Assembly: GCF_000226295.1 (NCBI RefSeq)
Contig: NC_016024.1
Coordinates: forward strand, 2,215,501-2,279,500
Reading direction: 5' to 3'
Origin: Chloracidobacterium thermophilum B
GTDB taxonomy: Bacteria; Acidobacteriota; Blastocatellia; Chloracidobacteriales; Chloracidobacteriaceae
Length of the DNA: 64,000 nucleotides
Part shown: in pieces, positions 1 to 64,000 of the stretch
How the letters are laid out: each line of letters starts with the position of its first letter
Numbering within the stretch: the stretch's first letter is position 1
Translations under genes and position numbers: made by a program
The notes under the pieces: model-generated
The model's input: only the letters and a program-made list of their open reading frames with translations
What the model was told of the DNA's origin: nothing
Database searches by the model: none

Positions 1-1
1 C

Positions 2-361
2 CTTGCCGCCGGAATCAAACGCACCCTGGCTGAGCGCATCTGTCAGCGCATTGACGCCTATCTGCGGGCCCGTGAAACCACCGACACCGCCGGGCCACAA
101 CGCCTGCTGGGATTGGTCGAAGAACTCAAGCAGCGTCAGTTTGAGTTCAAGCGGGCAACCCTTGAAGAATGGTATCGCCGGACGGATTCAACCGAGAAAA
201 AACGCTGCCGCAAGGCTCGCCAGGAAACCATGTGGCGCATCAACATTGCCCTGGTTGAGCTGGAGCAGCTCGATGTCCTGCACGAAATCCGCAACGCCGT
301 TTTTGACAAACGCATCCGGCGGTTGGAAGAACTGGTCGCCACGCTGTTGAGAACGCCATGA
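2..361 (+). CDS. hypothetical helical protein, 5' end outside window
   Basis: The reading frame is open from base 2 and stops at 359-361, giving the last 119 residues of a protein whose start lies upstream. The visible part is highly charged (many Glu, Arg, Lys, Leu) and predicted mostly helical, with a likely coiled coil around the segment starting RRLEELV near the C-terminus. No catalytic motif or known domain is recognised. Its stop overlaps the start codon of the next gene (ATGA), so it is probably translationally coupled to the receiver-domain protein and belongs to the same operon. Function unknown. Confidence 0.7.
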   Translation, partial: LAAGIKRTLAERICQRIDAYLRARETTDTAGPQRLLGLVEELKQRQFEFKRATLEEWYRRTDSTEKKRCRKARQETMWRINIALVELEQLDVLHEIRNAVFDKRIRRLEELVATLLRTP

Positions 362-1092
362 GCCCCGTCCGTCACCAGACCATTTTGTTTGTGGGAAGCG
401 ACCCGGAAACGGCGCAGCTCATCAACAAAACCCTGACGCTGGCCGGCTACCACGTTCTGGTGACAGATGACCCAAACACGGCGCATACGCTGTCTGACCA
501 GCCCCCAACGCTCATCATTGCGGATACCACGCCGGGCGTCGGGGAACTGGCCCCGGCCCGCATCATGCGGGAGCGGTTCGTCACCACGCCGATCATTGCC
601 CTGACGCGCCTGCCGGATGAGATTCTCTCCCGTGCCATGGAGCGGCTGCGGCTTTCTTCACTGGTCAAACCCGTGACGCCGGCACTGCTGCTGGCCACGG
701 TGGCTGACGAAATCGAGTGGTCGCAAAACCAGGGCACACACACCCGCATCACCTCGCCACTCGAAACCATTGACATCAGCGAAGACCTCGTACTCCTGCT
801 GAGCAACCCACAGTTTGCGCCGCCGCTGGATGTTGCCTACCGCCGCACACCGGCCATGGAATCGGCCCTGGCCGCGGCCAAACTCTCTCCCTCGAATGTG
901 ACGCTGCTCGACCTGTTCGACGGTCAGAACTCCCTGGCCGACATCATTGCCAGCCTGCCGCACCTCGAACCCAAGATTCTGTTTCTGGCGACCTACCTTG
1001 TGCGGGTTGGCTGGCTCGTGCCGTGGTCGGCCGAGCTTGCGGAAGAACATTCGCAGGACGATGCCCCAAAGGATACAATGACCGGGCTATGA
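358..1092 (+). CDS. receiver-domain protein with PatA/DUF4388-like C-terminus
   Basis: 244 residues. Residues about 7-120 look like a CheY-type receiver: a hydrophobic first strand (TILFVGSD), an acidic pair-like D15, the putative phospho-acceptor D56 in LIIADTTPG and a switch Lys in LVKPV. The C-terminal part (about 165-230, with LLDLFDGQNSLADII) resembles the small helical domain of PatA/DUF4388 proteins that often follow receivers in delta-proteobacteria and acidobacteria. There is no DNA-binding helix-turn-helix or kinase domain. ATGA overlaps at both ends couple it to its neighbours. It probably passes a phosphorylation signal to a partner protein; the partner kinase is not in the window. 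Confidence 0.7.
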   Translation: MSPVRHQTILFVGSDPETAQLINKTLTLAGYHVLVTDDPNTAHTLSDQPPTLIIADTTPGVGELAPARIMRERFVTTPIIALTRLPDEILSRAMERLRLSSLVKPVTPALLLATVADEIEWSQNQGTHTRITSPLETIDISEDLVLLLSNPQFAPPLDVAYRRTPAMESALAAAKLSPSNVTLLDLFDGQNSLADIIASLPHLEPKILFLATYLVRVGWLVPWSAELAEEHSQDDAPKDTMTGL

Positions 1093-1331
1093 ACATAGAT
1101 GTCATTCTGTGGGCCAAGGAAGTCGAAGTGCGCGGGCTGCCGCGCGAACTGGAAACCGAATACGAAGGTCGGGGCGCTTTCTGGGTGACACGCGGGCTGC
1201 GGATGACGCGCAGCCTGTTTGAACTTCTTGAAATCGAACACCCGGAGCTGACCTTTCGGAAGTATGAAGTTCCCCGGCCGCCCGCGGCCGGACAGCCGGA
1301 GGCACCACGTCAGGGGGAAGCTGTGATATGA
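1089..1331 (+). CDS. small conserved-looking protein of unknown function
   Basis: 80 residues from the ATG at 1089, which overlaps the upstream stop (ATGA); a longer in-frame extension back to 1023 would lie inside the receiver gene and is less likely. The protein starts MNIDVILWAKEVEVRGLP and ends in a Pro/Ala-rich tail. No domain is recognised. The tight spacing on both sides suggests it is made in fixed ratio with the receiver protein and the downstream TPR protein. It may be an adaptor, but that is a guess from position only. Confidence 0.6.
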   Translation: MNIDVILWAKEVEVRGLPRELETEYEGRGAFWVTRGLRMTRSLFELLEIEHPELTFRKYEVPRPPAAGQPEAPRQGEAVI

Positions 1332-1645
1332 CGACGGCACGGCTGGAAGCCCTGCAGAAGCTGCTGGCGGCGAATCCCAACAACCCGATGGCGCACTACG
1401 GCCTGGCCAATGAGTACTGGAAACTGGCCGACTACCAGGCCGTCGTCAGACACCTGATGGCTTACCTGGAAACCGGCGATGACCAGGGAGCCGGCTACCG
1501 GCTGCTAGGGCAGGCGTACCAGCGCCTTGGCGACATTGCCGCCGCCCGCGCCGCCTGGGAACAGGGCCAGCGTGCCGCGGAACGCCACGGACATCCCACC
1601 ATGGCCGCCGAAATTGGCGAGTTGCTGGCCGATCTGGAGACATAA
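1328..1645 (+). CDS. TPR-repeat protein
   Basis: 105 residues, with about two tetratricopeptide repeats visible in residues 18-95 (for example HYGLANEYWKLADYQAVV and GYRLLGQAYQRLGDIAAA). No signal peptide, so cytoplasmic. The start overlaps the preceding stop (ATGA). TPRs make protein-protein scaffolds; the likely role is to bind another product of this operon. Only three bases separate it from the next gene, another TPR protein, supporting a single transcription unit from before base 1 to 2368. Confidence 0.75.
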   Translation: MTTARLEALQKLLAANPNNPMAHYGLANEYWKLADYQAVVRHLMAYLETGDDQGAGYRLLGQAYQRLGDIAAARAAWEQGQRAAERHGHPTMAAEIGELLADLET

Positions 1646-1648
1646 GCC

Positions 1649-2368
1649 ATGCCGTTCTCACCCCAGCCTCCAGTGCCTTCCCGGCGGCCGACGTGGCTCC
1701 AACGGCATTGGTTTGTCCTGGGCAGTCTGACCGTTGGCCTCATCGGGAGTGGCTGTTTCATCGCCTGGCAGGGCCAGACCGTTGGCGCGCAAGCCGAAGC
1801 CACGCTGCACCAGGTGTCAGCCAGCACCGGCTTGACGCTCGACGGACGCCTCACCCACCTGCCGGCGGCCAAACTGGCTCCTGTCCACCGGGGCAACCCT
1901 GACAACGACCAGCCCCAACTCCAGCTCAAGGCGACCCGGCAGGCGCTTGAACGGGAACTTATCCGCCGCCCGACCCTGGACGGCCACCGTACGCTGGGCC
2001 GCTGCTACCTTGCCGAAGGCAAACCACTCGCAGCTTTTGCCCACCTGCAAATGGCGGTTCAGCAGTTTCCCCGTGATGCCGCCCTGCACAGCGACTTGGG
2101 GTTGGCTCTGCTCGAAGTCGCCCGCACCTCACCGGCGGCAGCCGAAGAAGCCCTGGATGCCTTGGATATGGCGCTGCGTTTGGAGCCAAATCTGCTCGAA
2201 GCCCGGTACAACCGCGCCCGCGCGCTCGAGATGCTCGGTCGGTGGGACGAAGCACGGCTGGCCTGGCAGGACTACATCCGGCGCGATCCCGACTCAACCT
2301 GGGGCACAGCCGCCCGTGAACGGCTTGCCTTTCTCGACCGCTACGACCGCACCACTTCGCAACCCTGA
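1649..2368 (+). CDS. membrane-anchored TPR protein
   Basis: 239 residues. A basic N-terminus (residues 1-22) is followed by one membrane segment at about 23-42 (FVLGSLTVGLIGSGCFIAW), so the rest probably faces the periplasm. Residues about 95-230 carry three to four TPR-like helices (HRTLGRCYLAEGKPLAAF, ARYNRARALEMLGRWDEA). The layout, one anchor plus TPRs, is typical of scaffolds in envelope complexes. It is the last gene of the operon: the next gene runs the other way. The exact partner is unknown. Confidence 0.7.
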   Translation: MPFSPQPPVPSRRPTWLQRHWFVLGSLTVGLIGSGCFIAWQGQTVGAQAEATLHQVSASTGLTLDGRLTHLPAAKLAPVHRGNPDNDQPQLQLKATRQALERELIRRPTLDGHRTLGRCYLAEGKPLAAFAHLQMAVQQFPRDAALHSDLGLALLEVARTSPAAAEEALDALDMALRLEPNLLEARYNRARALEMLGRWDEARLAWQDYIRRDPDSTWGTAARERLAFLDRYDRTTSQP

Positions 2369-2410
2369 CCGCACAGCTTCCTGACCTGAACGGTTCCGGC
2401 AGAGACCGTC

Positions 2411-2432
2411 CAGGCACTCACCAGGCACTCAC
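2411..2432. repeat. 11-bp perfect tandem duplication over a stop codon
   Basis: The unit CAGGCACTCAC occurs twice head to tail (2411-2421 and 2422-2432). The second copy contains the stop codon of the minus-strand transporter gene (TCA at 2429-2431 on the plus strand), so the outer copy is non-coding. It looks like a small replication-slippage duplication. Confidence 0.85.
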
Positions 2433-3808
2433 ACCGATGGTTGCCGGATCAGCACCGGCGGCGGCAGTGTGGGCGCTTCCGCCCGCCGGGTGACACGCAC
2501 GCGCGCCACGCGCCGCCGCTCGACCTGCTCGACGCGAAATTCGTAGTCCTGATAGCGGACGACATCGCCCGAAGCCAGCAGCCGCCCGGCCTGGGTCATG
2601 AGAAAACCGGCCAGTGTGGCGTAGTCATCCGATTCGGGAAGGTTGAGGCCGAATTTGCGATTGACTTCACGCACGGCGATAGCGCCGTCGAAGATGAGCG
2701 TGCCATCCGGTTCCGTCCACACCATGGCTTCCTCGTCAGTGACGTCGTGCTCGTCCCGGATGTCACCGACAAGCTGTTCGAGGATGTCTTCCAGCGTCAC
2801 GATCCCTTCAACCGTACCGTGCTCATCCACGACGACCCCCAGCGGCGACTGCGCCGCACGCAACTGCCGCAGGGCTTCCTCCAGGTGCGCAGTGTCCGGC
2901 ACGAAGACCGGCCGGCGCAGCAGCGTACCAACGGACAACGGCTCCTTGCGGGCCAGACAACGCAGGATGTCTTTGGCATGGATGAACCCCACGATGTTGT
3001 CCGGGTGGGCATCGTGAACCGGCAGGCGTGAGTAGCCCGATTCACACAGCGTCTGAAGAATGTCATCCGCCGTTGCCGTCAGCGGCAGGCTGATGACTTC
3101 CGGGCGCGGCACCATGATTTCCCGTACCACGGTGTCGCTGAAATGAAAGACGTTGTGGATGAGTTCGCGTTCGTCGGCCTTGAGGTGTCCGCTCTGGTGT
3201 GACAGGGCGACAAGCTGCTGGATTTCTTCCTGGGTATAGGCTGCCGTGTGATGTCCACCGGGCAGCGGCGTCACACCGAAAAGGCGCACGGCGCGGGCCC
3301 CGGCCCGGTCCAGAAGCCAGATGAACGGATGAAAAACGCGGCAGAAGAGGTCCAACGGGATGGCTACGGTCAAAGCCACCTGCTCCGCCCGCGCCAGTGC
3401 CAGCGACTTGGGCGCCAGTTCACCAAAGACGATGTGCAGCGCGGTGATGAGCGAAAAGGCGACGGCGACGGCAATGGCGTGGGCGGAAGCATAGAGCCAC
3501 AGCCCGCTGGGCATAAATGCTGCCAGCCAGTGCTCGAAAATCCGGGCAAAGGTCAGCTCGCCAATCCACCCCAGGGCCAGGCTGGCCAGCGTGATACCAA
3601 ACTGGGTGGCCGAGATCGTGCCGTCGAGATCGTCCATCAGCCGCAGGGCTGTCACGGCTCGCCGGTGCCCACTTCCTGCAAGGGATGACAACCGTGGACG
3701 CCGCGCTGCCACGAGGGCAAACTCAGCCGCCACAAAGAAGGCATTGGCGGCCACGAGAAACCCAATGGCGACAACCTTGAAGACGACCAGTGGAACGGGA
3801 TCACCCAT
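2429..3808 (-). CDS. CorC/HlyC (CNNM-type) transporter-associated membrane protein
   Basis: 459 residues. The domain order is that of the UPF0053/CNNM family: an N-terminal DUF21 transmembrane domain (about 1-190, three to four helices, opening VVFKVVAIGFLVAANAFFVA), a pair of CBS domains (about 215-340, with IMVPRPEV and GIVTLEDILEQLVG), and a C-terminal CorC_HlyC transporter-associated domain (about 355-440). Family members are tied to Mg2+/Co2+ efflux or homeostasis; some were first named hemolysins. Length matches the family. It is a single gene convergent with the TPR operon and downstream of carD on the same strand, about 66 bp away. Substrate is not determinable from sequence. Confidence 0.88.
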   Translation of the reverse strand: MGDPVPLVVFKVVAIGFLVAANAFFVAAEFALVAARRPRLSSLAGSGHRRAVTALRLMDDLDGTISATQFGITLASLALGWIGELTFARIFEHWLAAFMPSGLWLYASAHAIAVAVAFSLITALHIVFGELAPKSLALARAEQVALTVAIPLDLFCRVFHPFIWLLDRAGARAVRLFGVTPLPGGHHTAAYTQEEIQQLVALSHQSGHLKADERELIHNVFHFSDTVVREIMVPRPEVISLPLTATADDILQTLCESGYSRLPVHDAHPDNIVGFIHAKDILRCLARKEPLSVGTLLRRPVFVPDTAHLEEALRQLRAAQSPLGVVVDEHGTVEGIVTLEDILEQLVGDIRDEHDVTDEEAMVWTEPDGTLIFDGAIAVREVNRKFGLNLPESDDYATLAGFLMTQAGRLLASGDVVRYQDYEFRVEQVERRRVARVRVTRRAEAPTLPPPVLIRQPSV

Positions 3809-3874
3809 TCTGGACCAACCTGGAATGGCGGCGATGCCAGGGCAGCATCGCCGCCGGGGACAGCCTGACGCCGC

Positions 3875-4414
3875 TTAGACTGCCGCCGAAGCAGCAGAAG
3901 CTTTGCCATTTTTCTTCTCGAACTTGATGAAGGCTTTTTGCAGTGCCTGTTCGACGGCTTCTTCGACTTTTTCCTGGGGCTTTCCTGAAGCCATGGTCAG
4001 TTCACTGATGACCAGATACCGCGCCCGTTCAAGCAGACGCTTCTCACGAAACGAGAGGGGCTTGAGACTTCCCAGATAGGTCAGGTGCTTGAGAATTTCA
4101 GCCACGCTGAAGATGTCGCCGCTGCGCATCTTTTCTGAAAATTCCTTGAAACGGTCTTTCCAGTCCGACGGCGGCGCAACGAAGTTCGTCGCCAGCAGTT
4201 TCAAGAGTTTTTCGCCATCTACGGTCTTGATCGGGGTTCGGATGCCAATCGCCTGAACCTTGTCAACCGGGACATTGACCGTCGTGTTATTTCCACTAAG
4301 GCGCAACTGGTAGAATTCCATTTCGACGCCATCGAACTCCATGCGCTTGATAACCTCAATGACGCCGATGCCGTGATTGGGATAAATCACTTTGTCGCCT
4401 ACTTTAAATCCCAC
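3875..4414 (-). CDS. carD: CarD family transcriptional regulator
   Basis: 179 residues from a GTG at 4414, chosen because a perfect AGGAGGTC ribosome-binding site sits six bases upstream; a longer frame to 4453 would bury this site. The protein opens with the CarD/TRCF RNA-polymerase interaction domain (FKVGDKVIYPNHGIGVIEVI, residues 3-22) and continues with the helical CarD C-terminal domain (SDWKDRFKEFSEKM onward). CarD binds the RNA polymerase beta subunit and stabilises open complexes, especially at rRNA promoters. The C-terminal tail is Lys/Ala-rich. A strong sigma70-type promoter lies at 4536-4564. Confidence 0.92.
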   Translation of the reverse strand: MGFKVGDKVIYPNHGIGVIEVIKRMEFDGVEMEFYQLRLSGNNTTVNVPVDKVQAIGIRTPIKTVDGEKLLKLLATNFVAPPSDWKDRFKEFSEKMRSGDIFSVAEILKHLTYLGSLKPLSFREKRLLERARYLVISELTMASGKPQEKVEEAVEQALQKAFIKFEKKNGKASAASAAV

Positions 4415-4535
4415 AGTAATGACCTCCTGAGTGATGAAGACGGGGCCGTGCAAGTGTTTGGCACAGTTTGGATAGCAATGGCAGACCGACCATTTCGAGA
4501 AAAACTACCCAAAAACGAAGACGTGACCACGGCGC

Positions 4536-4564
4536 ATTTTACGCCGGAGAGGGTGGACGGTCAA
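4536..4564 (-). promoter_or_regulatory. sigma70-type promoter of carD
   Basis: On the minus strand TTGACC (4564-4559) is followed by exactly 17 bp and TAAAAT (4541-4536). It lies about 120 bp upstream of the carD GTG, leaving a leader of about 110 nt. Confidence 0.75.
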
Positions 4565-4577
4565 ACGGATTGCGATA

Positions 4578-4613
4578 GCATGCCTGTCTCCCGGTTCCGG
4601 GAAGACAGTATGC
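4578..4613. other. long imperfect hairpin between divergent carD and methyltransferase genes
   Basis: GCAT..CTGTCT-CCCGG at 4578-4594 pairs with CCGGG-AGACAG..ATGC at 4597-4613 around a TT loop, with one bulge and a small internal mismatch. It ends about 50 bp before the methyltransferase start and lies upstream of the carD -35 box. It could be an operator or a leader hairpin; it is too far from any gene end to be a terminator of a known gene. Confidence 0.6.
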
Positions 4614-4662
4614 CCCCAGAGGGCGGCGCTCTACACTTTTCCTGTCCAAAGGATGTTGCCCG

Positions 4663-5553
4663 ATGCCCAGCCCGGATGACCGCACGCGCGCCTTTCTGCA
4701 CGATCTCACCATCAGCCCGCTGTGGTGCGAATGCTTCCATCAACTGCTCACCGAGACCATTCCCCTGCCGGAGAGCGGACACATCCTGCTCGTGGAGTGT
4801 GGCACCGGCGGACTGGCCATCGAACTTGCCCACCGGCTGCGCAACACCGGCACCGTCACCGCCAGCGACAGCGACCCGGCACGGTTGCAGATCGTACGGG
4901 ACAAGTGCCAGGTAGCCAAACTCGACAACCTGCGCATTCTCGACCGTGACCAACTGGCGGATGATCCCGTTGCCGAAGGCTATGATCTGGTCGTGGGCGA
5001 TGCCTCACTGCTTCCGACCGAGGCTCTGCCGCCTCTGCTGACGCTTCTGCGGGAGCGCGTGGGCGAGGGCGGACAGGTCGCGGCCTACGCGCTCCTGCGG
5101 GGCAGCTTCGATGAGTTTTTCTCCATTTTCTGGGAAGCCCTCTATGAGTGTGATCTGGCAGAAGACCTGGCCGTACCACTTGAAACCCTGCTGCGGACCC
5201 ACCCGACGCCAGCCGACATCCGGGCGCAGGCGGCCGACGCCGGACTGCACAACGTCACCATTACCAGCAGCAAAGAGACCTTTTCCTTCGACAGCGGACA
5301 CGCCTTTCTCGAATCGCCGCTCATTGCCGGCTACTGGCTCGACCGCTGGCTGTCCATCGTGCCACGGGACTATCTCAACTCCGTCCGGGACTCGCTGTGT
5401 GACATCATTGACCGTGACCGTGGCACCTACCCCTTTGAAGTCAGCATCAAAGCAGCGCTGCTCACCGCCCGCGCCGAACCATCCCCCGGCGCAGACGATG
5501 AAGACCTGGAAGAAGATGAGGACCCGGAAGAAGACCCGGAAAACGATGTTTAG
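4663..5553 (+). CDS. class I SAM-dependent methyltransferase-like protein
   Basis: 296 residues. Residues about 40-140 have the Rossmann-type motif I (LLVECGTGGLAIELA), an acidic end of strand 2 (TASDSD) and motif IV-like DLVVGDAS, so SAM binding is likely. The second half (DEFFSIFWEALYECDL..., residues about 150-270) is not assigned to a specific substrate family. The C-terminus is an acidic run of Glu/Asp from about 275. The start has an AAGGA box about nine bases upstream. Its stop overlaps the next gene by eight bases, so the two are co-translated. The substrate is unknown. Confidence 0.65.
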   Translation: MPSPDDRTRAFLHDLTISPLWCECFHQLLTETIPLPESGHILLVECGTGGLAIELAHRLRNTGTVTASDSDPARLQIVRDKCQVAKLDNLRILDRDQLADDPVAEGYDLVVGDASLLPTEALPPLLTLLRERVGEGGQVAAYALLRGSFDEFFSIFWEALYECDLAEDLAVPLETLLRTHPTPADIRAQAADAGLHNVTITSSKETFSFDSGHAFLESPLIAGYWLDRWLSIVPRDYLNSVRDSLCDIIDRDRGTYPFEVSIKAALLTARAEPSPGADDEDLEEDEDPEEDPENDV

Positions 5554-6883
5554 ACGCCCCGGACACACGGACACAACCGGAACTGGGTACAACGCCCGCC
5601 CCCTGGCGGCAGCCTGTCACGTGGCTCCATCCCGCCGGTGGACAGGCTGGCGCTGGCTTCTTCCGGCGCTCGGCCTCTGGCTTCAGAGCCTGGCCCTGCC
5701 CGTTCCGGCCCAGACGCCTTCCGCCCCGGCGGCCCCGGATACCGCAGCCGCCATTGCGCGGTTCGAGGCCGGCCAGGACGCCCACCAGGCCGGACAACTC
5801 ACTGCCGCGCTCCGGCTCTACGATGAGGCTCTGGCGCTGGACGACACCCTCGCGCCCATCCACTTCCAGCGCGGCATGGCCCTCCTGGCGCTCCGGCGCA
5901 CCGCCGAGGCCGTCACGGCCTTTGAACGCTGCGTGGCGCTTCAGCCCGATTTCCTGCGCGGCTGGTTGCAGTTGGGCGCGGCGGCGCTCGCGGCCAACAA
6001 CACCGTGCAGGCGGAACGGGCCTATGCCACGGTGCTGCAACTCGCGCCGGACCATCTGGAGGCGCGGCTTCACCTGGCGCGCCTGGCGCTTGGCCGCCAG
6101 AAACCGGAAGCGGCTCTGGAAGTCCTGGCACCACTCGGCACGTCCGCAGTCCCGCCCGAAGTGAATGTCCTGCGCGGACAGGCACTTCTGCTCGCCGGAC
6201 AGACCGAGGCTGCCATCAAAGCCTTTTCCCAGGCACTCGCCGGGCAGTCCAACCACCCCGAAGCGCGCCGTGGACGCGGCGACGCCTACGCCGTCCAGGG
6301 ACAGATGGAAGCGGCCGTAGCTGACTGGCAAGTGGCTTATGCGTCCACGCCACATGCCGAATTGGCCGCCAACATCGTCAGCGCCCTCTACCGGCTCGAC
6401 CGGCCGGAAGCCGCCCGCGTATTTCTCGAAGCGGCCCGGAAACAGTTTCCCCAGGACGCACAACTGGCCACGCTGGCCTCGTCGCTTGAGGGCGAGGCCG
6501 CCGTTGTCGCCGCCGCGACCCTGCTCCGGGCCGGGCGCTTTGCCGAAGCCGCTGCCGCCTACGCCCCCCTTGTAGCCCAAAACCCCGAAGCCATTGCGCC
6601 GCGCGCCGGACTGGCCACGGCCCTGTTCAAACTCGACCGCTTTGCCGAAGCCGCCCGGCACTTCGTCCTTCTTTCGCAACAACAGCCGGAAGTGGCGGCA
6701 ACCTACTTTTTTCTCGGCGTCTGTTATGACAAAATGGGCGACTACAGACAGGCGCTGGCGGCTTACGAAGCCTTTCTTGCCCGCGCCGATGGCGTTCATC
6801 ACCAGCTCGAAATCGAAAAAGTTCACCTTCGGTTGCCCAGTCTGAGACGGCAGGCCGAACAGTCGAAACCCCGAAAGCCCTGA
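5546..6883 (+). CDS. secreted TPR-repeat protein
   Basis: 445 residues from the ATG at 5546, which overlaps the upstream stop; the frame extends further back inside the methyltransferase gene but has no reason to start there. A signal peptide ends near residue 56 (LLPALGLWLQSLALPVPAQ). About eight to ten TPR units follow, including IHFQRGMALLALRRTAEAV, HLEARLHLARLALG and YFFLGVCYDKMGDYRQALA. It is a periplasmic or surface scaffold of the kind common in acidobacteria. Next come two small exported proteins on the same strand, probably in the same unit. No enzymatic motif was seen. Confidence 0.75.
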   Translation: MFRRPGHTDTTGTGYNARPLAAACHVAPSRRWTGWRWLLPALGLWLQSLALPVPAQTPSAPAAPDTAAAIARFEAGQDAHQAGQLTAALRLYDEALALDDTLAPIHFQRGMALLALRRTAEAVTAFERCVALQPDFLRGWLQLGAAALAANNTVQAERAYATVLQLAPDHLEARLHLARLALGRQKPEAALEVLAPLGTSAVPPEVNVLRGQALLLAGQTEAAIKAFSQALAGQSNHPEARRGRGDAYAVQGQMEAAVADWQVAYASTPHAELAANIVSALYRLDRPEAARVFLEAARKQFPQDAQLATLASSLEGEAAVVAAATLLRAGRFAEAAAAYAPLVAQNPEAIAPRAGLATALFKLDRFAEAARHFVLLSQQQPEVAATYFFLGVCYDKMGDYRQALAAYEAFLARADGVHHQLEIEKVHLRLPSLRRQAEQSKPRKP

Positions 6884-6965
6884 AACTGGGCCATGGCTTC
6901 AATGGCATCCCCAGTCGGGCCGTCTTTACCAGCCGGGCTACCCTGGCGCACAGGAGGGCAGGACG

Positions 6966-7517
6966 ATGCGGCATTCGACCTTATTGCAGCGCGATTGTCG
7001 TCAGGCACGTCGAATCCTTGGCCTCTGGCTCTGGATTGCCGTGTTTGGTGTTGGTGTCTGGGCGGATGACCCGGCCGGGTCAGCGTCCGCGTTGCCGGCG
7101 GGACTGTCCGAAACCGAGCGGCAGACGCTTCAGAAAGAGACCAATCCCAAGGACCACCTCGATGCCTGCCTGAAAATCGGCACCAGCCGACTGGCCACGG
7201 CCGTTGAAGCCGTCAAGCAGGAACGCTACGAAACGGCGGCCCAGGCGCTGCGGGTCTATACCGGGTTGCTTGATTACACCCACGGTTACACCCGGCAAAC
7301 GGCCAAGGAAAAGGTACGCCAGCACATGCTGCGCAAGCTGGAAACGACGCTCCGCCAGCAACTACCGGTGCTGGAGTGGATGGTCAACGGCATGCCCGAA
7401 TGTCACGAAGGCTGCGCCCGGCAGGCGCTCAACCGCGCCCGGAGTATTCGCCGGGAATCCCTCAATGCCTACTTCGGCGGTGAATTTCTCAGAGCCGGCG
7501 ACCCACCGACCGAATAA
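6966..7517 (+). CDS. exported protein of unknown function (paralogue of next gene)
   Basis: 183 residues, with a good AGGAGGG box before the ATG. A basic N-terminus and hydrophobic core (LGLWLWIAVFGVGVWAD) form a signal peptide to about residue 35. The mature part is helical. Its segment NPKDHLDACLKIGTSRLATA resembles EIDQRTEVFLKLAGRRLTAL in the neighbour at 7532, and both continue with a helix carrying Tyr-Thr and a conserved basic helix. This suggests an old tandem duplication. Function unknown; a periplasmic helical-bundle role is possible. Confidence 0.65.
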   Translation: MRHSTLLQRDCRQARRILGLWLWIAVFGVGVWADDPAGSASALPAGLSETERQTLQKETNPKDHLDACLKIGTSRLATAVEAVKQERYETAAQALRVYTGLLDYTHGYTRQTAKEKVRQHMLRKLETTLRQQLPVLEWMVNGMPECHEGCARQALNRARSIRRESLNAYFGGEFLRAGDPPTE

Positions 7518-7531
7518 GCTCGCGACGTACC

Positions 7532-8053
7532 ATGACGGCACGATGGTTCGGACTTTGCGGCGGCTGGCGGCGAGGGTTGGTGTTTTTGTTCAGTCTGTTG
7601 CTGTTCAGTCCGGGGCTGGCGCAGCAGCGGGGCGACGTACTCAACGAACAGGAAATCGAGCGCGTCCGCGAAGCCCAGGAAATTGACCAGCGCACCGAGG
7701 TGTTCCTCAAGCTGGCCGGACGCCGCCTCACCGCCCTTGAAGGCCGTCCTGACCCGCTTACCAAGCGTGAGCAGTGGGGCGAGCCGCCCAACGGTTCACC
7801 CCAGCAACTCCTTGCGGCTTACACGCGCATTCTCGAAGAACTCGCCGACAAACTGGACGCCGTTGCCGAAACCAAAGGCGAAAAAGACCCCCGGCTGCGG
7901 AAGGCGCTGGCGCGTGTCCGCCACTATATGGAATCCCACCTCACCCGCCTGGAACGCCTTTCCCCCGGCGATGATGAACGACCCGCACACCGGGCTGCCC
8001 TGCAGATGGCGCGCCTGCTGCTTGACGGAGCCAGCGACGCCTTGGCGAAATAG
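7532..8053 (+). CDS. exported protein of unknown function (paralogue of previous gene)
   Basis: 173 residues with a clear signal peptide (GLVFLFSLLLFSPGLAQQ, cleavage near residue 31). The mature region is charged and helical and shares a pattern with the preceding gene: a D/E-rich helix with FLKLAGRRLTAL, then LLAAYTRILEELADKLD and KALARVRHYMESHLTRLERL. It starts 14 bp after the previous stop. uvrC begins 42 bp downstream on the same strand, so it may be read through. No known domain recognised. Confidence 0.65.
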   Translation: MTARWFGLCGGWRRGLVFLFSLLLFSPGLAQQRGDVLNEQEIERVREAQEIDQRTEVFLKLAGRRLTALEGRPDPLTKREQWGEPPNGSPQQLLAAYTRILEELADKLDAVAETKGEKDPRLRKALARVRHYMESHLTRLERLSPGDDERPAHRAALQMARLLLDGASDALAK

Positions 8054-8095
8054 CCCCCTCCCCGGCACGTTTATCCACGTCGTTTTACCTATCCA

Positions 8096-9922
8096 ATGTC
8101 TCTGGCTGAAAAACTGTCCAGTCTGCCCACCGGTCCGGGCTGCTACCTGCACAAGGACGCCCACGGGACGGTCATTTACGTCGGCAAGGCCAAAAACCTG
8201 CGCCACCGCGTGCGCAGCTACTTTCAATCCAGCCGCCACCACGATCCCAAAACCCAGGCCCTTGTGGCGCACATTGCCGATGTCGAGTTCATCGTCACCG
8301 ATACGGAAGTCGAGGCGCTGGTGCTCGAAAGCAACCTCATCAAGCAGTACAAGCCGCGCTACAACGTCCTGCTCAAGGATGACAAGCAGTATCCGCACCT
8401 CAAGCTGACGCTCAACGAACCGTTCCCACGGGTCATCAAGACGCGGCGCGTACTCAATGACGGGGCGCTGTACCACGGCCCGTACCTGCCGGCTTCGCTG
8501 GCGCACCAGACGCTCCGGCTTGTCAACCAGATGTTTCAGCTCCGCACCTGCGACATCGAGATTGACGGCAAGCGCGACCGCCCCTGCCTCGAATACCACA
8601 TCAAACGCTGCCTCGGCCCCTGCGTCCGGGAGTTGTGCGGCCCGGCGGAATATGCGGAAGCCGTCCGGGACGTGAAGCTGTTTTTCGAGGGCAAAAACAA
8701 GCAACTCGTCGCTGAGTTGCAGGCCCGGATGGAACGGGCGGCCGAAGAACTGCGCTTCGAGCAGGCCGCCCGCTACCGCGATCAGCTTCGCCTCATCGAG
8801 CGGCTCGGTGAAACCCAGAAAATGATGCTCAAGGACGCTGCCGACGTGGACATTTTCGGCTACCACCGCGACGGCGCGCGGCTGGCTCTCCAGCTTTTCA
8901 CCATGCGCGAGGGCCGCATCATCGGACGGCGCGAGTTTTTCTGGGAAGACCTCCCGCCCGGCGACGACTTCGACCCGGCCGCCTTTCTGGGCGAGGCGCT
9001 GACCCAATACTACGCCTTGGGCAACTACGTGCCCCACGAAGTCCATGCCCCGCACGACTTTGCTGACCGGGACGTACTGGAAGCCTTCCTGTCGGCGCGG
9101 CGCAGCGCCAAAGTGCGCATCCTGACGCCCCAGCGCGGGCAGAAGCGCGAACTCATCGAACTCGTTGAGCGCAATGCGCGCGTGGCCTTCGACCAGCGTT
9201 TTCGGACGCTCAAACCCGACATGGCCGATGTCCTCGACGAACTGACCGACCTGCTGGCGCTGCCCCGCTTCCCGGCGCGCATCGAGTGTTTCGACATTTC
9301 CCACATCCAGGGCGCGGAGGCCGTCGCCTCCCTGGTCGTGTTTGAAAACGGGCAGCCGGCCAAGGATGAGTACCGGAAGTTTCGGATCAAAACGGCCACC
9401 GGCGGCGACGATTTTGCCGCCATGCGCGAGGTCGTCGGACGGCGCTACGCCCGGCTGCTGCGGGAAGAAAAACACCTGCCCGATCTGGTCATTGTGGATG
9501 GCGGCAAGGGACAGCTCAGCGCGGCAGCGCAGGCGCTGCGGGAACTCGACCTGGAGGCCCTGCCGCTGGCCTCGATTGCCAAACGCGAGGAACTCATCTT
9601 CGTCAAAGGTCGGGAATCCGACCCGCTCCGGCTGGAGCGCCATTCACCCCTGCTGCATCTCATCCAGGCCATCCGGGATGAAGCCCACCGCTTCGCCGTC
9701 ACCTTCCACCGCCAGCGCCGCACACTGCGGGATTTCGATTCCGAACTGCTGGCCATTCCCGGCATCGGGCCGAAGCTCAAGAACCGCCTGCTGCGCAACC
9801 TTGGCAGTCTGGAAAACATCCGGCGCGCCAGCATCGCCGAACTGACCCCGTTCGTTGGTGTGCAGCGCGCCCGCGCCATCTGGCAGCACTTTCACCCGGA
9901 GACCCCGGCCGCTGACGCCTGA
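8096..9922 (+). CDS. uvrC: UvrABC system protein C (excinuclease subunit)
   Basis: 608 residues, the normal UvrC length. It makes both incisions around a lesion in nucleotide excision repair, working with UvrA and UvrB. Domains in order: GIY-YIG nuclease (about 12-95, with GPGCYL and VIYVGKAKNLRHRV), a Cys-rich segment (LEYHIKRCLGPCVRELC), a UVR helix pair that binds UvrB (about 203-238), the RNase H-like UvrC domain (about 380-540, with ECFDISHIQG and LVIVDGGKGQL) and tandem helix-hairpin-helix motifs (PGIGPKLKNRLL, about 560-605). All key motifs are present, so it should be active. It ends 16 bp from the convergent tamB. Confidence 0.97.
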   Translation: MSLAEKLSSLPTGPGCYLHKDAHGTVIYVGKAKNLRHRVRSYFQSSRHHDPKTQALVAHIADVEFIVTDTEVEALVLESNLIKQYKPRYNVLLKDDKQYPHLKLTLNEPFPRVIKTRRVLNDGALYHGPYLPASLAHQTLRLVNQMFQLRTCDIEIDGKRDRPCLEYHIKRCLGPCVRELCGPAEYAEAVRDVKLFFEGKNKQLVAELQARMERAAEELRFEQAARYRDQLRLIERLGETQKMMLKDAADVDIFGYHRDGARLALQLFTMREGRIIGRREFFWEDLPPGDDFDPAAFLGEALTQYYALGNYVPHEVHAPHDFADRDVLEAFLSARRSAKVRILTPQRGQKRELIELVERNARVAFDQRFRTLKPDMADVLDELTDLLALPRFPARIECFDISHIQGAEAVASLVVFENGQPAKDEYRKFRIKTATGGDDFAAMREVVGRRYARLLREEKHLPDLVIVDGGKGQLSAAAQALRELDLEALPLASIAKREELIFVKGRESDPLRLERHSPLLHLIQAIRDEAHRFAVTFHRQRRTLRDFDSELLAIPGIGPKLKNRLLRNLGSLENIRRASIAELTPFVGVQRARAIWQHFHPETPAADA

Positions 9923-9938
9923 TACCCTCCAAAGCAGG

Positions 9939-12900
9939 TCAGAACCGCTTGGTCACGCGCACGTCGAAGCCGAAGTTGCCGCGCTGGTCGCGGATGCCGA
10001 TGATGGACACGTTGTTGCGCAGACGGTACTCGATGAGGATGATCTGCTCTTCGGCCGTGGCCAGGTTCGTCGAAAAGGTCACGCTCAGGTCCTTCGTGAT
10101 GCGGCGTCCGACGGTCAGCCGCGCCGTGGGGTCGCCGCCGCGCCCCACCAGCAACGGGTCAATCTGAAACCGGTTGATGCCAAACAGCCGTCCGGTCTGC
10201 TCCTCGATGCGTTCTGTCAGCAGTTCGGAAAGCAGGGTGGTGGCGGCGCTCACGTTGGCCTGCTGGGCCGCCGTGGTCGTGTTGGCAATTTCCGGCGGCG
10301 GCAGGGTTCCGGTGGCCAGCAGGGACAGAATGCTCGACTGCGGCAGATTTGGCTCCGAACGCAGAATCGGCGTGAAGTTGTCGGCCGTGCCCGTCAGTCC
10401 GACGATGATCCGGTAGCCCTGAATTGTCGCCTCGGCCTGGATGTCATAAAACGTCGTGCCGGCCGGCCCTTCGGGAATCACGACCACGCCGCGTGTCACC
10501 TCAAAGCGGTCATTGCGAAATTCAAGCTGCCCGCGCGTGATCAGGACGCGGCCGGAAACATCCGGGTCATCTATCGAACCGCTCAGCCGCAACGACGCCG
10601 CGCCCACCACATCGGCAATGTTGTTCCGAATGAACAGTGTGTCCGGCGCTTCCACCCGGACATCGAGCGTCGTGAACGTCGCGCGCCGGGCGCGGGTCTG
10701 AAGGGAGCTGCCCACGCCGCCCAGGCCGATGAACTGCGTCCGTACGAGCGTGGCCAGATCGGTATTCGTCGTGTACTCGGCGCGTTTGATGCGCACCACG
10801 CCGCTCAGCACCTGAAGCGACCGGTTGCCCTGCAGCACCAGATCGCCATCGGCCAGCGAACGGATGTCACGCGGATACTTCACGCGCACGTTCTCGGCGC
10901 GCAGTCCGAACCGCCACCGGACATCGCTGAGGCGCTCGAAGATGGCCCCGCCGGTCACTTCGACCTTTCCGCCGCCGGCGTCGGCCGTCAGCGTCTCGAT
11001 CTGCGCCCGGTTGGCATTGAACAGAATGCGTCCGCCGCCGTTTTCGAGTGCCAGCGGCACATCGGTAATCCGCAGCCCAAAGTCGTCAATGTCGGTGTAG
11101 CCGGTCAGGCGCGGATTGAGGAGGCTGCCACCCAGGGTGGCCTTAATGGTCAGCTCGCCCCGCGAGGTGATGCGTTTCGAGAAGCCGCGCAGTAGCTTCA
11201 GGTCAACTTTTCCTTCGGCCGTGACGGTATCGCGGCCGCCGGTCAGCCCCAGTTTCCCGGCCAGCGCCAGTGAAGTCGTTTCGCCACGCTCATCCCGGAG
11301 ACGAAAGTTCCGAAACTCCAGCGCCCGGTCGCTGACGGAAAACTGAAGAGGGCCGTCGTTGACAATGACGTAGTTATCCTGCACCGCGCCAAGTTCGCCC
11401 AGCGGCACGACGAGCCGCAGCGCCGAAAAATCTCCGGTCAGGGCCAGCTTGCCGGTGGTGAAACCGCCTTCGTCGGTGACCGGGTCCACGGCATAGAGCG
11501 GTCCCGCAAGGCGCAGGCGGCCGGTGATCTCGCCGTTCAGATTTTGCGGCCCGACATCGAAAATGGACAGCACCGGAGCCAGCGGCGTCTGGTTGAAATC
11601 AAATTGGCTTTCGACCAGCAGGGCCAGTTCGCCGTCCGGGTCGAGGTACGTCACGGTCGCGTCCGCACGATAGGCAAAATCGCGGTACTGCGCCGTCAGC
11701 GTCAGCCGGGCTTTTTCCCCATCAGGATCACTGGCTGCGCTGAGCCGGACATCCCGGAACGTATCATTGCCAATGGTCAGCGTCTCACTCGTCGCCTTGA
11801 AGGCGAAATCCAGATGATTCGACAGCACCTGGCTCACGGTGGAACGCGAGCTGACATCGAACCGGATGACACCCGCCAGCGGCAGATCGGTCCGCCCGAA
11901 GGTCTGTGCCACGGCGGCGGCATCAAGGCCGTTGGATTGCAGCGCCACGTCGTAAGCGCCGGCCGACGGCTGGTAACGTCCCTGACCGCTGATGACACCG
12001 GCCGGAAAGCGGGCCACGAGGCCCTCCAGCACCCACTCGTCATCCCGCAAGGAAACGCGCGCCTCTCCACGGCGCAGTTCACCCAGCGGCGTTTTGGTCG
12101 AGGTCAGCGCCAGCGTTCCGTCGCCCCGTATCTGCTCGGCCGCTTTGAGCCAGTCACGTGACCCAAGACCGCCCGTGAGCGCTGCCAGGTTGGGCAGTCC
12201 GGTCAGGTTGAATTCGCCGTCGGCGCGTCCGCCCAGATCGGTCAGGCGGCCGCCGAGGGCGTTCGTCGCCGGAATGGTTTGCAGGATAGCGCCGAGGGAA
12301 GCCAGTTTGAGTTCGTATGCCTTGAGATTGACCTGAGTGGGCTGGCCTTCCGTCCAGCCGCCGTTGAAACCGGCAATAATACAGCCGCCGTCCGGCTGGA
12401 CGAGCGAAGCCTCGGTCAGGGTCACGGTCGTCGGCGACGCCTCGAACTTTACAGCCGCCCGGCCGATGCGTTGGTCGTTGACGTAAATTCCGCCCACGCT
12501 CGCTGTTCCGGTCAACGTCGGGGCTTTCAGGGAACCGGCGATGGTTCCGGTGACATCCCCGGCCCCGCGCAGCTCCAGCCGGGCGTCTTCGGTTTGGGTC
12601 GTCAGTGCAGGAATGTTGAAGCCAAGCCACTTGGCCAGCGTTTGTGCCTGGGCCAGTTCCGGGGTGTGGTAGTCGAGCGTGGCATTCACCTCCCGCGCCC
12701 GCCAGCCATAACGGCCGGAGACCGTCAGGACGCCTTCCCCGACACGGGCCACCAGGGATTCCACTTCGACGACGCCCGGCGTCAGGCCGGCGCGGACTTC
12801 GGCGGTCAGCGGCAGCGGGGCTGTTTCCGGGCTGCCTTCGGGCGGCACGGCCTCGCCGGTCAGTGTGGCCTGGACGCGCCCGCTGGCCCGCAGTGCCTCC

Positions 12901-14219
12901 AAGCCGGGCCAGGCGGCTTCCAGTTGCACGTTGCCGCGTCCGGTCAGGACGCGCGCTGGCAGGGGGGTCAAGCGGGCCACCTGCCCAACATCAAAGCCCG
13001 TGAGGGTGAACCTGGCCTGTGACCGCTCGCGGGTTTCGGCCGAATAGACCAGGCGCATTTGTCCCTGCAACCGGCCGCCCATGACCCGTGCCGTGGCCCC
13101 GGTGATGTCCACGGCCGTTGGAGAGACGGCGACGTGGGCAGACAGGCTATCCAGCGCATAGCCGGCAAAAGTGACCCGCCCGGCTTTGACATCGCCTTCG
13201 GCGCGGTTTGGAAAACGTCCGAAGGGTGTGTCGAGCACGTACTGGGCTGTCAGCCCGGAGACCGTCACCCCGGCCAGGCGTCCGGTCAGCGGTTCGAGGT
13301 TGCCTTCCAAGGCAATCTGTTCGGCGTCGCCAGCCACGCGGACGGGCATCTGCACCCGTCCCGTCAGAGGCAGTCCAGCGAGCAATGTCTGGCTGGTGGC
13401 GGCAAGATCGAGCGTCACATAGGCATTGCCTTCGTAGCGCGGTACGTTATCGGGCCAGCGCACGCGGCCGGCTGCCGTCACTTCGCCGAGCGGCGTTGTG
13501 AGCACCAGTGTTTCAATCTCAGCGGCCTCTTTTGTGACCGTTCCCGTCAGGCGCAGCCGCGCTTCGTTGAGCGTCCGCTGGCGGCCGTCACCGGCTGTCA
13601 CCGTGACCGCTGCTGCATCGAAGCTGGTCTCGACGCGCAGGGTGTGTTTGTCGAGTGTGCGCCCAAACAGCGCAAAGTGGTCAATCTGCCCATCCACGCC
13701 ATAGGTCGCAGCGGCAACCTGCACCGTACCGTCCCGGATGACGATGCGGCTCCCCTCAAGCACCTCATCCACCAGTGGCTCATCTGCTTCGGCCGGCAGC
13801 GTCCGGCGGCGTTCCGGCAGGCGGATGCGCGCCAGGTTGATGCCCCGGTCATCGAAGGTCAGGTTGAGCGCCGGGCGGTCAAGGGTCAGGTGACGCAGGG
13901 AAAAAGCCTGCCGCCAGAGGCTTTCGACGTTGATTTCCGCCGTCAGGCGGTCAGCGGTGAAAAATGGCTGGGCGTCACCCGGCAGGAAGCAGGCAATCCG
14001 CCCGGCTTCCGCCGAGGTCGAAAACAGATGCACCCGCAGATCGCCGATTTCCGCCCGCACGTCCGTCTGGCGTTCGAGTTCGGCAATGAGTTTGCGCCGT
14101 ACGAAGTCGTCCAGCCCACCCTGAACCAGCCAGACGACGCCAGCGCTGAGCAGTCCCGTGACGACGAGCGCCAGCACCAGAAAAGCCATCCGCCAGCGTT
14201 GTCCACGTGTCACAGCCAT
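9939..14219 (-). CDS. tamB: TamB-like translocation and assembly module protein (DUF490)
   Basis: 1426 residues from the ATG at 14219; this places the single N-terminal membrane helix (AFLVLALVVTGLLSAGVVWL) at residues 12-31. The frame is open back to 14294 but the extra 25 residues carry no signal. The body is a long chain of beta-rich AsmA/TamB-type repeats (GRVRWPDNVPRYEGNAYVTL and similar), ending in the DUF490 C-terminal domain (GRVLITRGQLEFRN, LTVGRRITKDLSVTFST) and a terminal Phe as in outer-membrane-associated proteins. Family members bridge inner and outer membranes for lipid transport or autotransporter assembly. Its presence supports a diderm host. No tamA is adjacent. Confidence 0.9.
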   Translation of the reverse strand: MAVTRGQRWRMAFLVLALVVTGLLSAGVVWLVQGGLDDFVRRKLIAELERQTDVRAEIGDLRVHLFSTSAEAGRIACFLPGDAQPFFTADRLTAEINVESLWRQAFSLRHLTLDRPALNLTFDDRGINLARIRLPERRRTLPAEADEPLVDEVLEGSRIVIRDGTVQVAAATYGVDGQIDHFALFGRTLDKHTLRVETSFDAAAVTVTAGDGRQRTLNEARLRLTGTVTKEAAEIETLVLTTPLGEVTAAGRVRWPDNVPRYEGNAYVTLDLAATSQTLLAGLPLTGRVQMPVRVAGDAEQIALEGNLEPLTGRLAGVTVSGLTAQYVLDTPFGRFPNRAEGDVKAGRVTFAGYALDSLSAHVAVSPTAVDITGATARVMGGRLQGQMRLVYSAETRERSQARFTLTGFDVGQVARLTPLPARVLTGRGNVQLEAAWPGLEALRASGRVQATLTGEAVPPEGSPETAPLPLTAEVRAGLTPGVVEVESLVARVGEGVLTVSGRYGWRAREVNATLDYHTPELAQAQTLAKWLGFNIPALTTQTEDARLELRGAGDVTGTIAGSLKAPTLTGTASVGGIYVNDQRIGRAAVKFEASPTTVTLTEASLVQPDGGCIIAGFNGGWTEGQPTQVNLKAYELKLASLGAILQTIPATNALGGRLTDLGGRADGEFNLTGLPNLAALTGGLGSRDWLKAAEQIRGDGTLALTSTKTPLGELRRGEARVSLRDDEWVLEGLVARFPAGVISGQGRYQPSAGAYDVALQSNGLDAAAVAQTFGRTDLPLAGVIRFDVSSRSTVSQVLSNHLDFAFKATSETLTIGNDTFRDVRLSAASDPDGEKARLTLTAQYRDFAYRADATVTYLDPDGELALLVESQFDFNQTPLAPVLSIFDVGPQNLNGEITGRLRLAGPLYAVDPVTDEGGFTTGKLALTGDFSALRLVVPLGELGAVQDNYVIVNDGPLQFSVSDRALEFRNFRLRDERGETTSLALAGKLGLTGGRDTVTAEGKVDLKLLRGFSKRITSRGELTIKATLGGSLLNPRLTGYTDIDDFGLRITDVPLALENGGGRILFNANRAQIETLTADAGGGKVEVTGGAIFERLSDVRWRFGLRAENVRVKYPRDIRSLADGDLVLQGNRSLQVLSGVVRIKRAEYTTNTDLATLVRTQFIGLGGVGSSLQTRARRATFTTLDVRVEAPDTLFIRNNIADVVGAASLRLSGSIDDPDVSGRVLITRGQLEFRNDRFEVTRGVVVIPEGPAGTTFYDIQAEATIQGYRIIVGLTGTADNFTPILRSEPNLPQSSILSLLATGTLPPPEIANTTTAAQQANVSAATTLLSELLTERIEEQTGRLFGINRFQIDPLLVGRGGDPTARLTVGRRITKDLSVTFSTNLATAEEQIILIEYRLRNNVSIIGIRDQRGNFGFDVRVTKRF

Positions 14220-14520
14220 GTTGCAGTGCTCACACAGGGGAATTTTGGGGGACCCGCACGAACCCGCCGCAGGCAGCTTAGCACGCCGGTTCATCCGCCC
14301 GGTTTCCGAAAGATAACGCCAGGGACTGTCCTGTTGCCCCTGCCGGACGTATCCCCGGTATTTCCGGTCAGCTACTTTACGCGCGAATCTTATGCGCCAA
14401 TCTTACGGATGACGTGCGGCGGAGCAGCGGATATAGTCGTGGGCACTTTATCTGTATTCAGTTCACGATCTTTGTCTGACCCTTTTCTCTGGTTATGCCG
14501 TATATCGAGGAGAACATCCT
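14220..14520. other. 301-bp divergent intergenic region with a 12-bp direct repeat
   Basis: This gap separates tamB from the sigma-factor gene and must hold both promoters. Two 12-bp copies, GCGCGAATCTTA (14381-14392) and GCGCCAATCTTA (14394-14405), differ at one base and are spaced by 13 bp, about 115-140 bp before the sigma start. They could be regulator half-sites. A GAGGAG ribosome-binding site precedes the GTG at 14521. No RNA gene or clear sigma70 promoter was seen. Confidence 0.5.
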
Positions 14521-15123
14521 GTGTCACCGCCGGATTCCCCACATCGTCATCTGCTTGAGTTGATTCGTCGGATCGCCGCGGGAGACCAGGCTGCCCTGGG
14601 AGAGTTTTATGACCTTACATCCCGACAGGTCTTTGGCGTGGCCAGACAGGTTTTACACAACGACAGTGATGCCGAGGAAGTGACCATGGCCGTCTATCTG
14701 GAAGTCTGGCGCCGCGCCAAAGATTATGACATCCAGCGTGGACGCCCCATGACCTGGCTCCTGATGATGGCTCGCAGCCGGGCCATTGACGCCCTACGGA
14801 TGCAGCGGCCGGGCCGGCAGCTCCCGATGGAGTCCGTCACCAACGAGAATTATCCTGCCTCATTGGAATCTCCAAACACGGTGCAGGACGTGGAACAATC
14901 CCTCCTTGCAATACAGCGGGGAGACCTGGTGCACAAGGCACTCCAGAACCTCTCGCCTGACCAACGACAAGTCATTGAGCTGACATTTTTCCTCGGCTTG
15001 ACCAATCAGGAGATTGCCGACCGCCTGGCAATTCCACTGGGAACAGTCAAAGGACGCCTGCGCCTGGCACTTCAGCATCTGCGGCGCTGGTTGGGTCCGG
15101 CGATGAAGAAAGGTTGGTTATGA
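14521..15123 (+). CDS. ECF-type RNA polymerase sigma factor
   Basis: 200 residues starting at GTG with GAGGAG eight bases upstream. Region 2 spans about residues 14-95 (GDQAALGEFYDLTSRQVFGV, then DSDAEEVTMAVYLEVWRR and the -10-recognition helix with PMTWLLMMARSRAIDALR). Region 4 is at about 138-195 (LSPDQRQVIELTFFLGLTNQ and IPLGTVKGRLRLALQHLRR). There is no region 1 or 3, so it is an extracytoplasmic-function type. It overlaps the downstream anti-sigma gene by four bases (ATGA), the usual layout for stoichiometric control. The cupin partner suggests the SigE/ChrR class that answers singlet oxygen or peroxides in other bacteria; the actual signal here is inferred. Confidence 0.92.
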   Translation: MSPPDSPHRHLLELIRRIAAGDQAALGEFYDLTSRQVFGVARQVLHNDSDAEEVTMAVYLEVWRRAKDYDIQRGRPMTWLLMMARSRAIDALRMQRPGRQLPMESVTNENYPASLESPNTVQDVEQSLLAIQRGDLVHKALQNLSPDQRQVIELTFFLGLTNQEIADRLAIPLGTVKGRLRLALQHLRRWLGPAMKKGWL

Positions 15124-15740
15124 CAAACAATAGCTGGTCCGAGGAAGAGCAACCGTGGGAAACGCTTCTGGGTTATCTCCTCGAAACACTCGACGCAGAT
15201 GAACGTCGGGCGATTGAAAACCACCTGGTAGATAACCCTTGGCTGCGCACCGAAGGGTTGGAAACGATGCGCCAACTGGCCACGCAGATTCTTGAAAGCT
15301 GTGCCGCCGAGCCACCGGCGAAGCTCCGCGCGCGGCTGATGTCCACCATTGGTCAGCCCTCCACCATACCCCCCTCTCCACCCGAAGCCATTCCCTATTC
15401 GACGCTTTCGCGGGCGCGCGATGGCGCGTGGATCCCCTGGCAGCCGGGGTGGATGACCCGGCTGCTTTATCACAACCTGGCCGAAGACCTCATTGTGACC
15501 TTGGTTCGCGCCGAGCCGGGCGCGTCACTTCCACCACATCGCCACCAAATCGCTGAGGAAGTCTTCGTTCTGGAAGGCGATTTGACCGTGGGTGAAGAAC
15601 GCCTTGGACCCGGAGATTACATTCGGTCGGAAGCCGGCACGACCCATACCCACAACTTCACGACCACCGGCTGCACGATTCTGGTTCGCCGTTCCCTGAG
15701 CGAATGCCAAGCTGAATATCCAGGCAAAGGCGCAGAATAA
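15120..15740 (+). CDS. cupin-domain anti-sigma factor (ChrR-like)
   Basis: 206 residues from the ATG overlapping the sigma stop; the TTG at 15114 is an alternative. Residues 1-75 form a helical anti-sigma domain (WETLLGYLLETLDADERRAI), but the His-Cys-Cys zinc cluster of classic ZAS domains is absent. Residues about 100-195 are a cupin fold with the metal-binding set HRH (in PPHRHQIAEEVFVLEG), Glu and a later His in GTTHTHN. It should bind the preceding sigma factor and release it on a signal sensed by the cupin. A Pro-rich linker joins the halves. Followed by a perfect terminator-like hairpin. Confidence 0.85.
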   Translation: MTNNSWSEEEQPWETLLGYLLETLDADERRAIENHLVDNPWLRTEGLETMRQLATQILESCAAEPPAKLRARLMSTIGQPSTIPPSPPEAIPYSTLSRARDGAWIPWQPGWMTRLLYHNLAEDLIVTLVRAEPGASLPPHRHQIAEEVFVLEGDLTVGEERLGPGDYIRSEAGTTHTHNFTTTGCTILVRRSLSECQAEYPGKGAE

Positions 15741-15772
15741 AGCGCACCCGACCGGCATCGGTCGGGTGCGCT
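15741..15772. terminator. bidirectional terminator between anti-sigma gene and nuoB
   Basis: A perfect 14-bp GC-rich stem (15741-15754 with 15759-15772) around the loop GCAT begins right after the anti-sigma stop codon and 28 bp from the nuoB stop. The U-tract is weak on both strands, but the place between convergent genes fits a shared terminator. Confidence 0.75.
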
Positions 15773-15799
15773 TCAGGGGAATATCTGGCAGGCGTGACC

Positions 15800-16321
15800 C
15801 TAAGCGGCGGCGGATTTTTCCGGCTCGATGATTTCGTTCCCGCGCCCAAACAGGAAGCGCGTCGGGTGCTCCCGCATGATCTTGTCCTGCAGGCGCATCA
15901 GCCCGTAGAGCAGGGCTTCCGGGCGCGGCGGACAACCTGGCACATAGACATCCACCGGAATGATCCGGTCCACACCCTGCAGGGTTGAGTAGGTGTTGAA
16001 CGGCCCGCCGACATTGGAGCACGACCCCATCGAAATGACCCACTTCGGGTCGGGCATCTGCTCATAGACGCGGCGCACCACCGGGGCCATTTTGAGCGTA
16101 ACCGTGCCGGCCACAATGATGAGGTCAGCCTGCCGCGGACTGGGACGGAAGACCCCGGCGCCAAAACGGTCCAGGTCAAAGCGGGAAGCCCCGGTAGCCA
16201 TCATTTCAATGGCACAGCAGGCCAAACCAAAGGTCATCGGCCAGAGTGCCGACTTGCGCGCCCAGTTGAAAATGTAATCCACCGACGACAACACCAAACC
16301 CGGAGCTTCTTCACGCACCAT
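15800..16321 (-). CDS. nuoB: NADH-quinone oxidoreductase subunit B
   Basis: 173 residues from the ATG at 16321, which has AAAGGTGG eight bases upstream; a GTG at 16333 is possible. NuoB carries the N2 [4Fe-4S] cluster, the last cluster before quinone in respiratory complex I. The ligands are visible: the adjacent Cys pair in [11 protein letters not shown], the Cys of [11 protein letters not shown] and the Cys of [15 protein letters not shown]. Length is normal. nuoA lies 79 bp upstream on the same strand; no nuoC follows, because the next gene is the convergent anti-sigma gene, so the rest of complex I must be coded elsewhere. Confidence 0.96.
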
Positions 16322-16400
16322 GGTCTTCACCACCTTTCACGAATGCCAGAGCAGCCTGATGCCGGAGGAATTTCCAGCGCGCAGGGCAACCGGGCCACCT

Positions 16401-16817
16401 TTACGCCCAGTCCAGCGCCCCCTTGCGCCAGGCATAGTAGTAGCCAACCACCAGGATGCCGATAAAAATGAACGCTTCGATGAGTCCGAACAGGGCGAGC
16501 TGATCGAAAATCACCGCCCACGGAAAGAGGAAAATGGTCTCCACGTCAAAGATGAGAAACAGCATGGCGATGACGTAGTACCGCACCGAGATGCGTTCCC
16601 GCGCGTCGCTGACCGGATCAACGCCACACTCATAGGGCATCATCTTTTCGGGCGTCATGACCGTCCGGCGGATAAACCGTCCAACGGTCAGGGCCCCAAC
16701 CGGAATCGCCAGCGCAATGGCAAAGAGAAGCGCAATCGGAATGTAGCCCATGATGGGGCCGCGTACCGGCATTTCTGTGGCAGCTTGTTGCAGGAGCAAG
16801 AACACCGTGGAAATCAT
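16401..16817 (-). CDS. nuoA: NADH-quinone oxidoreductase subunit A
   Basis: 138 residues with three membrane helices (about 22-42, 80-100 and 105-128), the NuoA topology. The diagnostic loop MMPYECGVDPVSDARERISV with its conserved Glu-Cys-Gly, followed by RYYVIAMLFLIFDVETIFLF, lies between helices 1 and 2. It is a membrane subunit at the junction of the peripheral and membrane arms of complex I. It precedes nuoB on the same strand. The start at 16817 gives an N-terminus slightly longer than usual; the in-frame ATG coding MGYIPIAL is an alternative. Confidence 0.95.
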   Translation of the reverse strand: MISTVFLLLQQAATEMPVRGPIMGYIPIALLFAIALAIPVGALTVGRFIRRTVMTPEKMMPYECGVDPVSDARERISVRYYVIAMLFLIFDVETIFLFPWAVIFDQLALFGLIEAFIFIGILVVGYYYAWRKGALDWA

Positions 16818-16935
16818 AGCGGGCAGACCATGGGCGATGCGCGGATGACTTTCCGTAACCCAGCATACGCTGGACGGCTGTCACCCGGCGATTGTTCCGG
16901 CGGTTGACCGGTTTCGCAGCCGTGAAGTGTGGATG

Positions 16936-17388
16936 TTATTCGGCCGGCGGCGTCGGTGTGGACTCGCCGGACGCAGCCTCCGAACCAGGCGCGGTCGCAG
17001 GCGGTGCGGCCGCCGCTGCTGCGGCTTCCTTGTTGAGCTGCCGGGTGTCCAGTTCGCGGATGCGCGCCGCCTTGCCACGCAGCTTGCGCAGGTAGTACAG
17101 CTTGGCCCGCCGCACGCGCCCGCGCCGCACGACTTCGATTTTGTCAATGCTCGGCGAATGCAGCGGAAAGATACGCTCCACCCCGATGCCAAAGCTGATC
17201 TTGCGCACGGTGAAGGTCTCCCGGACTCCCCCGTGCTTGCGGGCAATGACAACGCCTTCAAACACCTGAATCCGCTCTTTCTCACCTTCCTTGATCTTGA
17301 CGTGGACGCGCACAGTATCGCCGGGAATGAAATCGGGATGCTCCCGCAAATAAGACTGCTCGATGGCCTGTAGTTCCGGCTTGATCAT
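16936..17388 (-). CDS. rplS: 50S ribosomal protein L19
   Basis: 150 residues. Residues 1-118 match L19 ([54 protein letters not shown]). L19 sits at the interface of the 50S and 30S subunits. The family is usually about 115-120 residues; here there is an extra tail of about 30 Ala/Pro/Glu-rich residues with low complexity and no known job. It is the last gene of the ffh-rpsP-khpA-rimM-trmD-rplS block, 19 bp after trmD. Confidence 0.97.
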
Positions 17389-17407
17389 GGCTTCCGTTCC
17401 TCTCGCA

Positions 17408-18181
17408 CTATGATGATGAATGGCATGTCAGGGGCTGACCGGCTGGCGGCGACGGGTGCAACAGCTCTGTCAGCAAGCGGCGGTCAATCTCATCCAGCCG
17501 CGTTTGGTCGGTCAGTAAATCCGGGCGATAGCGCAGCGTTTTGCGCAGGGCGGCCCGCCGCCGCCAGAGTTCGATTTCGGCATGGTTGCCGGTCAGCAGT
17601 TCGGCCGGCACGGCGTGTCCGCGATAGACGGGCGGGCGTGTATAGACCGGATAATCAAGGCGTCCGGTCTGGAAGGATTCCTTCTGGGCTGAGGTCGGGT
17701 TGCCCAAAACGTCCGGCAGCAGGCGGATAACGGCATCCATCACAACCATCGCGGCCGGCTCGCCTCCGCTCAAAACGTAGTCGCCAATGGAAATCTCTTC
17801 GGTGGCCAGGTGTTCCGCGACCCGTTCATCCACCCCTTCGTAGCGCCCACAAATCAGAACAACTTGGGATTGCCGGCTCAGGTGCTGTGCCATGGACTGG
17901 TCAAAGCGGCGTCCCTGGGGCGTCAGCAGGACGACCGATGGGTTGGACTGGCGGTGGGTCAGGGCTTCGACTGCCCGAAAAATCGGCTCCGGCTTGAGCA
18001 CCATGCCATCTTCGCCGCCATAGGGACGATCATCCACGACCTGGTGGCGATCATAGGTCCAGTCGCGCAGGTTGTGGATGCCAATTTCGACCTGGCGACG
18101 CTGGCAGGCGCGCCGGACAATGCCATAGGCCAGAAACCCTTCAAAAAACGCCGGAAATATCGTCAGAACATCGAACCGCAT
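17408..18181 (-). CDS. trmD: tRNA (guanine-N1-)-methyltransferase
   Basis: 257 residues. TrmD methylates G37 of tRNAs with a G at position 36, preventing +1 frameshifts. The knotted SPOUT motifs are present: [46 protein letters not shown] and [20 protein letters not shown]. The C-terminal helical domain includes [16 protein letters not shown]. The tail after residue 240 is Pro/Ser-rich. It follows rimM by 78 bp and precedes rplS by 19 bp on the same strand, the classical order. Confidence 0.97.
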
Positions 18182-18259
18182 GATGTCGCTCGCACTCCCT
18201 CCGGCCGTGTGGGTCTGGTCCCCATCAGCCGCCGGCGTTCTCAGCTACCCGGCTGCCCC

Positions 18260-18802
18260 TCAATCCAGCAGCCCTTCCGGGGGTGAAATCCGAATCCACT
18301 TGGCAACCACATCCACGCTGGTGCAGATGGCACGCACAAACGGCACGAGACATTCCTGGCGGCGTCCGTCGGGGTGTATCCGTTCCACTACCAGCGTTCC
18401 CCCGCCATACGGGGCCACATCCACGACCGTCCCAACGACTTCCCCGCTTTCCAGTTCCACCCGGCAGCCGATGAGATCATCCTGAAAGAACTCATCGGGC
18501 GGCGGGATGACCCGCGCTGAGAGCGGTACACAAACCTGATGCCCGGCCAGCGACTCGACGGCGTTGATGTGGTCCAGACCGACGAACTTCAGAATAACGT
18601 TCCCTTTGTGAAACCAGGCCCGTTCAATCACGGCAGCCCGTGCAGTCCCACGTGGTGGGCGCAGCCACACTGGGACGCCAGGCGCAAACCGTTCGGGGTA
18701 GTCGCTCAGCGACGTAGCCACGACTTCCCCCCGCAGGCCACGGGGGCGGCGGATAGCGGCAATCGTCACGAGTTCTTCGCGCGGGTCAGCCAACACACTC
18801 AT
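18260..18802 (-). CDS. rimM: 16S rRNA processing protein RimM
   Basis: 180 residues with the N-terminal RimM beta-barrel (VTIAAIRRPRGLRGEVVATS, residues about 11-95) and the C-terminal PRC-barrel (DDLIGCRVELESGEVVGTVV, about 105-175). RimM helps mature the 30S head and binds S19. The start ATG overlaps the khpA stop by four bases. Length is typical. Confidence 0.95.
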   Translation of the reverse strand: MSVLADPREELVTIAAIRRPRGLRGEVVATSLSDYPERFAPGVPVWLRPPRGTARAAVIERAWFHKGNVILKFVGLDHINAVESLAGHQVCVPLSARVIPPPDEFFQDDLIGCRVELESGEVVGTVVDVAPYGGGTLVVERIHPDGRRQECLVPFVRAICTSVDVVAKWIRISPPEGLLD

Positions 18803-19038
18803 TCGACGACCTCCAACACCACCCGGCGGGCGGATGTTCCTTCGACGGCGGTCAGCAGGGTACGGATAGCTGTAACAGTACGTCCCTGGCGGCCAATGAC
18901 CTTGCCGATGTCCGGCGGAGCTACGGTCAGCCGGACCACCAACGTGTGGCCGTGCATTTCAGCCGAGGCCGACACGGCTTCGGGGTCATCCACCAGGGCA
19001 CGTGCCAGATGCTCCACCAAACGAACCACGTCTGCCAC
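18799..19038 (-). CDS. khpA: KH-domain RNA-binding protein
   Basis: 79 residues starting at GTG with GAGGAG upstream. The single type II KH domain contains the GxxG loop in IGKVIGRQGRTVTAIRTLL. KhpA (YlqC) proteins bind RNA in a complex with KhpB and affect cell size and translation in Firmicutes; the same role here is inferred. The position between rpsP and rimM is the common one. Its stop overlaps the rimM start. Confidence 0.93.
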   Translation of the reverse strand: MADVVRLVEHLARALVDDPEAVSASAEMHGHTLVVRLTVAPPDIGKVIGRQGRTVTAIRTLLTAVEGTSARRVVLEVVE

Positions 19039-19106
19039 GACCGCTCCTCACCAGGCAACCGACCATCCGACGTTGGCGCTACCGGTGCGAATCAACCACC
19101 ACCGGT

Positions 19107-19376
19107 TCAGGCGGAAGCCTTCGGCACGGCCGCTTCTGCTTCCCGCCGCGCCCGCGCAATCAGGGCCCGGACAGTATCCGACGGCTGTGCGCCGCACTTG
19201 AGCCAGTAATCCACCCGCTCCAGGTTGATCACCAGCTTTTCAGGGTCGGTCAGTGGATCACGATAGCCAAGGGCTTCGATAAAACCGCCATCCCGCTTCG
19301 AGCGTTTTTCGGCCACGACGATTCGATAAAAGGGCCGCCGATGCGTACCACGGCGCGTCAAGCGTATCGAAAGCAC
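19107..19376 (-). CDS. rpsP: 30S ribosomal protein S16
   Basis: 89 residues, GTG start with GGGAGG seven to eight bases upstream. The sequence has the S16 signature (SIRLTRRGTHRRPFYRIVVA at the N-terminus, then GFIEALGYRDPLTDPEKLVI and RVDYWLKCGAQPSDTV). It is a 30S assembly protein bound to 16S rRNA. It follows ffh by 80 bp and leads khpA by 68 bp. Confidence 0.97.
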   Translation of the reverse strand: MLSIRLTRRGTHRRPFYRIVVAEKRSKRDGGFIEALGYRDPLTDPEKLVINLERVDYWLKCGAQPSDTVRALIARARREAEAAVPKASA

Positions 19377-19456
19377 GGCTGATTTCCTCCCAACAGTCTT
19401 GAAAAAAGTTTATTTCCCAACACGCGCTGGCAGCCGCAGCCGCCACAGCACCAACA

Positions 19457-20944
19457 TCATTTCCGCTTCTTTTTCTTTTTCGGGGGCGTATGCTGCTTGC
19501 TCCGCTTGCCGCCCCCGAAACCGCCGCCAAACATGCCACCACCACGTGGACCGGCCGGGAGCATCCCCCCCAGCCCGCCGCCCAAACCACCTCCGAACAG
19601 TCCACCCAGTCCCCCGAAAAGCCCGCCGCGTGTCATCTGCTGCATCATACGGCGCATGATGGAAAATTCCTTGAGCAGTTCCTCGACCTGACGTACCGAA
19701 GTCCCGCTTCCTCTGGCCACGCGCCGCCGCCGGGAAGCGCTGGCTGCCAGCAGGGTATGGTCTTCCCGCTCCTGCTTCGTCATCGAGTTGATGATGGCTT
19801 CTGTTTCCTTGAGTTTCCGCTGCATCATCTGGGTTTGCTGGGGCGTCAGCCGCAGGTTCAGCCCCGGTAGCAATCCATCAGGCAGCATCCCCAGCAGTTT
19901 GTCGAGCGAACCGAGCTTGCCGACCTGGCGCAACTGGGCGCGGTAATCTTCCAGCGTGAAGCGGTTTTCCAGCATCCGCTGCTGAAGGCGCAGCGCCTCG
20001 GCTTCGTCCACCTCCTGCTGCACCTTCTCGATGAGCGACAGAACATCGCCCATGCCCAGGATGCGCTGTGCAATGCGGTCAGGATAAAAGGGTTCGAGAG
20101 CGTCGTACTTTTCGCCTACCCCGACGAATTTGATGGGCTGGCCCGTCATGCTCCGAATGGAGAGCGCCGCCCCGCCGCGTGCATCGCCGTCCATTTTCGA
20201 CAGGATGACGCCGGTCAGCCCGATGCGCTCGTGAAACTCGGTGGCACTGCGTACGGCGTCCTGCCCGATCATGGCATCGGCCACAAAAAGCGTCTCGACG
20301 GGATGGAGTTCGGCCTTGAGCTGGGCAAGTTCCACCATCAACTCGTCGTCAATGTGCAGCCGGCCGGCGGTATCCACCAGCAGCGTATCGAAGCCGCGCA
20401 GTTGGGCTTCCCGGTACGCCGCCCGTGCCAGCTTGAAAGGATCATCGGTCGTGGGGTCTTCATAGACCGGAATGCCGATGGCCTTGCCGATGACGGACAA
20501 CTGATCGCGCGCTGCCGGGCGATACACGTCCACGGAGACGAGAAGCGGATGGCGCTTGCGTTGCTGTGCCAGAAAGCGTGCCAGCTTGCCGGTTGAAGTC
20601 GTCTTGCCTGACCCCTGAAGCCCGACCATCAGGATGACATTCGGCGTCTGGGAGGTAAACGCCAGGTCAGAGGCAGCGCCACCGCCCAGCAGTTCCACCA
20701 TTTCGTCGAAAACAATCTTGACAACCTGCTGTGCCGGCGAAAGGGCTTGCCAGACCTCCTGACCCAGGGCTTTTTCCCTGACCCGCTCGACAAACTGCTT
20801 GACCACCCCATAGTTGACATCCGCTTCAAGCAAAGCAATGCGGATGTCTGTCATGGCGGCGTTGATATGCGCTTCCGTGAGTTTGCTCTCGCCACGAAGC
20901 GTCTTGAGCGTCTTTTTCAGCTTTTCCGAAAGCGCCTCAAACAT
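19457..20944 (-). CDS. ffh: signal recognition particle protein Ffh (SRP54)
   Basis: 495 residues. Domains: N helical bundle (about 1-85), G domain (about 100-295; P-loop GLQGSGKTTSTGKLA, DTAGRLHIDDELM, TGVILSKMDGDARGG) and the Met-rich M domain (about 325-430) that binds 4.5S RNA and signal sequences. The extended C-terminus is very Gly-rich (GGLFGGLGGLFGGG and on) and ends in a Lys-rich cluster; this tail is longer than in E. coli Ffh. It opens the ribosome-maturation block and has its own consensus promoter at 21036-21064. Confidence 0.97.
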   Translation of the reverse strand: MFEALSEKLKKTLKTLRGESKLTEAHINAAMTDIRIALLEADVNYGVVKQFVERVREKALGQEVWQALSPAQQVVKIVFDEMVELLGGGAASDLAFTSQTPNVILMVGLQGSGKTTSTGKLARFLAQQRKRHPLLVSVDVYRPAARDQLSVIGKAIGIPVYEDPTTDDPFKLARAAYREAQLRGFDTLLVDTAGRLHIDDELMVELAQLKAELHPVETLFVADAMIGQDAVRSATEFHERIGLTGVILSKMDGDARGGAALSIRSMTGQPIKFVGVGEKYDALEPFYPDRIAQRILGMGDVLSLIEKVQQEVDEAEALRLQQRMLENRFTLEDYRAQLRQVGKLGSLDKLLGMLPDGLLPGLNLRLTPQQTQMMQRKLKETEAIINSMTKQEREDHTLLAASASRRRRVARGSGTSVRQVEELLKEFSIMRRMMQQMTRGGLFGGLGGLFGGGLGGGLGGMLPAGPRGGGMFGGGFGGGKRSKQHTPPKKKKKRK

Positions 20945-21035
20945 CGGTCATCCTCCCGCACCCCATTTTCCCGCGTTTTATGGGGTGACATCCGGCAGAC
21001 AGTCGGGGGCCATGCTCCCACAAAGGAAAGCGTTG

Positions 21036-21064
21036 AGCATAGCGACCGGCAGAAAACACGTCAA
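21036..21064 (-). promoter_or_regulatory. sigma70-type promoter of the ffh-rplS operon
   Basis: Minus strand TTGACG (21064-21059), exactly 17 bp, TATGCT (21041-21036). Transcription would begin near 21029, leaving a leader of about 85 nt before ffh. No other signal was seen in the 270-bp divergent gap to the patatin gene. Confidence 0.75.
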
Positions 21065-21214
21065 GCGTGATGCCAACCGCTCGCCACTCGCCTCCCAACC
21101 GGACTAGGCCATTTCCGGTCCAGCCGCTACACTTGCTTTCCCCCTGGCGATGGACGAACCCATCCCCTTGCAGTCGCTGCCGGCGTCAGAAGCCGGGCGG
21201 CTTCTGTGACATCC

Positions 21215-21973
21215 ATGGCAGACCTGCTCTCATCCGCCCGCCTTGGACTGGCCCTGAGCGGTGGCGGCCCGCGCGGACTGGCCCATATCGGCGTCATCAA
21301 GGCGCTCGACGCCTACGGTCTCAAACCTGACTTCATCGCTGGAACCAGCGCTGGCAGCATCGTCGGCGCTATGCTGGCCGCTGGCATGAACTGGCGTGAA
21401 ATGCGCGCCATCGCTGCTTCCATTTTCTGGCCGGAACTCTTTGACGGCAAAAACCTGGAACGTTTCTGCGCGCAACACCTGCCAGCCACCTTTGCCGAGC
21501 TGCGGTATCCCTTCGTGGCCATTGCCGGCGAGTGGCCCTCGCGGCGGATGGTCATCCTGCGGGAAGGTGACCTGCCGAGTGCCATCAGCGCCAGTTGCGC
21601 GCTGCCGGGCGTACGCCGGCCGGTCCAGCGCGACGGGCTTTCCCTGCTCGACGGCGGCATTGCCTGTCCGCTTCCGGCGGAACCGGTCCGTGACATGGGC
21701 GCCACTTATGTCATCGCTTCGGATGTCCTTGGGATTTCTTCCGTCCTGCGCGCCGTCGGTGTCGAGCCAACGACACCAACCGTCCGCCGGTTTTTTCCCC
21801 ATCACTACCGGCAGGCGCTGGACGCAGCCGACATCCTGATTTCGCCGGCCATTCCACTCGTCGGGATGCTGCCCGTCGGTCGCGGACTCGATGCCGTCAT
21901 CGCCGCTGGCGAAGCCGCAACCTATGCCGTTCTCGACCGCCAACGGCAACTGCGGCTTCAGCAAACGGCCTGA
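21215..21973 (+). CDS. patatin-like phospholipase / esterase
   Basis: 252 residues from the ATG at 21215; a GTG nine bases upstream is possible. It is a serine-aspartate dyad hydrolase of the patatin/RssA type. Visible: the oxyanion loop SGGGPRGLAHIG (residues 15-26), nucleophile S45 in GTSAGS and D146 in the DGG motif. Related proteins hydrolyse acyl chains of phospholipids. No signal peptide, so likely cytoplasmic or membrane-peripheral. It is a lone gene facing the S9 peptidase gene 47 bp away. Confidence 0.85.
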   Translation: MADLLSSARLGLALSGGGPRGLAHIGVIKALDAYGLKPDFIAGTSAGSIVGAMLAAGMNWREMRAIAASIFWPELFDGKNLERFCAQHLPATFAELRYPFVAIAGEWPSRRMVILREGDLPSAISASCALPGVRRPVQRDGLSLLDGGIACPLPAEPVRDMGATYVIASDVLGISSVLRAVGVEPTTPTVRRFFPHHYRQALDAADILISPAIPLVGMLPVGRGLDAVIAAGEAATYAVLDRQRQLRLQQTA

Positions 21974-22020
21974 AGTGGCGGCCCTTGCCCCTGCTTCTCT
22001 CCGCCATCCACATCCGGCGC

Positions 22021-24312
22021 TTACAGATGTTTTTCAATGAAGGCCAGCATGCGCCCGTAGAGGTGTTTGACCCGGTAGGGCGTGACCACCCCGTGGCGGG
22101 ATTGCGGATAGGGCAGGAACTCAAAGGGACGGTCGGCTTTGTGCAGGGCATCGATGAGCTGCACGGAGTTGCGCGGATGCACATTGTCATCCATCAGCCC
22201 GTGAACGAGCAGCAACGGCCCGTGGAGGTGCCGGGCGGCAGCCACGACGGAACTTCGTTCGTAGCCTTCCGGGTTATCCTGCGGCAGCTTCATGTAGCGT
22301 TCCGTGTAAATTGAGTCGTAGTTGCGCCAATCCGTGACCGGCGCACCGGCAATGCCACACTTGAACACCGTGCTGTGTGTAAGGGCGTAGGCTGTGATGT
22401 AGCCCCCGTAGCTCCACCCCCACAGACCGATCCGGTTGCCATCCACATAAGGGAGCGTCTTCAGATAGGCCACCCCATCTTCCAGGTCGCGCAGTTCCAG
22501 TTCACCAAGCCGCCCGTAAATCGGCGCCATTGACCGCATCCCTTTGCCGCTGGCCGAACGGTTGTCACATATCCAGACCAGGTAGCCCCGCTGCGCCAGC
22601 AACTGGTGCCAGAGCATGCGCTGTCCGCCCCACCGGTCCACGACCGACTGCGCCCCCGGGCCGCTGTAGGCATAGCACCAGACCGGATATTTCTTCTGCG
22701 GATCGAAATCCGGCGGACGCAGCAGCATGGCTTCCATTACGAAGCCATCGCGGGTTTTGACCTGCTGAAAGTCAGGACGCGCCAGGCCGTACTCGGCGGC
22801 CAGCGCCCGCGCCTCGGCGTTATCGGCGATGATGCGCACCAGCTTGCCGTCAGCCTGGTGGAGCGTGATTTGCGGCGGCGTCGTGACTGTGCTCGACACA
22901 TCGAAGTACGCCGTACAGGTCGCATTGAACTCCGCCGCATGGGTTCCTTCGGTCTGGCTCAGGCGGGTCAGCCCTGTGCCGTCCAGTTGGATGCGGTACA
23001 GGTGATTGGCAATCGGTGAGTGTGCCGCAGCGGCAAAATACACTTGCCCGTTGGCGACGCCATACAACTCACGCACATCCCACTCGCCCTGTGTCACCGC
23101 CCGCAGGCGTTTCCCGTCCGCCGCGTGGTGGTAGAGATGCCGAAAGCCGGTCTGATCGCTCTGCCAAAGAAACGACCCATCCGGGAGAAAAGTGGGTAGC
23201 TCGACCACTTCCACCCACGCCGTCGCACTCTCTTCCCGCAGCAGCCGCTCCGGCGCCGCCGGGCGTGGCAGTGGCGGCATGCTTTCCAGCATCAGTACCG
23301 TCGTTGTGTTGAGATCAAGCCGTGTCTGGCGTCGGTTCTGTACCTCGAACAACAGCGTGTTGGGCTGCTGAGGATGCCATCCGACGCGGGTGACGATCCG
23401 ATCATCGGCCGGATACGCCTGCAAGCTGACTTCAGCAGTCTCGCCCTCACAGGTGGCCACGTGCAGCGACACCAGCGGGTTCGGATCGCCGGCCTGTGGG
23501 TAGTGCGTCCGCTCCACGCGCTGCCGAAAGGGTACGTCATCGGTCAGGACGTGGACGGGCACCGCCGTATCATCCAACCGCAGGTAGGCCAGCAACGTCC
23601 CCGTCGCATTCCACCAGTAGCCCCGGCGCTTCCCACGCCCATAGACTTCTTCTTCATACACCCAGTCGAGGATGCCGTTGAACACACTGCTTGAGCCGTC
23701 CTGTGTCAGCCGGCGTTCGGCCGGCGGCGTGGCGGTCAGGTCAAGCAGATACAGATCGTTGTCCCGTACAAAACTGACGCGCCGGCCGTCGGGACTGAAG
23801 TCATATTCCTCTTCGGCCGCACCGGGTGATGTGGTGAGCCGCTGGGCACGGTCGGTCGTGAAGTCGTAGAGATACAGGTCATTGTCGGCACTGAGCAGCA
23901 CGCGGCGGAAAGCAGCATCGAAAATGGCTCCCCGGAGTGTAGCTGCCGTGCGACTGTCATCCGCCGCCATGCCGGCGGCTTCCAGGGCGGACTGCATCCG
24001 CGCCGGGTCGTGGAAGGGTGTCCGTTTGCCGGTCAGCGCCTCGACCTGCACCACTTCGTACTGGCGCGTCTGGGCATTGACCTCAAAGGACAGGTACTGC
24101 TTCCCGTCGGGCAACCAGACGAGACGCGGCAGATTGCCGGAAAAATTCACCCGCTGGACGGGATCGAACAGGGCTTCCAGGGTGAGTCGCTTTGTGGACT
24201 TGTCTGCCGTCCGGCTGTTCACAGCCACACGCGACACGGCCGGTGTCGCCGCAACCAGAAGGGCTGCACCAAGGAGTGCCAGCCGGGCCGCCGACCATCG
24301 AAAATATGTCAT
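22021..24312 (-). CDS. S9 family peptidase, dipeptidyl-peptidase IV-like
   Basis: 763 residues from the ATG at 24312, chosen because a signal peptide follows at once (LALLGAALLVAATPAVS) and GGAGA lies about ten bases upstream; the frame is open to 24459. The N-terminal part (about 60-500) is the DPP IV eight-bladed propeller type (YDFSPDGRRVSFVRDNDLYL). The alpha/beta-hydrolase domain carries S634 in GWSYGG, D708 in DDNVH and H740 in SRHG; all three catalytic residues are present. Such enzymes cut dipeptides, often Xaa-Pro, in the periplasm. A Glu pair for binding the free amino end is likely at the EEEVYG segment. Confidence 0.93.
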   Translation of the reverse strand: MTYFRWSAARLALLGAALLVAATPAVSRVAVNSRTADKSTKRLTLEALFDPVQRVNFSGNLPRLVWLPDGKQYLSFEVNAQTRQYEVVQVEALTGKRTPFHDPARMQSALEAAGMAADDSRTAATLRGAIFDAAFRRVLLSADNDLYLYDFTTDRAQRLTTSPGAAEEEYDFSPDGRRVSFVRDNDLYLLDLTATPPAERRLTQDGSSSVFNGILDWVYEEEVYGRGKRRGYWWNATGTLLAYLRLDDTAVPVHVLTDDVPFRQRVERTHYPQAGDPNPLVSLHVATCEGETAEVSLQAYPADDRIVTRVGWHPQQPNTLLFEVQNRRQTRLDLNTTTVLMLESMPPLPRPAAPERLLREESATAWVEVVELPTFLPDGSFLWQSDQTGFRHLYHHAADGKRLRAVTQGEWDVRELYGVANGQVYFAAAAHSPIANHLYRIQLDGTGLTRLSQTEGTHAAEFNATCTAYFDVSSTVTTPPQITLHQADGKLVRIIADNAEARALAAEYGLARPDFQQVKTRDGFVMEAMLLRPPDFDPQKKYPVWCYAYSGPGAQSVVDRWGGQRMLWHQLLAQRGYLVWICDNRSASGKGMRSMAPIYGRLGELELRDLEDGVAYLKTLPYVDGNRIGLWGWSYGGYITAYALTHSTVFKCGIAGAPVTDWRNYDSIYTERYMKLPQDNPEGYERSSVVAAARHLHGPLLLVHGLMDDNVHPRNSVQLIDALHKADRPFEFLPYPQSRHGVVTPYRVKHLYGRMLAFIEKHL

Positions 24313-24467
24313 GCCAGTGTTTCTCCAGTGATTTGACGCCATTTGCCAACCTGCCATGTTCGGCCATGGCGAATGCCATGTCCAGTCACCAGCGCCATGC
24401 GACAGTGGGTGCCGAGCTGTCTCCGGCGGCTTGGCCAACGGTGGCGGCTTCCGGCACACTGCGCCGC

Positions 24468-25214
24468 ATGATTGTCGCCAAGCAGCTCGTCAAGGTGTAT
24501 CGTGACCGCAAGCGTGGCGAAGTGCGTGCCGTGGATGGCATCAGTTTCACGGTTCGTCCCGGAGAGATTTTCGGGCTTCTGGGCGCCAACGGCGCCGGGA
24601 AAACCACGACGCTGCGTATGCTCGGCACGCTGCTACAACCCACCGACGGCACGGCCTATGTAGCCGGTTTCGATGTGCGGCTCGAACCGGAAAACGTCCG
24701 CGCCAACATCGGCTTTCTTTCGACGACGACGGCGCTGTACGGCCGCCTGACCGTCCGGGAAATGGTGGAATACTTCGGACGCCTCCACGGCCTTGACGAA
24801 ACGACCCTGCGCCGGCGCATTGACGAGATTTTCACCACGCTGGATATGCACGACTTTGCCAAAGCACGCTGCGACACCCTCTCGACCGGGCAGAAGCAGC
24901 GGACTTCGATTGCCCGCTCGATCATTCACGAACCGTCCGTCATGATTTTCGACGAACCGACGACCGGCCTCGACGTGATGACCTCACGGACAATTGTCGG
25001 TTTCATCCGGCGCTGCCGGGACGAAGGGCGCACAGTCATTTTCTCGACCCACGTCATGAGCGAAGCCGAACGGCTCTGCGACCGCATCGGGATTGTTCAC
25101 GCCGGGCGGCTCGTGGCCACGGGTACGCTGGCGGAACTGCGGCAACAAACCGGGGCCACGTTCCTGGAAGAGGTGTTTTTACGGCTGGTTGCGCCTGACC
25201 AGCCAGACCTATGA
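24468..25214 (+). CDS. ABC transporter ATP-binding protein (NatA-like)
   Basis: 248 residues from the ATG at 24468; the upstream in-frame extension would overlap the divergent peptidase gene. Walker A (GLLGANGAGKTTTLRMLG), the signature LSTGQKQRTSIARS and Walker B (VMIFDEPTTGLD), followed by a D-loop and the switch His in FSTHVMSEAERL, are all present. Residues span the normal length of a nucleotide-binding subunit. The signature LSTGQ instead of LSGGQ is typical of NatA-type exporters. The permease gene begins 51 bp downstream. The exported substrate could be Na+ or a drug; not determinable. Confidence 0.92.
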   Translation: MIVAKQLVKVYRDRKRGEVRAVDGISFTVRPGEIFGLLGANGAGKTTTLRMLGTLLQPTDGTAYVAGFDVRLEPENVRANIGFLSTTTALYGRLTVREMVEYFGRLHGLDETTLRRRIDEIFTTLDMHDFAKARCDTLSTGQKQRTSIARSIIHEPSVMIFDEPTTGLDVMTSRTIVGFIRRCRDEGRTVIFSTHVMSEAERLCDRIGIVHAGRLVATGTLAELRQQTGATFLEEVFLRLVAPDQPDL

Positions 25215-25265
25215 ACCCATTAGTCGCCCGGACGAACGGCGACACAACCCCGCACAAGACGCACC

Positions 25266-26522
25266 ATGCCCAACGATCTGCCTGCCGTCTCCCGCCCCCC
25301 GGATGTGTCCCCCCGGCCGCGGTCGCGTCCCGTATGGCGACGCCTCTGGTTCATCTATGAGAAGGAAATGCGTGAAACCCTGCGCGACAAGCGGGTGCTG
25401 TTCGGCGTTTTCATCTCACCGCTGCTCATCACGCCGCTGCTGCTGGTGGTCATTGGCTACTTTGCTAACCGGAAGGCAGCGGAAGAAAGGGCGGAAGTCC
25501 TGACGATTGCGGTTGTGGGGGCACCTGCAATGCTCCAGGAAGCCTTGGCGCGGACGCCTTCAATTTCACTGCTGCTGGTTGAAGCTGCCCAGGAGGCCGA
25601 TGCCCTGATTGCCCAGCGCAAGGCACGGGCGGCGCTCATTGCCCCACCGGAGGCTGAACAGGCATTGGCCAACAACCAGACGCTGGCGCTCGAACTTGTC
25701 TTCGACCCCTCCAACGAAAAATCCATCGCGGCCATGCGGCGGGTGCAGGACGCGCTGGAGGAGTTCAACCGCGCGACGACCGGCGAACGTCTGAAGCGGC
25801 TCAACCTGGACCCGTCGCTCGTGACGCCGACCACCCTGACCAAACGCAGTGTCGCTTCGGACAAAAACATCGGCGGTCTCATTCTGGGGGCGCTGCTGCC
25901 TTACCTCATCGTCCTGACGGCGGCTTTTGGCGGAATGACGAGTGCCTTTGATCTGGGCGCCGGCGAAAAAGAACGTGGGACGATGGAAACGCTGCTGGTG
26001 TCACCGGCGACCCGTACCGAGATCATTCTGGGCAAGACCCTGACCATCGTGACCGTCAGTTTTGCCTCGGCCCTGTTTACCATCATTGGACTGGTTGGCT
26101 CGTTTGCCATCGGGTTGAGTTACTTTGCGCAGCTTACACAGGGCAAAATTGCCATTTCCTACACGGCGGTTGCCGTCATGACACTGGTGACGCTCCCGCT
26201 CACGCTGCTGACTTCGTCGCTGCTGATGATCCTTTCGGCCTTTGCGCGCAACCAGAAAGAGGCGCAGTCCTATTCGCTGCCTTTCGTCATGGTTGTCATT
26301 CTGCCGGCCCTGGTGTCGTTGTTCGTCGGGGACGAAAACCCGCTGGGGATGAGCCTCATCCCGCTGCTCAACTGTGCTCTGGCCATCAAGCAATCCCTGG
26401 CCGGCTCACTGACCGTCGGATTCTTCGGGCTGACCCTGCTTTCGTCGGCCGTGTATGCCACGCTGGCCATTGCCGTGTGCACGGCGCTTTTCAATCGGGA
26501 GGAAATTCTGTTCCGCTCCTAG
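25266..26522 (+). CDS. ABC-2 type transporter permease (NatB-like)
   Basis: 418 residues. One membrane helix at about 46-66 (LFGVFISPLLITPLLLVVIG) is followed by a large extracytoplasmic loop (about 70-205) and five to six helices at the C-terminus (for example LILGALLPYLIVLTAAFGGM and LPFVMVVILPALVSLFVG). The motif GEKERGTMETLLVSPATRTE is characteristic of ABC-2/NatB permeases. It partners the preceding ATPase. Its stop is the last ordinary GC-rich coding sequence before the AT-richer island starting at about 26560. Confidence 0.9.
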   Translation: MPNDLPAVSRPPDVSPRPRSRPVWRRLWFIYEKEMRETLRDKRVLFGVFISPLLITPLLLVVIGYFANRKAAEERAEVLTIAVVGAPAMLQEALARTPSISLLLVEAAQEADALIAQRKARAALIAPPEAEQALANNQTLALELVFDPSNEKSIAAMRRVQDALEEFNRATTGERLKRLNLDPSLVTPTTLTKRSVASDKNIGGLILGALLPYLIVLTAAFGGMTSAFDLGAGEKERGTMETLLVSPATRTEIILGKTLTIVTVSFASALFTIIGLVGSFAIGLSYFAQLTQGKIAISYTAVAVMTLVTLPLTLLTSSLLMILSAFARNQKEAQSYSLPFVMVVILPALVSLFVGDENPLGMSLIPLLNCALAIKQSLAGSLTVGFFGLTLLSSAVYATLAIAVCTALFNREEILFRS

Positions 26523-26554
26523 TGTCAGATATCCAGGTACCCATGGAAGCCTGG

Positions 26555-26561
26555 GTTGGGC
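26555..26561 (+). other. GTTGGGC heptamer at the left edge of the AT-richer island
   Basis: This heptamer matches the integron core-site consensus GTTRRRY and lies 33 bp after the permease stop, where base composition drops. It is the mirror complement of GCCCAAC at 29197-29203. Seven bases alone can occur by chance; it gains weight only from its place. See the finding on the possible gene cassette. Confidence 0.4.
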
Positions 26562-26614
26562 AGACGAAGTCCATACATGCTTTACCTGTGGACGATACGC
26601 GAAGGATACCTAGT

Positions 26615-28102
26615 ATGCAGCTAGCCTTTTCTATGTTCGCTGATTTTTTTACGGATCGTGGCACGGCAAAAACGCTTGCACGTCCGTCAGCATATCGCGG
26701 CCTTTACGCTTTTCACAAATACTGGGGGAAGAAACCCTCTGAACCAGTGCGTTATCTCATTCAGAATGTTTCCCCTAAACACGGACTAGTGGTCGATCCC
26801 TTTCTGGGATCAGGCGTTTCAGCAGTAGAAGCACTTCAGTTGAAACGCCGCTTTATAGGAGTGGATATCAATCCTGTAGCTGTCAGAATTGCGCGGCTGC
26901 TTGTCTCGCCCCCCTCGGTAAATGTCATAAAAGAAGCCTTTGCACGAGTTGCTTCGCATGTCAGGGATGCAATAATCGAGACTTACACAACGGCGCGAAA
27001 GAAGACAGCCACGCACTACATCTGGCGTAATGGTACCATGGAAATGGTGTGGCTAACGAGCGGAGAGAAGAGAGGTCGAGTAGAGCTACCACCTGACAAG
27101 CATGATTTGGCTCTCTCGGAGTGCTTTGCAGCATATCAGCCGCAACGCTTGCGGGAGCCACGATTCTTCACAAACTCCCGCATCAATTCATCCCCTTCAC
27201 TTACACTAAAAGACCTGTTCACGGGCCGAGCGCTTCGCAACATCGAGTTGCTGTTGGCGGTAATTGATGACCTGCCAGAGGTGATGCAAGAACCGATGCG
27301 ACTTTCACTTACAGCGGCCATCGGTCAGATGAGCAAGATGGTCTTTGCCATCACTAGCCGAGGCAAAACTACTGGCGCAAGCAGTAGTCGAATGGAGGTT
27401 GGCTCGTGGGTCATTGGCTATTGGCGGCCAGAGCAGCATTTTGAGGTCAATGTCTGGAATTGCTTCGAGCGCCGGGTACAGAAGCTCATCAAGGCGGTCG
27501 CTGAGTCCGAATCGGCTCGCGTCTCAGCCAAGGAAGGCACGCTTTCGGCAGTCTGCACTGGTTATACTGACTATGCGCTGCTGGCGGGAGACTGTCTGGC
27601 ATTGCTCCCACAGATTCCTGACAAATCGGTTGACTTGCTCATAACCGATCCACCGCACAGTGACCGAATTCCATATCTTGAACTGTCAGAAATCTGGAAC
27701 GTGATCCTCGGCGAAGAACCGTCATTTGAATTAGAAATCGTGGTGTCAAATGCCAAGGAACGCGCAAAAACACTGCACGGCTACAATCAGGCGATGTCGC
27801 AGTTTCTGGAAATTGTGAGTCACAAGCTGAGTAGCAGCGGGTTCCTTGTGTTGTTCTTCAACGCACGCACCAAGGAAAGCTGGAAGTTTCTGAACAACTT
27901 TGTGGTCAGAGCAAATGAGGCAGACATAGCGTATTGCGGTTGCTTCCCGCTGATCTATTCAGCAGCATCGGTCGTACAGGATAACCGGGAAGGAGCATTA
28001 CGTACGGACTACGGGCTGGTGTTTGCCCGTACAGTGAACGCGGCTTACCCACTCGCCGATATTCCCGGATGGATGTTTACTCTGCCCACACCAAAAGAGT
28101 AA
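26615..28102 (+). CDS. site-specific DNA methyltransferase (amino-methylating, split motifs)
   Basis: 495 residues from the ATG at 26615, preferred because AAGGA lies eight bases upstream; an ATG at 26543 would add 24 residues. SAM-binding motif I (DPFLGSGVSAVEAL) is at about 61-74, preceded by FHKYWGKKPSEPVRYL. Catalytic motif IV appears much later as TDPPHSDRIPYLELSE (about 344-359), with His in place of the usual Tyr/Phe of DPPY. The motif I-before-IV order with a long insert resembles the larger N4-cytosine/N6-adenine enzymes. The gene is AT-richer than its neighbours. Its stop overlaps the nuclease start (TAATG), so the two form a restriction-modification unit. Recognition sequence unknown. 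Confidence 0.85.
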   Translation: MQLAFSMFADFFTDRGTAKTLARPSAYRGLYAFHKYWGKKPSEPVRYLIQNVSPKHGLVVDPFLGSGVSAVEALQLKRRFIGVDINPVAVRIARLLVSPPSVNVIKEAFARVASHVRDAIIETYTTARKKTATHYIWRNGTMEMVWLTSGEKRGRVELPPDKHDLALSECFAAYQPQRLREPRFFTNSRINSSPSLTLKDLFTGRALRNIELLLAVIDDLPEVMQEPMRLSLTAAIGQMSKMVFAITSRGKTTGASSSRMEVGSWVIGYWRPEQHFEVNVWNCFERRVQKLIKAVAESESARVSAKEGTLSAVCTGYTDYALLAGDCLALLPQIPDKSVDLLITDPPHSDRIPYLELSEIWNVILGEEPSFELEIVVSNAKERAKTLHGYNQAMSQFLEIVSHKLSSSGFLVLFFNARTKESWKFLNNFVVRANEADIAYCGCFPLIYSAASVVQDNREGALRTDYGLVFARTVNAAYPLADIPGWMFTLPTPKE

Positions 28103-29211
28103 TGATACCGCTGACTTTCGAACAAGCTGACGCTCTGTTCCGTCAAGACAAGTTGAACCAGCTCGTTGCTGATCCTGATGGCCGGCGTTTTCTAAAGCTG
28201 CGCTCCATGAGCCGCCCCGAGTACCTCGAATGCCTCTTCAAATCGGCAGGCATAGAACGACCGAACATCGGCTCACGCCAACTTTTTGCTACCGCATTCA
28301 GCGCTGAAATCAGTGTTGCCACGATTGAGACGTGTATCCGAGAAATCTACCGCGAAGAGCGCGAGCGGCGTCTTGCCAACGAAGCGGAGCTGGTAAACCA
28401 GCTTTACCGGGTTCAGGAGTTTAATTGGGGCGGCCTTCACCAGAACAGTCTGGAAAAGACGATCGTAGATAATTACGTGAAGAAAATCACTAACTATGAG
28501 GTTCTTTGTCAGCACATTGAGAACGAGCTGCTCACGAGTATGCGGAGCTATGTGATCTGCTCTTGGTATAACCATTGGACATCTATCATCATCGAAGACA
28601 TCTTCAAAGTTCATAAAAATGTGCTGCCTGCAGTGGGATTGGTGAAGAAGATTGATTTCTTCGTCCACGATACACCGTTCGATTTGAAGGTAACATATTT
28701 ACCTGAAGGCTACCTCTCCCGGAAGCGCAAGGTTGCAAGACAACGGCCGGAACTAACGCTGTTGAAACAAGCGGCACGGGAGAACGGCATCCCCATCGCC
28801 GCTGATTTGGCTGATGCCGCCTTACTCCAAGACCTGTGGACCAAAGTATCGGATCACCCATCCAGTACGTGCAAGGAACTGGTCGCGGAGCTTCAGAATT
28901 TTCGTAATGAACTGGTCGCCGAGATCGAACAAGACCCAACGGACGTCATTCGCTGGCTCTACGAGAATCAAGGAGAACGTCGGTTTGATGCGTCGAATAG
29001 GCTGTTCCTTCTACTTGTTGATCAGCGGAACTACTTCGATTCGTGGAAACTGAAACGGGCAAAGCCCCTTATGGAGAAAAAGATCAACGCTTACTTGAAT
29101 AGCTGTGGAAACAGTCCCGGGCAACGGATTGAGTTCGATTGGAAAGGCGAGCGCTATTCGACCGTCTCAGACGTGATAGTTGTTCGTCACGATTTAGCCC
29201 AACAACGGTAG
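28102..29211 (+). CDS. predicted type II restriction endonuclease, PD-(D/E)XK fold
   Basis: 369 residues from the ATG overlapping the methyltransferase stop. Residues 160-200 hold a plausible PD-(D/E)XK core: a helix ending near E165 (SIIIEDIFK), then IDFFV with D185 and FDLKVT with D194 and K196. No other known domain is seen. The coupling to a methyltransferase is the main reason for calling it a restriction enzyme. The protein family is not recognised and the cut site is unknown. Codon use is AT-richer than the surroundings, as for its partner. The last codons run into the attC-like structure at 29197-29257. Confidence 0.7.
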   Translation: MIPLTFEQADALFRQDKLNQLVADPDGRRFLKLRSMSRPEYLECLFKSAGIERPNIGSRQLFATAFSAEISVATIETCIREIYREERERRLANEAELVNQLYRVQEFNWGGLHQNSLEKTIVDNYVKKITNYEVLCQHIENELLTSMRSYVICSWYNHWTSIIIEDIFKVHKNVLPAVGLVKKIDFFVHDTPFDLKVTYLPEGYLSRKRKVARQRPELTLLKQAARENGIPIAADLADAALLQDLWTKVSDHPSSTCKELVAELQNFRNELVAEIEQDPTDVIRWLYENQGERRFDASNRLFLLLVDQRNYFDSWKLKRAKPLMEKKINAYLNSCGNSPGQRIEFDWKGERYSTVSDVIVVRHDLAQQR

Positions 29212-29257
29212 ATAGCGGACGGCGCTCCGCGCTGCCCGCTGATGCTGAGCGCTGGGC
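29197..29257. repeat. attC-like (59-base-element-like) imperfect palindrome
   Basis: The 61-bp element begins GCCCAAC and ends GCTGGGC (one mismatch to the complement GTTGGGC). Inside, AGCGG (29214-29218) pairs with CCGCT (29236-29240), CGGCGC pairs with GCGCTG by a G-U, and the outer arm AT-AGCGG against CCGCTGAT leaves one unpaired base, as extrahelical bases do in attC sites. It overlaps the nuclease stop codon, the usual place of attC in a cassette. The right core is CTGGGC rather than TTGGGC, so recombination activity is uncertain. It could instead be a terminator without a T-tract. Confidence 0.45.
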
Positions 29258-29464
29258 TGGCGGGGTATGCTGCAAAGCCAAAGCCTTTTGCGGCGTGGGC
29301 CAGTTGTAACAGGCACGAGGCACTAGCATTTGTGGGCGGCTCCGTGCAACATGGGCGACTGACACGAAAACTGCGCGGCCGCCCACATCACCAGCCGGTG
29401 CTGAACACGGCCCGCTGCTCCAGCATCACCTTTGTCCACAGTTGTTGGCCCCAAGGAAATCCCC
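29212..29464. other. 253-bp intergenic region with a 10-bp inverted repeat
   Basis: After the attC-like element this gap has TGTGGGCGGC (29331-29340) and its exact complement GCCGCCCACA (29378-29387) separated by 37 bp. No open reading frame, tRNA or T-rich terminator was recognised. The epimerase ribosome-binding site AAGGAAAT ends the gap. Confidence 0.55.
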
Positions 29465-29914
29465 ATGAAGATTGACCATCTTGGCATTGCCGTCGAATCC
29501 ATCGAGCAGGCGCTGGCTTTCTACCGTACGGCGCTGGGACTGGAACTGACCCACACCGAAGTCGTCGCCGAACAGGGTGTCAAAGTGGCGATGCTTCCGG
29601 TCGGTGAAAGCCGCCTGGAACTTCTGGAGCCGACAGGTTCCGATACGCCCGTCGGGAAGTTTCTGGCCAAGCGCGGCGGCGGCATCCACCACATCTGCCT
29701 TGGCGTGGATGACCTGGAAGCTGTCCTGAGCCGCCTCAAGGCGCAGGGTATCCCGCTCATTGACGACAAGCCACGGGTTGGGGCCGAAGGGTGTCTCGTG
29801 GCCTTTGTCCATCCCAAAGGCACGGGTGGGGTACTGGTCGAACTGTCCCAAAAGCAGCCACAATCACTATCTTCCACGGAAGAAACTTCATCGGCCGCCA
29901 CCCATACAGTTTAG
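29465..29914 (+). CDS. mce: methylmalonyl-CoA epimerase
   Basis: 149 residues from the ATG at 29465 with AAGGA upstream. The two paired beta-alpha-beta units of the vicinal-oxygen-chelate fold are visible. Metal ligands can be placed at His in KIDHLGIAVES (residue 5), Glu in the first half, and His in GGGIHHICLGVDDLE, with a final Glu in GVLVELSQ. The enzyme interconverts R- and S-methylmalonyl-CoA in propionate/odd-chain metabolism. It lies next to a parvulin gene and, further on, an acyl-CoA dehydrogenase gene, consistent with acyl-CoA metabolism. The mutase is not in the window. Confidence 0.92.
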   Translation: MKIDHLGIAVESIEQALAFYRTALGLELTHTEVVAEQGVKVAMLPVGESRLELLEPTGSDTPVGKFLAKRGGGIHHICLGVDDLEAVLSRLKAQGIPLIDDKPRVGAEGCLVAFVHPKGTGGVLVELSQKQPQSLSSTEETSSAATHTV

Positions 29915-29921
29915 CTGGCCT

Positions 29922-29964
29922 GGCCGGGGTTGGCGCAGCGACTGCCGCTGCCAACCAACCGGCC
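29922..29964. other. long imperfect hairpin between mce and the parvulin gene
   Basis: GGCCGG and GGTTGG on the left pair with CCAACC and CCGGCC on the right, with a two-base bulge, around a short loop. It starts eight bases after the mce stop. No T-tract follows, so it may be a processing or attenuation structure rather than a terminator. Confidence 0.5.
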
Positions 29965-29987
29965 TGGCTGAGGAATGACATCGTTTT

Positions 29988-31133
29988 ATGAAAAAATCAC
30001 TCATCATCTTTACCGTCGTGTGCTTTCTGGCCACCGGCGCACTGGTTGCCCAAAACTACCTGACCAAACCCCAGCCTCCCCTGACCCTCACGACCGACGA
30101 CATCAACGCCTTTCTGACCGAACTTCCAGACGCCAACCTGGAAGGACTGCGCTCCGACCCCAAAGGCAAGGAACTCTTCCGCCAGCAGATTGCCCGCTCC
30201 CTGGCCATCGTGGTGGAAGCCGAGCAGCGTGGACTGTTCCAGAAGCCCGAAATCAAGAGCCAGCTTGACATTGCCTACGCGCAAATTGTCGGTGAACTGT
30301 GGAAGCGCCGCCCCGAAGCTCAGGAAAAACCCATCACCCCACAAGACGTTGCTGCCTTTTACCGGGAAAAACCCACGGCCTTTGAAGATTTCCTGGCGCA
30401 GAACCCACAGTACCGCCAGGCGCCCAAAATGGATGAGCTGAAGGAAAAGTACGGTGAGTTCCAGGTGGCCCGGATGCGTGGTGAGGCAGCCGGCATCAAC
30501 AAGACACCGACGTTCCAGCTTCAACTGCGCCTCGCGCAGGCCCAGATCGTTGGCAACGACATCATCACCAAGCTCCAGGAAGCCGCCAATCCCACGGATG
30601 AGGAAATCGAAGCCTACTACAAAGCGCATCCAGAAGAGTTCGAGGAATACAAAGCCAGCCACATTCTGATTTCCACTCTGCAACCGCCCACGGGCCCTGA
30701 CGGCAAGCCGACTTCCAAAAAACCTCTCACTGAAGAGGAAGCGCAGGCCAAGGCCGAAAAACTCATCAAGGAGCTTCAGGCCGGGGCTGATTTCGCCAAG
30801 CTGGCCGAACAGCACTCCGATGATCCCGGCTCGAAGAAACAGGGTGGCGATCTGGGCTACTTCCGCGAAGGCACGATGGTGCAGCCCTTCTTTGAGGGGG
30901 TGAAGGCGCTCCAGGTGGGCGCATTCTCCACCACCCCCGTCAAGACCCAGTACGGCTACCACATCATCAAGCTGCTGGATAAACGCACCAAAACCATTGA
31001 CGAGCCACTCAAGCGCGAAATCACCGAGAAGCTCCGGCAGCGCAAGGTTGAAGCCAAGCTCGATGAGCTGGTCACGCGCTACGGCATTGTTGTTCCCGCA
31101 GATTTCACGATTCCCCCGGCGCCAACGTCATAG
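29988..31133 (+). CDS. exported parvulin-type peptidyl-prolyl cis-trans isomerase
   Basis: 381 residues with a signal peptide (KKSLIIFTVVCFLATGALVA, cleavage near 21). An N-terminal helical chaperone-like part (about 30-210) is followed by one parvulin domain (about 220-335: KASHILISTLQPP, ADFAKLAEQHSDDPGS, GGDLGYFREGTMVQPFFE, YGYHIIKLL). It resembles PpiC/PrsA/SurA and should act in the periplasm folding outer-membrane or secreted proteins. The inserted Gly/Pro loop after LISTLQPP is longer than usual. It is on the same strand as mce. Confidence 0.9.
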   Translation: MKKSLIIFTVVCFLATGALVAQNYLTKPQPPLTLTTDDINAFLTELPDANLEGLRSDPKGKELFRQQIARSLAIVVEAEQRGLFQKPEIKSQLDIAYAQIVGELWKRRPEAQEKPITPQDVAAFYREKPTAFEDFLAQNPQYRQAPKMDELKEKYGEFQVARMRGEAAGINKTPTFQLQLRLAQAQIVGNDIITKLQEAANPTDEEIEAYYKAHPEEFEEYKASHILISTLQPPTGPDGKPTSKKPLTEEEAQAKAEKLIKELQAGADFAKLAEQHSDDPGSKKQGGDLGYFREGTMVQPFFEGVKALQVGAFSTTPVKTQYGYHIIKLLDKRTKTIDEPLKREITEKLRQRKVEAKLDELVTRYGIVVPADFTIPPAPTS

Positions 31134-31230
31134 CCCCCGCACTTGTAAACCCGCGCGATTTCAGGCCGGCTTGTTAGCCATAAGCTTCTTCCGGCCACCG
31201 TCTGAAACCTACGGCAAGGAGGCAGCCCCG

Positions 31231-32415
31231 ATGCAATTCACCGAAGAACATCAGCTTTTCCGCAAGACGCTCCGCGACTTCATTGAAAAGGAAATCAACC
31301 CATACGTTGACCAGTGGGAAAAGGACGGGATATGGCCCGCCCATGAGGTACTCAAGAAAATGGGCGACCTCGATTTTCTGGGCGTGAACTATCCACCTGA
31401 GTATGGCGGCCTCGGTCTGGACTACTGGTACAACGTCATCCGGGCCGAAGAACTCGGCCGGATTCCCTGCGGCGGCGTACCAATGGGCATCACCGTGCAT
31501 ACGGACATGTGTACGCCGGCGCTGGCTGAGTTTGGCTCCCACGAACTCAAAAAGCGCTTCCTGGAACCTGCCATTCGCGGCACGCAGTTGGGCGCCATTG
31601 CGGTCTCCGAACCTGATGCTGGCTCGGATGTCGCCCGCATCCGCACCCGTGCGGAATCCGACGGCGACTACTATGTGATTACCGGCAACAAGATGTGGAT
31701 TACCAACGGCACCCAGGCGGACTGGGTTTGCCTCCTGGCGCGAACCTCACCCGGTGAATCGTATGAGGGTATGTCGCTCATCATGGTGCCGACCGACACG
31801 CCGGGTTTTATCGTCAGCCGCAAGATTGAAAAACTGGGCAACTGGTCTTCCGACACGGCCGAACTGGCCTTTGAAGGTGTCCGGGTTCCCAAGTCTTTCC
31901 GCATCGGTGAGGAAGGGCAGGGGTTCAAACTCCAGATGCAGCAGTTCCAGAAAGAGCGCCTCATTGCCGCTGTGACGTGCTACTCCGGGGCGGAACGCAT
32001 TGTCAACCTGACGAAGAACTACCTCAAAACCCGCAAGACCTTCGGCAAGCCGCTCATTGACAACCAGTACATCCAGTTCCGCCTGGCTGAAGTTGTCACG
32101 GAAATCGAATGCCTGCGCCAGCTCTGCTACTACTGCACGGAGAAGCTCATTGCCGGACAGGATATGACCCGCGAAGCCTCGATGGCCAAGCTCAAGGGCG
32201 GGCAGCTCGTGCGCCTCGTCGCCGATGTCTGCCTCCAGTTCCACGGCGGCATGGGTTATACCGAAGAATACCCACTGGCACGTTACTACCGTGATTCGCG
32301 GCTGTTCCCGATTGGCGGCGGTGCGGACGAAATCATGATGGGCATCATTGCCAAGTACGAAGGCTTCTACAGCGAGCGTCCACGTCCCGCGACGAAAGCG
32401 GCGACGGCTTCCTGA
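31231..32415 (+). CDS. acyl-CoA dehydrogenase
   Basis: 394 residues from ATG 31231 with AAGGAGG seven to eight bases upstream. The three-domain fold is visible: N-terminal helices (residues 1-120, starting QFTEEHQLFRKTLRDF), a central FAD/beta domain (AIAVSEPDAGSDVARI at about 130, WITNGTQADW) and a C-terminal helical domain (TFGKPLIDNQYIQFRLAE and FHGGMGYTEEYPLARYYRD). The last block holds the FAD contact and catalytic region. The enzyme oxidises acyl-CoA thioesters to enoyl-CoA, as in beta-oxidation or branched-chain amino-acid breakdown; exact chain length is not clear. It ends at a strong terminator. Confidence 0.93.
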   Translation: MQFTEEHQLFRKTLRDFIEKEINPYVDQWEKDGIWPAHEVLKKMGDLDFLGVNYPPEYGGLGLDYWYNVIRAEELGRIPCGGVPMGITVHTDMCTPALAEFGSHELKKRFLEPAIRGTQLGAIAVSEPDAGSDVARIRTRAESDGDYYVITGNKMWITNGTQADWVCLLARTSPGESYEGMSLIMVPTDTPGFIVSRKIEKLGNWSSDTAELAFEGVRVPKSFRIGEEGQGFKLQMQQFQKERLIAAVTCYSGAERIVNLTKNYLKTRKTFGKPLIDNQYIQFRLAEVVTEIECLRQLCYYCTEKLIAGQDMTREASMAKLKGGQLVRLVADVCLQFHGGMGYTEEYPLARYYRDSRLFPIGGGADEIMMGIIAKYEGFYSERPRPATKAATAS

Positions 32416-32447
32416 GCCGTGGACAGAATCCCAACGCCCTGACACAA

Positions 32448-32487
32448 AAGCGGGGTGGCTTCGATTGAAGCCACCCCGCTTGCTTTT
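32448..32487 (+). terminator. intrinsic terminator after acyl-CoA dehydrogenase
   Basis: A perfect 15-bp stem (32448-32462 with 32467-32481) with loop GATT is followed by GCTTTT. It lies between convergent genes and has an A-rich flank, so it can also stop the opposite lipase-like transcript. Confidence 0.9.
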
Positions 32488-32516
32488 CTGCACTCAGGCG
32501 TCTTCGGATGCCGGGA

Positions 32517-33692
32517 CTAGCCGCGATAATCAGGCAGGATGACGTTGCGATCCACTGCGGCCGGATTCTGTATCCAGTCCTGCATCCGGCGTGCAACTTC
32601 AGGATTGCCGTTCGGGCCAAAGTAGTTCAGGTGCTGGGGAATGCCAAACCCATCCCGGACGAAGTTGAAGAAGTCGATCACATTCCCGCGCCCAAAGGCA
32701 TCGCGGTTGGCACCGAAGTACTGGCTGACGATGTCGCTCCGGTGGGCGATGGAAGTGACGTTGACAGCCGCCGGAAAGTCATTCGCGTTGGCTGCGCCAC
32801 CCAGCGTCATGACCTGCACGCGGGCAAGCATCTGGTTGGCCGTAGCAGAACCATGCCGCCGCACAAGTTCCTGTTCGACCATGCGGAGCGCCTCGGCGCT
32901 GATGGCAGCCCCCTGGCTGTAGCCAATGACGCGCACCGGTTCGTTCGGATAGTTGGCAAGCTGCGACAAGATCATATTTGCCTGCGTCTGGGCCGCTGGT
33001 GGGTTCTGGAGCGCATTCCGTTTGACCCAGTCGGCCGTCGCCGGATTGACCGTGGCTTCTGCCAGATACCGTGTCGTCCGACCGAGGATGAAGGCTTCCC
33101 GGTTGGCAGGGCTGATGATGTTCATGGCCACCCGTACTGCCAGCGGCAGGTTGTTGTAGTCAGCTTCGGCGCGCGCCCGCGCCTGGCGGGTGTGGTGTGC
33201 CAGAGACACCCCGGCGGCCACGGCTGGGTCGGAGTTGTTATAGACCATCTCGACCGGTCGCCCAGTCATCCGGGACATTTCCTGAGCAAGGCTCGTTGCG
33301 CCTGCAAAGGGGGTGCTGATGCCGTTGACGACAATGACCGGCGGCCCAGCGTTGGGATTGACGCCCGGCGCCGTCACCCGAAAGGCTGCGCCGTTGAGGT
33401 GGCTATCCGCGGACAGGGGTGACACCCGTGGTGGCGCAGCCGGGTTGGGGCGCGCGCCAGTGATAGGCCCGGTTGGGAAAATCCGGGTGGGCGTCGCCGT
33501 CGCGGCCGAGGCCGCCAAGATTTGTCCCTTGCGGAGTGTACCGGCGGTCTGAAGTTCGCCCAAGCGGGTCGTGTTGGCCGGCGTGGTGGCCGCAGTGACT
33601 GGTGTTGCTGGCGGTTTGCGCGGGGTGGAGACCTTCGGTTGTACCGCTGGGGTGAGCGAAGCTGGCCGCTGGGATTGAATCCGGTTCGTCAT
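32517..33692 (-). CDS. alpha/beta-hydrolase (lipase-like) with Pro/Thr-rich N-terminus
   Basis: 391 residues. The first 95 residues are low-complexity, rich in Pro, Thr and Ala, with no signal peptide. The rest looks like a lipase fold: PVIVVNGISTP (strand and oxyanion region), nucleophile S259 in IGYSQGAA, D320 in AHRSDIVSQYFG and H354 in PQHLNYFG. The subfamily is not recognised; the N-terminal tail could be a secretion or anchoring region for a non-Sec route. A GAGGAA box precedes the ATG. It sits alone, downstream of the kinase gene on the same strand (143 bp gap). Confidence 0.6.
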   Translation of the reverse strand: MTNRIQSQRPASLTPAVQPKVSTPRKPPATPVTAATTPANTTRLGELQTAGTLRKGQILAASAATATPTRIFPTGPITGARPNPAAPPRVSPLSADSHLNGAAFRVTAPGVNPNAGPPVIVVNGISTPFAGATSLAQEMSRMTGRPVEMVYNNSDPAVAAGVSLAHHTRQARARAEADYNNLPLAVRVAMNIISPANREAFILGRTTRYLAEATVNPATADWVKRNALQNPPAAQTQANMILSQLANYPNEPVRVIGYSQGAAISAEALRMVEQELVRRHGSATANQMLARVQVMTLGGAANANDFPAAVNVTSIAHRSDIVSQYFGANRDAFGRGNVIDFFNFVRDGFGIPQHLNYFGPNGNPEVARRMQDWIQNPAAVDRNVILPDYRG

Positions 33693-33835
33693 AGGGGCAG
33701 GTTCCTCGGCAAGACCACCTGGAACTTGACCAGGGGGAAGTCGGTATGTCGTATTTGCTCAGGTTATCGGAGCTGGGCCGGGGTTGTTGCGTCCGAAAGG
33801 CCAGATTGTTTCAGAGAGGTTGCCCCAACAGAACC

Positions 33836-36076
33836 TCAGCGCCGGTACTGGCGGAGGTTCTCTGCCAGCTTTCGATAATCTTCAGTCTGTGGGTCGAGCT
33901 GAGCCGCGTATTCGGCGGCTTCGGCAGCTTCGTCGTACTTCCGCTCTGAGAAAGCCACCACAGCCAGTTGATAGTAAGCCAATGCCCGTGCCTGATCCTT
34001 CCTGAAGGCATTGTCCCGCAACAGCTTCGCCACCTGTTCCCGCGCCAGGGCGTACTGTTGCCGGTCAATCAGCAAGGTCGCCAAGGTGAGCCGGGGATAC
34101 ACTTCCAGACTTTTCCGGGTTGCCGTGGATAACGCCCACCGTGCTTCCATTTCAGCTTCGTTTGACCGCGCCGCAAACCTGCGTTTGTCGGAAAAGTACT
34201 GTTCAGCGTAGATTTGTGCCAGGCCAGCATGGGCGTAGCTGGCATACTCCGGTTCAGGATCAAGTTCCAGGCAGCGTTTCAGGCTGGCAATGGCTTCTGC
34301 CAGCTTTCTCTGGCGGTACTGCAATACGCCTAAGTTTTGGTAAGCCGGCCCATAGTCCGGGTGGGAGCGCAGCACTCCATAAACGAGGTCTTCTGATTCT
34401 ACGAAGTGTTCCTGCTCAAACAGGATTTCTGCCTTCTCGATGCGCAGTTCGGGGGAGGTCGGACTTACCGCCAGGGCTTCGTCCACCACGTGCAGCGCCG
34501 ACTCATAGTCCCCACTTTCCCGCAACGCACGGGATTGTTCCAGGATGGACACCAATGCTTTGTCAGGCTGCCGGCCCTTTTGACGCGGTGCCGGGGCTCC
34601 ACTGACCGGCTCCGTGCCCGGCTCTGACGAGCTTGTGCTCACGTACGCCAAAAAGACGGCAACAATGACCAGCGTCAACAACACACCCCCTGCTGCGGCC
34701 ACCAGTCCAACAATGAGCCAGATATTGGTCTTTGCCTTGCCAGATGCCGGAACAGAAGCGGGGGAGGCAGACAGCAGCGCCGACGGCAGCGGGGCAGAAG
34801 CCACTGGTGCTACCGGCGGGGGGAGCGAACCCGGTTGTAGGACTGTGGCTGGCGTGGACGGCAAACCCGGTGCTGAACCGGGAGTTGCAGGTGGATAAAA
34901 GCCTGCGCCAGAGTATGGGTGTGGTGTCAGTGGCGGCGAAGATGGCGGGTGCTGCACGACAGTCGGCAGCGGTGCAGGTGAAGCACCAAGGGCGGCCGGC
35001 GAACGGAGTTGTTCGTCACGCGAGGATGGCTGTGCTGTCACTGGCGACGACGCACTGGCGGTTGAAGCCTTTCCTTCCTGCTGCCGGGTTTGGACACTAC
35101 CTGCCCGTGAAGCAGCGACCGCTTGAGCGTTCTCCGCAACCAGTAATGCCTTTTCAAGTTCGGCGGCAAAGGCTCCGGCCGAAGCCGGCCGCTCGGCCGG
35201 CTGGCGTGCCAGTGCCTGCCTCACAACCTCCTCAATAACGGCCGGAACAGTCACTTGGGGAGCGGCGACGGACATCGGACGGGGCGGCTCCGACAGCCGG
35301 GCGACCATCTGGGCCTGCATCGAATCCCCGGCAAAGGCCCGGGCGCCGGTCAGCATTTCGTAGGCGACAAGCGCCAGAGAATACACATCCGAACGGGCGT
35401 CCAGCGGGCTGCCCATCACCTGCTCGGGCGACATGTAGTGCGGCGTCCCGACCACAAAGCCGACCTGGGTCATCGGCACAACGCTTTCCTGTCCGCCAAC
35501 GGCCTTGGCAATCCCAAAGTCCACGACCTTCACCCGGTCGCCTTCCATGACCATGATGTTGTCGGGCTTGAGATCACGGTGAATGACGCCCAAGTGATGG
35601 GCCGCATCCAGAGCCGAAGCCACCTGGCGGATGATGTTCACCACCCGCGCCAGCGGAAGAGGTCCTTCCCGCTGCAGCAGCTTCGTCAGCGACTGTCCCT
35701 GGATGTATTCCATCGCCAGGAACGTCACGCCGGATTCCGTCTGTCCAAAATCGTGGATGACGACGGCGTTCGGATGGTTGATGCTGGCCGCCAGCTTGGC
35801 CTCACGCAAAAAACGGCGTCCGGCATCGGTACCGGCCGCCTCCGGGCGCAGGACTTTCACGGCATCAATCCGCCCCAGGGTGCGATGACGCGCTGCATAG
35901 ACGCTCCCCATGCCGCCTTCGCCCAGCTTGGACAGAATTTCATACCGCCCGGCCAACACCTGCCCAATGAAGGGATCATCCGGGGCAGCCGTCACTGAAA
36001 CCAGAGTTGCGCCATCGTGTGGACAAAACTGGGCATTGTCCGGGTACTCGGTCCCACAGGTTGGGCAGCGTTTCAT
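33836..36076 (-). CDS. membrane-bound Ser/Thr protein kinase with zinc ribbon and TPRs
   Basis: 746 residues. Domains in order: a zinc ribbon (CPTCG ... FCPHDG, residues 4-20), an eukaryote-like kinase (about 42-300; GEGGMGSVYAARH, Lys in DAVKVL, HRDLKPDNIMV, DFGIAKAVGG, MSPEQVMGSPLDARSDVYSL), a long Pro/Ser/Ala-rich linker, one membrane helix (about 450-475) and four to five C-terminal TPRs in the periplasm. All catalytic kinase residues are present. Substrate unknown; the outside TPRs may sense envelope state. The zinc ribbon at the front is a common acidobacterial/myxobacterial addition. It follows pfkA on the same strand. Confidence 0.93.
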   Translation of the reverse strand: MKRCPTCGTEYPDNAQFCPHDGATLVSVTAAPDDPFIGQVLAGRYEILSKLGEGGMGSVYAARHRTLGRIDAVKVLRPEAAGTDAGRRFLREAKLAASINHPNAVVIHDFGQTESGVTFLAMEYIQGQSLTKLLQREGPLPLARVVNIIRQVASALDAAHHLGVIHRDLKPDNIMVMEGDRVKVVDFGIAKAVGGQESVVPMTQVGFVVGTPHYMSPEQVMGSPLDARSDVYSLALVAYEMLTGARAFAGDSMQAQMVARLSEPPRPMSVAAPQVTVPAVIEEVVRQALARQPAERPASAGAFAAELEKALLVAENAQAVAASRAGSVQTRQQEGKASTASASSPVTAQPSSRDEQLRSPAALGASPAPLPTVVQHPPSSPPLTPHPYSGAGFYPPATPGSAPGLPSTPATVLQPGSLPPPVAPVASAPLPSALLSASPASVPASGKAKTNIWLIVGLVAAAGGVLLTLVIVAVFLAYVSTSSSEPGTEPVSGAPAPRQKGRQPDKALVSILEQSRALRESGDYESALHVVDEALAVSPTSPELRIEKAEILFEQEHFVESEDLVYGVLRSHPDYGPAYQNLGVLQYRQRKLAEAIASLKRCLELDPEPEYASYAHAGLAQIYAEQYFSDKRRFAARSNEAEMEARWALSTATRKSLEVYPRLTLATLLIDRQQYALAREQVAKLLRDNAFRKDQARALAYYQLAVVAFSERKYDEAAEAAEYAAQLDPQTEDYRKLAENLRQYRR

Positions 36077-36171
36077 CGGTCGTCGGGGCCTCGCCTGAAA
36101 ACATCGTGCTCACGGATGGCACGGGCGCGACACCCGACCACCCGGCTGCATCTACAGATCAGGCACGAAGT

Positions 36172-37212
36172 TTACCCGAAGAAGACACGTGCTGTCTCAT
36201 ACAGTTCATCATCCAGACGTTTGATGCAGGAAACGGCCTGTTCAATCGGCACGGAAACCATACGCATGCCCTGAAGCGCCGCCATACAGCCAAACTCGCT
36301 GGCGCGCACCATGTCCACGGCCTTGACACCCAACCGGGTTGCCAGCAAACGGTCATAAGCCGTCGGCACACCGCCACGCTGCGTGTAGCCCAGCACCGTC
36401 ACCCGCGTTTCGATGCCTGTCAGTTCCTCAATCTTCCGCGCCAGCAGGTGCCCGATGCCTCCCAGGCGGGTGTGCTGAAAGACACGTTCCTTTTCTTCGG
36501 GCGTGAGAAAGTCCTCGTCGGGATGCGGATGGGCATCCTCGGCCACAACGATGATGGAAAAAAACCGCCCCAGCGACTTCCGGTGATTGAGAATCTGGCA
36601 CACCTCGCTGATCCGAAACGGATGCTCCGGGACGAGGATGATGTCGGCGCCGCCAGCAATCCCGGCCCCGGCCGCAATCCATCCGGCATGGCGTCCCATG
36701 ACTTCAACTACCATGACGCGGTCGTGGGATTCCGCCGTGGTGTGCAGCCGGTCAATGGCCTCGGTCGCCACGGACAGCGCTGTATCGAAACCGAAGGTCA
36801 TGTCCGTCCCGCACAGATCGTTGTCAATCGTCTTTGGTACGCCAACAATCGGATACCCATACCGGCGGTGCATCTCCAGCGCAGCGCTGAGGGTGCCTTC
36901 GCCGCCGATAACCACCAGCGCATCGAGTTCGTACTTGCGCCAGTTGGCGCGTATCCGTTCGGCGACCTCGTCAGTTTCCAGGGGATTAACCCGCGACGTG
37001 CCGAGAATCGTCCCGCCCCGGGGCAGGATGCCCGAAATGGAATACCGGGTCAGCGGCTCAACCCTCCCGTGAATGAGACCGTTCCATCCCTGATGAATGC
37101 CCAGCACCCGTATCCCGTACTGCATGGCGCGACGGACAACGGCACGCAGCGCGGCATTGAGTCCGGGGGCATCCCCACCACCGGTCAATACACCCAACGT
37201 ACGAACTTCCAT
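36172..37212 (-). CDS. pfkA: 6-phosphofructokinase, group III type
   Basis: 346 residues. It phosphorylates fructose 6-phosphate in glycolysis. Conserved pieces: GGGDAPGLN (11-19), GGEGT (103-107), the catalytic PKTIDND (126-132, D130), MGRHAGWIA and PEHPF. Gly106 at the site that decides ATP versus PPi use favours ATP, while Lys127 is found in PPi enzymes and in actinobacterial ATP enzymes; so the donor is probably ATP but is not fixed by sequence. Neighbours give no operon. The kinase gene follows 95 bp downstream. Confidence 0.93.
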   Translation of the reverse strand: MEVRTLGVLTGGGDAPGLNAALRAVVRRAMQYGIRVLGIHQGWNGLIHGRVEPLTRYSISGILPRGGTILGTSRVNPLETDEVAERIRANWRKYELDALVVIGGEGTLSAALEMHRRYGYPIVGVPKTIDNDLCGTDMTFGFDTALSVATEAIDRLHTTAESHDRVMVVEVMGRHAGWIAAGAGIAGGADIILVPEHPFRISEVCQILNHRKSLGRFFSIIVVAEDAHPHPDEDFLTPEEKERVFQHTRLGGIGHLLARKIEELTGIETRVTVLGYTQRGGVPTAYDRLLATRLGVKAVDMVRASEFGCMAALQGMRMVSVPIEQAVSCIKRLDDELYETARVFFG

Positions 37213-37426
37213 GACGCTCCCTTTCCCTGTTCATCCCGAAGTTGCCAGGCGCAGAGGACACCCAGGCCGGCATCCCGCCACACACGCCGTCACTATAGCA
37301 AAGCACGAGGGGCATTTCGTTTCACCAGCGTGACATTTCGCACATTTGATCCCATGCCACGGCCGTCCAGGGACGGTCACACACCCGTCGGCAGCCGGTG
37401 CGGCCAACCATTGCCCCACAGCACCA

Positions 37427-38203
37427 TCAGATGCGGCGCAGCGCCTGTTCCCAACGGTGCAGGGTGCTGAGCAGCAACAGCGTGATCGGCGGAAACAGCA
37501 GCCCGTCGTGGATGGCATCAAACACCGGGAACGGCGCGTTTGGACGCCGGTTGACCAGCGTCCCCAGCCAGTACCCCATCACCAGCGCCGAAGCGTAACC
37601 GGCCAGAAGCAGACCAACGACGGCACTGCGGCTGAAGGGCTGCGCCGGGACGGAGGGCGCAGTCACGGAAAGCAGGGTCTGCCGGTAGGTGTAATGCTCC
37701 AGCATCACCCACAGCCGCCGTCCCAGAAACCACAGACTGAACAGGCACGCACCCCACAGGATGAGTCGTACAAAAAGATCATCCGGCCCCAACAGCAGGG
37801 AGGGCTGAACGGCCGTGGCCGCCAGCGTGGAAAACCAGCCCACGACGACAAACAGCACGGCTTCCGCCCGAAACGCAGCCTCCCGGCGCTCGGCTTCGAG
37901 CATGTCATTGATGATGCTTTCGATGCGAATCTTGTAGGCCCGCGCCCGCGCCGCCCGCCGCCGCCGGCTTTCACGCGGATGTGGCGGAGGCGGCGCCACC
38001 GACTCGCCCCGGTCATACCGCGCCCGCAACTCCGGGTTGCCCAGCACCCGGTAGGCCGCCGTGATGTCCGCAAAGCGCGCGGCCGCATCCGGCAACTGGC
38101 TTACGTCGGGATGATACAACCGCGCCAGCCGGCGAAAAGCAGACCGGATTTCATCCGGCGAAGCCTCACGGGACACGCCCAGGGTTGCGTAGAAGTCCCC
38201 CAT
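37427..38203 (-). CDS. J-domain membrane protein
   Basis: 258 residues from the ATG at 38203. Residues 3-68 are a DnaJ J-domain with HPD at 31-33 ([11 protein letters not shown]). It has no Gly/Phe region, zinc fingers or C-terminal DnaJ domain. After a basic stretch (about 85-125) come three to four membrane helices (for example [17 protein letters not shown] and [15 protein letters not shown]). It probably recruits DnaK to the membrane. Start choice: the in-frame upstream part to 38338 shows no coding features. Lone gene. Confidence 0.82.
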
Positions 38204-38423
38204 AACGCCACATGCGAGCCACAGGTGAATTTTGGGTTCGATACGGGCGAATCCTAGCGCAACCGGATGGCATCGGCCGACAGCTTTGCACCTGGCACGC
38301 ATCACGGTTTTCCACCCGGCCGTTTCGCCTTTTTCCAACCATCCAGTACACTGAAGATGTACCCGTCACCGGCCCTTACGCCTGCCGGACGCCAAAACCC
38401 ATTATCCGGGGAGAACCTGCCCT

Positions 38424-39215
38424 ATGTCTCTGCCTGATGCCCGAACGGCTGTGTGTGAGCACCTGGCCGGACGGTTGTCGTCTGCAACGCTGTTCCGCAG
38501 CCTTATGGCGCATCCCGACTGGCACGTGCCGGTGTACGCCAGCTCCGAGGGTGAAGCGGCCGTGATGACCTTTGTGGATGCCGCCGGAGCGCGCTGGGTC
38601 AAGGTGTTTACCGACCTGGCTGCCGTCGAAGCCTGGGCTGAACAGGGCGGTGGGGTTCCCGGTCAACAGTGCGTCGTCACGGACGGTGCCAACCTCTTTG
38701 GCGCTCTTGAGGACACCCTGGCCGGTGTCGAAATCAATCCCGGCTTGCCTGAAGGCGTTCACTACCAGCAGCAGCATCTCCCGCTCCTGCGCCAGTGGGC
38801 CCGGATTGTGGAACTCGAAAGCGCCCTGGAAACGATTGACACGGGAGAGACCCCCATCGGGTTGCTGCGCGACTATGATGCTTATGTGATTGTCCTGAAG
38901 CGAACCGGCCCCGACACCGCCCAGTTGGTGCTGGCCCCTGACGCCGACGGCCGTCTGCTTGCCGCCGTCTTCACCGCCGAGGACACCCTGGCGGCGTTCT
39001 TTGACCAGGTGCTCGCTACGGCCGACTTTGAGCCAATTCCGGTACGGGTCAACGGCAGGCAACTTTTCGGACAACTCCAGGCACTGAACCTTGACGGACT
39101 GGTGTTCAACTGCAGCGGCCCGATACCACCCCGCGCCTTTGGCAGACGGCTGGCGGACTATGTTCTCACACCGGACAACGGACCCGCCCGCCAGTCACAA
39201 CCAGGTGACCACTAG
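38424..39215 (+). CDS. SseB-like protein
   Basis: 263 residues without signal peptide. Residues 30-110 match the N-terminal SseB domain pattern: WHVPVYASSEG, then WVKVFTDLAAVEAWAE and GANLFGALEDTLAGVEINPG. A second copy of a similar fold may occupy 130-240 (AAVFTAEDTLAAFFDQVLA). In enterobacteria SseB was named for a type III-linked phenotype, but most SseB-domain proteins are of unknown function. GGGGAGAA precedes the start. It ends overlapping the convergent ROK gene by four bases. Confidence 0.6.
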   Translation: MSLPDARTAVCEHLAGRLSSATLFRSLMAHPDWHVPVYASSEGEAAVMTFVDAAGARWVKVFTDLAAVEAWAEQGGGVPGQQCVVTDGANLFGALEDTLAGVEINPGLPEGVHYQQQHLPLLRQWARIVELESALETIDTGETPIGLLRDYDAYVIVLKRTGPDTAQLVLAPDADGRLLAAVFTAEDTLAAFFDQVLATADFEPIPVRVNGRQLFGQLQALNLDGLVFNCSGPIPPRAFGRRLADYVLTPDNGPARQSQPGDH

Positions 39216-40168
39216 GCTGCCGTGGACAACGCCTCCTGACGGGCGGCTTGGGCAGCCCCCACCGCCGCGCCCACCGTGGCCGGCAGCAAACGACACACGG
39301 CCAGCGCCGAAGGTGCTGTCCGGCGCTCGACTTCCGCACGGATTGGAGCCAGCAGAACCTCGCCAGCGGAAACCAGGTCGCCCCCAATGATGAGCAGCTC
39401 AGGATTGAGCAGGTTGATAAGGCGTGCTGCCGCTATGCCCAGGTGAACTCCGGCGCGGGCAATGATGACCTGTGCCAGCTCATCCCCCAAGCGTGCCATG
39501 GTGAGCAGGTCCTCAAGGCCAATTTCCCGGTCCCGTGGGATGCCGCGCCGGGAGAGCGAAGAAGTACGATCACGGTACATCCGCTCTTTGGCCCGCCGAA
39601 TCAGCCCTTCGCTGCCGACCCGTTCCTGCAGGGTGAGGTCGCCGTCCACGTCCACCGAATCGTAACCAATGGCACCGGCAATCCCCGTTGCTCCTGTCCA
39701 GAGCTGCCCGGCGTGGAGCATGGCCGCCGAAAGTTCCGGTCCGACTTCAACATAGACCACTGTCTGGCAGCCCTGGGCCACGCCGCACCGGTATTCGCCG
39801 AGCAGAGCGGCTGTCGCCCGCGAGACCAGACGGGCCGTTCCCAGGGCACCGCACGGCCGAAGCTCATCCAGGACCACGGACGACCAGAGCGTGTTCGATT
39901 CGCACCGGTCGGTCGCCCGGTTGAGATTGCCCGGCAACGCCAGTCCGACACCGCCAAACAACGCCGGATCGGACTCAGTCGCCGCCAGTTCGGCGACAAG
40001 GGCACGCACGGCAGCCACAGCTTCCGCTGGCGCATGCCCGGTCAGCGGTCGCTGACGCTGCGTGATGACTTCCCCGCTCGCTTCACAGACAATGCCCCGG
40101 AGAAACGTGGCCGCGCACTCTATCCCAATCCACAAGCGCCCGTCTGTCGCGTCTGATGTGTGTACCAT
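39212..40168 (-). CDS. degenerate ROK-family protein (probably not an active sugar kinase)
   Basis: 318 residues from the ATG at 40168. The overall fold is ROK/glucokinase-like (GVGLALPGNLNRATD, GVHLGIAAARLINLLNPELL and IIGGDLVSAGEVLL), but the functional spots are altered. The phosphate loop DxGGT reads ECAAT (17-21), the catalytic Asp of ENDANAAALGE is Arg117 in SRATAALLGE, and the CxCGxxGC zinc motif near residue 190 is replaced by LTLQERVGSEG. The gene is intact and of normal length, so it probably has a non-catalytic sensor or regulatory role. It is divergent from the VWFA gene and has no sugar genes nearby. Confidence 0.75.
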   Translation of the reverse strand: MVHTSDATDGRLWIGIECAATFLRGIVCEASGEVITQRQRPLTGHAPAEAVAAVRALVAELAATESDPALFGGVGLALPGNLNRATDRCESNTLWSSVVLDELRPCGALGTARLVSRATAALLGEYRCGVAQGCQTVVYVEVGPELSAAMLHAGQLWTGATGIAGAIGYDSVDVDGDLTLQERVGSEGLIRRAKERMYRDRTSSLSRRGIPRDREIGLEDLLTMARLGDELAQVIIARAGVHLGIAAARLINLLNPELLIIGGDLVSAGEVLLAPIRAEVERRTAPSALAVCRLLPATVGAAVGAAQAARQEALSTAA

Positions 40169-40306
40169 GGTGCTAGTATTGCCTACGCCAAAAGGAGTTG
40201 GGGACATCCGACGCGGCACGTGCCGACATCGGATACCCAGCATAGCAAACGGCCGGGCCGGCCACATCAATCCCGAAAGTCCACACCGACCTTGGAATCC
40301 CTGCCT

Positions 40307-41296
40307 GTGAGACTGTCAAACCGCCTGACGCTATGCTCCGGCATCCGGCCGGAAAGGCTGCCCCGGCGCGCATTCCTGCTGCGGGCTGGCCTGGGGTTGC
40401 TGTGCGGACTGGGGCTGGGCCGGGATGCCTGCCAGCCTGTCTGGGGGCAATCCGGGCGGGTTGGAGACAGCCCAGTACCGTACCTCTCGCTCACAGTCAT
40501 CGCCCAGGTGCCCACACCGGAAGCCCCGCCGACCCGCCTGACAACAACCGATCTGACCCTGTATGACGCCGGGGTGGAGCAGGTCATCGAAAGCATCGAG
40601 CCGGATCCATCGGCGGCCACAATCGTCTTTCTGGCCGATAACTCGGCCACGTTTCAGGTCGAAGTCGGCGATATGGAGCAGAAGGCACGTTCGCTCATCC
40701 GGGAACTCTTTACCGGCGACCGGCTGATGCTTGTCGGCTACGCCAAAGCGCCGGAAATCCTGTGCGATCTGACGGACGACGCAGCGCAGCTCGTTGCCGG
40801 GGCCAAGCTCTTCCGCAAAAGCTCCGTACCACACCTTTACGATGCGCTTCTGGCTGTAACCGAAGATGTCTTCCGCCCGGCGACGACCGTCAGCAAGCGC
40901 GTCATTGTCCTGCTGTCAGACGGCTACGACGAAAGCTCCCAAACCTCATTTGACGCGGCGCTGGCAGCGCTCCAGTCGGCAGACGTGGTGGTGTATGCCC
41001 TCCAGGCACCAGACCGGACGTACGGTGCGCCCCGCGCCAAACGGCTCGGCCCCAAGCCGGCCGAAGCCCTCCGGCGGCTGACCGAGGAGACGGGCGGGCG
41101 CAGCTTCAAGCTGGACGAAACCCAGGCAGCGGCGGTGCTGACCGATGAAGTACGGCGGCGCTGGTTTCGCCTGCGCTACCGTCCGCAAGGCGTGAACAGC
41201 ACCACGGCCCGGCGGCTGTTCCTGGTGGCAGCCAGTGAGCAGGTGGTGCTGCGCACCAAGAAGAGCCAACCGCCGGCATCCACAATCCTGAAATAA
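40307..41296 (+). CDS. Tat-exported VWFA-related domain protein
   Basis: 329 residues from a GTG at 40307, which places a twin-arginine signal at once (PRRAFLLRAGLGLLCGLGLG); a longer frame back to 40160 is possible. The mature part has a von Willebrand A fold (about 95-280) with a metal-site variant DNSATF in place of DxSxS, and LLSDGYDESS. Such VWFA-related proteins are abundant in acidobacteria and are thought to bind proteins or surfaces. The family name is from acidobacterial genome annotation; a role is not known. The dnaK promoter lies just downstream. Confidence 0.75.
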   Translation: MRLSNRLTLCSGIRPERLPRRAFLLRAGLGLLCGLGLGRDACQPVWGQSGRVGDSPVPYLSLTVIAQVPTPEAPPTRLTTTDLTLYDAGVEQVIESIEPDPSAATIVFLADNSATFQVEVGDMEQKARSLIRELFTGDRLMLVGYAKAPEILCDLTDDAAQLVAGAKLFRKSSVPHLYDALLAVTEDVFRPATTVSKRVIVLLSDGYDESSQTSFDAALAALQSADVVVYALQAPDRTYGAPRAKRLGPKPAEALRRLTEETGGRSFKLDETQAAAVLTDEVRRRWFRLRYRPQGVNSTTARRLFLVAASEQVVLRTKKSQPPASTILK

Positions 41297-41302
41297 GAAA
41301 AA

Positions 41303-41332
41303 GTTGACAACACCACACTCAAATCTTATAGT
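41303..41332 (+). promoter_or_regulatory. dnaK promoter with overlapping HAIR-like HspR operator
   Basis: TTGACA (41304-41309), exactly 17 bp, TATAGT (41327-41332): a near-perfect sigma70 promoter. Overlapping the -35 box is GTTGACA-N7-ACTCAAA (41303-41323), which follows the HAIR consensus CTTGAGT-N7-ACTCAAG with the core TTGA and TCAA at the right distance. hspR is the third gene of the operon, so autoregulation is likely. Confidence 0.8.
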
Positions 41333-41437
41333 TCTGTACAGGACACGTCCAACGCCGGCCGGTGAGCGTCACAGCGCCCTCCAGCGGCGTTTGGTGAGCC
41401 TGATTTCAACGATTGTGTGGAGTGCAACAGGAAAGCC

Positions 41438-43339
41438 ATGGGCAAAATCATAGGCATCGACTTGGGAACGACCAACTCAGTGGTCGCCGTGATGGAAGGC
41501 GGCGAGCCGGTCGTTATCACAAACTCTGAAGGGTCACGGACGACACCTTCTGTGGTGGCCTTTACCAAAGACGGAAGCCGCCTGGTGGGACAGGTCGCCA
41601 AACGTCAGGCGGTCACCAATCCCGAAAACACGTTTTACTCCGTCAAACGCTTCATCGGCCGGCGTTTCAACGAGGTCAAGGGCGAAATCAAGCAGGTGCC
41701 GTACAAGGTCATTGAAGGCCCGAACGGCGATGTGCGCCTGGTCGGCGGCGGGAAGGAGTGGGCGCCGCCGGAGATTTCCGCCATGGTGTTGCAGAAGCTC
41801 AAAACGGCGGCGGAAGACTACCTGGGGCAGCCCGTCACCGAGGCGGTGATTACCGTCCCGGCGTACTTCAACGATGCTCAGCGTCAGGCCACCAAGGATG
41901 CCGGCAAGATTGCCGGTCTTGAAGTCAAACGCATCGTTAACGAGCCGACGGCAGCGGCGCTGGCCTACGGGCTGGACAAGAAGAAAGACGAAACCATTGC
42001 CGTCTTTGACTTCGGCGGCGGCACGTTCGACATCTCCATTCTCGAAGTCGGCGAAGGCGTAGTCGAAGTCAAGTCCACGAACGGTGACACGCACTTGGGC
42101 GGCGACGACGTGGACGAATGCCTGATCAACTGGATCGTCAGCGAGTTCAAGAAAGACCAGGGCATTGATTTGACGACCGACAAGATGGCGCTCCAGCGGC
42201 TGAAGGAAGCCGCCGAAAAGGCCAAGATTGAGCTGTCGTCGGCGATGGAGACCGAAATCAACCTGCCCTTCATCACGGCGGACGCCTCCGGGCCCAAGCA
42301 CCTGGTGATGAAGCTGACGCGGGCGAAGTTCGAGCAACTCGTTGACCATATTCTCCAGAAGACGCTTGAACCCTGCCGCAAGGCGCTCGAAGACGCCGGT
42401 CTGAAGCCCTCCCAAATTGACGAGGTGATTCTGGTCGGCGGTTCGACGCGCATTCCCAAAGTGCAGCAGATGGTCAAGGAGTTCTTCGGCAAGGAGCCGA
42501 ACCGTTCGGTCAACCCGGATGAGGTCGTGGCCATCGGGGCGGCAGTCCAGGCCGGGGTGCTGGCCGGTGATGTCAAGGACCTGCTCCTGCTCGATGTCAC
42601 ACCGCTCAGCCTGGGGATCGAAACGCTTGGCGGCGTCAACACCGTCATGATTCCGCGCAACACGACGATCCCGACGCGCAAGAGCGAAATCTTCTCCACG
42701 GCCAGCGACAACCAGACCTCGGTCGAAATCCACGTTCTCCAGGGTGAGCGTCCCATGGCGCGCGACAACCGGACGCTCGGCATGTTCCGTCTCGTGGACA
42801 TCCCACCGGCGCCGCGTGGCGTGCCGCAGATCGAAGTCACCTTCGACATTGACGCCAACGGCATCGTCAACGTCACAGCCAAAGACCTTGGGACGGGCCG
42901 CGAACAGAAGATTACCGTCACCTCCGGTTCGGGTCTGAGCAAGGAAGACATTGACCGCATGGTGCGCGAAGCCGAAGCCAACGCCGCCAAGGACCGCGAG
43001 CTGCGTGAACGCATTGAAGCCAAGAACAAGCTCGACTCCCTGATCTACTCCACCGAGAAGCTTATTGCCGAAAACCGCGAGAAGATCGCAGCGGCGACGC
43101 TCTCCGAAATCGAGGGGGTTCTGTCCGAGGCCAAATCGAAGCTCGAAACTGCATCGCTTTCCGAACTCAACAGCCTGTACGACCGCCTGACCAAAGCGAC
43201 GTACAAGGTTTCGGAAGCTATGTACAAGGATGTGGCCGGTAGCCGTGCGGCCGGTGCTGGCACCAGCGGGACGGAATCCGGCAAGGGCGATGACAACGTG
43301 ATTGACGCGGAATACGTGGACGTGGATGACAAACGCTAG
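41438..43339 (+). CDS. dnaK: chaperone protein DnaK (Hsp70)
   Basis: 633 residues from ATG 41438 (AGGA upstream; the in-frame ATG at 41417 adds seven residues not found in DnaK). The ATPase domain (about 1-380) shows [34 protein letters not shown] and [14 protein letters not shown]; the peptide-binding domain follows ([18 protein letters not shown]) with a helical lid to about 600 and the tail ending in EYVDVDD. It refolds and protects proteins under stress with a J-protein. Heads the dnaK-cbpA-hspR-crtI unit; grpE is not adjacent. Confidence 0.98.
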
Positions 43340-43443
43340 GGACCTGCACGCCGGGGCTATCTCCTTGTGCCAGAACGGGCATAGGGGACGTGATGGCTCC
43401 GGCGTAACGGCCCGGTTCTTCACATGTGGTCACGGAGGCGACC

Positions 43444-44385
43444 ATGGCGAAGCAGGACTATTACGCGACGCTCGGCGTTCCCAGAACGGCCTCGGCTGAA
43501 GAAATCAAGAAGGCTTACCGTCGGCTGGCGCGCAAGTATCACCCGGATGTCAATCCGGGGGACAAGGCCGCCGAGGAGAAGTTCAAAAGCATTTCCGAAG
43601 CATTCGACGTGCTCGGCGACGAAGAAAAGCGCAAGGTGTATGATCGCTTCGGCGTGTACACCGAAGCCCATGCCGAAGCCGCCAAACGCGGAGCCACCGG
43701 AAGCGGCATCCCCTTTGACTTTTCGACGTTTGACTTTGGCGGTGCTGCTGGCGGCACCTCATTCCGGGACATTTTCGCCGAGATGTTTGGTGGCGGCCGT
43801 GCCACCGGCCGGAGTCCCTTCCCGCAGGCCGGACGTGACATCGAACAGCCGGTCTCCATTACCTTCGAGCAGGCCATGGAGGGCGCCACGGTCAAGGTCA
43901 CATTGCCGCCGATGGCCGGGCGACCGGCTGAAACCATCACAGCCCGTATTCCGGCCGGTGTGGACAACGGCTCCAAGGTGCGTATTGCCGGCAAAGGCTA
44001 TCCCGGCGTCAATGGTGGGCCGCCCGGCGACCTCTACCTGGTGACCAACGTCGGGTCACATCCCTTTTTCACGCGCAAGGGCGACAACATTTACTGCACC
44101 GTGCCGATTACCGTGCCGGAAGCGGCGCTGGGCGCCAGAATCGAAGTTCCGACGGTCGGGGGCAAGGCGCAGTTGCGCATTCCACCCGGAACACAATCCG
44201 GGCAGAAGTTCCGCCTCCGCGAAAAGGGCTTCCCGGTGCTGCGCAGCCCCGGACAGCGCGGCGACCAGTTTGTGGAAGTCAAAATCGTCTTGCCGTCAGT
44301 CATCAGCGAAGAAACCAAGGAACTGTTGCGCCAGTACGAGCGCCTGAACCCGGAAAACCCACGCAAGTCACTCGGCGTCGAGTGA
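43444..44385 (+). CDS. cbpA: DnaJ-family co-chaperone without zinc fingers (CbpA-like)
   Basis: 313 residues from ATG 43444 with GGAGG seven bases upstream. J-domain 4-70 with HPD at 33-35, a short Gly/Phe/Ala linker (about 85-115, [20 protein letters not shown]), then two C-terminal peptide-binding subdomains (about 130-300; [16 protein letters not shown]). The CXXCXGXG zinc-finger region of classical DnaJ is missing, so it is a CbpA-type (class B) J-protein. It stimulates DnaK ATP hydrolysis. It follows dnaK by 104 bp. Confidence 0.94.
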
Positions 44386-44408
44386 CGTCACCTGTGCAGG
44401 ACAAAGCC

Positions 44409-44846
44409 ATGACGACACGCGGCCGGAAGCAGACCAAAACACGCCGATACTCGATTGGCGTCGTCGCTGAAACCTTTGGCATCCATGAACAGACGCTCCG
44501 CATGTACGAGCGGGAAGGCCTGCTTGTCCCCTCGCGCTCGGCGCGCAACACCCGTTATTACACCGATGCCGACCTCGAACGCCTCAAGTGCATTCTCAAT
44601 CTCACCCGCGAGATGGGCGTCAATCTGGCTGGCGTTCAGGTCATTCTGGGGATGCGCGACCGGATGCAGGAAATGCACCAGAATATGATGGCTTTGCTCG
44701 ACTACATCCGCGAACACATGGCCGACCATGCCGCCCACGCTCTGGTACGCATGCCGCCCATGTCCTTGGTGCAGATTGAACCCATCATGTCGGAAAGGCA
44801 CACGACCGTCCACGTTGTGGACACAGTGCACCACAGACAGCCGTAG
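44409..44846 (+). CDS. hspR: MerR-family heat-shock repressor HspR
   Basis: 145 residues. The ATG at 44409 has AGGAC eight bases upstream; a GTG at 44382 overlapping the cbpA stop (GTGA) is an alternative. The MerR helix-turn-helix is at about 15-75 (SIGVVAETFGIHEQTLRMYE, EGLLVPSRSARNTRYYTDAD). HspR represses dnaK operons by binding HAIR elements. Here it sits in the dnaK operon and a HAIR-like site overlaps the promoter at 41303. The C-terminus is His-rich (HTTVHVVDTVHHRQP). Confidence 0.9.
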   Translation: MTTRGRKQTKTRRYSIGVVAETFGIHEQTLRMYEREGLLVPSRSARNTRYYTDADLERLKCILNLTREMGVNLAGVQVILGMRDRMQEMHQNMMALLDYIREHMADHAAHALVRMPPMSLVQIEPIMSERHTTVHVVDTVHHRQP

Positions 44847-44880
44847 TCAGGACTGAAGCCGCATCCGTGGAGCAGCCTTC

Positions 44881-46395
44881 ATGAAGGCCAAGCGTGTCAT
44901 CATCGTCGGCGCCGGACTCGGTGGCCTGTCAGCAGCGCTGCACCTTGCCGCCAACGGCTTTCAGGTGACACTCCTGGAAAAAAATCCGACGGTGGGCGGC
45001 AAGCTCAACCGCATCGTGGCGGATGGCTACACGTTCGATACGGGCCCCTCACTCGTCACGATGCCGGACATCCTCCGCGACACCTTTGCCGTCGCTGGCG
45101 CATGTCTTGACGATTACCTCACGCTTCAGCCACTTGACCCGATTTGCCGCTACCGCTGGCCCGATGGGGCACAGCTCGATCTTTCGGCCGATCTCTCCAA
45201 AACGGTCGCGGCGCTGCGCCGCATCGCCCCGGAAGATGAAGCCGCTTTTTTTCGCTTCCTGAGCTACGGCGCTGACCTCTACACGGCCACGGCACCGGTG
45301 TTTCTGTTCAGTGACTTTCGGAACTGGCGCCAGCTCTGGCAACGCCTTGACCGCCAGCTTCTGCGGCAACTGCCACGCCTGGCCACGCTCAAAACCGTTG
45401 CCGACCGCACGACGGAATTCTTTTCCAGCCCCTACCTGCGGCAGTTGTTCAACCGTTATGCCACCTACAACGGCTCCTCGCCCTACCGGGCGCAGGCGAC
45501 GTTTTGCCTGATTCCCTACGTTGAGTTTGCCTTCGGTGCGTGGTACGTCGCCGGCGGGCTGTACCGCATTGCTGAAGCCCTGCTTCAGGTGGCGGCGGCG
45601 CGGGGCGTCACCATCCAGACGAATGCCCCCGTGGCCGAAATCGTCGTGGAAGGCGGGCGCGTCCAGGGGGTACGCCTTGAAGACAACACCTTGCTGGCGG
45701 CCGAGGTCGTAGTATCGAATGCCGACTCGCTCTACACCTACGCCAGACTGCTTCCCGGACTGCGGCGGCGCACCTACGATGACCGGCGGCTGGCGCGCAT
45801 CGAACCATCCTGTTCGGGCTTCATCCTGCTGCTCGGTACGCGCCGCCGTTTTGACACGCTGGCCCACCACAACATCTTCTTTTCGGGCGACTATCCCAGG
45901 GAGTTCAGCGAAATTTTCGACACCCTGACGCCGCCCCGGGACCCGACGATTTACGTCTGCGCCACAAGCCGTACGGACCCAACCCAGGCCCCGCCCGGAG
46001 GCGAAAACCTGTTCGTCATGGTCAATGCCCCGGCCGTCTGTGAAGCTTATGACTGGGACGACATTGCCTCCGAATACCGGCACCACATTGTGGCGCGGCT
46101 GGAAGCTCTGGGACTGACCGGGCTTTCGGAAAGCATCGTGGTCGAAGAAAGGCTCACACCCAAGCGGTTTGCCGGCTGGTTCAACGCCCATCGCGGCGCC
46201 ATTTACGGGCTGTCCTCCAACAGCCTGCGCAATGCCTTCTGGCGTCCGCCGATTCGGGCACAGGAAGTCCGGGGACTCTACTTTGCCGGTGGCGGAACGC
46301 ATCCCGGCGGCGGGATTCCGCTGGTCCTGCTGTCGGGCAAGCTGGCGGCCGCGGCTGTGGCTGAAGACTTCGGACTGCCGTCCGCAACGGCCTGA
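44881..46395 (+). CDS. CrtI-type carotenoid desaturase/oxidoreductase
   Basis: 504 residues. The FAD-binding GxGxxG is in IIVGAGLGGLSAALHLA (residues 8-25), with GGKLNRIVADGYTFDTGPSL after it; the C-terminal CrtI signature is RGLYFAGGGTHPGGGIPL. It belongs to the phytoene-desaturase group (CrtI, CrtN, CrtD, CrtO relatives) and acts in carotenoid synthesis at the membrane. Substrate cannot be fixed from the sequence. It starts 34 bp after hspR, so heat or stress control of pigment is possible. No crtB or crtY is nearby. Confidence 0.85.
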   Translation: MKAKRVIIVGAGLGGLSAALHLAANGFQVTLLEKNPTVGGKLNRIVADGYTFDTGPSLVTMPDILRDTFAVAGACLDDYLTLQPLDPICRYRWPDGAQLDLSADLSKTVAALRRIAPEDEAAFFRFLSYGADLYTATAPVFLFSDFRNWRQLWQRLDRQLLRQLPRLATLKTVADRTTEFFSSPYLRQLFNRYATYNGSSPYRAQATFCLIPYVEFAFGAWYVAGGLYRIAEALLQVAAARGVTIQTNAPVAEIVVEGGRVQGVRLEDNTLLAAEVVVSNADSLYTYARLLPGLRRRTYDDRRLARIEPSCSGFILLLGTRRRFDTLAHHNIFFSGDYPREFSEIFDTLTPPRDPTIYVCATSRTDPTQAPPGGENLFVMVNAPAVCEAYDWDDIASEYRHHIVARLEALGLTGLSESIVVEERLTPKRFAGWFNAHRGAIYGLSSNSLRNAFWRPPIRAQEVRGLYFAGGGTHPGGGIPLVLLSGKLAAAAVAEDFGLPSATA

Positions 46396-46418
46396 GCCGA
46401 AGCCGCCTTCGCCCGGAG

Positions 46419-47876
46419 TCAGCTTCGGTTCTGACCGCGCACCAGCGCATCCATCCAGGCAAAAATATCCGGCAGCGCGTCGGGCACGACGAGCAGGTGT
46501 TCGGCTTCGTAGAGCTTGAACGTTGTGGGTGTTCCCTGCGCCCGGAGACGTTCGGCAAGCTGCTCCGAACCCGGACGTGAGAAGTCCTTTGTCCCGGCAG
46601 AAACAAAGGCCGGCACGGCTTTGAGGGCGGACAGGCTGCCAAGGGCACGGCCGGAAATGGGTGCAATACCGGCCAGGCGGTCGGCGTACCTGGCGGCCAC
46701 CGCCAACGTCGTTGCCGCGCCGAGCGAGTGGCCGACAATGAACAGGCGCGTCGCCCTGGGGGCCACCAGTGCCGGCAGCCGCTCGATGACCGGACTGTAG
46801 TCATCCAGCGGACTCGTCACCCGTGGGCAAATCAGCGCCCAGCGCCGCGCGCGGCACAGGCGGACGATTTCGCCGTCGCCGTAGCTGTCAAAAAACATGT
46901 TTTCGCTGCCGCCCGCTCCGTGAAAGGCCACGACCACGACGGGCGCTTCCGGCACTGCCAGGGCGCGTACCGGAAGGGGTCCCTTGGCCGTCGGAACGCT
47001 CAGGAACAGCTCGCCCTGTCGCCCAGCGAGGGTCGAGGCCGCCGGTTTGGCGCGAAGCTGCTGCGCCATGGCTTCGGTATCCTGCAACAGCCGGACGCCG
47101 GGCACATCGGTCTCGGCCGGGGCGCTTTCGCGCATGGACTTGAGCATCGCCAGCCGGCTGGAGAGCGTGGCCATGTCCACATCCAGCGCGTCAGGCGGGG
47201 GTGTTTTCGTCAACTCGGCCGTGGCGGTCTGCAAGGCGGCCAGCCGCCGGTCGAGATCGCGCGCCCGGCTGAGTCCAACACGCCAGCTCCGGCGTGCTGG
47301 TGCGTCCGGCGTCCCCACTACGATGTCGAGGCTTGTATCCGCTTCCTGCCGTGCCGGTTCACAGGCCACACGCACCCGGTGCGGCAAAGCAGCTTGAGGT
47401 GAGAGCCGGACGTTGGTCGTCTGCCGGCCAACCCGGAGTTGCAGCACCAGTTCGGGACGCGGCGCAGTGACCTCGTAGAGCGTGTTGATAACGACTTCAC
47501 AGGCTGTTTCCCGCAGGTCGAGCAACGCCCGCGCCGGCGTGACGGACAAGGACATGGCCCAGCGGTCGGCCGCCTCCAGCGGCTGGTTGCCCAACGCCGC
47601 CGCCGTTTCATCGAGCACCTGGGCAACGGCGCCGGTATTGCCCGAAAAAAAGCCCAGCACGGCGGCCTGAACCCGTGGAATCGCCGCCGCACGCCGCTCC
47701 GGGTCGCGGCACTGCATCCAGGCGCGTTCAAGGGCGCGGGTGCGCCGGCCCAGTTCATAACGTCCTTCAGCAAAACGGATGGGGCCCGACGGCCCCTGTA
47801 CGGACGGCGCGGCCAGTACGACCCCGGCCAGCGCCAGACTCACCATCCCCAACATCACGCGCATTGGTTGCTTCAT
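46419..47876 (-). CDS. secreted alpha/beta-hydrolase (esterase-like)
   Basis: 485 residues from the ATG at 47876, chosen for the signal peptide that follows (LGMVSLALAGVVLAAPSV); the frame runs back through the DUF1990 gene but that part is not coding. Residues 25-290 are an unrecognised, Arg-rich domain. The C-terminal third is a hydrolase: VVVVAFHGAGGSENMFFDS (oxyanion region), S384 in VGHSLGAA, D431 in SAGTKDF and H460 in YEAEHLL. It may be a feruloyl/polyhydroxybutyrate-esterase-type enzyme; the substrate is unknown. DUF1990 gene is 43 bp upstream. Confidence 0.75.
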   Translation of the reverse strand: MKQPMRVMLGMVSLALAGVVLAAPSVQGPSGPIRFAEGRYELGRRTRALERAWMQCRDPERRAAAIPRVQAAVLGFFSGNTGAVAQVLDETAAALGNQPLEAADRWAMSLSVTPARALLDLRETACEVVINTLYEVTAPRPELVLQLRVGRQTTNVRLSPQAALPHRVRVACEPARQEADTSLDIVVGTPDAPARRSWRVGLSRARDLDRRLAALQTATAELTKTPPPDALDVDMATLSSRLAMLKSMRESAPAETDVPGVRLLQDTEAMAQQLRAKPAASTLAGRQGELFLSVPTAKGPLPVRALAVPEAPVVVVAFHGAGGSENMFFDSYGDGEIVRLCRARRWALICPRVTSPLDDYSPVIERLPALVAPRATRLFIVGHSLGAATTLAVAARYADRLAGIAPISGRALGSLSALKAVPAFVSAGTKDFSRPGSEQLAERLRAQGTPTTFKLYEAEHLLVVPDALPDIFAWMDALVRGQNRS

Positions 47877-47919
47877 CACCAGGCATCCCACCTGTGGTCT
47901 TGGCCCACAAACGCCTCCG

Positions 47920-48513
47920 TCACTTTTCCGGTGTGCCTTCCCCGGCTGCCACAGCCCGGCGCATGGCGCGGCCGGAATCGGCAGCGAAGCGCCATTGGAA
48001 CAGCCGTGCCACCGGATACGCCAGTTGGGTGAGCGGATGCGCCGGACGTGAAAAAGCCAGAATGTCATACGCCACGGCGTCTGTGGAAGCCTCCCACTCG
48101 ATGAGAAACCGCTCTTCCCCGGACTCGACATGCGCCGGCAGCGTTCCGTAGCCAAATCCAAACCGGCGTTCCTCGGCAATGACATAGACAATCCGGCAGG
48201 CATTGAGCGACCAGAACCCGAAGTGCCACGGCACAATCGCCATCACCTGCCCGACTTCAATCGGTGTATCGCAGGGGTGACAGGTGAGCCAACCCAGGTT
48301 GAACATCTCCCACCGGCGCAGGGCGGCGCAGGCCCGCCGGAAGACGGCTTCACCAGAGCCAAGCACAACGCGCGTATGGTCAACCGTGTAGCCGTCCGGC
48401 AGGGCGGCCGCCAGGCGTGTGGCCCCTTCGGCCGTGTAGGTCAGAGGCTGCCGGGCCTGGCTTTCCAGAAAGGTTTTCAACTGCTCTGCTGTCGGCGGCG
48501 TGAAAAGAAACAT
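47920..48513 (-). CDS. DUF1990 family protein
   Basis: 197 residues from ATG 48513. The DUF1990 hallmarks are present: VVLGSGEAVFRRACAALRRW, WFGFWSLN-type segment and RFGFGYGTLPAHVESGEERF. The family is small, found mostly in actinobacteria, plants and some soil bacteria, and has no proven function. No signal peptide. Located just upstream of the esterase on the same strand and after the isocitrate dehydrogenase terminator. Confidence 0.82.
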   Translation of the reverse strand: MFLFTPPTAEQLKTFLESQARQPLTYTAEGATRLAAALPDGYTVDHTRVVLGSGEAVFRRACAALRRWEMFNLGWLTCHPCDTPIEVGQVMAIVPWHFGFWSLNACRIVYVIAEERRFGFGYGTLPAHVESGEERFLIEWEASTDAVAYDILAFSRPAHPLTQLAYPVARLFQWRFAADSGRAMRRAVAAGEGTPEK

Positions 48514-48523
48514 CACCAGCCTT

Positions 48524-48558
48524 CAAACAAAAAGCACCGGCGTGAAACCACGCCGGTG
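48524..48558 (-). terminator. intrinsic terminator of isocitrate dehydrogenase gene
   Basis: A perfect 10-bp stem (48535-48544 with 48549-48558, loop AAAC) is followed on the minus strand by a T-rich run (complement of 48524-48533). Confidence 0.85.
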
Positions 48559-48591
48559 TGCAGGTGTTGTCAACATGCCCGGACTGTATGG

Positions 48592-50055
48592 CTAATCTTC
48601 ACCCTGCGCCTTGGTATAACCGGCTTCACCGTCAAACTCCGGCAGCTTCTCGATGTGCATCCAGCGATACTGGCTGCCGATGCGCTGCACCAGATCGAGA
48701 ATCTGGGCGTCGGTCAGGTCGCTGGCGGCATCCCGTGCTATGAAGCGGCAGCGGTAATGGTCAACGCAATCCGTCATCGCTCCCACCGAGGGATAGACCT
48801 TTGTTCCACGGTTGGAAATCATCTTGAGCTTGAGGGCGCTGCCTTCGGCAAGGGCTTCAAGTGCCGGCCCGAGTTGTTCCGGCAACTGGCCCGTCTCCAC
48901 GAAAATGTCCGCGCCAACCGTCCGCCGCACTTCAGCCTTGACCATATCCGGGGCCTTCGGGAAATCAGGCAGCACCATCGGCTTGTATTCACGCACCCGC
49001 CAGTTTTCCGACTGCCTGCCCAGATTGCCGATAATGGCGTCCGTAAAGGCCCGCGTGCCGACGGCTTTGGCATCGCCCACAACATCCCGGGTCAGAATGC
49101 CCTGTTCAAGGGTGACGAGCAGGGCGTTTTCGATCTTGGCCGCTGCCTCGAACTCGCCCAGATGCCGCAGCATCATCACCCCGGACATCAGCACCGCCGT
49201 CGGATTGATGACATCCTTCCCGGCATACTTGGGCGCTGAACCATGGACGGCCTCAAAGATGGCGACTTCACTTCCGATGTTGGCGGAGGGCGCAAAGCCC
49301 AACCCACCAATCAAACCGGAAGTCAGGTCACTGATGATGTCGCCGTTCATGTTCGTGGTGACGATGACATCGAACTGCTCTGGGCGCTTCACAAGCTGGT
49401 GAGCGCAGTTGTCAATGATGATGTGGTTGGCCTCGATGTCGGGATACTCCGGCGCAATGGCCTCGAAGGTACGTTTGAGCATCCCTTCGGTCTGCTTCAT
49501 AATGTTGGATTTCGTCGCACAGTGGACTTTCGTGCGTCCCTCGGAGCGGGCAAACTCGAAGGCCAGACGTACGATTTTCTCGCATCCCTTGCGGGAAATG
49601 AGCTTCAGACACTGGGCGACGCCGGGCGTCTGCATGTGTTCAATCCCGGCATACAGGTCTTCCACGTTTTCACGCACGACCACCAAATCCAGCCGCCGCC
49701 CGGTGAAGGGGGTCGGCACGCCGGGCATCTCGCGTACCGGACGGATGTTGCCGTAGGTCTCAAACAGCTTGCGCAGCGTCACGTTGGCGCTCTTTTCACC
49801 GAAGCCAACCGGTGTTTCGAGCGGCCCTTTCAGAACGACGCGCGTTTTGGTGATGGATTCAATGGTTTCGGGCAAAACGCCGGAGGGCACGCCCTGCCGA
49901 AAGACACTTGCCCCGGCCGCCCGCTCCTCCCAGGCCACAGCCGCGCCGGACGCCTCAATGATACGCCGGGTTGCCTCAACACATTCCGGCCCAATCCCGT
50001 CACCAGGGATCAGCGTGACGAGCTTCTTCCCATCCGCAGTGATGTGAAACGCCAT
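48592..50055 (-). CDS. icd: isocitrate dehydrogenase (isopropylmalate-dehydrogenase superfamily)
   Basis: 487 residues. The beta-decarboxylating dehydrogenase core is clear: VTLIPGDGIGPECVEATRRI, the substrate loop with SANVTLRKLFETYGNIRPVR, RENVEDLYAGIEHMQ and DVIVTTNMNGDIISD (metal-binding Asp), then GSAPKYAGKDVINPTAVL. The Ser in the SANVTLRK loop favours isocitrate over isopropylmalate. The extra C-terminal domain (about 340-487) is the form seen in Thermus-type, NAD(P)-dependent enzymes. It converts isocitrate to 2-oxoglutarate in the TCA cycle. Coenzyme preference is not fixed by inspection. Confidence 0.88.
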   Translation of the reverse strand: MAFHITADGKKLVTLIPGDGIGPECVEATRRIIEASGAAVAWEERAAGASVFRQGVPSGVLPETIESITKTRVVLKGPLETPVGFGEKSANVTLRKLFETYGNIRPVREMPGVPTPFTGRRLDLVVVRENVEDLYAGIEHMQTPGVAQCLKLISRKGCEKIVRLAFEFARSEGRTKVHCATKSNIMKQTEGMLKRTFEAIAPEYPDIEANHIIIDNCAHQLVKRPEQFDVIVTTNMNGDIISDLTSGLIGGLGFAPSANIGSEVAIFEAVHGSAPKYAGKDVINPTAVLMSGVMMLRHLGEFEAAAKIENALLVTLEQGILTRDVVGDAKAVGTRAFTDAIIGNLGRQSENWRVREYKPMVLPDFPKAPDMVKAEVRRTVGADIFVETGQLPEQLGPALEALAEGSALKLKMISNRGTKVYPSVGAMTDCVDHYRCRFIARDAASDLTDAQILDLVQRIGSQYRWMHIEKLPEFDGEAGYTKAQGED

Positions 50056-50143
50056 GTAACGATGTCCTCGAAGAAAAGTGTGCGAAAGCGCACATAATAT
50101 CAGGCAGTCTAGTTCCCGGATGCCGTCCGGTCAAGAAACAGCA

Positions 50144-50174
50144 ACGGCGTCGCGCCACGTGGACGCAACGCCGT
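50144..50174 (-). terminator. terminator hairpin after clpC
   Basis: An 11-bp stem with one G-U pair (50144-50154 with 50164-50174) around nine bases, followed on the minus strand by TGCTGTTTCTT. It lies 33 bp past the clpC stop. Confidence 0.65.
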
Positions 50175-50206
50175 CAGAAGCAAGGTCCGGAACTGGAAAC
50201 GGGGAA

Positions 50207-52582
50207 CTAGGAAGTTGCCAGGGCTTCAGTTGGTTCCGGCGTCAGGGCGCGGAACTGAATCTGACCGTTTTCGATGAACACCTCGATGTGCGTGGCATCC
50301 TTGAAGTCGCCACGGATGACGGCGTCCGACAGCGGGTCCTCAATGAACCGCTGGATGGCACGCCGGAGAGGACGCGCGCCATACTGGCGCTCATGCGCTG
50401 TCTGCTGCACGATCCAGGCCAGCACTTCCGGCGTGGCCGACAGGGACAGCCCCCGGAAACTCAACGTCTCGTTGAGATGGGCCAGCAACAGGGCCACAAT
50501 GGCTTCCAGATCGGCTTCGACAAGCGGCTCAAAGATGATGATGTCGTCCAGCCGGTTGATGAACTCCGGGCTGAAGGTCTGCCGGACGGCATTCATCACG
50601 GCGGCTTCATCGTCCGGGACACTGCCGGGATGAAAACCGAGCCGTCCCCGTTTCTGGATGTGGCGGGCGCCGATGTTTGAGGTCAGAATGATGATGCAGT
50701 TCTTGAAGTTGACCGTCGTGCCCAGGCTGTCCGTGAGTTGTCCGTCTTCCAGAACCTGCAACAGGAGATTGAACAGGTCGGGATGGGCTTTTTCGATTTC
50801 GTCAAACAGCAGCACGGAGTAGGGATGCCGCCGGACCTGCTCGGTCAACTGCCCGCCTTCCTCGTGGCCCACATAGCCAGGCGGTGAGCCGATGAGTTTG
50901 GCGACCGAGTGTTTTTCCATGTATTCCGACATGTCGAACCGAATGAGTGCCCGCTCACTGCCAAAGAGCAGTTCGGCCAGGGTGCGGGCCGATTCGGTTT
51001 TCCCAACCCCGGTCGGACCGAGGAAGAGAAAGCTTCCGACAGGCCGTTTCGGGCTGCGGACACCGGCGCGGGAACGGCGGATGGCCCGGGCCAGCGCCGA
51101 AATCGCACGGTCCTGGCTGATGACCCGCCGGTGGAGTTCATCTTCCAGACGCAACAGCTTCTGGACTTCATCTTCCTTGAGCGCCGACACGGGAATACCC
51201 GTCCAGCGGGAAATGACTTCCTCAATGTCGGCGCGTGTCACCACGGGAGTGGACAGCGGCGGGGGCAGGGTCTCCAGGGACGGTGGCACTTCGCTGCCAA
51301 AGCTGGTGAAGTAACTCGTGCGGCGGGGCGCTGGAGTTGTCACTGGCGCTGGGGCACTCTGCTGCGCTGCCCGCAGTTTGACCTGGGTGCCGGCCTCATC
51401 AATCACGTCAATGGCTTTGTCGGGCAAAAAGCGATCCACAATGTAGCGGTTTGACTGGTGAACCGCGGCAGACAGGGCTTCAGCGGTGTAGATCACACCG
51501 TGGAAGTCTTCATACTTTTCCTTCAACCCCATGAGGATCGACAGGGCCTCTTCCTCAGTGGGCGGCACGACCGGCACCGACTGGAAGCGGCGTTCGAGTG
51601 AACGGTCTTTTTCAATGCTCCGGCGGAAATCGGCCGGTGTCGTCGCGCCAATGCACTGAATTTCCCCGCGCGAGAGCGCTGGCTTCATGATGTTGGCCGC
51701 GTCGAGGGAGCCTTCGGCCGAACCGGCACCGACAAGCGTATGGATTTCGTCTATGAAGACAATGATGTTCTTGGACTCAGCCAGTTCCCGCATGATGTTT
51801 TTGAGGCGTTCTTCAAACTGCCCGCGGTACTTCGTTCCGGCCACAACCAGACTCAGGTCAAGGGCGACGATGCGCTTGTCGGCCAGAAAACGCGGAACAT
51901 CCCCGTTGACGATCCGTTCGGCCAGCCCTTCGACAATAGCGGTCTTGCCAACGCCCGGTTCCCCAATGAGCAACGGGTTATTCTTGTTGCGCCGACAGAG
52001 AATCTGAATCACCCGTTCGATTTCGCTCTGCCGTCCGATGAGGGGGTCAAGCATCCGCCGCGCTGCCAGGTCAGTCAAATCACGGCTGTATTCAGCAATC
52101 CCGGAAGATTCCTTCTTATTGCCGCTGGTGGGCGTCGTCGCAGGTGCGGGGGAGAGGGTTCGCAGGATTTCTTCCCGGATGGCCTGCGGCCGCAAGCCAT
52201 GCTCGTACAGGATACGCGCCGCCAGGGTGTTTTCTTCACGCAGCAGCGCCAGCAACAGGTGCTCGGTGCCAATGGCACGCAGGTTCATCCGCTCGGCCTC
52301 TTCCGCCGCATGGACAAGAATCCGCTTGGCTTCCGGCGACAGGGGCAAATCCATGGCGACCGTCGTCCGTTCCCGCCGCACCGTGCGCGCTTCGATGTCA
52401 CGGCGCACTCCGTCCAGCGTCAGGTGCGCTTTGAGAAAGAAGCGGTTAGCCAGCGCCTTGTCTTCGCGCAGCAAGCCCAGCAACAGGTGCTCGGCATCAA
52501 TGGCCGGCGCGCCAAACTGCCCGGCTTCATACCGGGCAAAGAAGACAACCCGTCGGGCCTTTTCGGTATATCGCTCGAACAT
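50207..52582 (-). CDS. clpC: ATP-dependent Clp protease ATP-binding subunit ClpC-like
   Basis: 791 residues from the ATG coding [11 protein letters not shown] (52582), the standard ClpC N-terminus; the frame is open to 52666. Two N-domain repeats (about 1-145), AAA1 (about 170-400; [29 protein letters not shown]), AAA2 (about 470-730; [17 protein letters not shown]) and a C-terminal D2-small domain. Between AAA1 and AAA2 the coiled-coil M/UVR domain is missing and replaced by a Pro/Ser/Thr-rich linker of about 40 residues ([20 protein letters not shown]). The enzyme unfolds proteins for ClpP. An inverted repeat at 52617-52651 lies upstream. Confidence 0.93.
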
Positions 52583-52616
52583 ACAGTGAGTTCCTAGCCG
52601 TAAGGTCAGTGTGAAG

Positions 52617-52651
52617 CTGGCTATCGGATGAGGACGTAACCGGATAGCCAG
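52617..52651. promoter_or_regulatory. palindrome upstream of clpC
   Basis: CTGGCTATC (52617-52625) and its exact complement GATAGCCAG (52643-52651) with 17 bp between, 35 bp before the clpC start codon. It may be an operator or leader stem. Confidence 0.6.
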
Positions 52652-52963
52652 GGAGGTCCCGCTCATGCCTCCTGATTATGCGCCGACGCACAGGGGTTGT
52701 TCGTACCGAAAACGACACTGGTGTATTTTCCATGCTCCTGCCTTGGCGAAAAAGGCAGGAAGGCAGCACGTCCCAGCTTCAAAGCGCCAGCGGGCAACCT
52801 GTTTCAGGCAGCGTCTCTTTTCAGGCAGCGTCCCTGGGGGAAAGAACCTGCCGGTCAGAAACAGTAAGGCCGGATACTGTCCGGGAAATCAAGCGTGTTT
52901 TGGGAGGGGAAAAAGCAGCCGTGCCGCCAGGAAACACGCCAAGCAGCAGGATGAGCCGCAGAT

Positions 52964-52998
52964 GGCAGGATGCCTGACCGGGCGCTCCTGCCATTTTT
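52964..52998 (+). terminator. orphan intrinsic-terminator-like hairpin
   Basis: GGCAGGA (52964-52970) pairs with TCCTGCC (52986-52992), followed by ATTTTTGC. It would end a plus-strand transcript, but no plus-strand gene is known before it. It could mark an untranslated RNA. Confidence 0.45.
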
Positions 52999-53084
52999 GC
53001 TCCGGCTGTCAGGGCTGGGCTGGAGGAACCACACCGTTTCGAGTCAGGCTCCCCAACAGGACGGGAGATGATTCAGGGCGGGTT

Positions 53085-53342
53085 TCACTCTTTGGCTTCA
53101 CCCTTTTGCTCACGTCCGAGATTGCTGCTCAATTGACGTGCCAGATTTTCCCGTAAATCTTCCGCCGCACGCGCCAGAAGTTTCCCGGCAACAGCACTGG
53201 CCGAGGTCGCCTGGCCGAGCATGACATAAGTTTCAAGGACGGCCATTGTCTGACGACTGACCGGTACCGTGATACTTTGCGCTACCCTGCCACGACGCTT
53301 CTTGGCTTCGCCCTGTGCTGAGTTTTGCTTTGTGTTTGCCAT
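53085..53342 (-). CDS. small basic protein, possible ribbon-helix-helix DNA-binding
   Basis: 85 residues from ATG 53342; a GGGGAAA box is 14-17 bases upstream, somewhat far. A basic start (KKRRGRVAQ) is followed by a short strand SITVPVSRQ and two helices (TMAVLETYVMLG and SASAVAGKLLARAAEDLREN), the order of CopG/Arc ribbon-helix-helix repressors. The Lys/Glu-rich tail is helical. A perfect palindrome 42-69 bp upstream of the start is consistent with autoregulation. No toxin gene is adjacent. Assignment is by secondary-structure pattern only. Confidence 0.55.
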   Translation of the reverse strand: MANTKQNSAQGEAKKRRGRVAQSITVPVSRQTMAVLETYVMLGQATSASAVAGKLLARAAEDLRENLARQLSSNLGREQKGEAKE

Positions 53343-53383
53343 AGCTTTTACGTTTCCCCTTTTTTCGAGCTGTTTCGGAAATG

Positions 53384-53411
53384 CTTTCAAGTACCAGAAG
53401 TGACTTGAAAG
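53384..53411. promoter_or_regulatory. inverted repeat before the ribbon-helix-helix-like gene
   Basis: CTTTCAAGT (53384-53392) and ACTTGAAAG (53403-53411) are perfect complements spaced by 10 bp, a good operator shape. A TATAAA-like -10 is visible on the minus strand about 20 bp upstream. Confidence 0.65.
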
Positions 53412-53472
53412 TGTCATCCCGTTTATAGACGAAATAACTCAAAAAAGGGAAATACTTTTCTCTGAATTGCCC

Positions 53473-54120
53473 CTAACCAGCCGCCGACAACGTTGTTTCC
53501 GGGGTAAATGAGGATGATTTTGCAGCACATCGCGCCGAATCAATCGCGGCACCGAGCTTTTCGGTTACGTTTCGTTTCCCTTGAAGCAATACTGTTTGGA
53601 CCGTACCATCCTGATTGCGTACGAGCATACCAAGGTAATACCGCTTTTTCTGAACGAGATAGGCCAACGGGCCCAGAATCGCCGCCCGAATGCCTGTCAA
53701 TTGCCGTTCGGAGTAGCTTTGTACCGCTTCCAGATCGGTGTAGCGCACAGCCAATTCCGACTGCCAGCCCTGGTGATGCAGGCTGACCAGAACAAATCCA
53801 TGTTCGTGCAATTGGATGGCACTGTAGGCCCGTTCAGATTCGTCCGTATCCGCGATGTTCAAGCGATCCAGAACTACCGGTCGTTCCATGACCGCGCCAA
53901 GCTGGTGAGTTTGCGCCAGACGTTCCAACCGCTCCATATCGCGGGCTTCAATCCGGGTCGCCTGACGGACCAAATCCCGAAAGACAAACACCCAGATGGC
54001 ATACATCGTGCCGATGGCAACAACCGTAAAGGTGATGCGCATGGGCAAAGGCAACTGATTGAAACCTGGTGCGTCCTGAAGGAACACAATCCAACCAAAC
54101 ATCATGGGCAGCAGTGGCAT
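53473..54120 (-). CDS. membrane protein of unknown function
   Basis: 215 residues from ATG 54120 with GAGG eight bases upstream. Two membrane segments near the start (about 5-17 and 29-50, ITFTVVAIGTMYAIWVFVF) are followed by a long cytoplasmic part. The segment YSAIQLHEHGFVLVSLHHQG and VRYTDLEAVQSY resembles pleckstrin-like or bPH-type repeats, with GKRNVTEKLGAAIDSA near the end; this match is only structural. No partner genes are nearby. It lies between the RHH-like gene and pyrF. Confidence 0.6.
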   Translation of the reverse strand: MPLLPMMFGWIVFLQDAPGFNQLPLPMRITFTVVAIGTMYAIWVFVFRDLVRQATRIEARDMERLERLAQTHQLGAVMERPVVLDRLNIADTDESERAYSAIQLHEHGFVLVSLHHQGWQSELAVRYTDLEAVQSYSERQLTGIRAAILGPLAYLVQKKRYYLGMLVRNQDGTVQTVLLQGKRNVTEKLGAAIDSARCAAKSSSFTPETTLSAAG

Positions 54121-54211
54121 GGCAGGAACCTCGGATGAAAAGCAGTCAGGCAACCTGCTTCCAACATAGTCAATTGTCTTCCAGGGTGTGAGAAGAAAAG
54201 CGGCCCGAATG

Positions 54212-54232
54212 AAAAAAGCCGGCCATTCCGGC
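54212..54232 (-). terminator. intrinsic terminator after pyrF
   Basis: On the minus strand GCCGG-AATGG-CCGGC is followed by six T residues (complement of 54212-54217). It lies 30 bp past the pyrF stop. Confidence 0.8.
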
Positions 54233-54261
54233 CCGCTGCTCCACCGTTACCGGGCAGTATT

Positions 54262-54984
54262 TCAGAGTGTAGCCAGGTCTTCTACGATGCGCTGCGCAGC
54301 GGCGGCCGGGTTAGCAGCCGCCGTGATCGGACGCCCCACCACAAGGTAGGTAGCCCCGGCCGCCAACGCCGCGCGCGGCGTCAACACCCGCCGCTGGTCG
54401 TCCGGGATGGCATCCGGCAGACGGATGCCCGGCGTCACAATGGCGAAATCCTTGGGCACGAGACGCCGCACTGCCGCGACTTCCTGGGGCGAACACACCA
54501 CGCCCCCCAGCCCGCAGTCCACGGCCAGACGCGCCAGACGGAGAACAACCTCCTCCGGTGTTCCAGCCAGCCCAATCTCATCAAGTGTCGCCTGATCGGC
54601 GCTCGTCAGCAGGGTCACGCCCAGAATGGTCGGCCGCTGGCGGCCCGGCGGTAGCGCAGCCAGTGGCTCGACAGCCGCTTGCAGCATCGCCCGTCCGCCC
54701 AGCGTGTGGACGGTGCACAGGTGTACGCCGAGCTGCATCACCGCCGCCACCGCGCCGGCCACCGTGTGGGGAATGTCATGAAACTTCAGGTCCAGAAAGA
54801 CACGTGCGCCGGTCGCCAGCGCCGCTGCCACGACCGGTGGACCGGCCGCCGTAAACAGCGTCTTGCCAATCTTGAAGCCTCCGACATAGGGGGCGACCTC
54901 CTGCATGAGCTGCTCGGCCGCAGCGCGGTCGGACGTGTCCAGTGCAACCAGCAGCCGCTCAGCAGGCGAGGACGGATGATGCAT
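54262..54984 (-). CDS. pyrF: orotidine 5'-phosphate decarboxylase
   Basis: 240 residues from ATG 54984 (a TTG at 54996 is less likely). The TIM-barrel enzyme makes UMP from OMP. The core active-site tetrad lies in VFLDLKFHDIPHT (Asp, Lys, Asp) with the initial LLVALDTSD; the phosphate-binding Arg/Gly loop is in TYLVVGRPITAAANP. Length is normal for the short class. A strong hairpin at 55003-55039 precedes it, a possible attenuator. No other pyr genes are adjacent. Confidence 0.93.
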   Translation of the reverse strand: MHHPSSPAERLLVALDTSDRAAAEQLMQEVAPYVGGFKIGKTLFTAAGPPVVAAALATGARVFLDLKFHDIPHTVAGAVAAVMQLGVHLCTVHTLGGRAMLQAAVEPLAALPPGRQRPTILGVTLLTSADQATLDEIGLAGTPEEVVLRLARLAVDCGLGGVVCSPQEVAAVRRLVPKDFAIVTPGIRLPDAIPDDQRRVLTPRAALAAGATYLVVGRPITAAANPAAAAQRIVEDLATL

Positions 54985-55002
54985 AGGCGCGGCCAAGCCA
55001 AT

Positions 55003-55039
55003 CTGCCGTCCGTGGCAGCCACAATGCCACGGACGGCAG
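55003..55039. promoter_or_regulatory. perfect 15-bp hairpin in front of pyrF
   Basis: CTGCCGTCCGTGGCA (55003-55017) pairs exactly with TGCCACGGACGGCAG (55025-55039) around seven bases. It lies between the transglycosylase stop (55092) and pyrF start (54984). There is no T-tract, so it may be a terminator of the upstream gene or a leader stem of pyrF. Confidence 0.65.
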
Positions 55040-55091
55040 GCGGGAAGTCATCCAGACGGCGTGCCCGGTCAGGGTCAACCGTGGAACGCCA

Positions 55092-56414
55092 TCAGTAACG
55101 GGTCCGGTACCGGCGTCCCGTCGTACGTGCATTGCGCGTGGTATAACGCGGGGCGGCTGCCGGCCGGCTTTCCGCCAGGGTAGGTGCCGCTGCCGCGCCC
55201 AAGCGGTCCTGGGGCGTCAGCGCCGCATAGGCCACGGCAAAACGCTCACGGGTGCCCACTGGAAGCTTGAGGTTGAAACCCGCTGGTGCCAGCGCCCGGT
55301 GCAGTTCGGGGTTGAGGGATGTCAACTCGCTGACTGGGACTTGGAGCAGGTCGGCCGCCACAACCAGCGAGGTTGGCGTATCGAGCTGAAAGGTGTCGTA
55401 CCGCATTGGTGGCTCCGGCGTTACATCAAAGCCGTATTGCTTGTGATTTTTGGCAATGGCAATAACGGCCAGAATCGCCGGAACATAGTTCTGTGTTTCA
55501 CGCGGCAGAAGTCCGCGCTGGTGCAGTTCCCAGAAGTCGGCATAGCCACACCGCTCGATGGCGCGCTCGACATTGTGCTCACCGCAGTTATAGGCCGCCA
55601 TAGCCAGCAGCCAGTCACCGGCAAAGTAGTCGTACAAAAATTTCAGATAGCGGGCGGCCGCGCGGGTGGAAGCTTCCGGCGCCACGCGCTCATCCATGTA
55701 GGCATCCTGCCGCAGCCCAAAGCGTGCGCCAGTTCCCGGAATGAACTGCCAGATACCCCGCGCCTTGGCAAAGGACAATGCCCGTGGTTGCCACACAGAC
55801 TCGACCTGAGCCAGCCAGATGAGGTCTTTCGGAACACCTTCTTCGGCAAAGATGCGCTCGGCCATCTCGCGGTAGCGCCCGGAGCGGATCAACCCACGCT
55901 CCATCGTGATGCGCCCCCGCCCAGTCGTGTAGAAGTTCATAAACTGATACACCTGCGCCGTCACCGTGAACTTGAAGTCGAAGTTCGACATATCCAGCTC
56001 ACCCATCGGACGGGCGCTGATGCGGCTGATGTCCAGGGCCGCCAGTTCGTCGCGGTAAGTCCCCTGACCGGCTGCCAGCGCCGCCTGTCGCAAACCGGTG
56101 TGCAGCAGTTCAATGCGTCCCTGGAGTTCAAAAGCGTAAGCCTGCACATCCTGTCCGGCGCGCAACTCGGCTGGAGCCTGTTCAAGAACGGCCCTGGCCT
56201 GCGCAAAACACTGCCTGGCGTCTTCAAACTGACCGTTGCGGAAGGCTTCTTCACCGCGTTTGAAATGACGCTCCGCAGCCGCAATGAGGGCGCGCCCCGA
56301 CGTTGTTGGAGTGGACACCAGAGGCGCTGGCGACTGCGCAACCGCGACGACCGTTCCGCATAGCGTCAACGCACAGAATGCGGATACGCGCCAAAGACCA
56401 AGGCATGACGTCAT
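55092..56414 (-). CDS. membrane-associated lytic murein transglycosylase (MltD-like)
   Basis: 440 residues from ATG 56414 with AGGAGA five bases upstream. Signal peptide to about 27 (FCALTLCGTVVAVAQ). A helical N-terminal part (30-160) is followed by an SLT domain (about 190-330) with catalytic Glu in AQVESVWQPRALSFAKARG, then GIWQFIPGTG and a YNCGE motif. Near the C-terminus is one LysM-like repeat (about 360-405, LLQVPVSELTSLNPELHRAL). It cleaves peptidoglycan with anhydro-muramyl formation. The tail is basic and Thr/Arg-rich. Its position is alone in front of pyrF. Confidence 0.92.
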   Translation of the reverse strand: MTSCLGLWRVSAFCALTLCGTVVAVAQSPAPLVSTPTTSGRALIAAAERHFKRGEEAFRNGQFEDARQCFAQARAVLEQAPAELRAGQDVQAYAFELQGRIELLHTGLRQAALAAGQGTYRDELAALDISRISARPMGELDMSNFDFKFTVTAQVYQFMNFYTTGRGRITMERGLIRSGRYREMAERIFAEEGVPKDLIWLAQVESVWQPRALSFAKARGIWQFIPGTGARFGLRQDAYMDERVAPEASTRAAARYLKFLYDYFAGDWLLAMAAYNCGEHNVERAIERCGYADFWELHQRGLLPRETQNYVPAILAVIAIAKNHKQYGFDVTPEPPMRYDTFQLDTPTSLVVAADLLQVPVSELTSLNPELHRALAPAGFNLKLPVGTRERFAVAYAALTPQDRLGAAAAPTLAESRPAAAPRYTTRNARTTGRRYRTRY

Positions 56415-56604
56415 GGCATCTCCTGAAAAGTCCCAACTTGAATGGTGGTGAGCCTCCGAACGCATCAACCTGCGAGAACAGATCAGGGCGGAGTACGCAA
56501 AACGCTCGAAAAGCTCAGCCGGAAGTGCCAGCCTTCTATCATCAGGGTGAAGGCAATGTCAAACCCTGTCTCATATTTTTGGGGTCAATCGCCGCCTGCA
56601 AAGG

Positions 56605-57615
56605 CTATTCGGCAGCCGGGGTCTGCGCCGCCTGGAGTGCCGTCAGGGCAATGGCGTCCACGATGTCGCTGGCATCACAGCCACGGGAAAGGTCGTTGGC
56701 TGGCTTGGCCAATCCCTGCAAAATCGGCCCGATGGCTGTCGCCCGGCCCAGGCGTTCGACCAGCTTGTAGGCAATGTTGGCCGCTTCCAGACTGGGAAAA
56801 ATCAGCACGTTGGCGTAACCGGCCACCGGGCTGCCAGGCGCTTTGCGCGCCCCGACGACGGGCACGATAGCGGCATCGGCCTGCATTTCACCATCCACGA
56901 GCAGTTCGGGACGCCGCGCCGCCACCAGCCGCACGGCTGCTGCCACCTTGTCCACGAGCGGATGCTCGGCACTGCGCCGCGTGGAAAACGACAGCATGGC
57001 AATCTTTGGCTCGACACCCAGAAAGGTACGGCAGTTTTCCGCTGCGGCCAGCGCAATGTCGGCGAGTTCAGCCGCGGATGGTTCGATGACAATCGCGCAG
57101 TCCGCAAACAGAAAGTTTCCGTCCGTACCAAAGGACGGGTCCTGTACCGTGACGAGCATGAAGCTGGAAACGATGTTGAAGCCCGGCGCCAGGCCGATGA
57201 CCTGAAGGGCCGCCCGCACGGTTTTGGCCGTCGAATGCGTAGCCCCGGCCACGGAACCGTCGGCGCGTCCCGTCTGCACCATCATGTTCCCGAAGTAGAG
57301 CGGATCACACATTACTTCGCGGGCCTGCTCCAGAGACAACCCCTTGGCTTTGCGGCGCTCATAAAAAGCCTGGGCGAAGGCTTCGCGCTCCGGGGCGGTG
57401 GTGGGTTCCACGATGGGAAAGCGGTCCGGGTCAATCCCCAGCGCCTGCGCCTGCTCACGAATACGCGCGGCATCCCCCAGCAATGTCACCCGTGCCATTC
57501 CCTGTTCCTGGCACATCACGGCCGCGCGCAGTGTGCGCGGGTCCTCCCCTTCCGGCAGAACAATATGCCTGGACAACTGCGCGGCCCGCTGACGCAGGCG
57601 TTCAAGTAGTGTCAT
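56605..57615 (-). CDS. pta: phosphate acetyltransferase
   Basis: 336 residues, the short Pta form without N-terminal regulatory domain. The PTA_PTB fold is clear ([70 protein letters not shown] and [20 protein letters not shown]). It converts acetyl-CoA and phosphate to acetyl phosphate. AAGGAG precedes the start by eight bases. It is the last gene in the minus-strand run from perR; ackA is not adjacent. Confidence 0.95.
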
Positions 57616-57645
57616 AGCGGTGCTCCTTGCGGATAAGGCGTCCGT

Positions 57646-58530
57646 TTATTCGAGCCGCAGCCGACGACTGAGGATTTTTTCGTCGGGGAACAGACTCGCC
57701 CGTGTGTCCGCATCAAATCCGATGGTGGAATCCGGCGTCGGTACGAGACCAACCAATTCCGGCCGCCCAACCCGCACCCCATAGCGTTTCGCCGCCGCCG
57801 CCACGGCATAAAAAACGTCCGCCGGGCGCGTCCGGCGCACATCGGTCAGGTTGCAGGAAACCTGTACCGTACCACGGGAAGCCAGGCGCAACCCCAGCGC
57901 CTTGACCCCTGGCAGGCCGCCCTGCGCTGCCCGCAGTTCCCGCGCGATGGAGCGGGCAATGTCCGGCGCGTCCGTTTCCAGTTCGACGTTGAAGGCAATC
58001 AGGTAATCGCGCGCCCCAATGGCCACGGCTCCGGCCGTGGGATGCGGCCGGGGCGGGCCGTAGTCCGGCGTCGGAAATGTCGGTGCCGTCCGCACCGCCC
58101 GCCGAATTGCGGCCAAATCACGGTACACCGCCTGGTGCGCCGCCTCGCCATAGCAGAAGACCGGAAGCCCATGGCGGGCGGACACCTGCTGGCTGACCTG
58201 ATGGGCCAGGGCCACGCAATCGGTCATGGTCACGCCGCGTACCGGAATGAACGGCACGACATCCACGACGCCAATGCGCGGGTGAACGCCCTGATGTCTG
58301 GAGAGATCAAGGCATTCCACCGCCCGGGCCAGGCCGGCTATGGCGGCGGCGCGCACGGCTTCGGGTGAACCGGCAAAGGTGATGACCGACCGGTGGTGAT
58401 CGGGATCAAGATGCTGGTCAAGGATCGGTTGCCCCAGGGCGTGCTCTATTGCCGCCACAATGGACGCCACGACCTCCGGCCGCCGACCTTCACTGAAGTT
58501 AGGGACGCACTCGACCAGCGGTGCACCCAT
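57646..58530 (-). CDS. ftcD: glutamate formimidoyltransferase
   Basis: 294 residues, the two transferase subdomains only (FTCD_N and FTCD); no cyclodeaminase follows. Signatures: LVECVPNFSEGRR at the start, HHRSVITFAGSPEAV, HPRIGVVDVVPFIPV and SRHGLPVFCYG. It moves a formimidoyl group to tetrahydrofolate in histidine degradation. The hut genes are not next to it. It sits six bases downstream of the dps stop on the same strand, so it may be co-transcribed with the stress cluster. Confidence 0.92.
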   Translation of the reverse strand: MGAPLVECVPNFSEGRRPEVVASIVAAIEHALGQPILDQHLDPDHHRSVITFAGSPEAVRAAAIAGLARAVECLDLSRHQGVHPRIGVVDVVPFIPVRGVTMTDCVALAHQVSQQVSARHGLPVFCYGEAAHQAVYRDLAAIRRAVRTAPTFPTPDYGPPRPHPTAGAVAIGARDYLIAFNVELETDAPDIARSIARELRAAQGGLPGVKALGLRLASRGTVQVSCNLTDVRRTRPADVFYAVAAAAKRYGVRVGRPELVGLVPTPDSTIGFDADTRASLFPDEKILSRRLRLE

Positions 58531-58536
58531 AGCTCG

Positions 58537-59031
58537 TCAGCGCGCTGCCTGCAGGTGGGCTTCAAGAAACCACAGCCGCTTGTCCATCGCGCGCGAAATG
58601 CCGGTGTAGAGATCGGCCGTATCGGCATCGCCCAGTTCATCGGTTTCGGCAATGGCTGCCCGAACATGATGGGCAAATGGGGCATACCGCTCGGCCAGTG
58701 CCTTGACGTGATCCAGCCCGTCCTGAATGTCAGTGGGATATTCCGCCAGAATCGACTGCGCCGCCGCGATCCGCGCCGTTCCCAGCGCTGTACCACCCAA
58801 CGCCGTCACGCGCTCGGCAAGGTCATCCACGAAGCCGTCCAGCTCGGTCGCCATCTCGTCAAACATCTCGTGCAGGGCAATGAACTGCGGCCCTTTGACA
58901 TTCCAGTGGGCCTGTTTGACCTGGGTTTTGAGGTCGAGTGCCGTGGCCAACGATTGATTGAGAAGCCGAATGACCGCAACCCGAATTTCTTCGGGCAGGT
59001 CAAGGCGTGTTGCGTGCAGTTGCTCACCCAT
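58537..59031 (-). CDS. dps: Dps-family DNA-binding ferritin-like protein
   Basis: 164 residues from ATG 59031 with AGGAGG seven bases upstream. The inter-subunit ferroxidase ligands fit Dps: H42 in AHWNVKGPQF, H54, D58 and E62 region (LHEMFDEMATELD). The dodecamer stores iron and uses peroxide to oxidise Fe(II). The N-terminal tail is short, so DNA binding is uncertain. Clustered with perR and rubrerythrin. Confidence 0.93.
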   Translation of the reverse strand: MGEQLHATRLDLPEEIRVAVIRLLNQSLATALDLKTQVKQAHWNVKGPQFIALHEMFDEMATELDGFVDDLAERVTALGGTALGTARIAAAQSILAEYPTDIQDGLDHVKALAERYAPFAHHVRAAIAETDELGDADTADLYTGISRAMDKRLWFLEAHLQAAR

Positions 59032-59113
59032 AACGCTATCCTCCTGTGGAAAAAACTGTGAAAATGTGGAAACCAGTAACCAAGCCCCGGCACCCTCTGG
59101 AAAGGCCTTGCCT

Positions 59114-59143
59114 TTACACGTAGCGCAGTTACACGTAGCGCAG
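59114..59143. repeat. 15-bp perfect tandem duplication at a gene end
   Basis: TTACACGTAGCGCAG occurs twice (59114-59128, 59129-59143). The second copy, read on the minus strand, is the last four codons plus stop of the FMN reductase gene; the first is an outside copy in the intergenic gap. Confidence 0.9.
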
Positions 59144-59644
59144 TCGCATGGAAGTTTCCGCCAACTCATCAACGCGGGCGGCGATTTCCGGTGAGATGAG
59201 TTGCCCGTCCTGGAAGTCGGCTTTCGTAGCATAGACGAAGCGCGGGACAATCACGGCCCGAAAATCCAGCATCAGGCTGTTGGCCAGTCCAAGCACTGAC
59301 ATATAGCTCCGCTGTCCGCCGGCGGCGCAGAGAAAGGCTACGATCTTGCCTGCCCAGGCCGGGCCGGTAAGTTCGACAAGGTTCTTGGCCGCCGCATTCA
59401 CATCGTAGTTGTAAATAGGGACGGCCAGCGTCACCACCCGCGCCTCGGCAATGAGTGCCGACAGGGCCGCCACGCCGGGGTCATCGTAGGCTGGCCCGCC
59501 ATCGCAGAGCGGCAGGGGATAATTGCGCAAGTCCACGAATGCCACCTGTCCACCACGTTGGGCATAAGCCTCCGTCACGTGGCGGGCCAGAATCCGGCTG
59601 TGGCTGTCCGTACGCAGTGACGTGGCCAAGACAAGGTATTCCAT
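59129..59644 (-). CDS. NADPH-dependent FMN reductase family protein
   Basis: 171 residues from ATG 59644; the longer frame to 59734 is not needed. It has the flavodoxin-like fold: an FMN-phosphate loop ATSLRTDSHSRILA, YNYDVNAAAKNLVEL and CAAGGQRSYMSVLGLANSL. Such proteins reduce FMN for use by other enzymes or act as quinone/azo reductases. It stands between rubrerythrin and dps, so it may deliver electrons for iron release or peroxide reduction; that is inferred from the place. Confidence 0.82.
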   Translation of the reverse strand: MEYLVLATSLRTDSHSRILARHVTEAYAQRGGQVAFVDLRNYPLPLCDGGPAYDDPGVAALSALIAEARVVTLAVPIYNYDVNAAAKNLVELTGPAWAGKIVAFLCAAGGQRSYMSVLGLANSLMLDFRAVIVPRFVYATKADFQDGQLISPEIAARVDELAETSMRLRYV

Positions 59645-59754
59645 AAGAGTGATCCTTAACGTGCCAGAACGCGCGCCCGGCGCATCGGGGCAGGCGACTC
59701 CAAAGAGGCCAGCCAGTGCCCGGGCGCGCATCACATGGCCCGGAAGATGAACGT

Positions 59755-60231
59755 TCAGCGCGCCGTCACTTTTTCCAGCGCCTCGGCATAACGCTTGGCG
59801 TGGGCTGCTTCAACTCGTCCAAAGGCTTTGAACTGTTTGGCAGCCCGCTGAAGCATAGCCTTGAACCGCTCGGCATGCTCACGGGATTCAGCCCCCTGCT
59901 CGATGAATTCCGCCACGGCGGCAGACTCCCCTTCCTGCCGCGCTTCTTCGGCAAAGGTCGGGTACATCTGCTCGGTTTCGTACATTTCGCCTTCATAGGC
60001 GATTTGAAGCAGCTTTTCGACGGTCATTTCGGACTCTGGATACATCAGTTGCAGGTGGGCAAAGGCGTGCCCGGTTTCTTCGTCAGCCGTACGCTCGAAC
60101 AACTGGGCGACTTCCTCGTTGCCCAGCTTGCGGGCAAGCTGGCCGAAGTAGAGGTAGCGGCGGTTGGCCATGGCTTCACCGGCAAAGGCCGCCTGGAGGT
60201 TCTGCTGGGTTTTGGTCTGTGGTTGGTTCAT
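59755..60231 (-). CDS. rubrerythrin-like diiron protein without rubredoxin domain
   Basis: 158 residues. Two helix pairs form the ferritin-like diiron site: Glu in LQAAFAGEAMANRRY, ExxH in ADEETGHAFAHL, Glu in AYEGEMYETEQMY and ExxH-type REHAERF. The rubredoxin C-terminus with Cys4 is absent, so an external electron donor is needed. It reduces hydrogen peroxide in the cytoplasm. AAGGAG precedes the start. A perfect palindrome at 60260-60282 lies in its promoter, and perR ends just upstream. Confidence 0.92.
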   Translation of the reverse strand: MNQPQTKTQQNLQAAFAGEAMANRRYLYFGQLARKLGNEEVAQLFERTADEETGHAFAHLQLMYPESEMTVEKLLQIAYEGEMYETEQMYPTFAEEARQEGESAAVAEFIEQGAESREHAERFKAMLQRAAKQFKAFGRVEAAHAKRYAEALEKVTAR

Positions 60232-60259
60232 GGTGTGGTCTCCTTCATAGACAAGATTC

Positions 60260-60282
60260 TGATTTAGATTTCATCTAAATCA
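60260..60282. promoter_or_regulatory. PerR/Fur-type operator in the rubrerythrin promoter
   Basis: TGATTTAGAT (60260-60269), TTC, ATCTAAATCA (60273-60282): a perfect 10-bp inverted repeat with A/T-rich arms and a short spacer, like Fur/PerR boxes. On the minus strand it overlaps the spacer and a -10-like TCTAAA (with TTTACC 17 bp upstream). perR is the adjacent gene. Confidence 0.8.
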
Positions 60283-60297
60283 GTGGGTAAAAAAATT

Positions 60298-60738
60298 TCA
60301 GGCCCCGGCCGCCTGGCCCGACTGGGCACAGTCCGCACACAGGCCACGCAAGGTCAGGTCGAAGCCCTCGATGACGTGCCGCCCCGGTAACGTGCACTGT
60401 GGCCACGGCCCGACCAACTCTGACTCAACATCCTCAACCCGTCCGCACTGACGGCAGACAAAGTGATGATGTGGCTCAAGGTTGGGATCGAAACGCATCA
60501 CGCCCCCTTCGTGGATTTCCATCAGATGCCCGTTTTCCCGAAGCCAGTTGAGCGTGTTATAGACCGTTGCCCGCGACGCCATGGGAAACCTGGCGTTGAC
60601 GGCAGCCAGCACCTCTTCGGCCGTCGGATGGTGGGTACACTGCTGCAAATACTCGACGATGGCCAGGCGCTGCGGCGTCAGCTTGAGGCCACGGGTGCGA
60701 ATCAGGGCAATTACTTCTTGGGCCGTGAGTCGTTTCAT
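60298..60738 (-). CDS. perR: Fur-family peroxide-responsive regulator (PerR-like)
   Basis: 146 residues from ATG 60738; the longer frame to 60789 begins inside the promoter. Winged-helix 1-80 (LKLTPQRLAIVEYL, ASRATVYNTLNWL). The metal-sensing residues match PerR closely: H37, D84, H90, H92 and D103, plus two zinc CxxC pairs (C95/C98, C134/C137). D84 in RFDP is the residue that sets PerR apart from Fur. It should repress rubrerythrin and other genes until Fe-catalysed oxidation. Own promoter at 60749-60777. Confidence 0.92.
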   Translation of the reverse strand: MKRLTAQEVIALIRTRGLKLTPQRLAIVEYLQQCTHHPTAEEVLAAVNARFPMASRATVYNTLNWLRENGHLMEIHEGGVMRFDPNLEPHHHFVCRQCGRVEDVESELVGPWPQCTLPGRHVIEGFDLTLRGLCADCAQSGQAAGA

Positions 60739-60748
60739 AACACTGGCT

Positions 60749-60777
60749 AGACTAAGTCCAAAAAAGGAATTTGTCAA
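60749..60777 (-). promoter_or_regulatory. sigma70-type promoter of perR
   Basis: Minus strand TTGACA (60777-60772), exactly 17 bp, TAGTCT (60754-60749), lying in the 47-bp gap between the kinase stop and perR. A small palindrome GACTTAGTC overlaps the -10 and may be a regulator site. Confidence 0.8.
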
Positions 60778-60785
60778 TACCCTTT

Positions 60786-62777
60786 TCACCGGCCCAGCGA
60801 CCCGCCAGATTGCCGCTCGCTACGGTACCGCTCTATCTCACGTGGCGACACATTCACGACTTCCGCCTGGGACGGAGTGATACCGGCCAGGATGTCAAGC
60901 GTCATCGGAACCGGCTGCGCCTGCCCTTCGGCCTCAAAGCGCAGCGGCAACCACCCAAGCCAGGTGCGCCGGTAGCGGACATAGAGCATGACCCGCTGAT
61001 TGGGGGGGTCCAGCCGGACACGTACACTTTCCACCTCCAGCTTCCGGGCGGCAAGCCGGGCTGCCGTCTGCTCGCGCAAGGTGGCCAGAGGCTGCTGCCG
61101 ATCCCGGGCCAGCGCCGCCAGTTCTGCCCCCAGGCGGAAGTTTGCCTGGCGATAGAGAAGATAGGTCGCCAGGGCGTAGGTCAGGACCACCAAACCAGCC
61201 AGCAGCATGGTCATTTTCATCCACGGCCAGGCTGCGCCCCGCCGGATGGCCCACACCGGTTGCGACTCAAACGTGGGACTGGAGGAACGCACTGGCTTCG
61301 GGGCGGCTTTCAGAGCAACGCCCTTTGACGCACGGGCCAGGGCAGCAGCCGCCGCGGCTGCACTTTCCATAGCGGGGAGTGACGGCTCGGGTGCCCGGTC
61401 AACCGTTCCGGCAACCGGCGCAGCCGCTTCGGGCCGGGCTGAAACCGCCTCCGGTGGCGGCGGCACGGAAACTACGGACGGCGGCGATGCCGGGACAGAA
61501 AGTGCTGGAGCCGAAAGCTTTTCCGTGGATGAACGCGCCTCAGCCGCCCGAATGGACTCAGAGCTATCGGCAGGTTTCCCGACGTTATGCACCGGCAACG
61601 GCATCACTGACGCAGGAGGCAAGTCTTCGGATGGGAGTCTCCCTCCCCGCTGGAGCAGCACTGGCGGCGCAACAGCCGCAGCCTGGCGAAGCTGGGCGCG
61701 AAAATCCAGGGCCGGATTCGACGCCGGTTCATCCGTATGCAGACGTGGCGTGGGAGCAGGCACCAGCGCCGGATCAGACAGCGGGGCCACTTCCGGCGTC
61801 GAGGCCGAGGACAGCGCAGCCTCGAACTCAAGAGCAAAGTCGAGCGCCGTCGCATGCCGGGCTGCCGGATTTTTGCTCAAGGCACGCATGACGCAGAGTT
61901 CGACGGCTTCCGGTAAATCCGGGCGCAGGTCACGGAGCGGACGCGGCGCGGCAGTCACCTGCTGCATCATAACGGTGGTTGTGACCTTGCCCGGAAAGGG
62001 CACATTGCCGGTCAACAGTTCGTAGACCAGTGTCCCCAGGCTGTAGATGTCAGAGCGGGCATCGAGCGGTTTGCCCTCACACTGCTCCGGCGACATGTAG
62101 TGGGGCGTGCCCATAACACTGCCGGTTTCGGTCGTGAAATCCGTGCCGACGGTGACGGCATCCATGAGTTTGGCAATCCCGAAGTCGAGCACCCGCGGGA
62201 TTTCCTCGCCATCCACAACCTCAATCATCACGTTGTCCGGCTTGAGGTCACGGTGAATGATGCCCTTGCGGTGGGCGGCATGGACGGCCGAGCAAATCGG
62301 TTTCAACCAGCCGACGAGCTTTTCCGGTGCCACCGTTCCCTGCGCATTGAGAATGCGACGCAGGCTCCTGCCCTCAATGAAATCCATAACGAGGTAGGCC
62401 ACGCCGTCCGGCGTAAGGCCGAAGTCCGTTACGGAAACAATGTTGAAGTGCTTGAGGCGTCCGGCCATGGCGGCCTCGCGGCGGAAGCGGGCCAGCGCAT
62501 CGTCATCCGAAACCAAGTCCAGGGACAGCACCTTGACGGCAACCGTACGGTGGATGAGCAGGTGACGCGCCCGATAGACCGTACCGGACCCGCCGCGGCC
62601 GATCCGCTGCTCGATGCGGTATTTGCCATCCAGTGTCCGCCCCAGAAAGGGGTCGTTCTGGGAGGCTTCACGCGGGGCAGGGTCTGAAGTCACATCCAAT
62701 GGCAGGCGCATTGTCAAGCCGGCCAGCAAAGCCGGTGGCACGGCCGACGCGCCGTGGGGAACAGAAGCGTCGCGCAT
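60786..62777 (-). CDS. membrane-bound Ser/Thr protein kinase
   Basis: 663 residues. Kinase domain about 51-320 (RIGRGGSGTVYRARHL, Lys in VAVKVLS, IHRDLKPDNVMIE, DFGIAKLMDAV, MSPEQCEGKPLDARSDIYSL); all catalytic residues are present. A long Ala/Pro-rich linker (330-530) leads to one membrane helix (about 537-558, LLAGLVVLTYALATYLLY) and a C-terminal extracytoplasmic part of about 100 residues with a predicted BON-like or alpha/beta fold (LAARKLEVESVRVRLD). The kinase is similar in type to the one at 33836-36076 but lacks zinc ribbon and TPRs. Substrate unknown. Confidence 0.92.
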   Translation of the reverse strand: MRDASVPHGASAVPPALLAGLTMRLPLDVTSDPAPREASQNDPFLGRTLDGKYRIEQRIGRGGSGTVYRARHLLIHRTVAVKVLSLDLVSDDDALARFRREAAMAGRLKHFNIVSVTDFGLTPDGVAYLVMDFIEGRSLRRILNAQGTVAPEKLVGWLKPICSAVHAAHRKGIIHRDLKPDNVMIEVVDGEEIPRVLDFGIAKLMDAVTVGTDFTTETGSVMGTPHYMSPEQCEGKPLDARSDIYSLGTLVYELLTGNVPFPGKVTTTVMMQQVTAAPRPLRDLRPDLPEAVELCVMRALSKNPAARHATALDFALEFEAALSSASTPEVAPLSDPALVPAPTPRLHTDEPASNPALDFRAQLRQAAAVAPPVLLQRGGRLPSEDLPPASVMPLPVHNVGKPADSSESIRAAEARSSTEKLSAPALSVPASPPSVVSVPPPPEAVSARPEAAAPVAGTVDRAPEPSLPAMESAAAAAAALARASKGVALKAAPKPVRSSSPTFESQPVWAIRRGAAWPWMKMTMLLAGLVVLTYALATYLLYRQANFRLGAELAALARDRQQPLATLREQTAARLAARKLEVESVRVRLDPPNQRVMLYVRYRRTWLGWLPLRFEAEGQAQPVPMTLDILAGITPSQAEVVNVSPREIERYRSERQSGGSLGR

Positions 62778-62936
62778 GGCGAATCCTCAGAAGATGGGTC
62801 GGGAAGAAGTCAACCTGGCTGAAACGAACGCCACGTCCGGGAAGGCGGTGAAACTTTCTCAGAAAAGGATTCCCAAACCTTGAGGAACCATAGGTTATAC
62901 GCCCACAACCGCAAGTTCAACCCGGAATCCAGCCCC

Positions 62937-63359
62937 CTATTGGAGCCACAGTTTGAACAACCAACTGACGAGCACCCCCGCCACCACGACCAGCACCGTC
63001 AACAGCGGTGGAAACCAGGTCTCCACCCGGTTCACCCAGTTTCCCTTTCCCAGCAGATACAGCAGGGAACGCAGCCACCACCAGCCAAACAGGGCAAACA
63101 CCACCGGCGAGAGCGGATGAAAACGCAGGGCGCGCTGCCACTCCCCCTTGGCCAGCGCGCAGAAGGCGCGGGTCATACCGCAGGTCGGACAGTCCATTCC
63201 GGTGGTGGACTTCAGCGTGCAGAGCACCACCGTCGGCACATCTGGCGGGCGATACCAGAAGCTGACCAGAAAGACAAGCGTCGTAAAGACGAATCCCGAC
63301 AGATATGCCATGATGGCAATTTGGTCAGAAGCCTTGGATGTATCAGGTGTGGGACGCAT
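62937..63359 (-). CDS. DUF2752 membrane protein
   Basis: 140 residues if started at 63359; an ATG at 63311 gives 124 residues and avoids overlap with the divergent gene. It has the DUF2752 core: GMDCPTCGMTRAFCALA, WQRALRFHPLSP, and helices at about 17-38, 84-102 and 117-136. The Cys-rich loop CPTCGMTR is the family hallmark. Function is unknown; the family is found in actinobacteria, bacteroidetes and acidobacteria as a small integral membrane protein. Confidence 0.88.
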   Translation of the reverse strand: MRPTPDTSKASDQIAIMAYLSGFVFTTLVFLVSFWYRPPDVPTVVLCTLKSTTGMDCPTCGMTRAFCALAKGEWQRALRFHPLSPVVFALFGWWWLRSLLYLLGKGNWVNRVETWFPPLLTVLVVVAGVLVSWLFKLWLQ

Positions 63360-64000
63360 GTCCGAAAGCCATCAGATACGGGATGCCGGAATGCCACTTT
63401 CTCCCGGATTGGAAACCTCGTCAGCCACTTCGTCAACCCTGACGCCGGGGCTGGCGCAACGTACCGCCTGCCTTGTCATTGCCTTGGTGGTCACGATTGG
63501 CTACGCCAACAGCCTCAACTGCGGGTTTGCGCAGGATGATGTGTACGTCGTCACCGTCAACCGCGCCATTCGTGATTTGCCGCACATCTACCGCGCATTT
63601 GCCCAGCCCTACTGGGGAACGGGTTATGAAGAACTGGCCACCTACCGGCCGGTGGTCAACATCAGCCTGGCGCTCAACTACGCCGTTCACGGATTTCACC
63701 CCCTTGGTTATCACTTCGTCAACCTGGTGCTCCACGCCTTCAACTGTTGCCTGCTGTATGGTCTGGTTTACGCCTACACCCGCTGGAGCCAGCTCGCCCT
63801 GTTTACGGCGCTGCTGTTTGCCGCCCATCCGGTGCACGTCGAAGCCGTCACACAGGTGGTGGGGCGCACCGAGTTGCTGGCGGCCGGATTTGGTTTTCTA
63901 AGCTGGCATGCCTACCTGCGCATCGGCGAAGGACGGCACTGGCGCTGGCTGGCCTGGGCCGCCTTTGCCGGTGGGATGTACGCCAAGGAAAGCGCCCTGA
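63358..64000 (+). CDS. TMTC/DUF1736-like membrane glycosyltransferase, 3' end outside window
   Basis: The frame is open from the ATG at 63358 to the window end (214 residues visible). The ATG at 63391 is an alternative that avoids sharing bases with the divergent gene. After a Ser/Thr-rich start there is a membrane helix (about 35-55), then an acidic loop FAQDDVYVVTVNRAIRDL and the conserved TYRPVVNISLALNY, LVLHAFNCCLLYGLVY and LFAAHPVHVEAVTQVVG. This pattern matches the N-terminal half of TMTC-type O-mannosyltransferase-like proteins common in acidobacteria, whose missing half often carries TPRs. DD after the first helix is a plausible catalytic pair. Confidence 0.8.
   Translation, partial: MSESHQIRDAGMPLSPGLETSSATSSTLTPGLAQRTACLVIALVVTIGYANSLNCGFAQDDVYVVTVNRAIRDLPHIYRAFAQPYWGTGYEELATYRPVVNISLALNYAVHGFHPLGYHFVNLVLHAFNCCLLYGLVYAYTRWSQLALFTALLFAAHPVHVEAVTQVVGRTELLAAGFGFLSWHAYLRIGEGRHWRWLAWAAFAGGMYAKESAL

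Follow-up and report, generated by a model that had tools for sequence, protein, structure and literature searches.

In Chloracidobacterium thermophilum B, a perfect palindrome occupies part of the 66-bp gap that separates a gene for a Fur-family regulator from a gene for a rubrerythrin. The question raised by this locus is whether the palindrome serves the neighboring regulator and whether it yields a motif by which other genes under the same control can be recognized. A sequence-only reading had proposed that it is a candidate operator of PerR, a type of regulator whose circuits are best known in Firmicutes. The DNA analyzed here (the window) is a stretch of 64,000 nucleotides, positions 2215501-2279500 of contig C1, and the genome searched consists of two contigs with 3.70 Mb. 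Both genes were found as that reading had described them, and inspection of the sequence at 60260-60282 returned the palindrome exactly as stated, TGATTTAGAT-TTC-ATCTAAATCA, to which an extra pair, C60259/G60283, adds so that the arms are 11 bp long (Table 1). As argued below, this palindrome is very probably the operator of a PerR-type regulator.

The palindrome is real and beyond chance. With an order-3 Markov model trained on the window, 40 simulated genomes gave no match to the 23-mer at up to three mismatches. Likewise, perfect inverted repeats that are A+T-rich and have arms of at least 10 and a loop of at most 8 were absent from 20 simulated stretches of 64 kb (order-3 Markov). The window has one, namely this palindrome, and most of its other perfect repeats are G+C-rich. 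A chance palindrome in an A+T-rich gap might be suspected because the exact 23-mer has a single site in the whole genome and because a loose core, TTTAGATNNNATCTAAA, gave a weak count at up to three mismatches (17 places, the reversed control having 15). However, the element is conserved in all seven genomes of the genus and the simulations gave none; this reading thus has a negligible probability and is already refuted by the conservation. The same searches bear on the claim that the palindrome offers a concrete motif for a genome-wide search. Taken literally, that motif would fail its own test, since the 23-mer is unique and the loose core, which gave no signal, is not enriched; the exact 23-mer was accordingly rejected as a motif, and it is a 15-bp core that generalizes.

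Table 1. Features at the perR-rbr locus (positions in the window)
Feature	Position	Strand	Remarks
Dps gene	58537..59031	-	NCBIfam Dps above cut-off; downstream of rbr
NADPH-dependent FMN reductase-like gene	59129..59644	-	Pfam; downstream of rbr
rbr, rubrerythrin-family gene without rubredoxin domain	59755..60231	-	158 aa, sulerythrin-like; Pfam PF02915
Ribosome-binding site AAGGAG of rbr	60240..60245	-	From the sequence
25-bp palindrome	60259..60283	.	11-bp arms, 3-bp center; in the perR-rbr gap
Possible -10 TCTAAA of rbr	60263..60268	-	Inside the palindrome; assigned by eye
7-1-7 PerR-box core at rbr	60264..60278	.	TTAGATTTCATCTAA on +, TTAGATGAAATCTAA on -; 3 mismatches to TTAGACTNAGTCTAA
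Possible -35 TTTACC of rbr	60286..60291	-	Assigned by eye; 17-bp spacing to TCTAAA
Weak terminator-like hairpin and T-run at the perR end	60289..60315	-	From a scan
perR, Fur-family regulator gene	60298..60738	-	PerR-type Asn61, Asp104; all metal ligands
Second PerR box TTGGACTTAGTCTAG	60747..60761	-	8 bp before the perR ATG; absent from the sequence-only reading
-10 TAGTCT of perR	60749..60754	-	Inside the second box
-35 TTGACA of perR	60772..60777	-	Same TTGAC offset at 20 of the 21 orthologous promoters with a box

The usable motif is a box with 7-1-7 symmetry, TTAGACTNAGTCTAA, which emerged from a locus comparison among 28 perR orthologues, and the rbr box of the window is a diverged member of it. 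Within 110 bp upstream of perR, a box with at most three mismatches is present in 21 of the 28 orthologues (18 at two mismatches or fewer; mean of dinucleotide shuffles, 0.2), a count that is partly circular because perR promoters served to define the box; the matches at katA, katG, rbr and the di-haem genes are free of this circularity. At the same threshold, 13 of 27 loci have a box in the stretch that follows the perR stop codon (shuffle mean, 0.1). The seven orthologues with no box at up to three mismatches upstream also have none just after the gene. Outside the class, where 32 loci were compared, a box within two mismatches of TTAGACTNAGTCTAA and within 160 bp was found only at the acidobacterial loci L140-L142, and the cyanobacterial and other homologues carry other palindromes, e.g., TAAGAATAATTCTTA.

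In the gap between perR and rbr, TTAGA and TCTAA of the box are invariant in all seven genus genomes and the flanks are variable. In several of these genomes, the bases on either side of the core at rbr stay symmetrical and yet differ among species (e.g., L020 and L022), a symmetry that is absent at the perR box, and a longer site or a hairpin role at rbr is possible. An RNA hairpin, acting as a terminator or attenuator on transcripts that read from perR towards rbr, might account for this retained symmetry, and a loose scan does list the palindrome as terminator-like (11 pairs, three of them G-C, tail AATCTTGTCT). Nevertheless, the stem is A+T-rich and its T-tail poor, a better hairpin with a T-run lies just upstream (60299-60315), the same core lacks the long arms where it occurs at the perR and katA promoters, and symmetrical flanks are equally expected of a site bound by a dimer, all of which makes the hairpin very unlikely. 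The T-run directly after the perR stop is kept in all seven genus genomes; in the window it comes behind a small G+C hairpin, which, judged by eye, is not obviously kept.

The sequence-only reading had let the palindrome cover the spacer and -10 of the rbr promoter. The arrangement TTTACC-17-TCTAAA is plausible by eye, but a consensus promoter scan found, at its threshold, no promoter-like site for rbr. This promoter has no TTGAC 16 bp before the box, where a T-run precedes the box instead. The best PDB match of the rubrerythrin is sulerythrin, and the FMN reductase-like gene and the Dps gene downstream are possibly cotranscribed with rbr.

The regulator itself has sequence features of a PerR protein. 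It belongs to the Fur-family fold (PF01475, 91.9 bits against a cut-off of 23.1), and its best PDB match is B. subtilis PerR, with an E value of 3.9e-21. Alignment with the latter confirmed the earlier statement that all PerR metal ligands are present: the five regulatory ligands used as the criterion for PerR, His37, Asp85, His91, His93 and Asp104 (PMC4866751), all occur in the window protein. Across the 28 orthologues, His37, His91, His93, Asp104 and Asn61 are found in every member, and Asp85 in 26, the other two having Glu85. Both CxxC motifs of the structural zinc site, usual in PerR although not universal, are present (Cys 96, 99, 136 and 139). Asn rather than Arg at position 61 is a criterion for PerR-box specificity (PMC8638851), and together Asp104 and Asn61 are published marks of PerR against Fur (PMC4866751, PMC8638851); the marks of an iron-sensing Fur, Glu104 and Arg61, are replaced in this regulator by exactly these two residues. 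In addition, a 7-1-7 operator-like box stands at its own promoter and at peroxide-defense genes. Scores with the NCBIfam PerR models remain well short of the cut-offs (93.9 bits where 180 is required, and 81.4 where 200 is), which in our reading reflects the lineage-specific nature of these models.

Fur-family boxes resemble each other, and the genome encodes two further Fur-family proteins, so that one of these, of Fur type or of Zur or other type, might bind the box for metal control. This concern is sharpened by the Fur box of Riemerella anatipestifer, ATTTAGAATTATTCTAAAT, which is bound by Fur at Fur-regulated genes (PMC5609570), and whose core is identical to the variant TTAGAATTATTCTA(A) that is common in family f6 of the class. 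Because this nearly identical sequence is a Fur box (PMC5609570), the box sequence by itself does not say PerR. The decision comes from elsewhere. The box sits at perR and at peroxide-scavenging genes, both in this genome and in the class; the 200 bp upstream of the two paralogues contain no such box by eye, nor is there a place with up to three mismatches at them; and the combination Asn61/Asp104 occurs only in PerR among the Fur-family proteins of the genome, the paralogues having Arg61/Glu104 and Arg61/Arg104, the latter with Pro37. Control by a paralogue is therefore improbable, and the proposal of a PerR operator draws its support from the place of the core at perR and peroxide genes together with the PerR-diagnostic residues.

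The distribution of the box over the genome is consistent with a small regulon. It occurs at one place with at most one mismatch, at three with at most two and at 15 with at most three, and 40 simulated Markov genomes predict 0.0, 0.15 and 7.4 places, respectively. The best match, which has one mismatch and is the only place at that level, lies upstream of katA; the places with up to two mismatches are those at katA and perR and one inside an ORF. The reversed control is commoner than the box, both in this genome (77 against 15 places at up to three mismatches) and in ten genomes summed (216 against 31 at up to two), so that the case for the box rests on the Markov expectation and on location. 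Catalase genes were found in two of the seven genus genomes (G000 and G006), among 28 genomes searched, and exactly those two have the box before katA. The sequence-only reading had named catalase, peroxiredoxin, hemerythrin and perR as the genes to look at. The box is present before perR and catalase, 12 loci examined among the 17 PF00578 (peroxiredoxin-family) matches of the genome have none at up to three mismatches, and no hemerythrin gene was found in the genome. In relatives, the box also precedes ahpC, katG, rubrerythrin and a gene for a di-haem peroxidase-like protein. A site with three mismatches shortly before an SBF-family transporter gene (L062) is probably due to chance, 7.4 such sites being expected at that level.

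The perR promoter carries the second box, and the earlier description of the locus, which holds for the operator at rbr, thus covered one of two candidate operators. Of the 21 perR promoters with a box, 20 have a TTGAC that begins exactly 16 bp ahead of it, the remaining one having TTTACA, and with this distance a TA[GAT]TCT hexamer within the box stands where a -10 with 17-bp spacing would lie. Furthermore, in 17 of the 21 the next ATG comes 6-8 bp downstream of the box (2, 13, 15 and 38 bp in the other four), from which the perR mRNA would be expected to be nearly leaderless. Both katA promoters share this arrangement, with TTGAC exactly 16 bp before the box. With moderate confidence, it can be proposed that over much of the class the PerR operator and the promoter form one fused element, TTGAC-N11-box, whose -10 (TA[GAT]TCT) would come from the right half of the box; that perR, which in most loci begins 6-8 nt downstream of the box, would have a nearly leaderless and self-shutting transcript; and that the element would mark almost the whole peroxide regulon (perR, ahpC, katA, katG and di-haem peroxidase).

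A scan of 162 genomes of the class at up to one mismatch gave 55 places in 42 genomes, all of which were inspected. Thirty-one adjoin a Fur-family gene, two katA, three katG, one rubrerythrin and four a di-haem peroxidase-like gene, two of these four being placed by likeness of the printed sequence only. The other 14 are not at recognized targets: two, one of them in perR-like surroundings, are at contig ends, six in ORFs and six before other genes. A search of 396 phylum genomes for the composite pattern TTGAC-N11-TTAGANNNANTCTA gave 45 places in 39 genomes, of which 27 are among the 47 from the class and 12 among the 349 others, against one match of the reversed control. Thirty of the 45 places were inspected, one per genome and not as a random sample, and in 29 of these the element has a Fur-family or peroxidase gene as its neighbor: 24 are directly before a Fur-family gene, one before katA, two before katG, one before a di-haem gene, and one lies between divergent Fur and di-haem-like genes; the thirtieth is near none of the twelve query proteins. 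The katA promoter of the window's genome matches the strict composite pattern, which the perR promoter of the window misses because it has TTGGA instead of TTAGA.

The genes that follow perR vary by family and, where recognized, are stress-related: rubrerythrin; AhpC with an AhpD-like (CMD) protein; glyoxalase-like proteins and then Dps; Dps; and Nramp. In some class members (L041, L042 and L043), perR is followed by a Dps-like gene, and in L043 an Nramp transporter gene follows (Pfam), L041 being alike in its printed sequence. At L044/L199 (G156:C38), the composite element separates the PerR gene from a divergent stretch that encodes a di-haem-like protein. Four class genomes have a secreted family with two CxxCH motifs behind PerR-type boxes (L079:1625-3004, L085:1756-3015, L088:6-1409 and L089:1-1261); the two members scanned have no Pfam match at 1e-3, and the family has a weak PDB similarity to di-haem peroxidases. 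Two distant PerR-like proteins (L074:113-511 and L135:1522-1923) are encoded downstream of a perfect box and upstream of an ahpC-type gene; the former lacks the structural-zinc cysteines, and the latter looks alike in its printed sequence.

Taken as a lineage-specific PerR box that would serve a small peroxide regulon, the palindrome can be assigned with high confidence as an operator through which the adjacent PerR would repress rbr, perR and katA at low peroxide. Carrying Fe(II) or Mn(II) at its regulatory site, a PerR dimer would bind the 7-1-7 core and cover the -10 region of rbr, and at the second box it would cover the -10 of perR itself. At low peroxide, rbr, perR and the distant katA would thus be repressed, with RNA polymerase blocked (at rbr, probably). 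H2O2 would oxidize a metal-bound histidine of Fe-PerR, and the protein would dissociate from its boxes; catalase, PerR and rubrerythrin, the last probably together with FMN reductase and Dps, would then be synthesized, after which autoregulation would reset the switch. The conservation and placement of the box, its overlap with the perR and katA promoters, the diagnostic residues and the target genes are read from the sequences; binding, metal dependence, peroxide sensing and repression would be as in B. subtilis PerR, whose mechanism was used as the model (PMC10294975).

The likeness to the B. subtilis system extends to the 7-1-7 inverted repeat overlapping promoters, the metal ligands, and Asn61 and Asp104. 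The targets correspond as well, the B. subtilis PerR regulon including catalase, Dps-type and perR genes. In contrast, the targets here include a rubrerythrin without rubredoxin domain, the NCBIfam PerR cut-offs are not reached, and the half-site is TTAGACT instead of TTATAAT. The B. subtilis consensus, TTATAATNATTATAA (PMC545781), is not matched, the rbr core differing from it at 5 of 14 positions by inspection; that consensus is lineage-specific and does not define PerR, and in the same 2004 report the predicted sites of delta-proteobacteria also depart from it. According to that report, delta-proteobacteria have perR-rbr loci with lineage-specific palindromes, one of which overlaps a -10 in Geobacter, so that this kind of locus was already known (PMC545781). 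Chloracidobacterium resembles these operons in having perR beside rubrerythrin, a lineage-specific palindrome and a small local regulon; the delta-proteobacterial boxes as given there differ (e.g., AATAGGAATCGTTCCTGTT), whereas the present box is alike over much of the class and has a fixed spacing to TTGAC. The Leptospira regulators PerRA and PerRB, to which the Asn/Asp criterion was applied, are described as without the structural-metal cysteines (PMC8638851), unlike the window's PerR, which keeps all four; the L074 homologue is also without them. An exact-string literature search with six forms of the box matched only the Riemerella Fur paper (PMC5609570). Searches of the open literature on PerR boxes with rubrerythrin, Leptospira and RegPrecise, on PerR or oxidative stress in Chloracidobacterium, and on PerR in Acidobacteria brought up no paper on this box; the box, its spread over the class and its fixed fusion to a promoter were not found in the open literature searched.

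The locus would add, beside the delta-proteobacteria, another case in which a regulator and its regulon are conserved and the DNA site has changed, and it makes a known type of control searchable in a little-studied bacterial group. For a bacterial class whose members are mostly uncultured or difficult to grow, apparently including Chloracidobacterium and its relatives, the box provides a concrete and testable candidate operator, and one short composite sequence predicts the peroxide-defense genes of the class with few false matches. If the fusion of operator and promoter is true, the peroxide regulon of an uncultured member could be read from its sequence alone.
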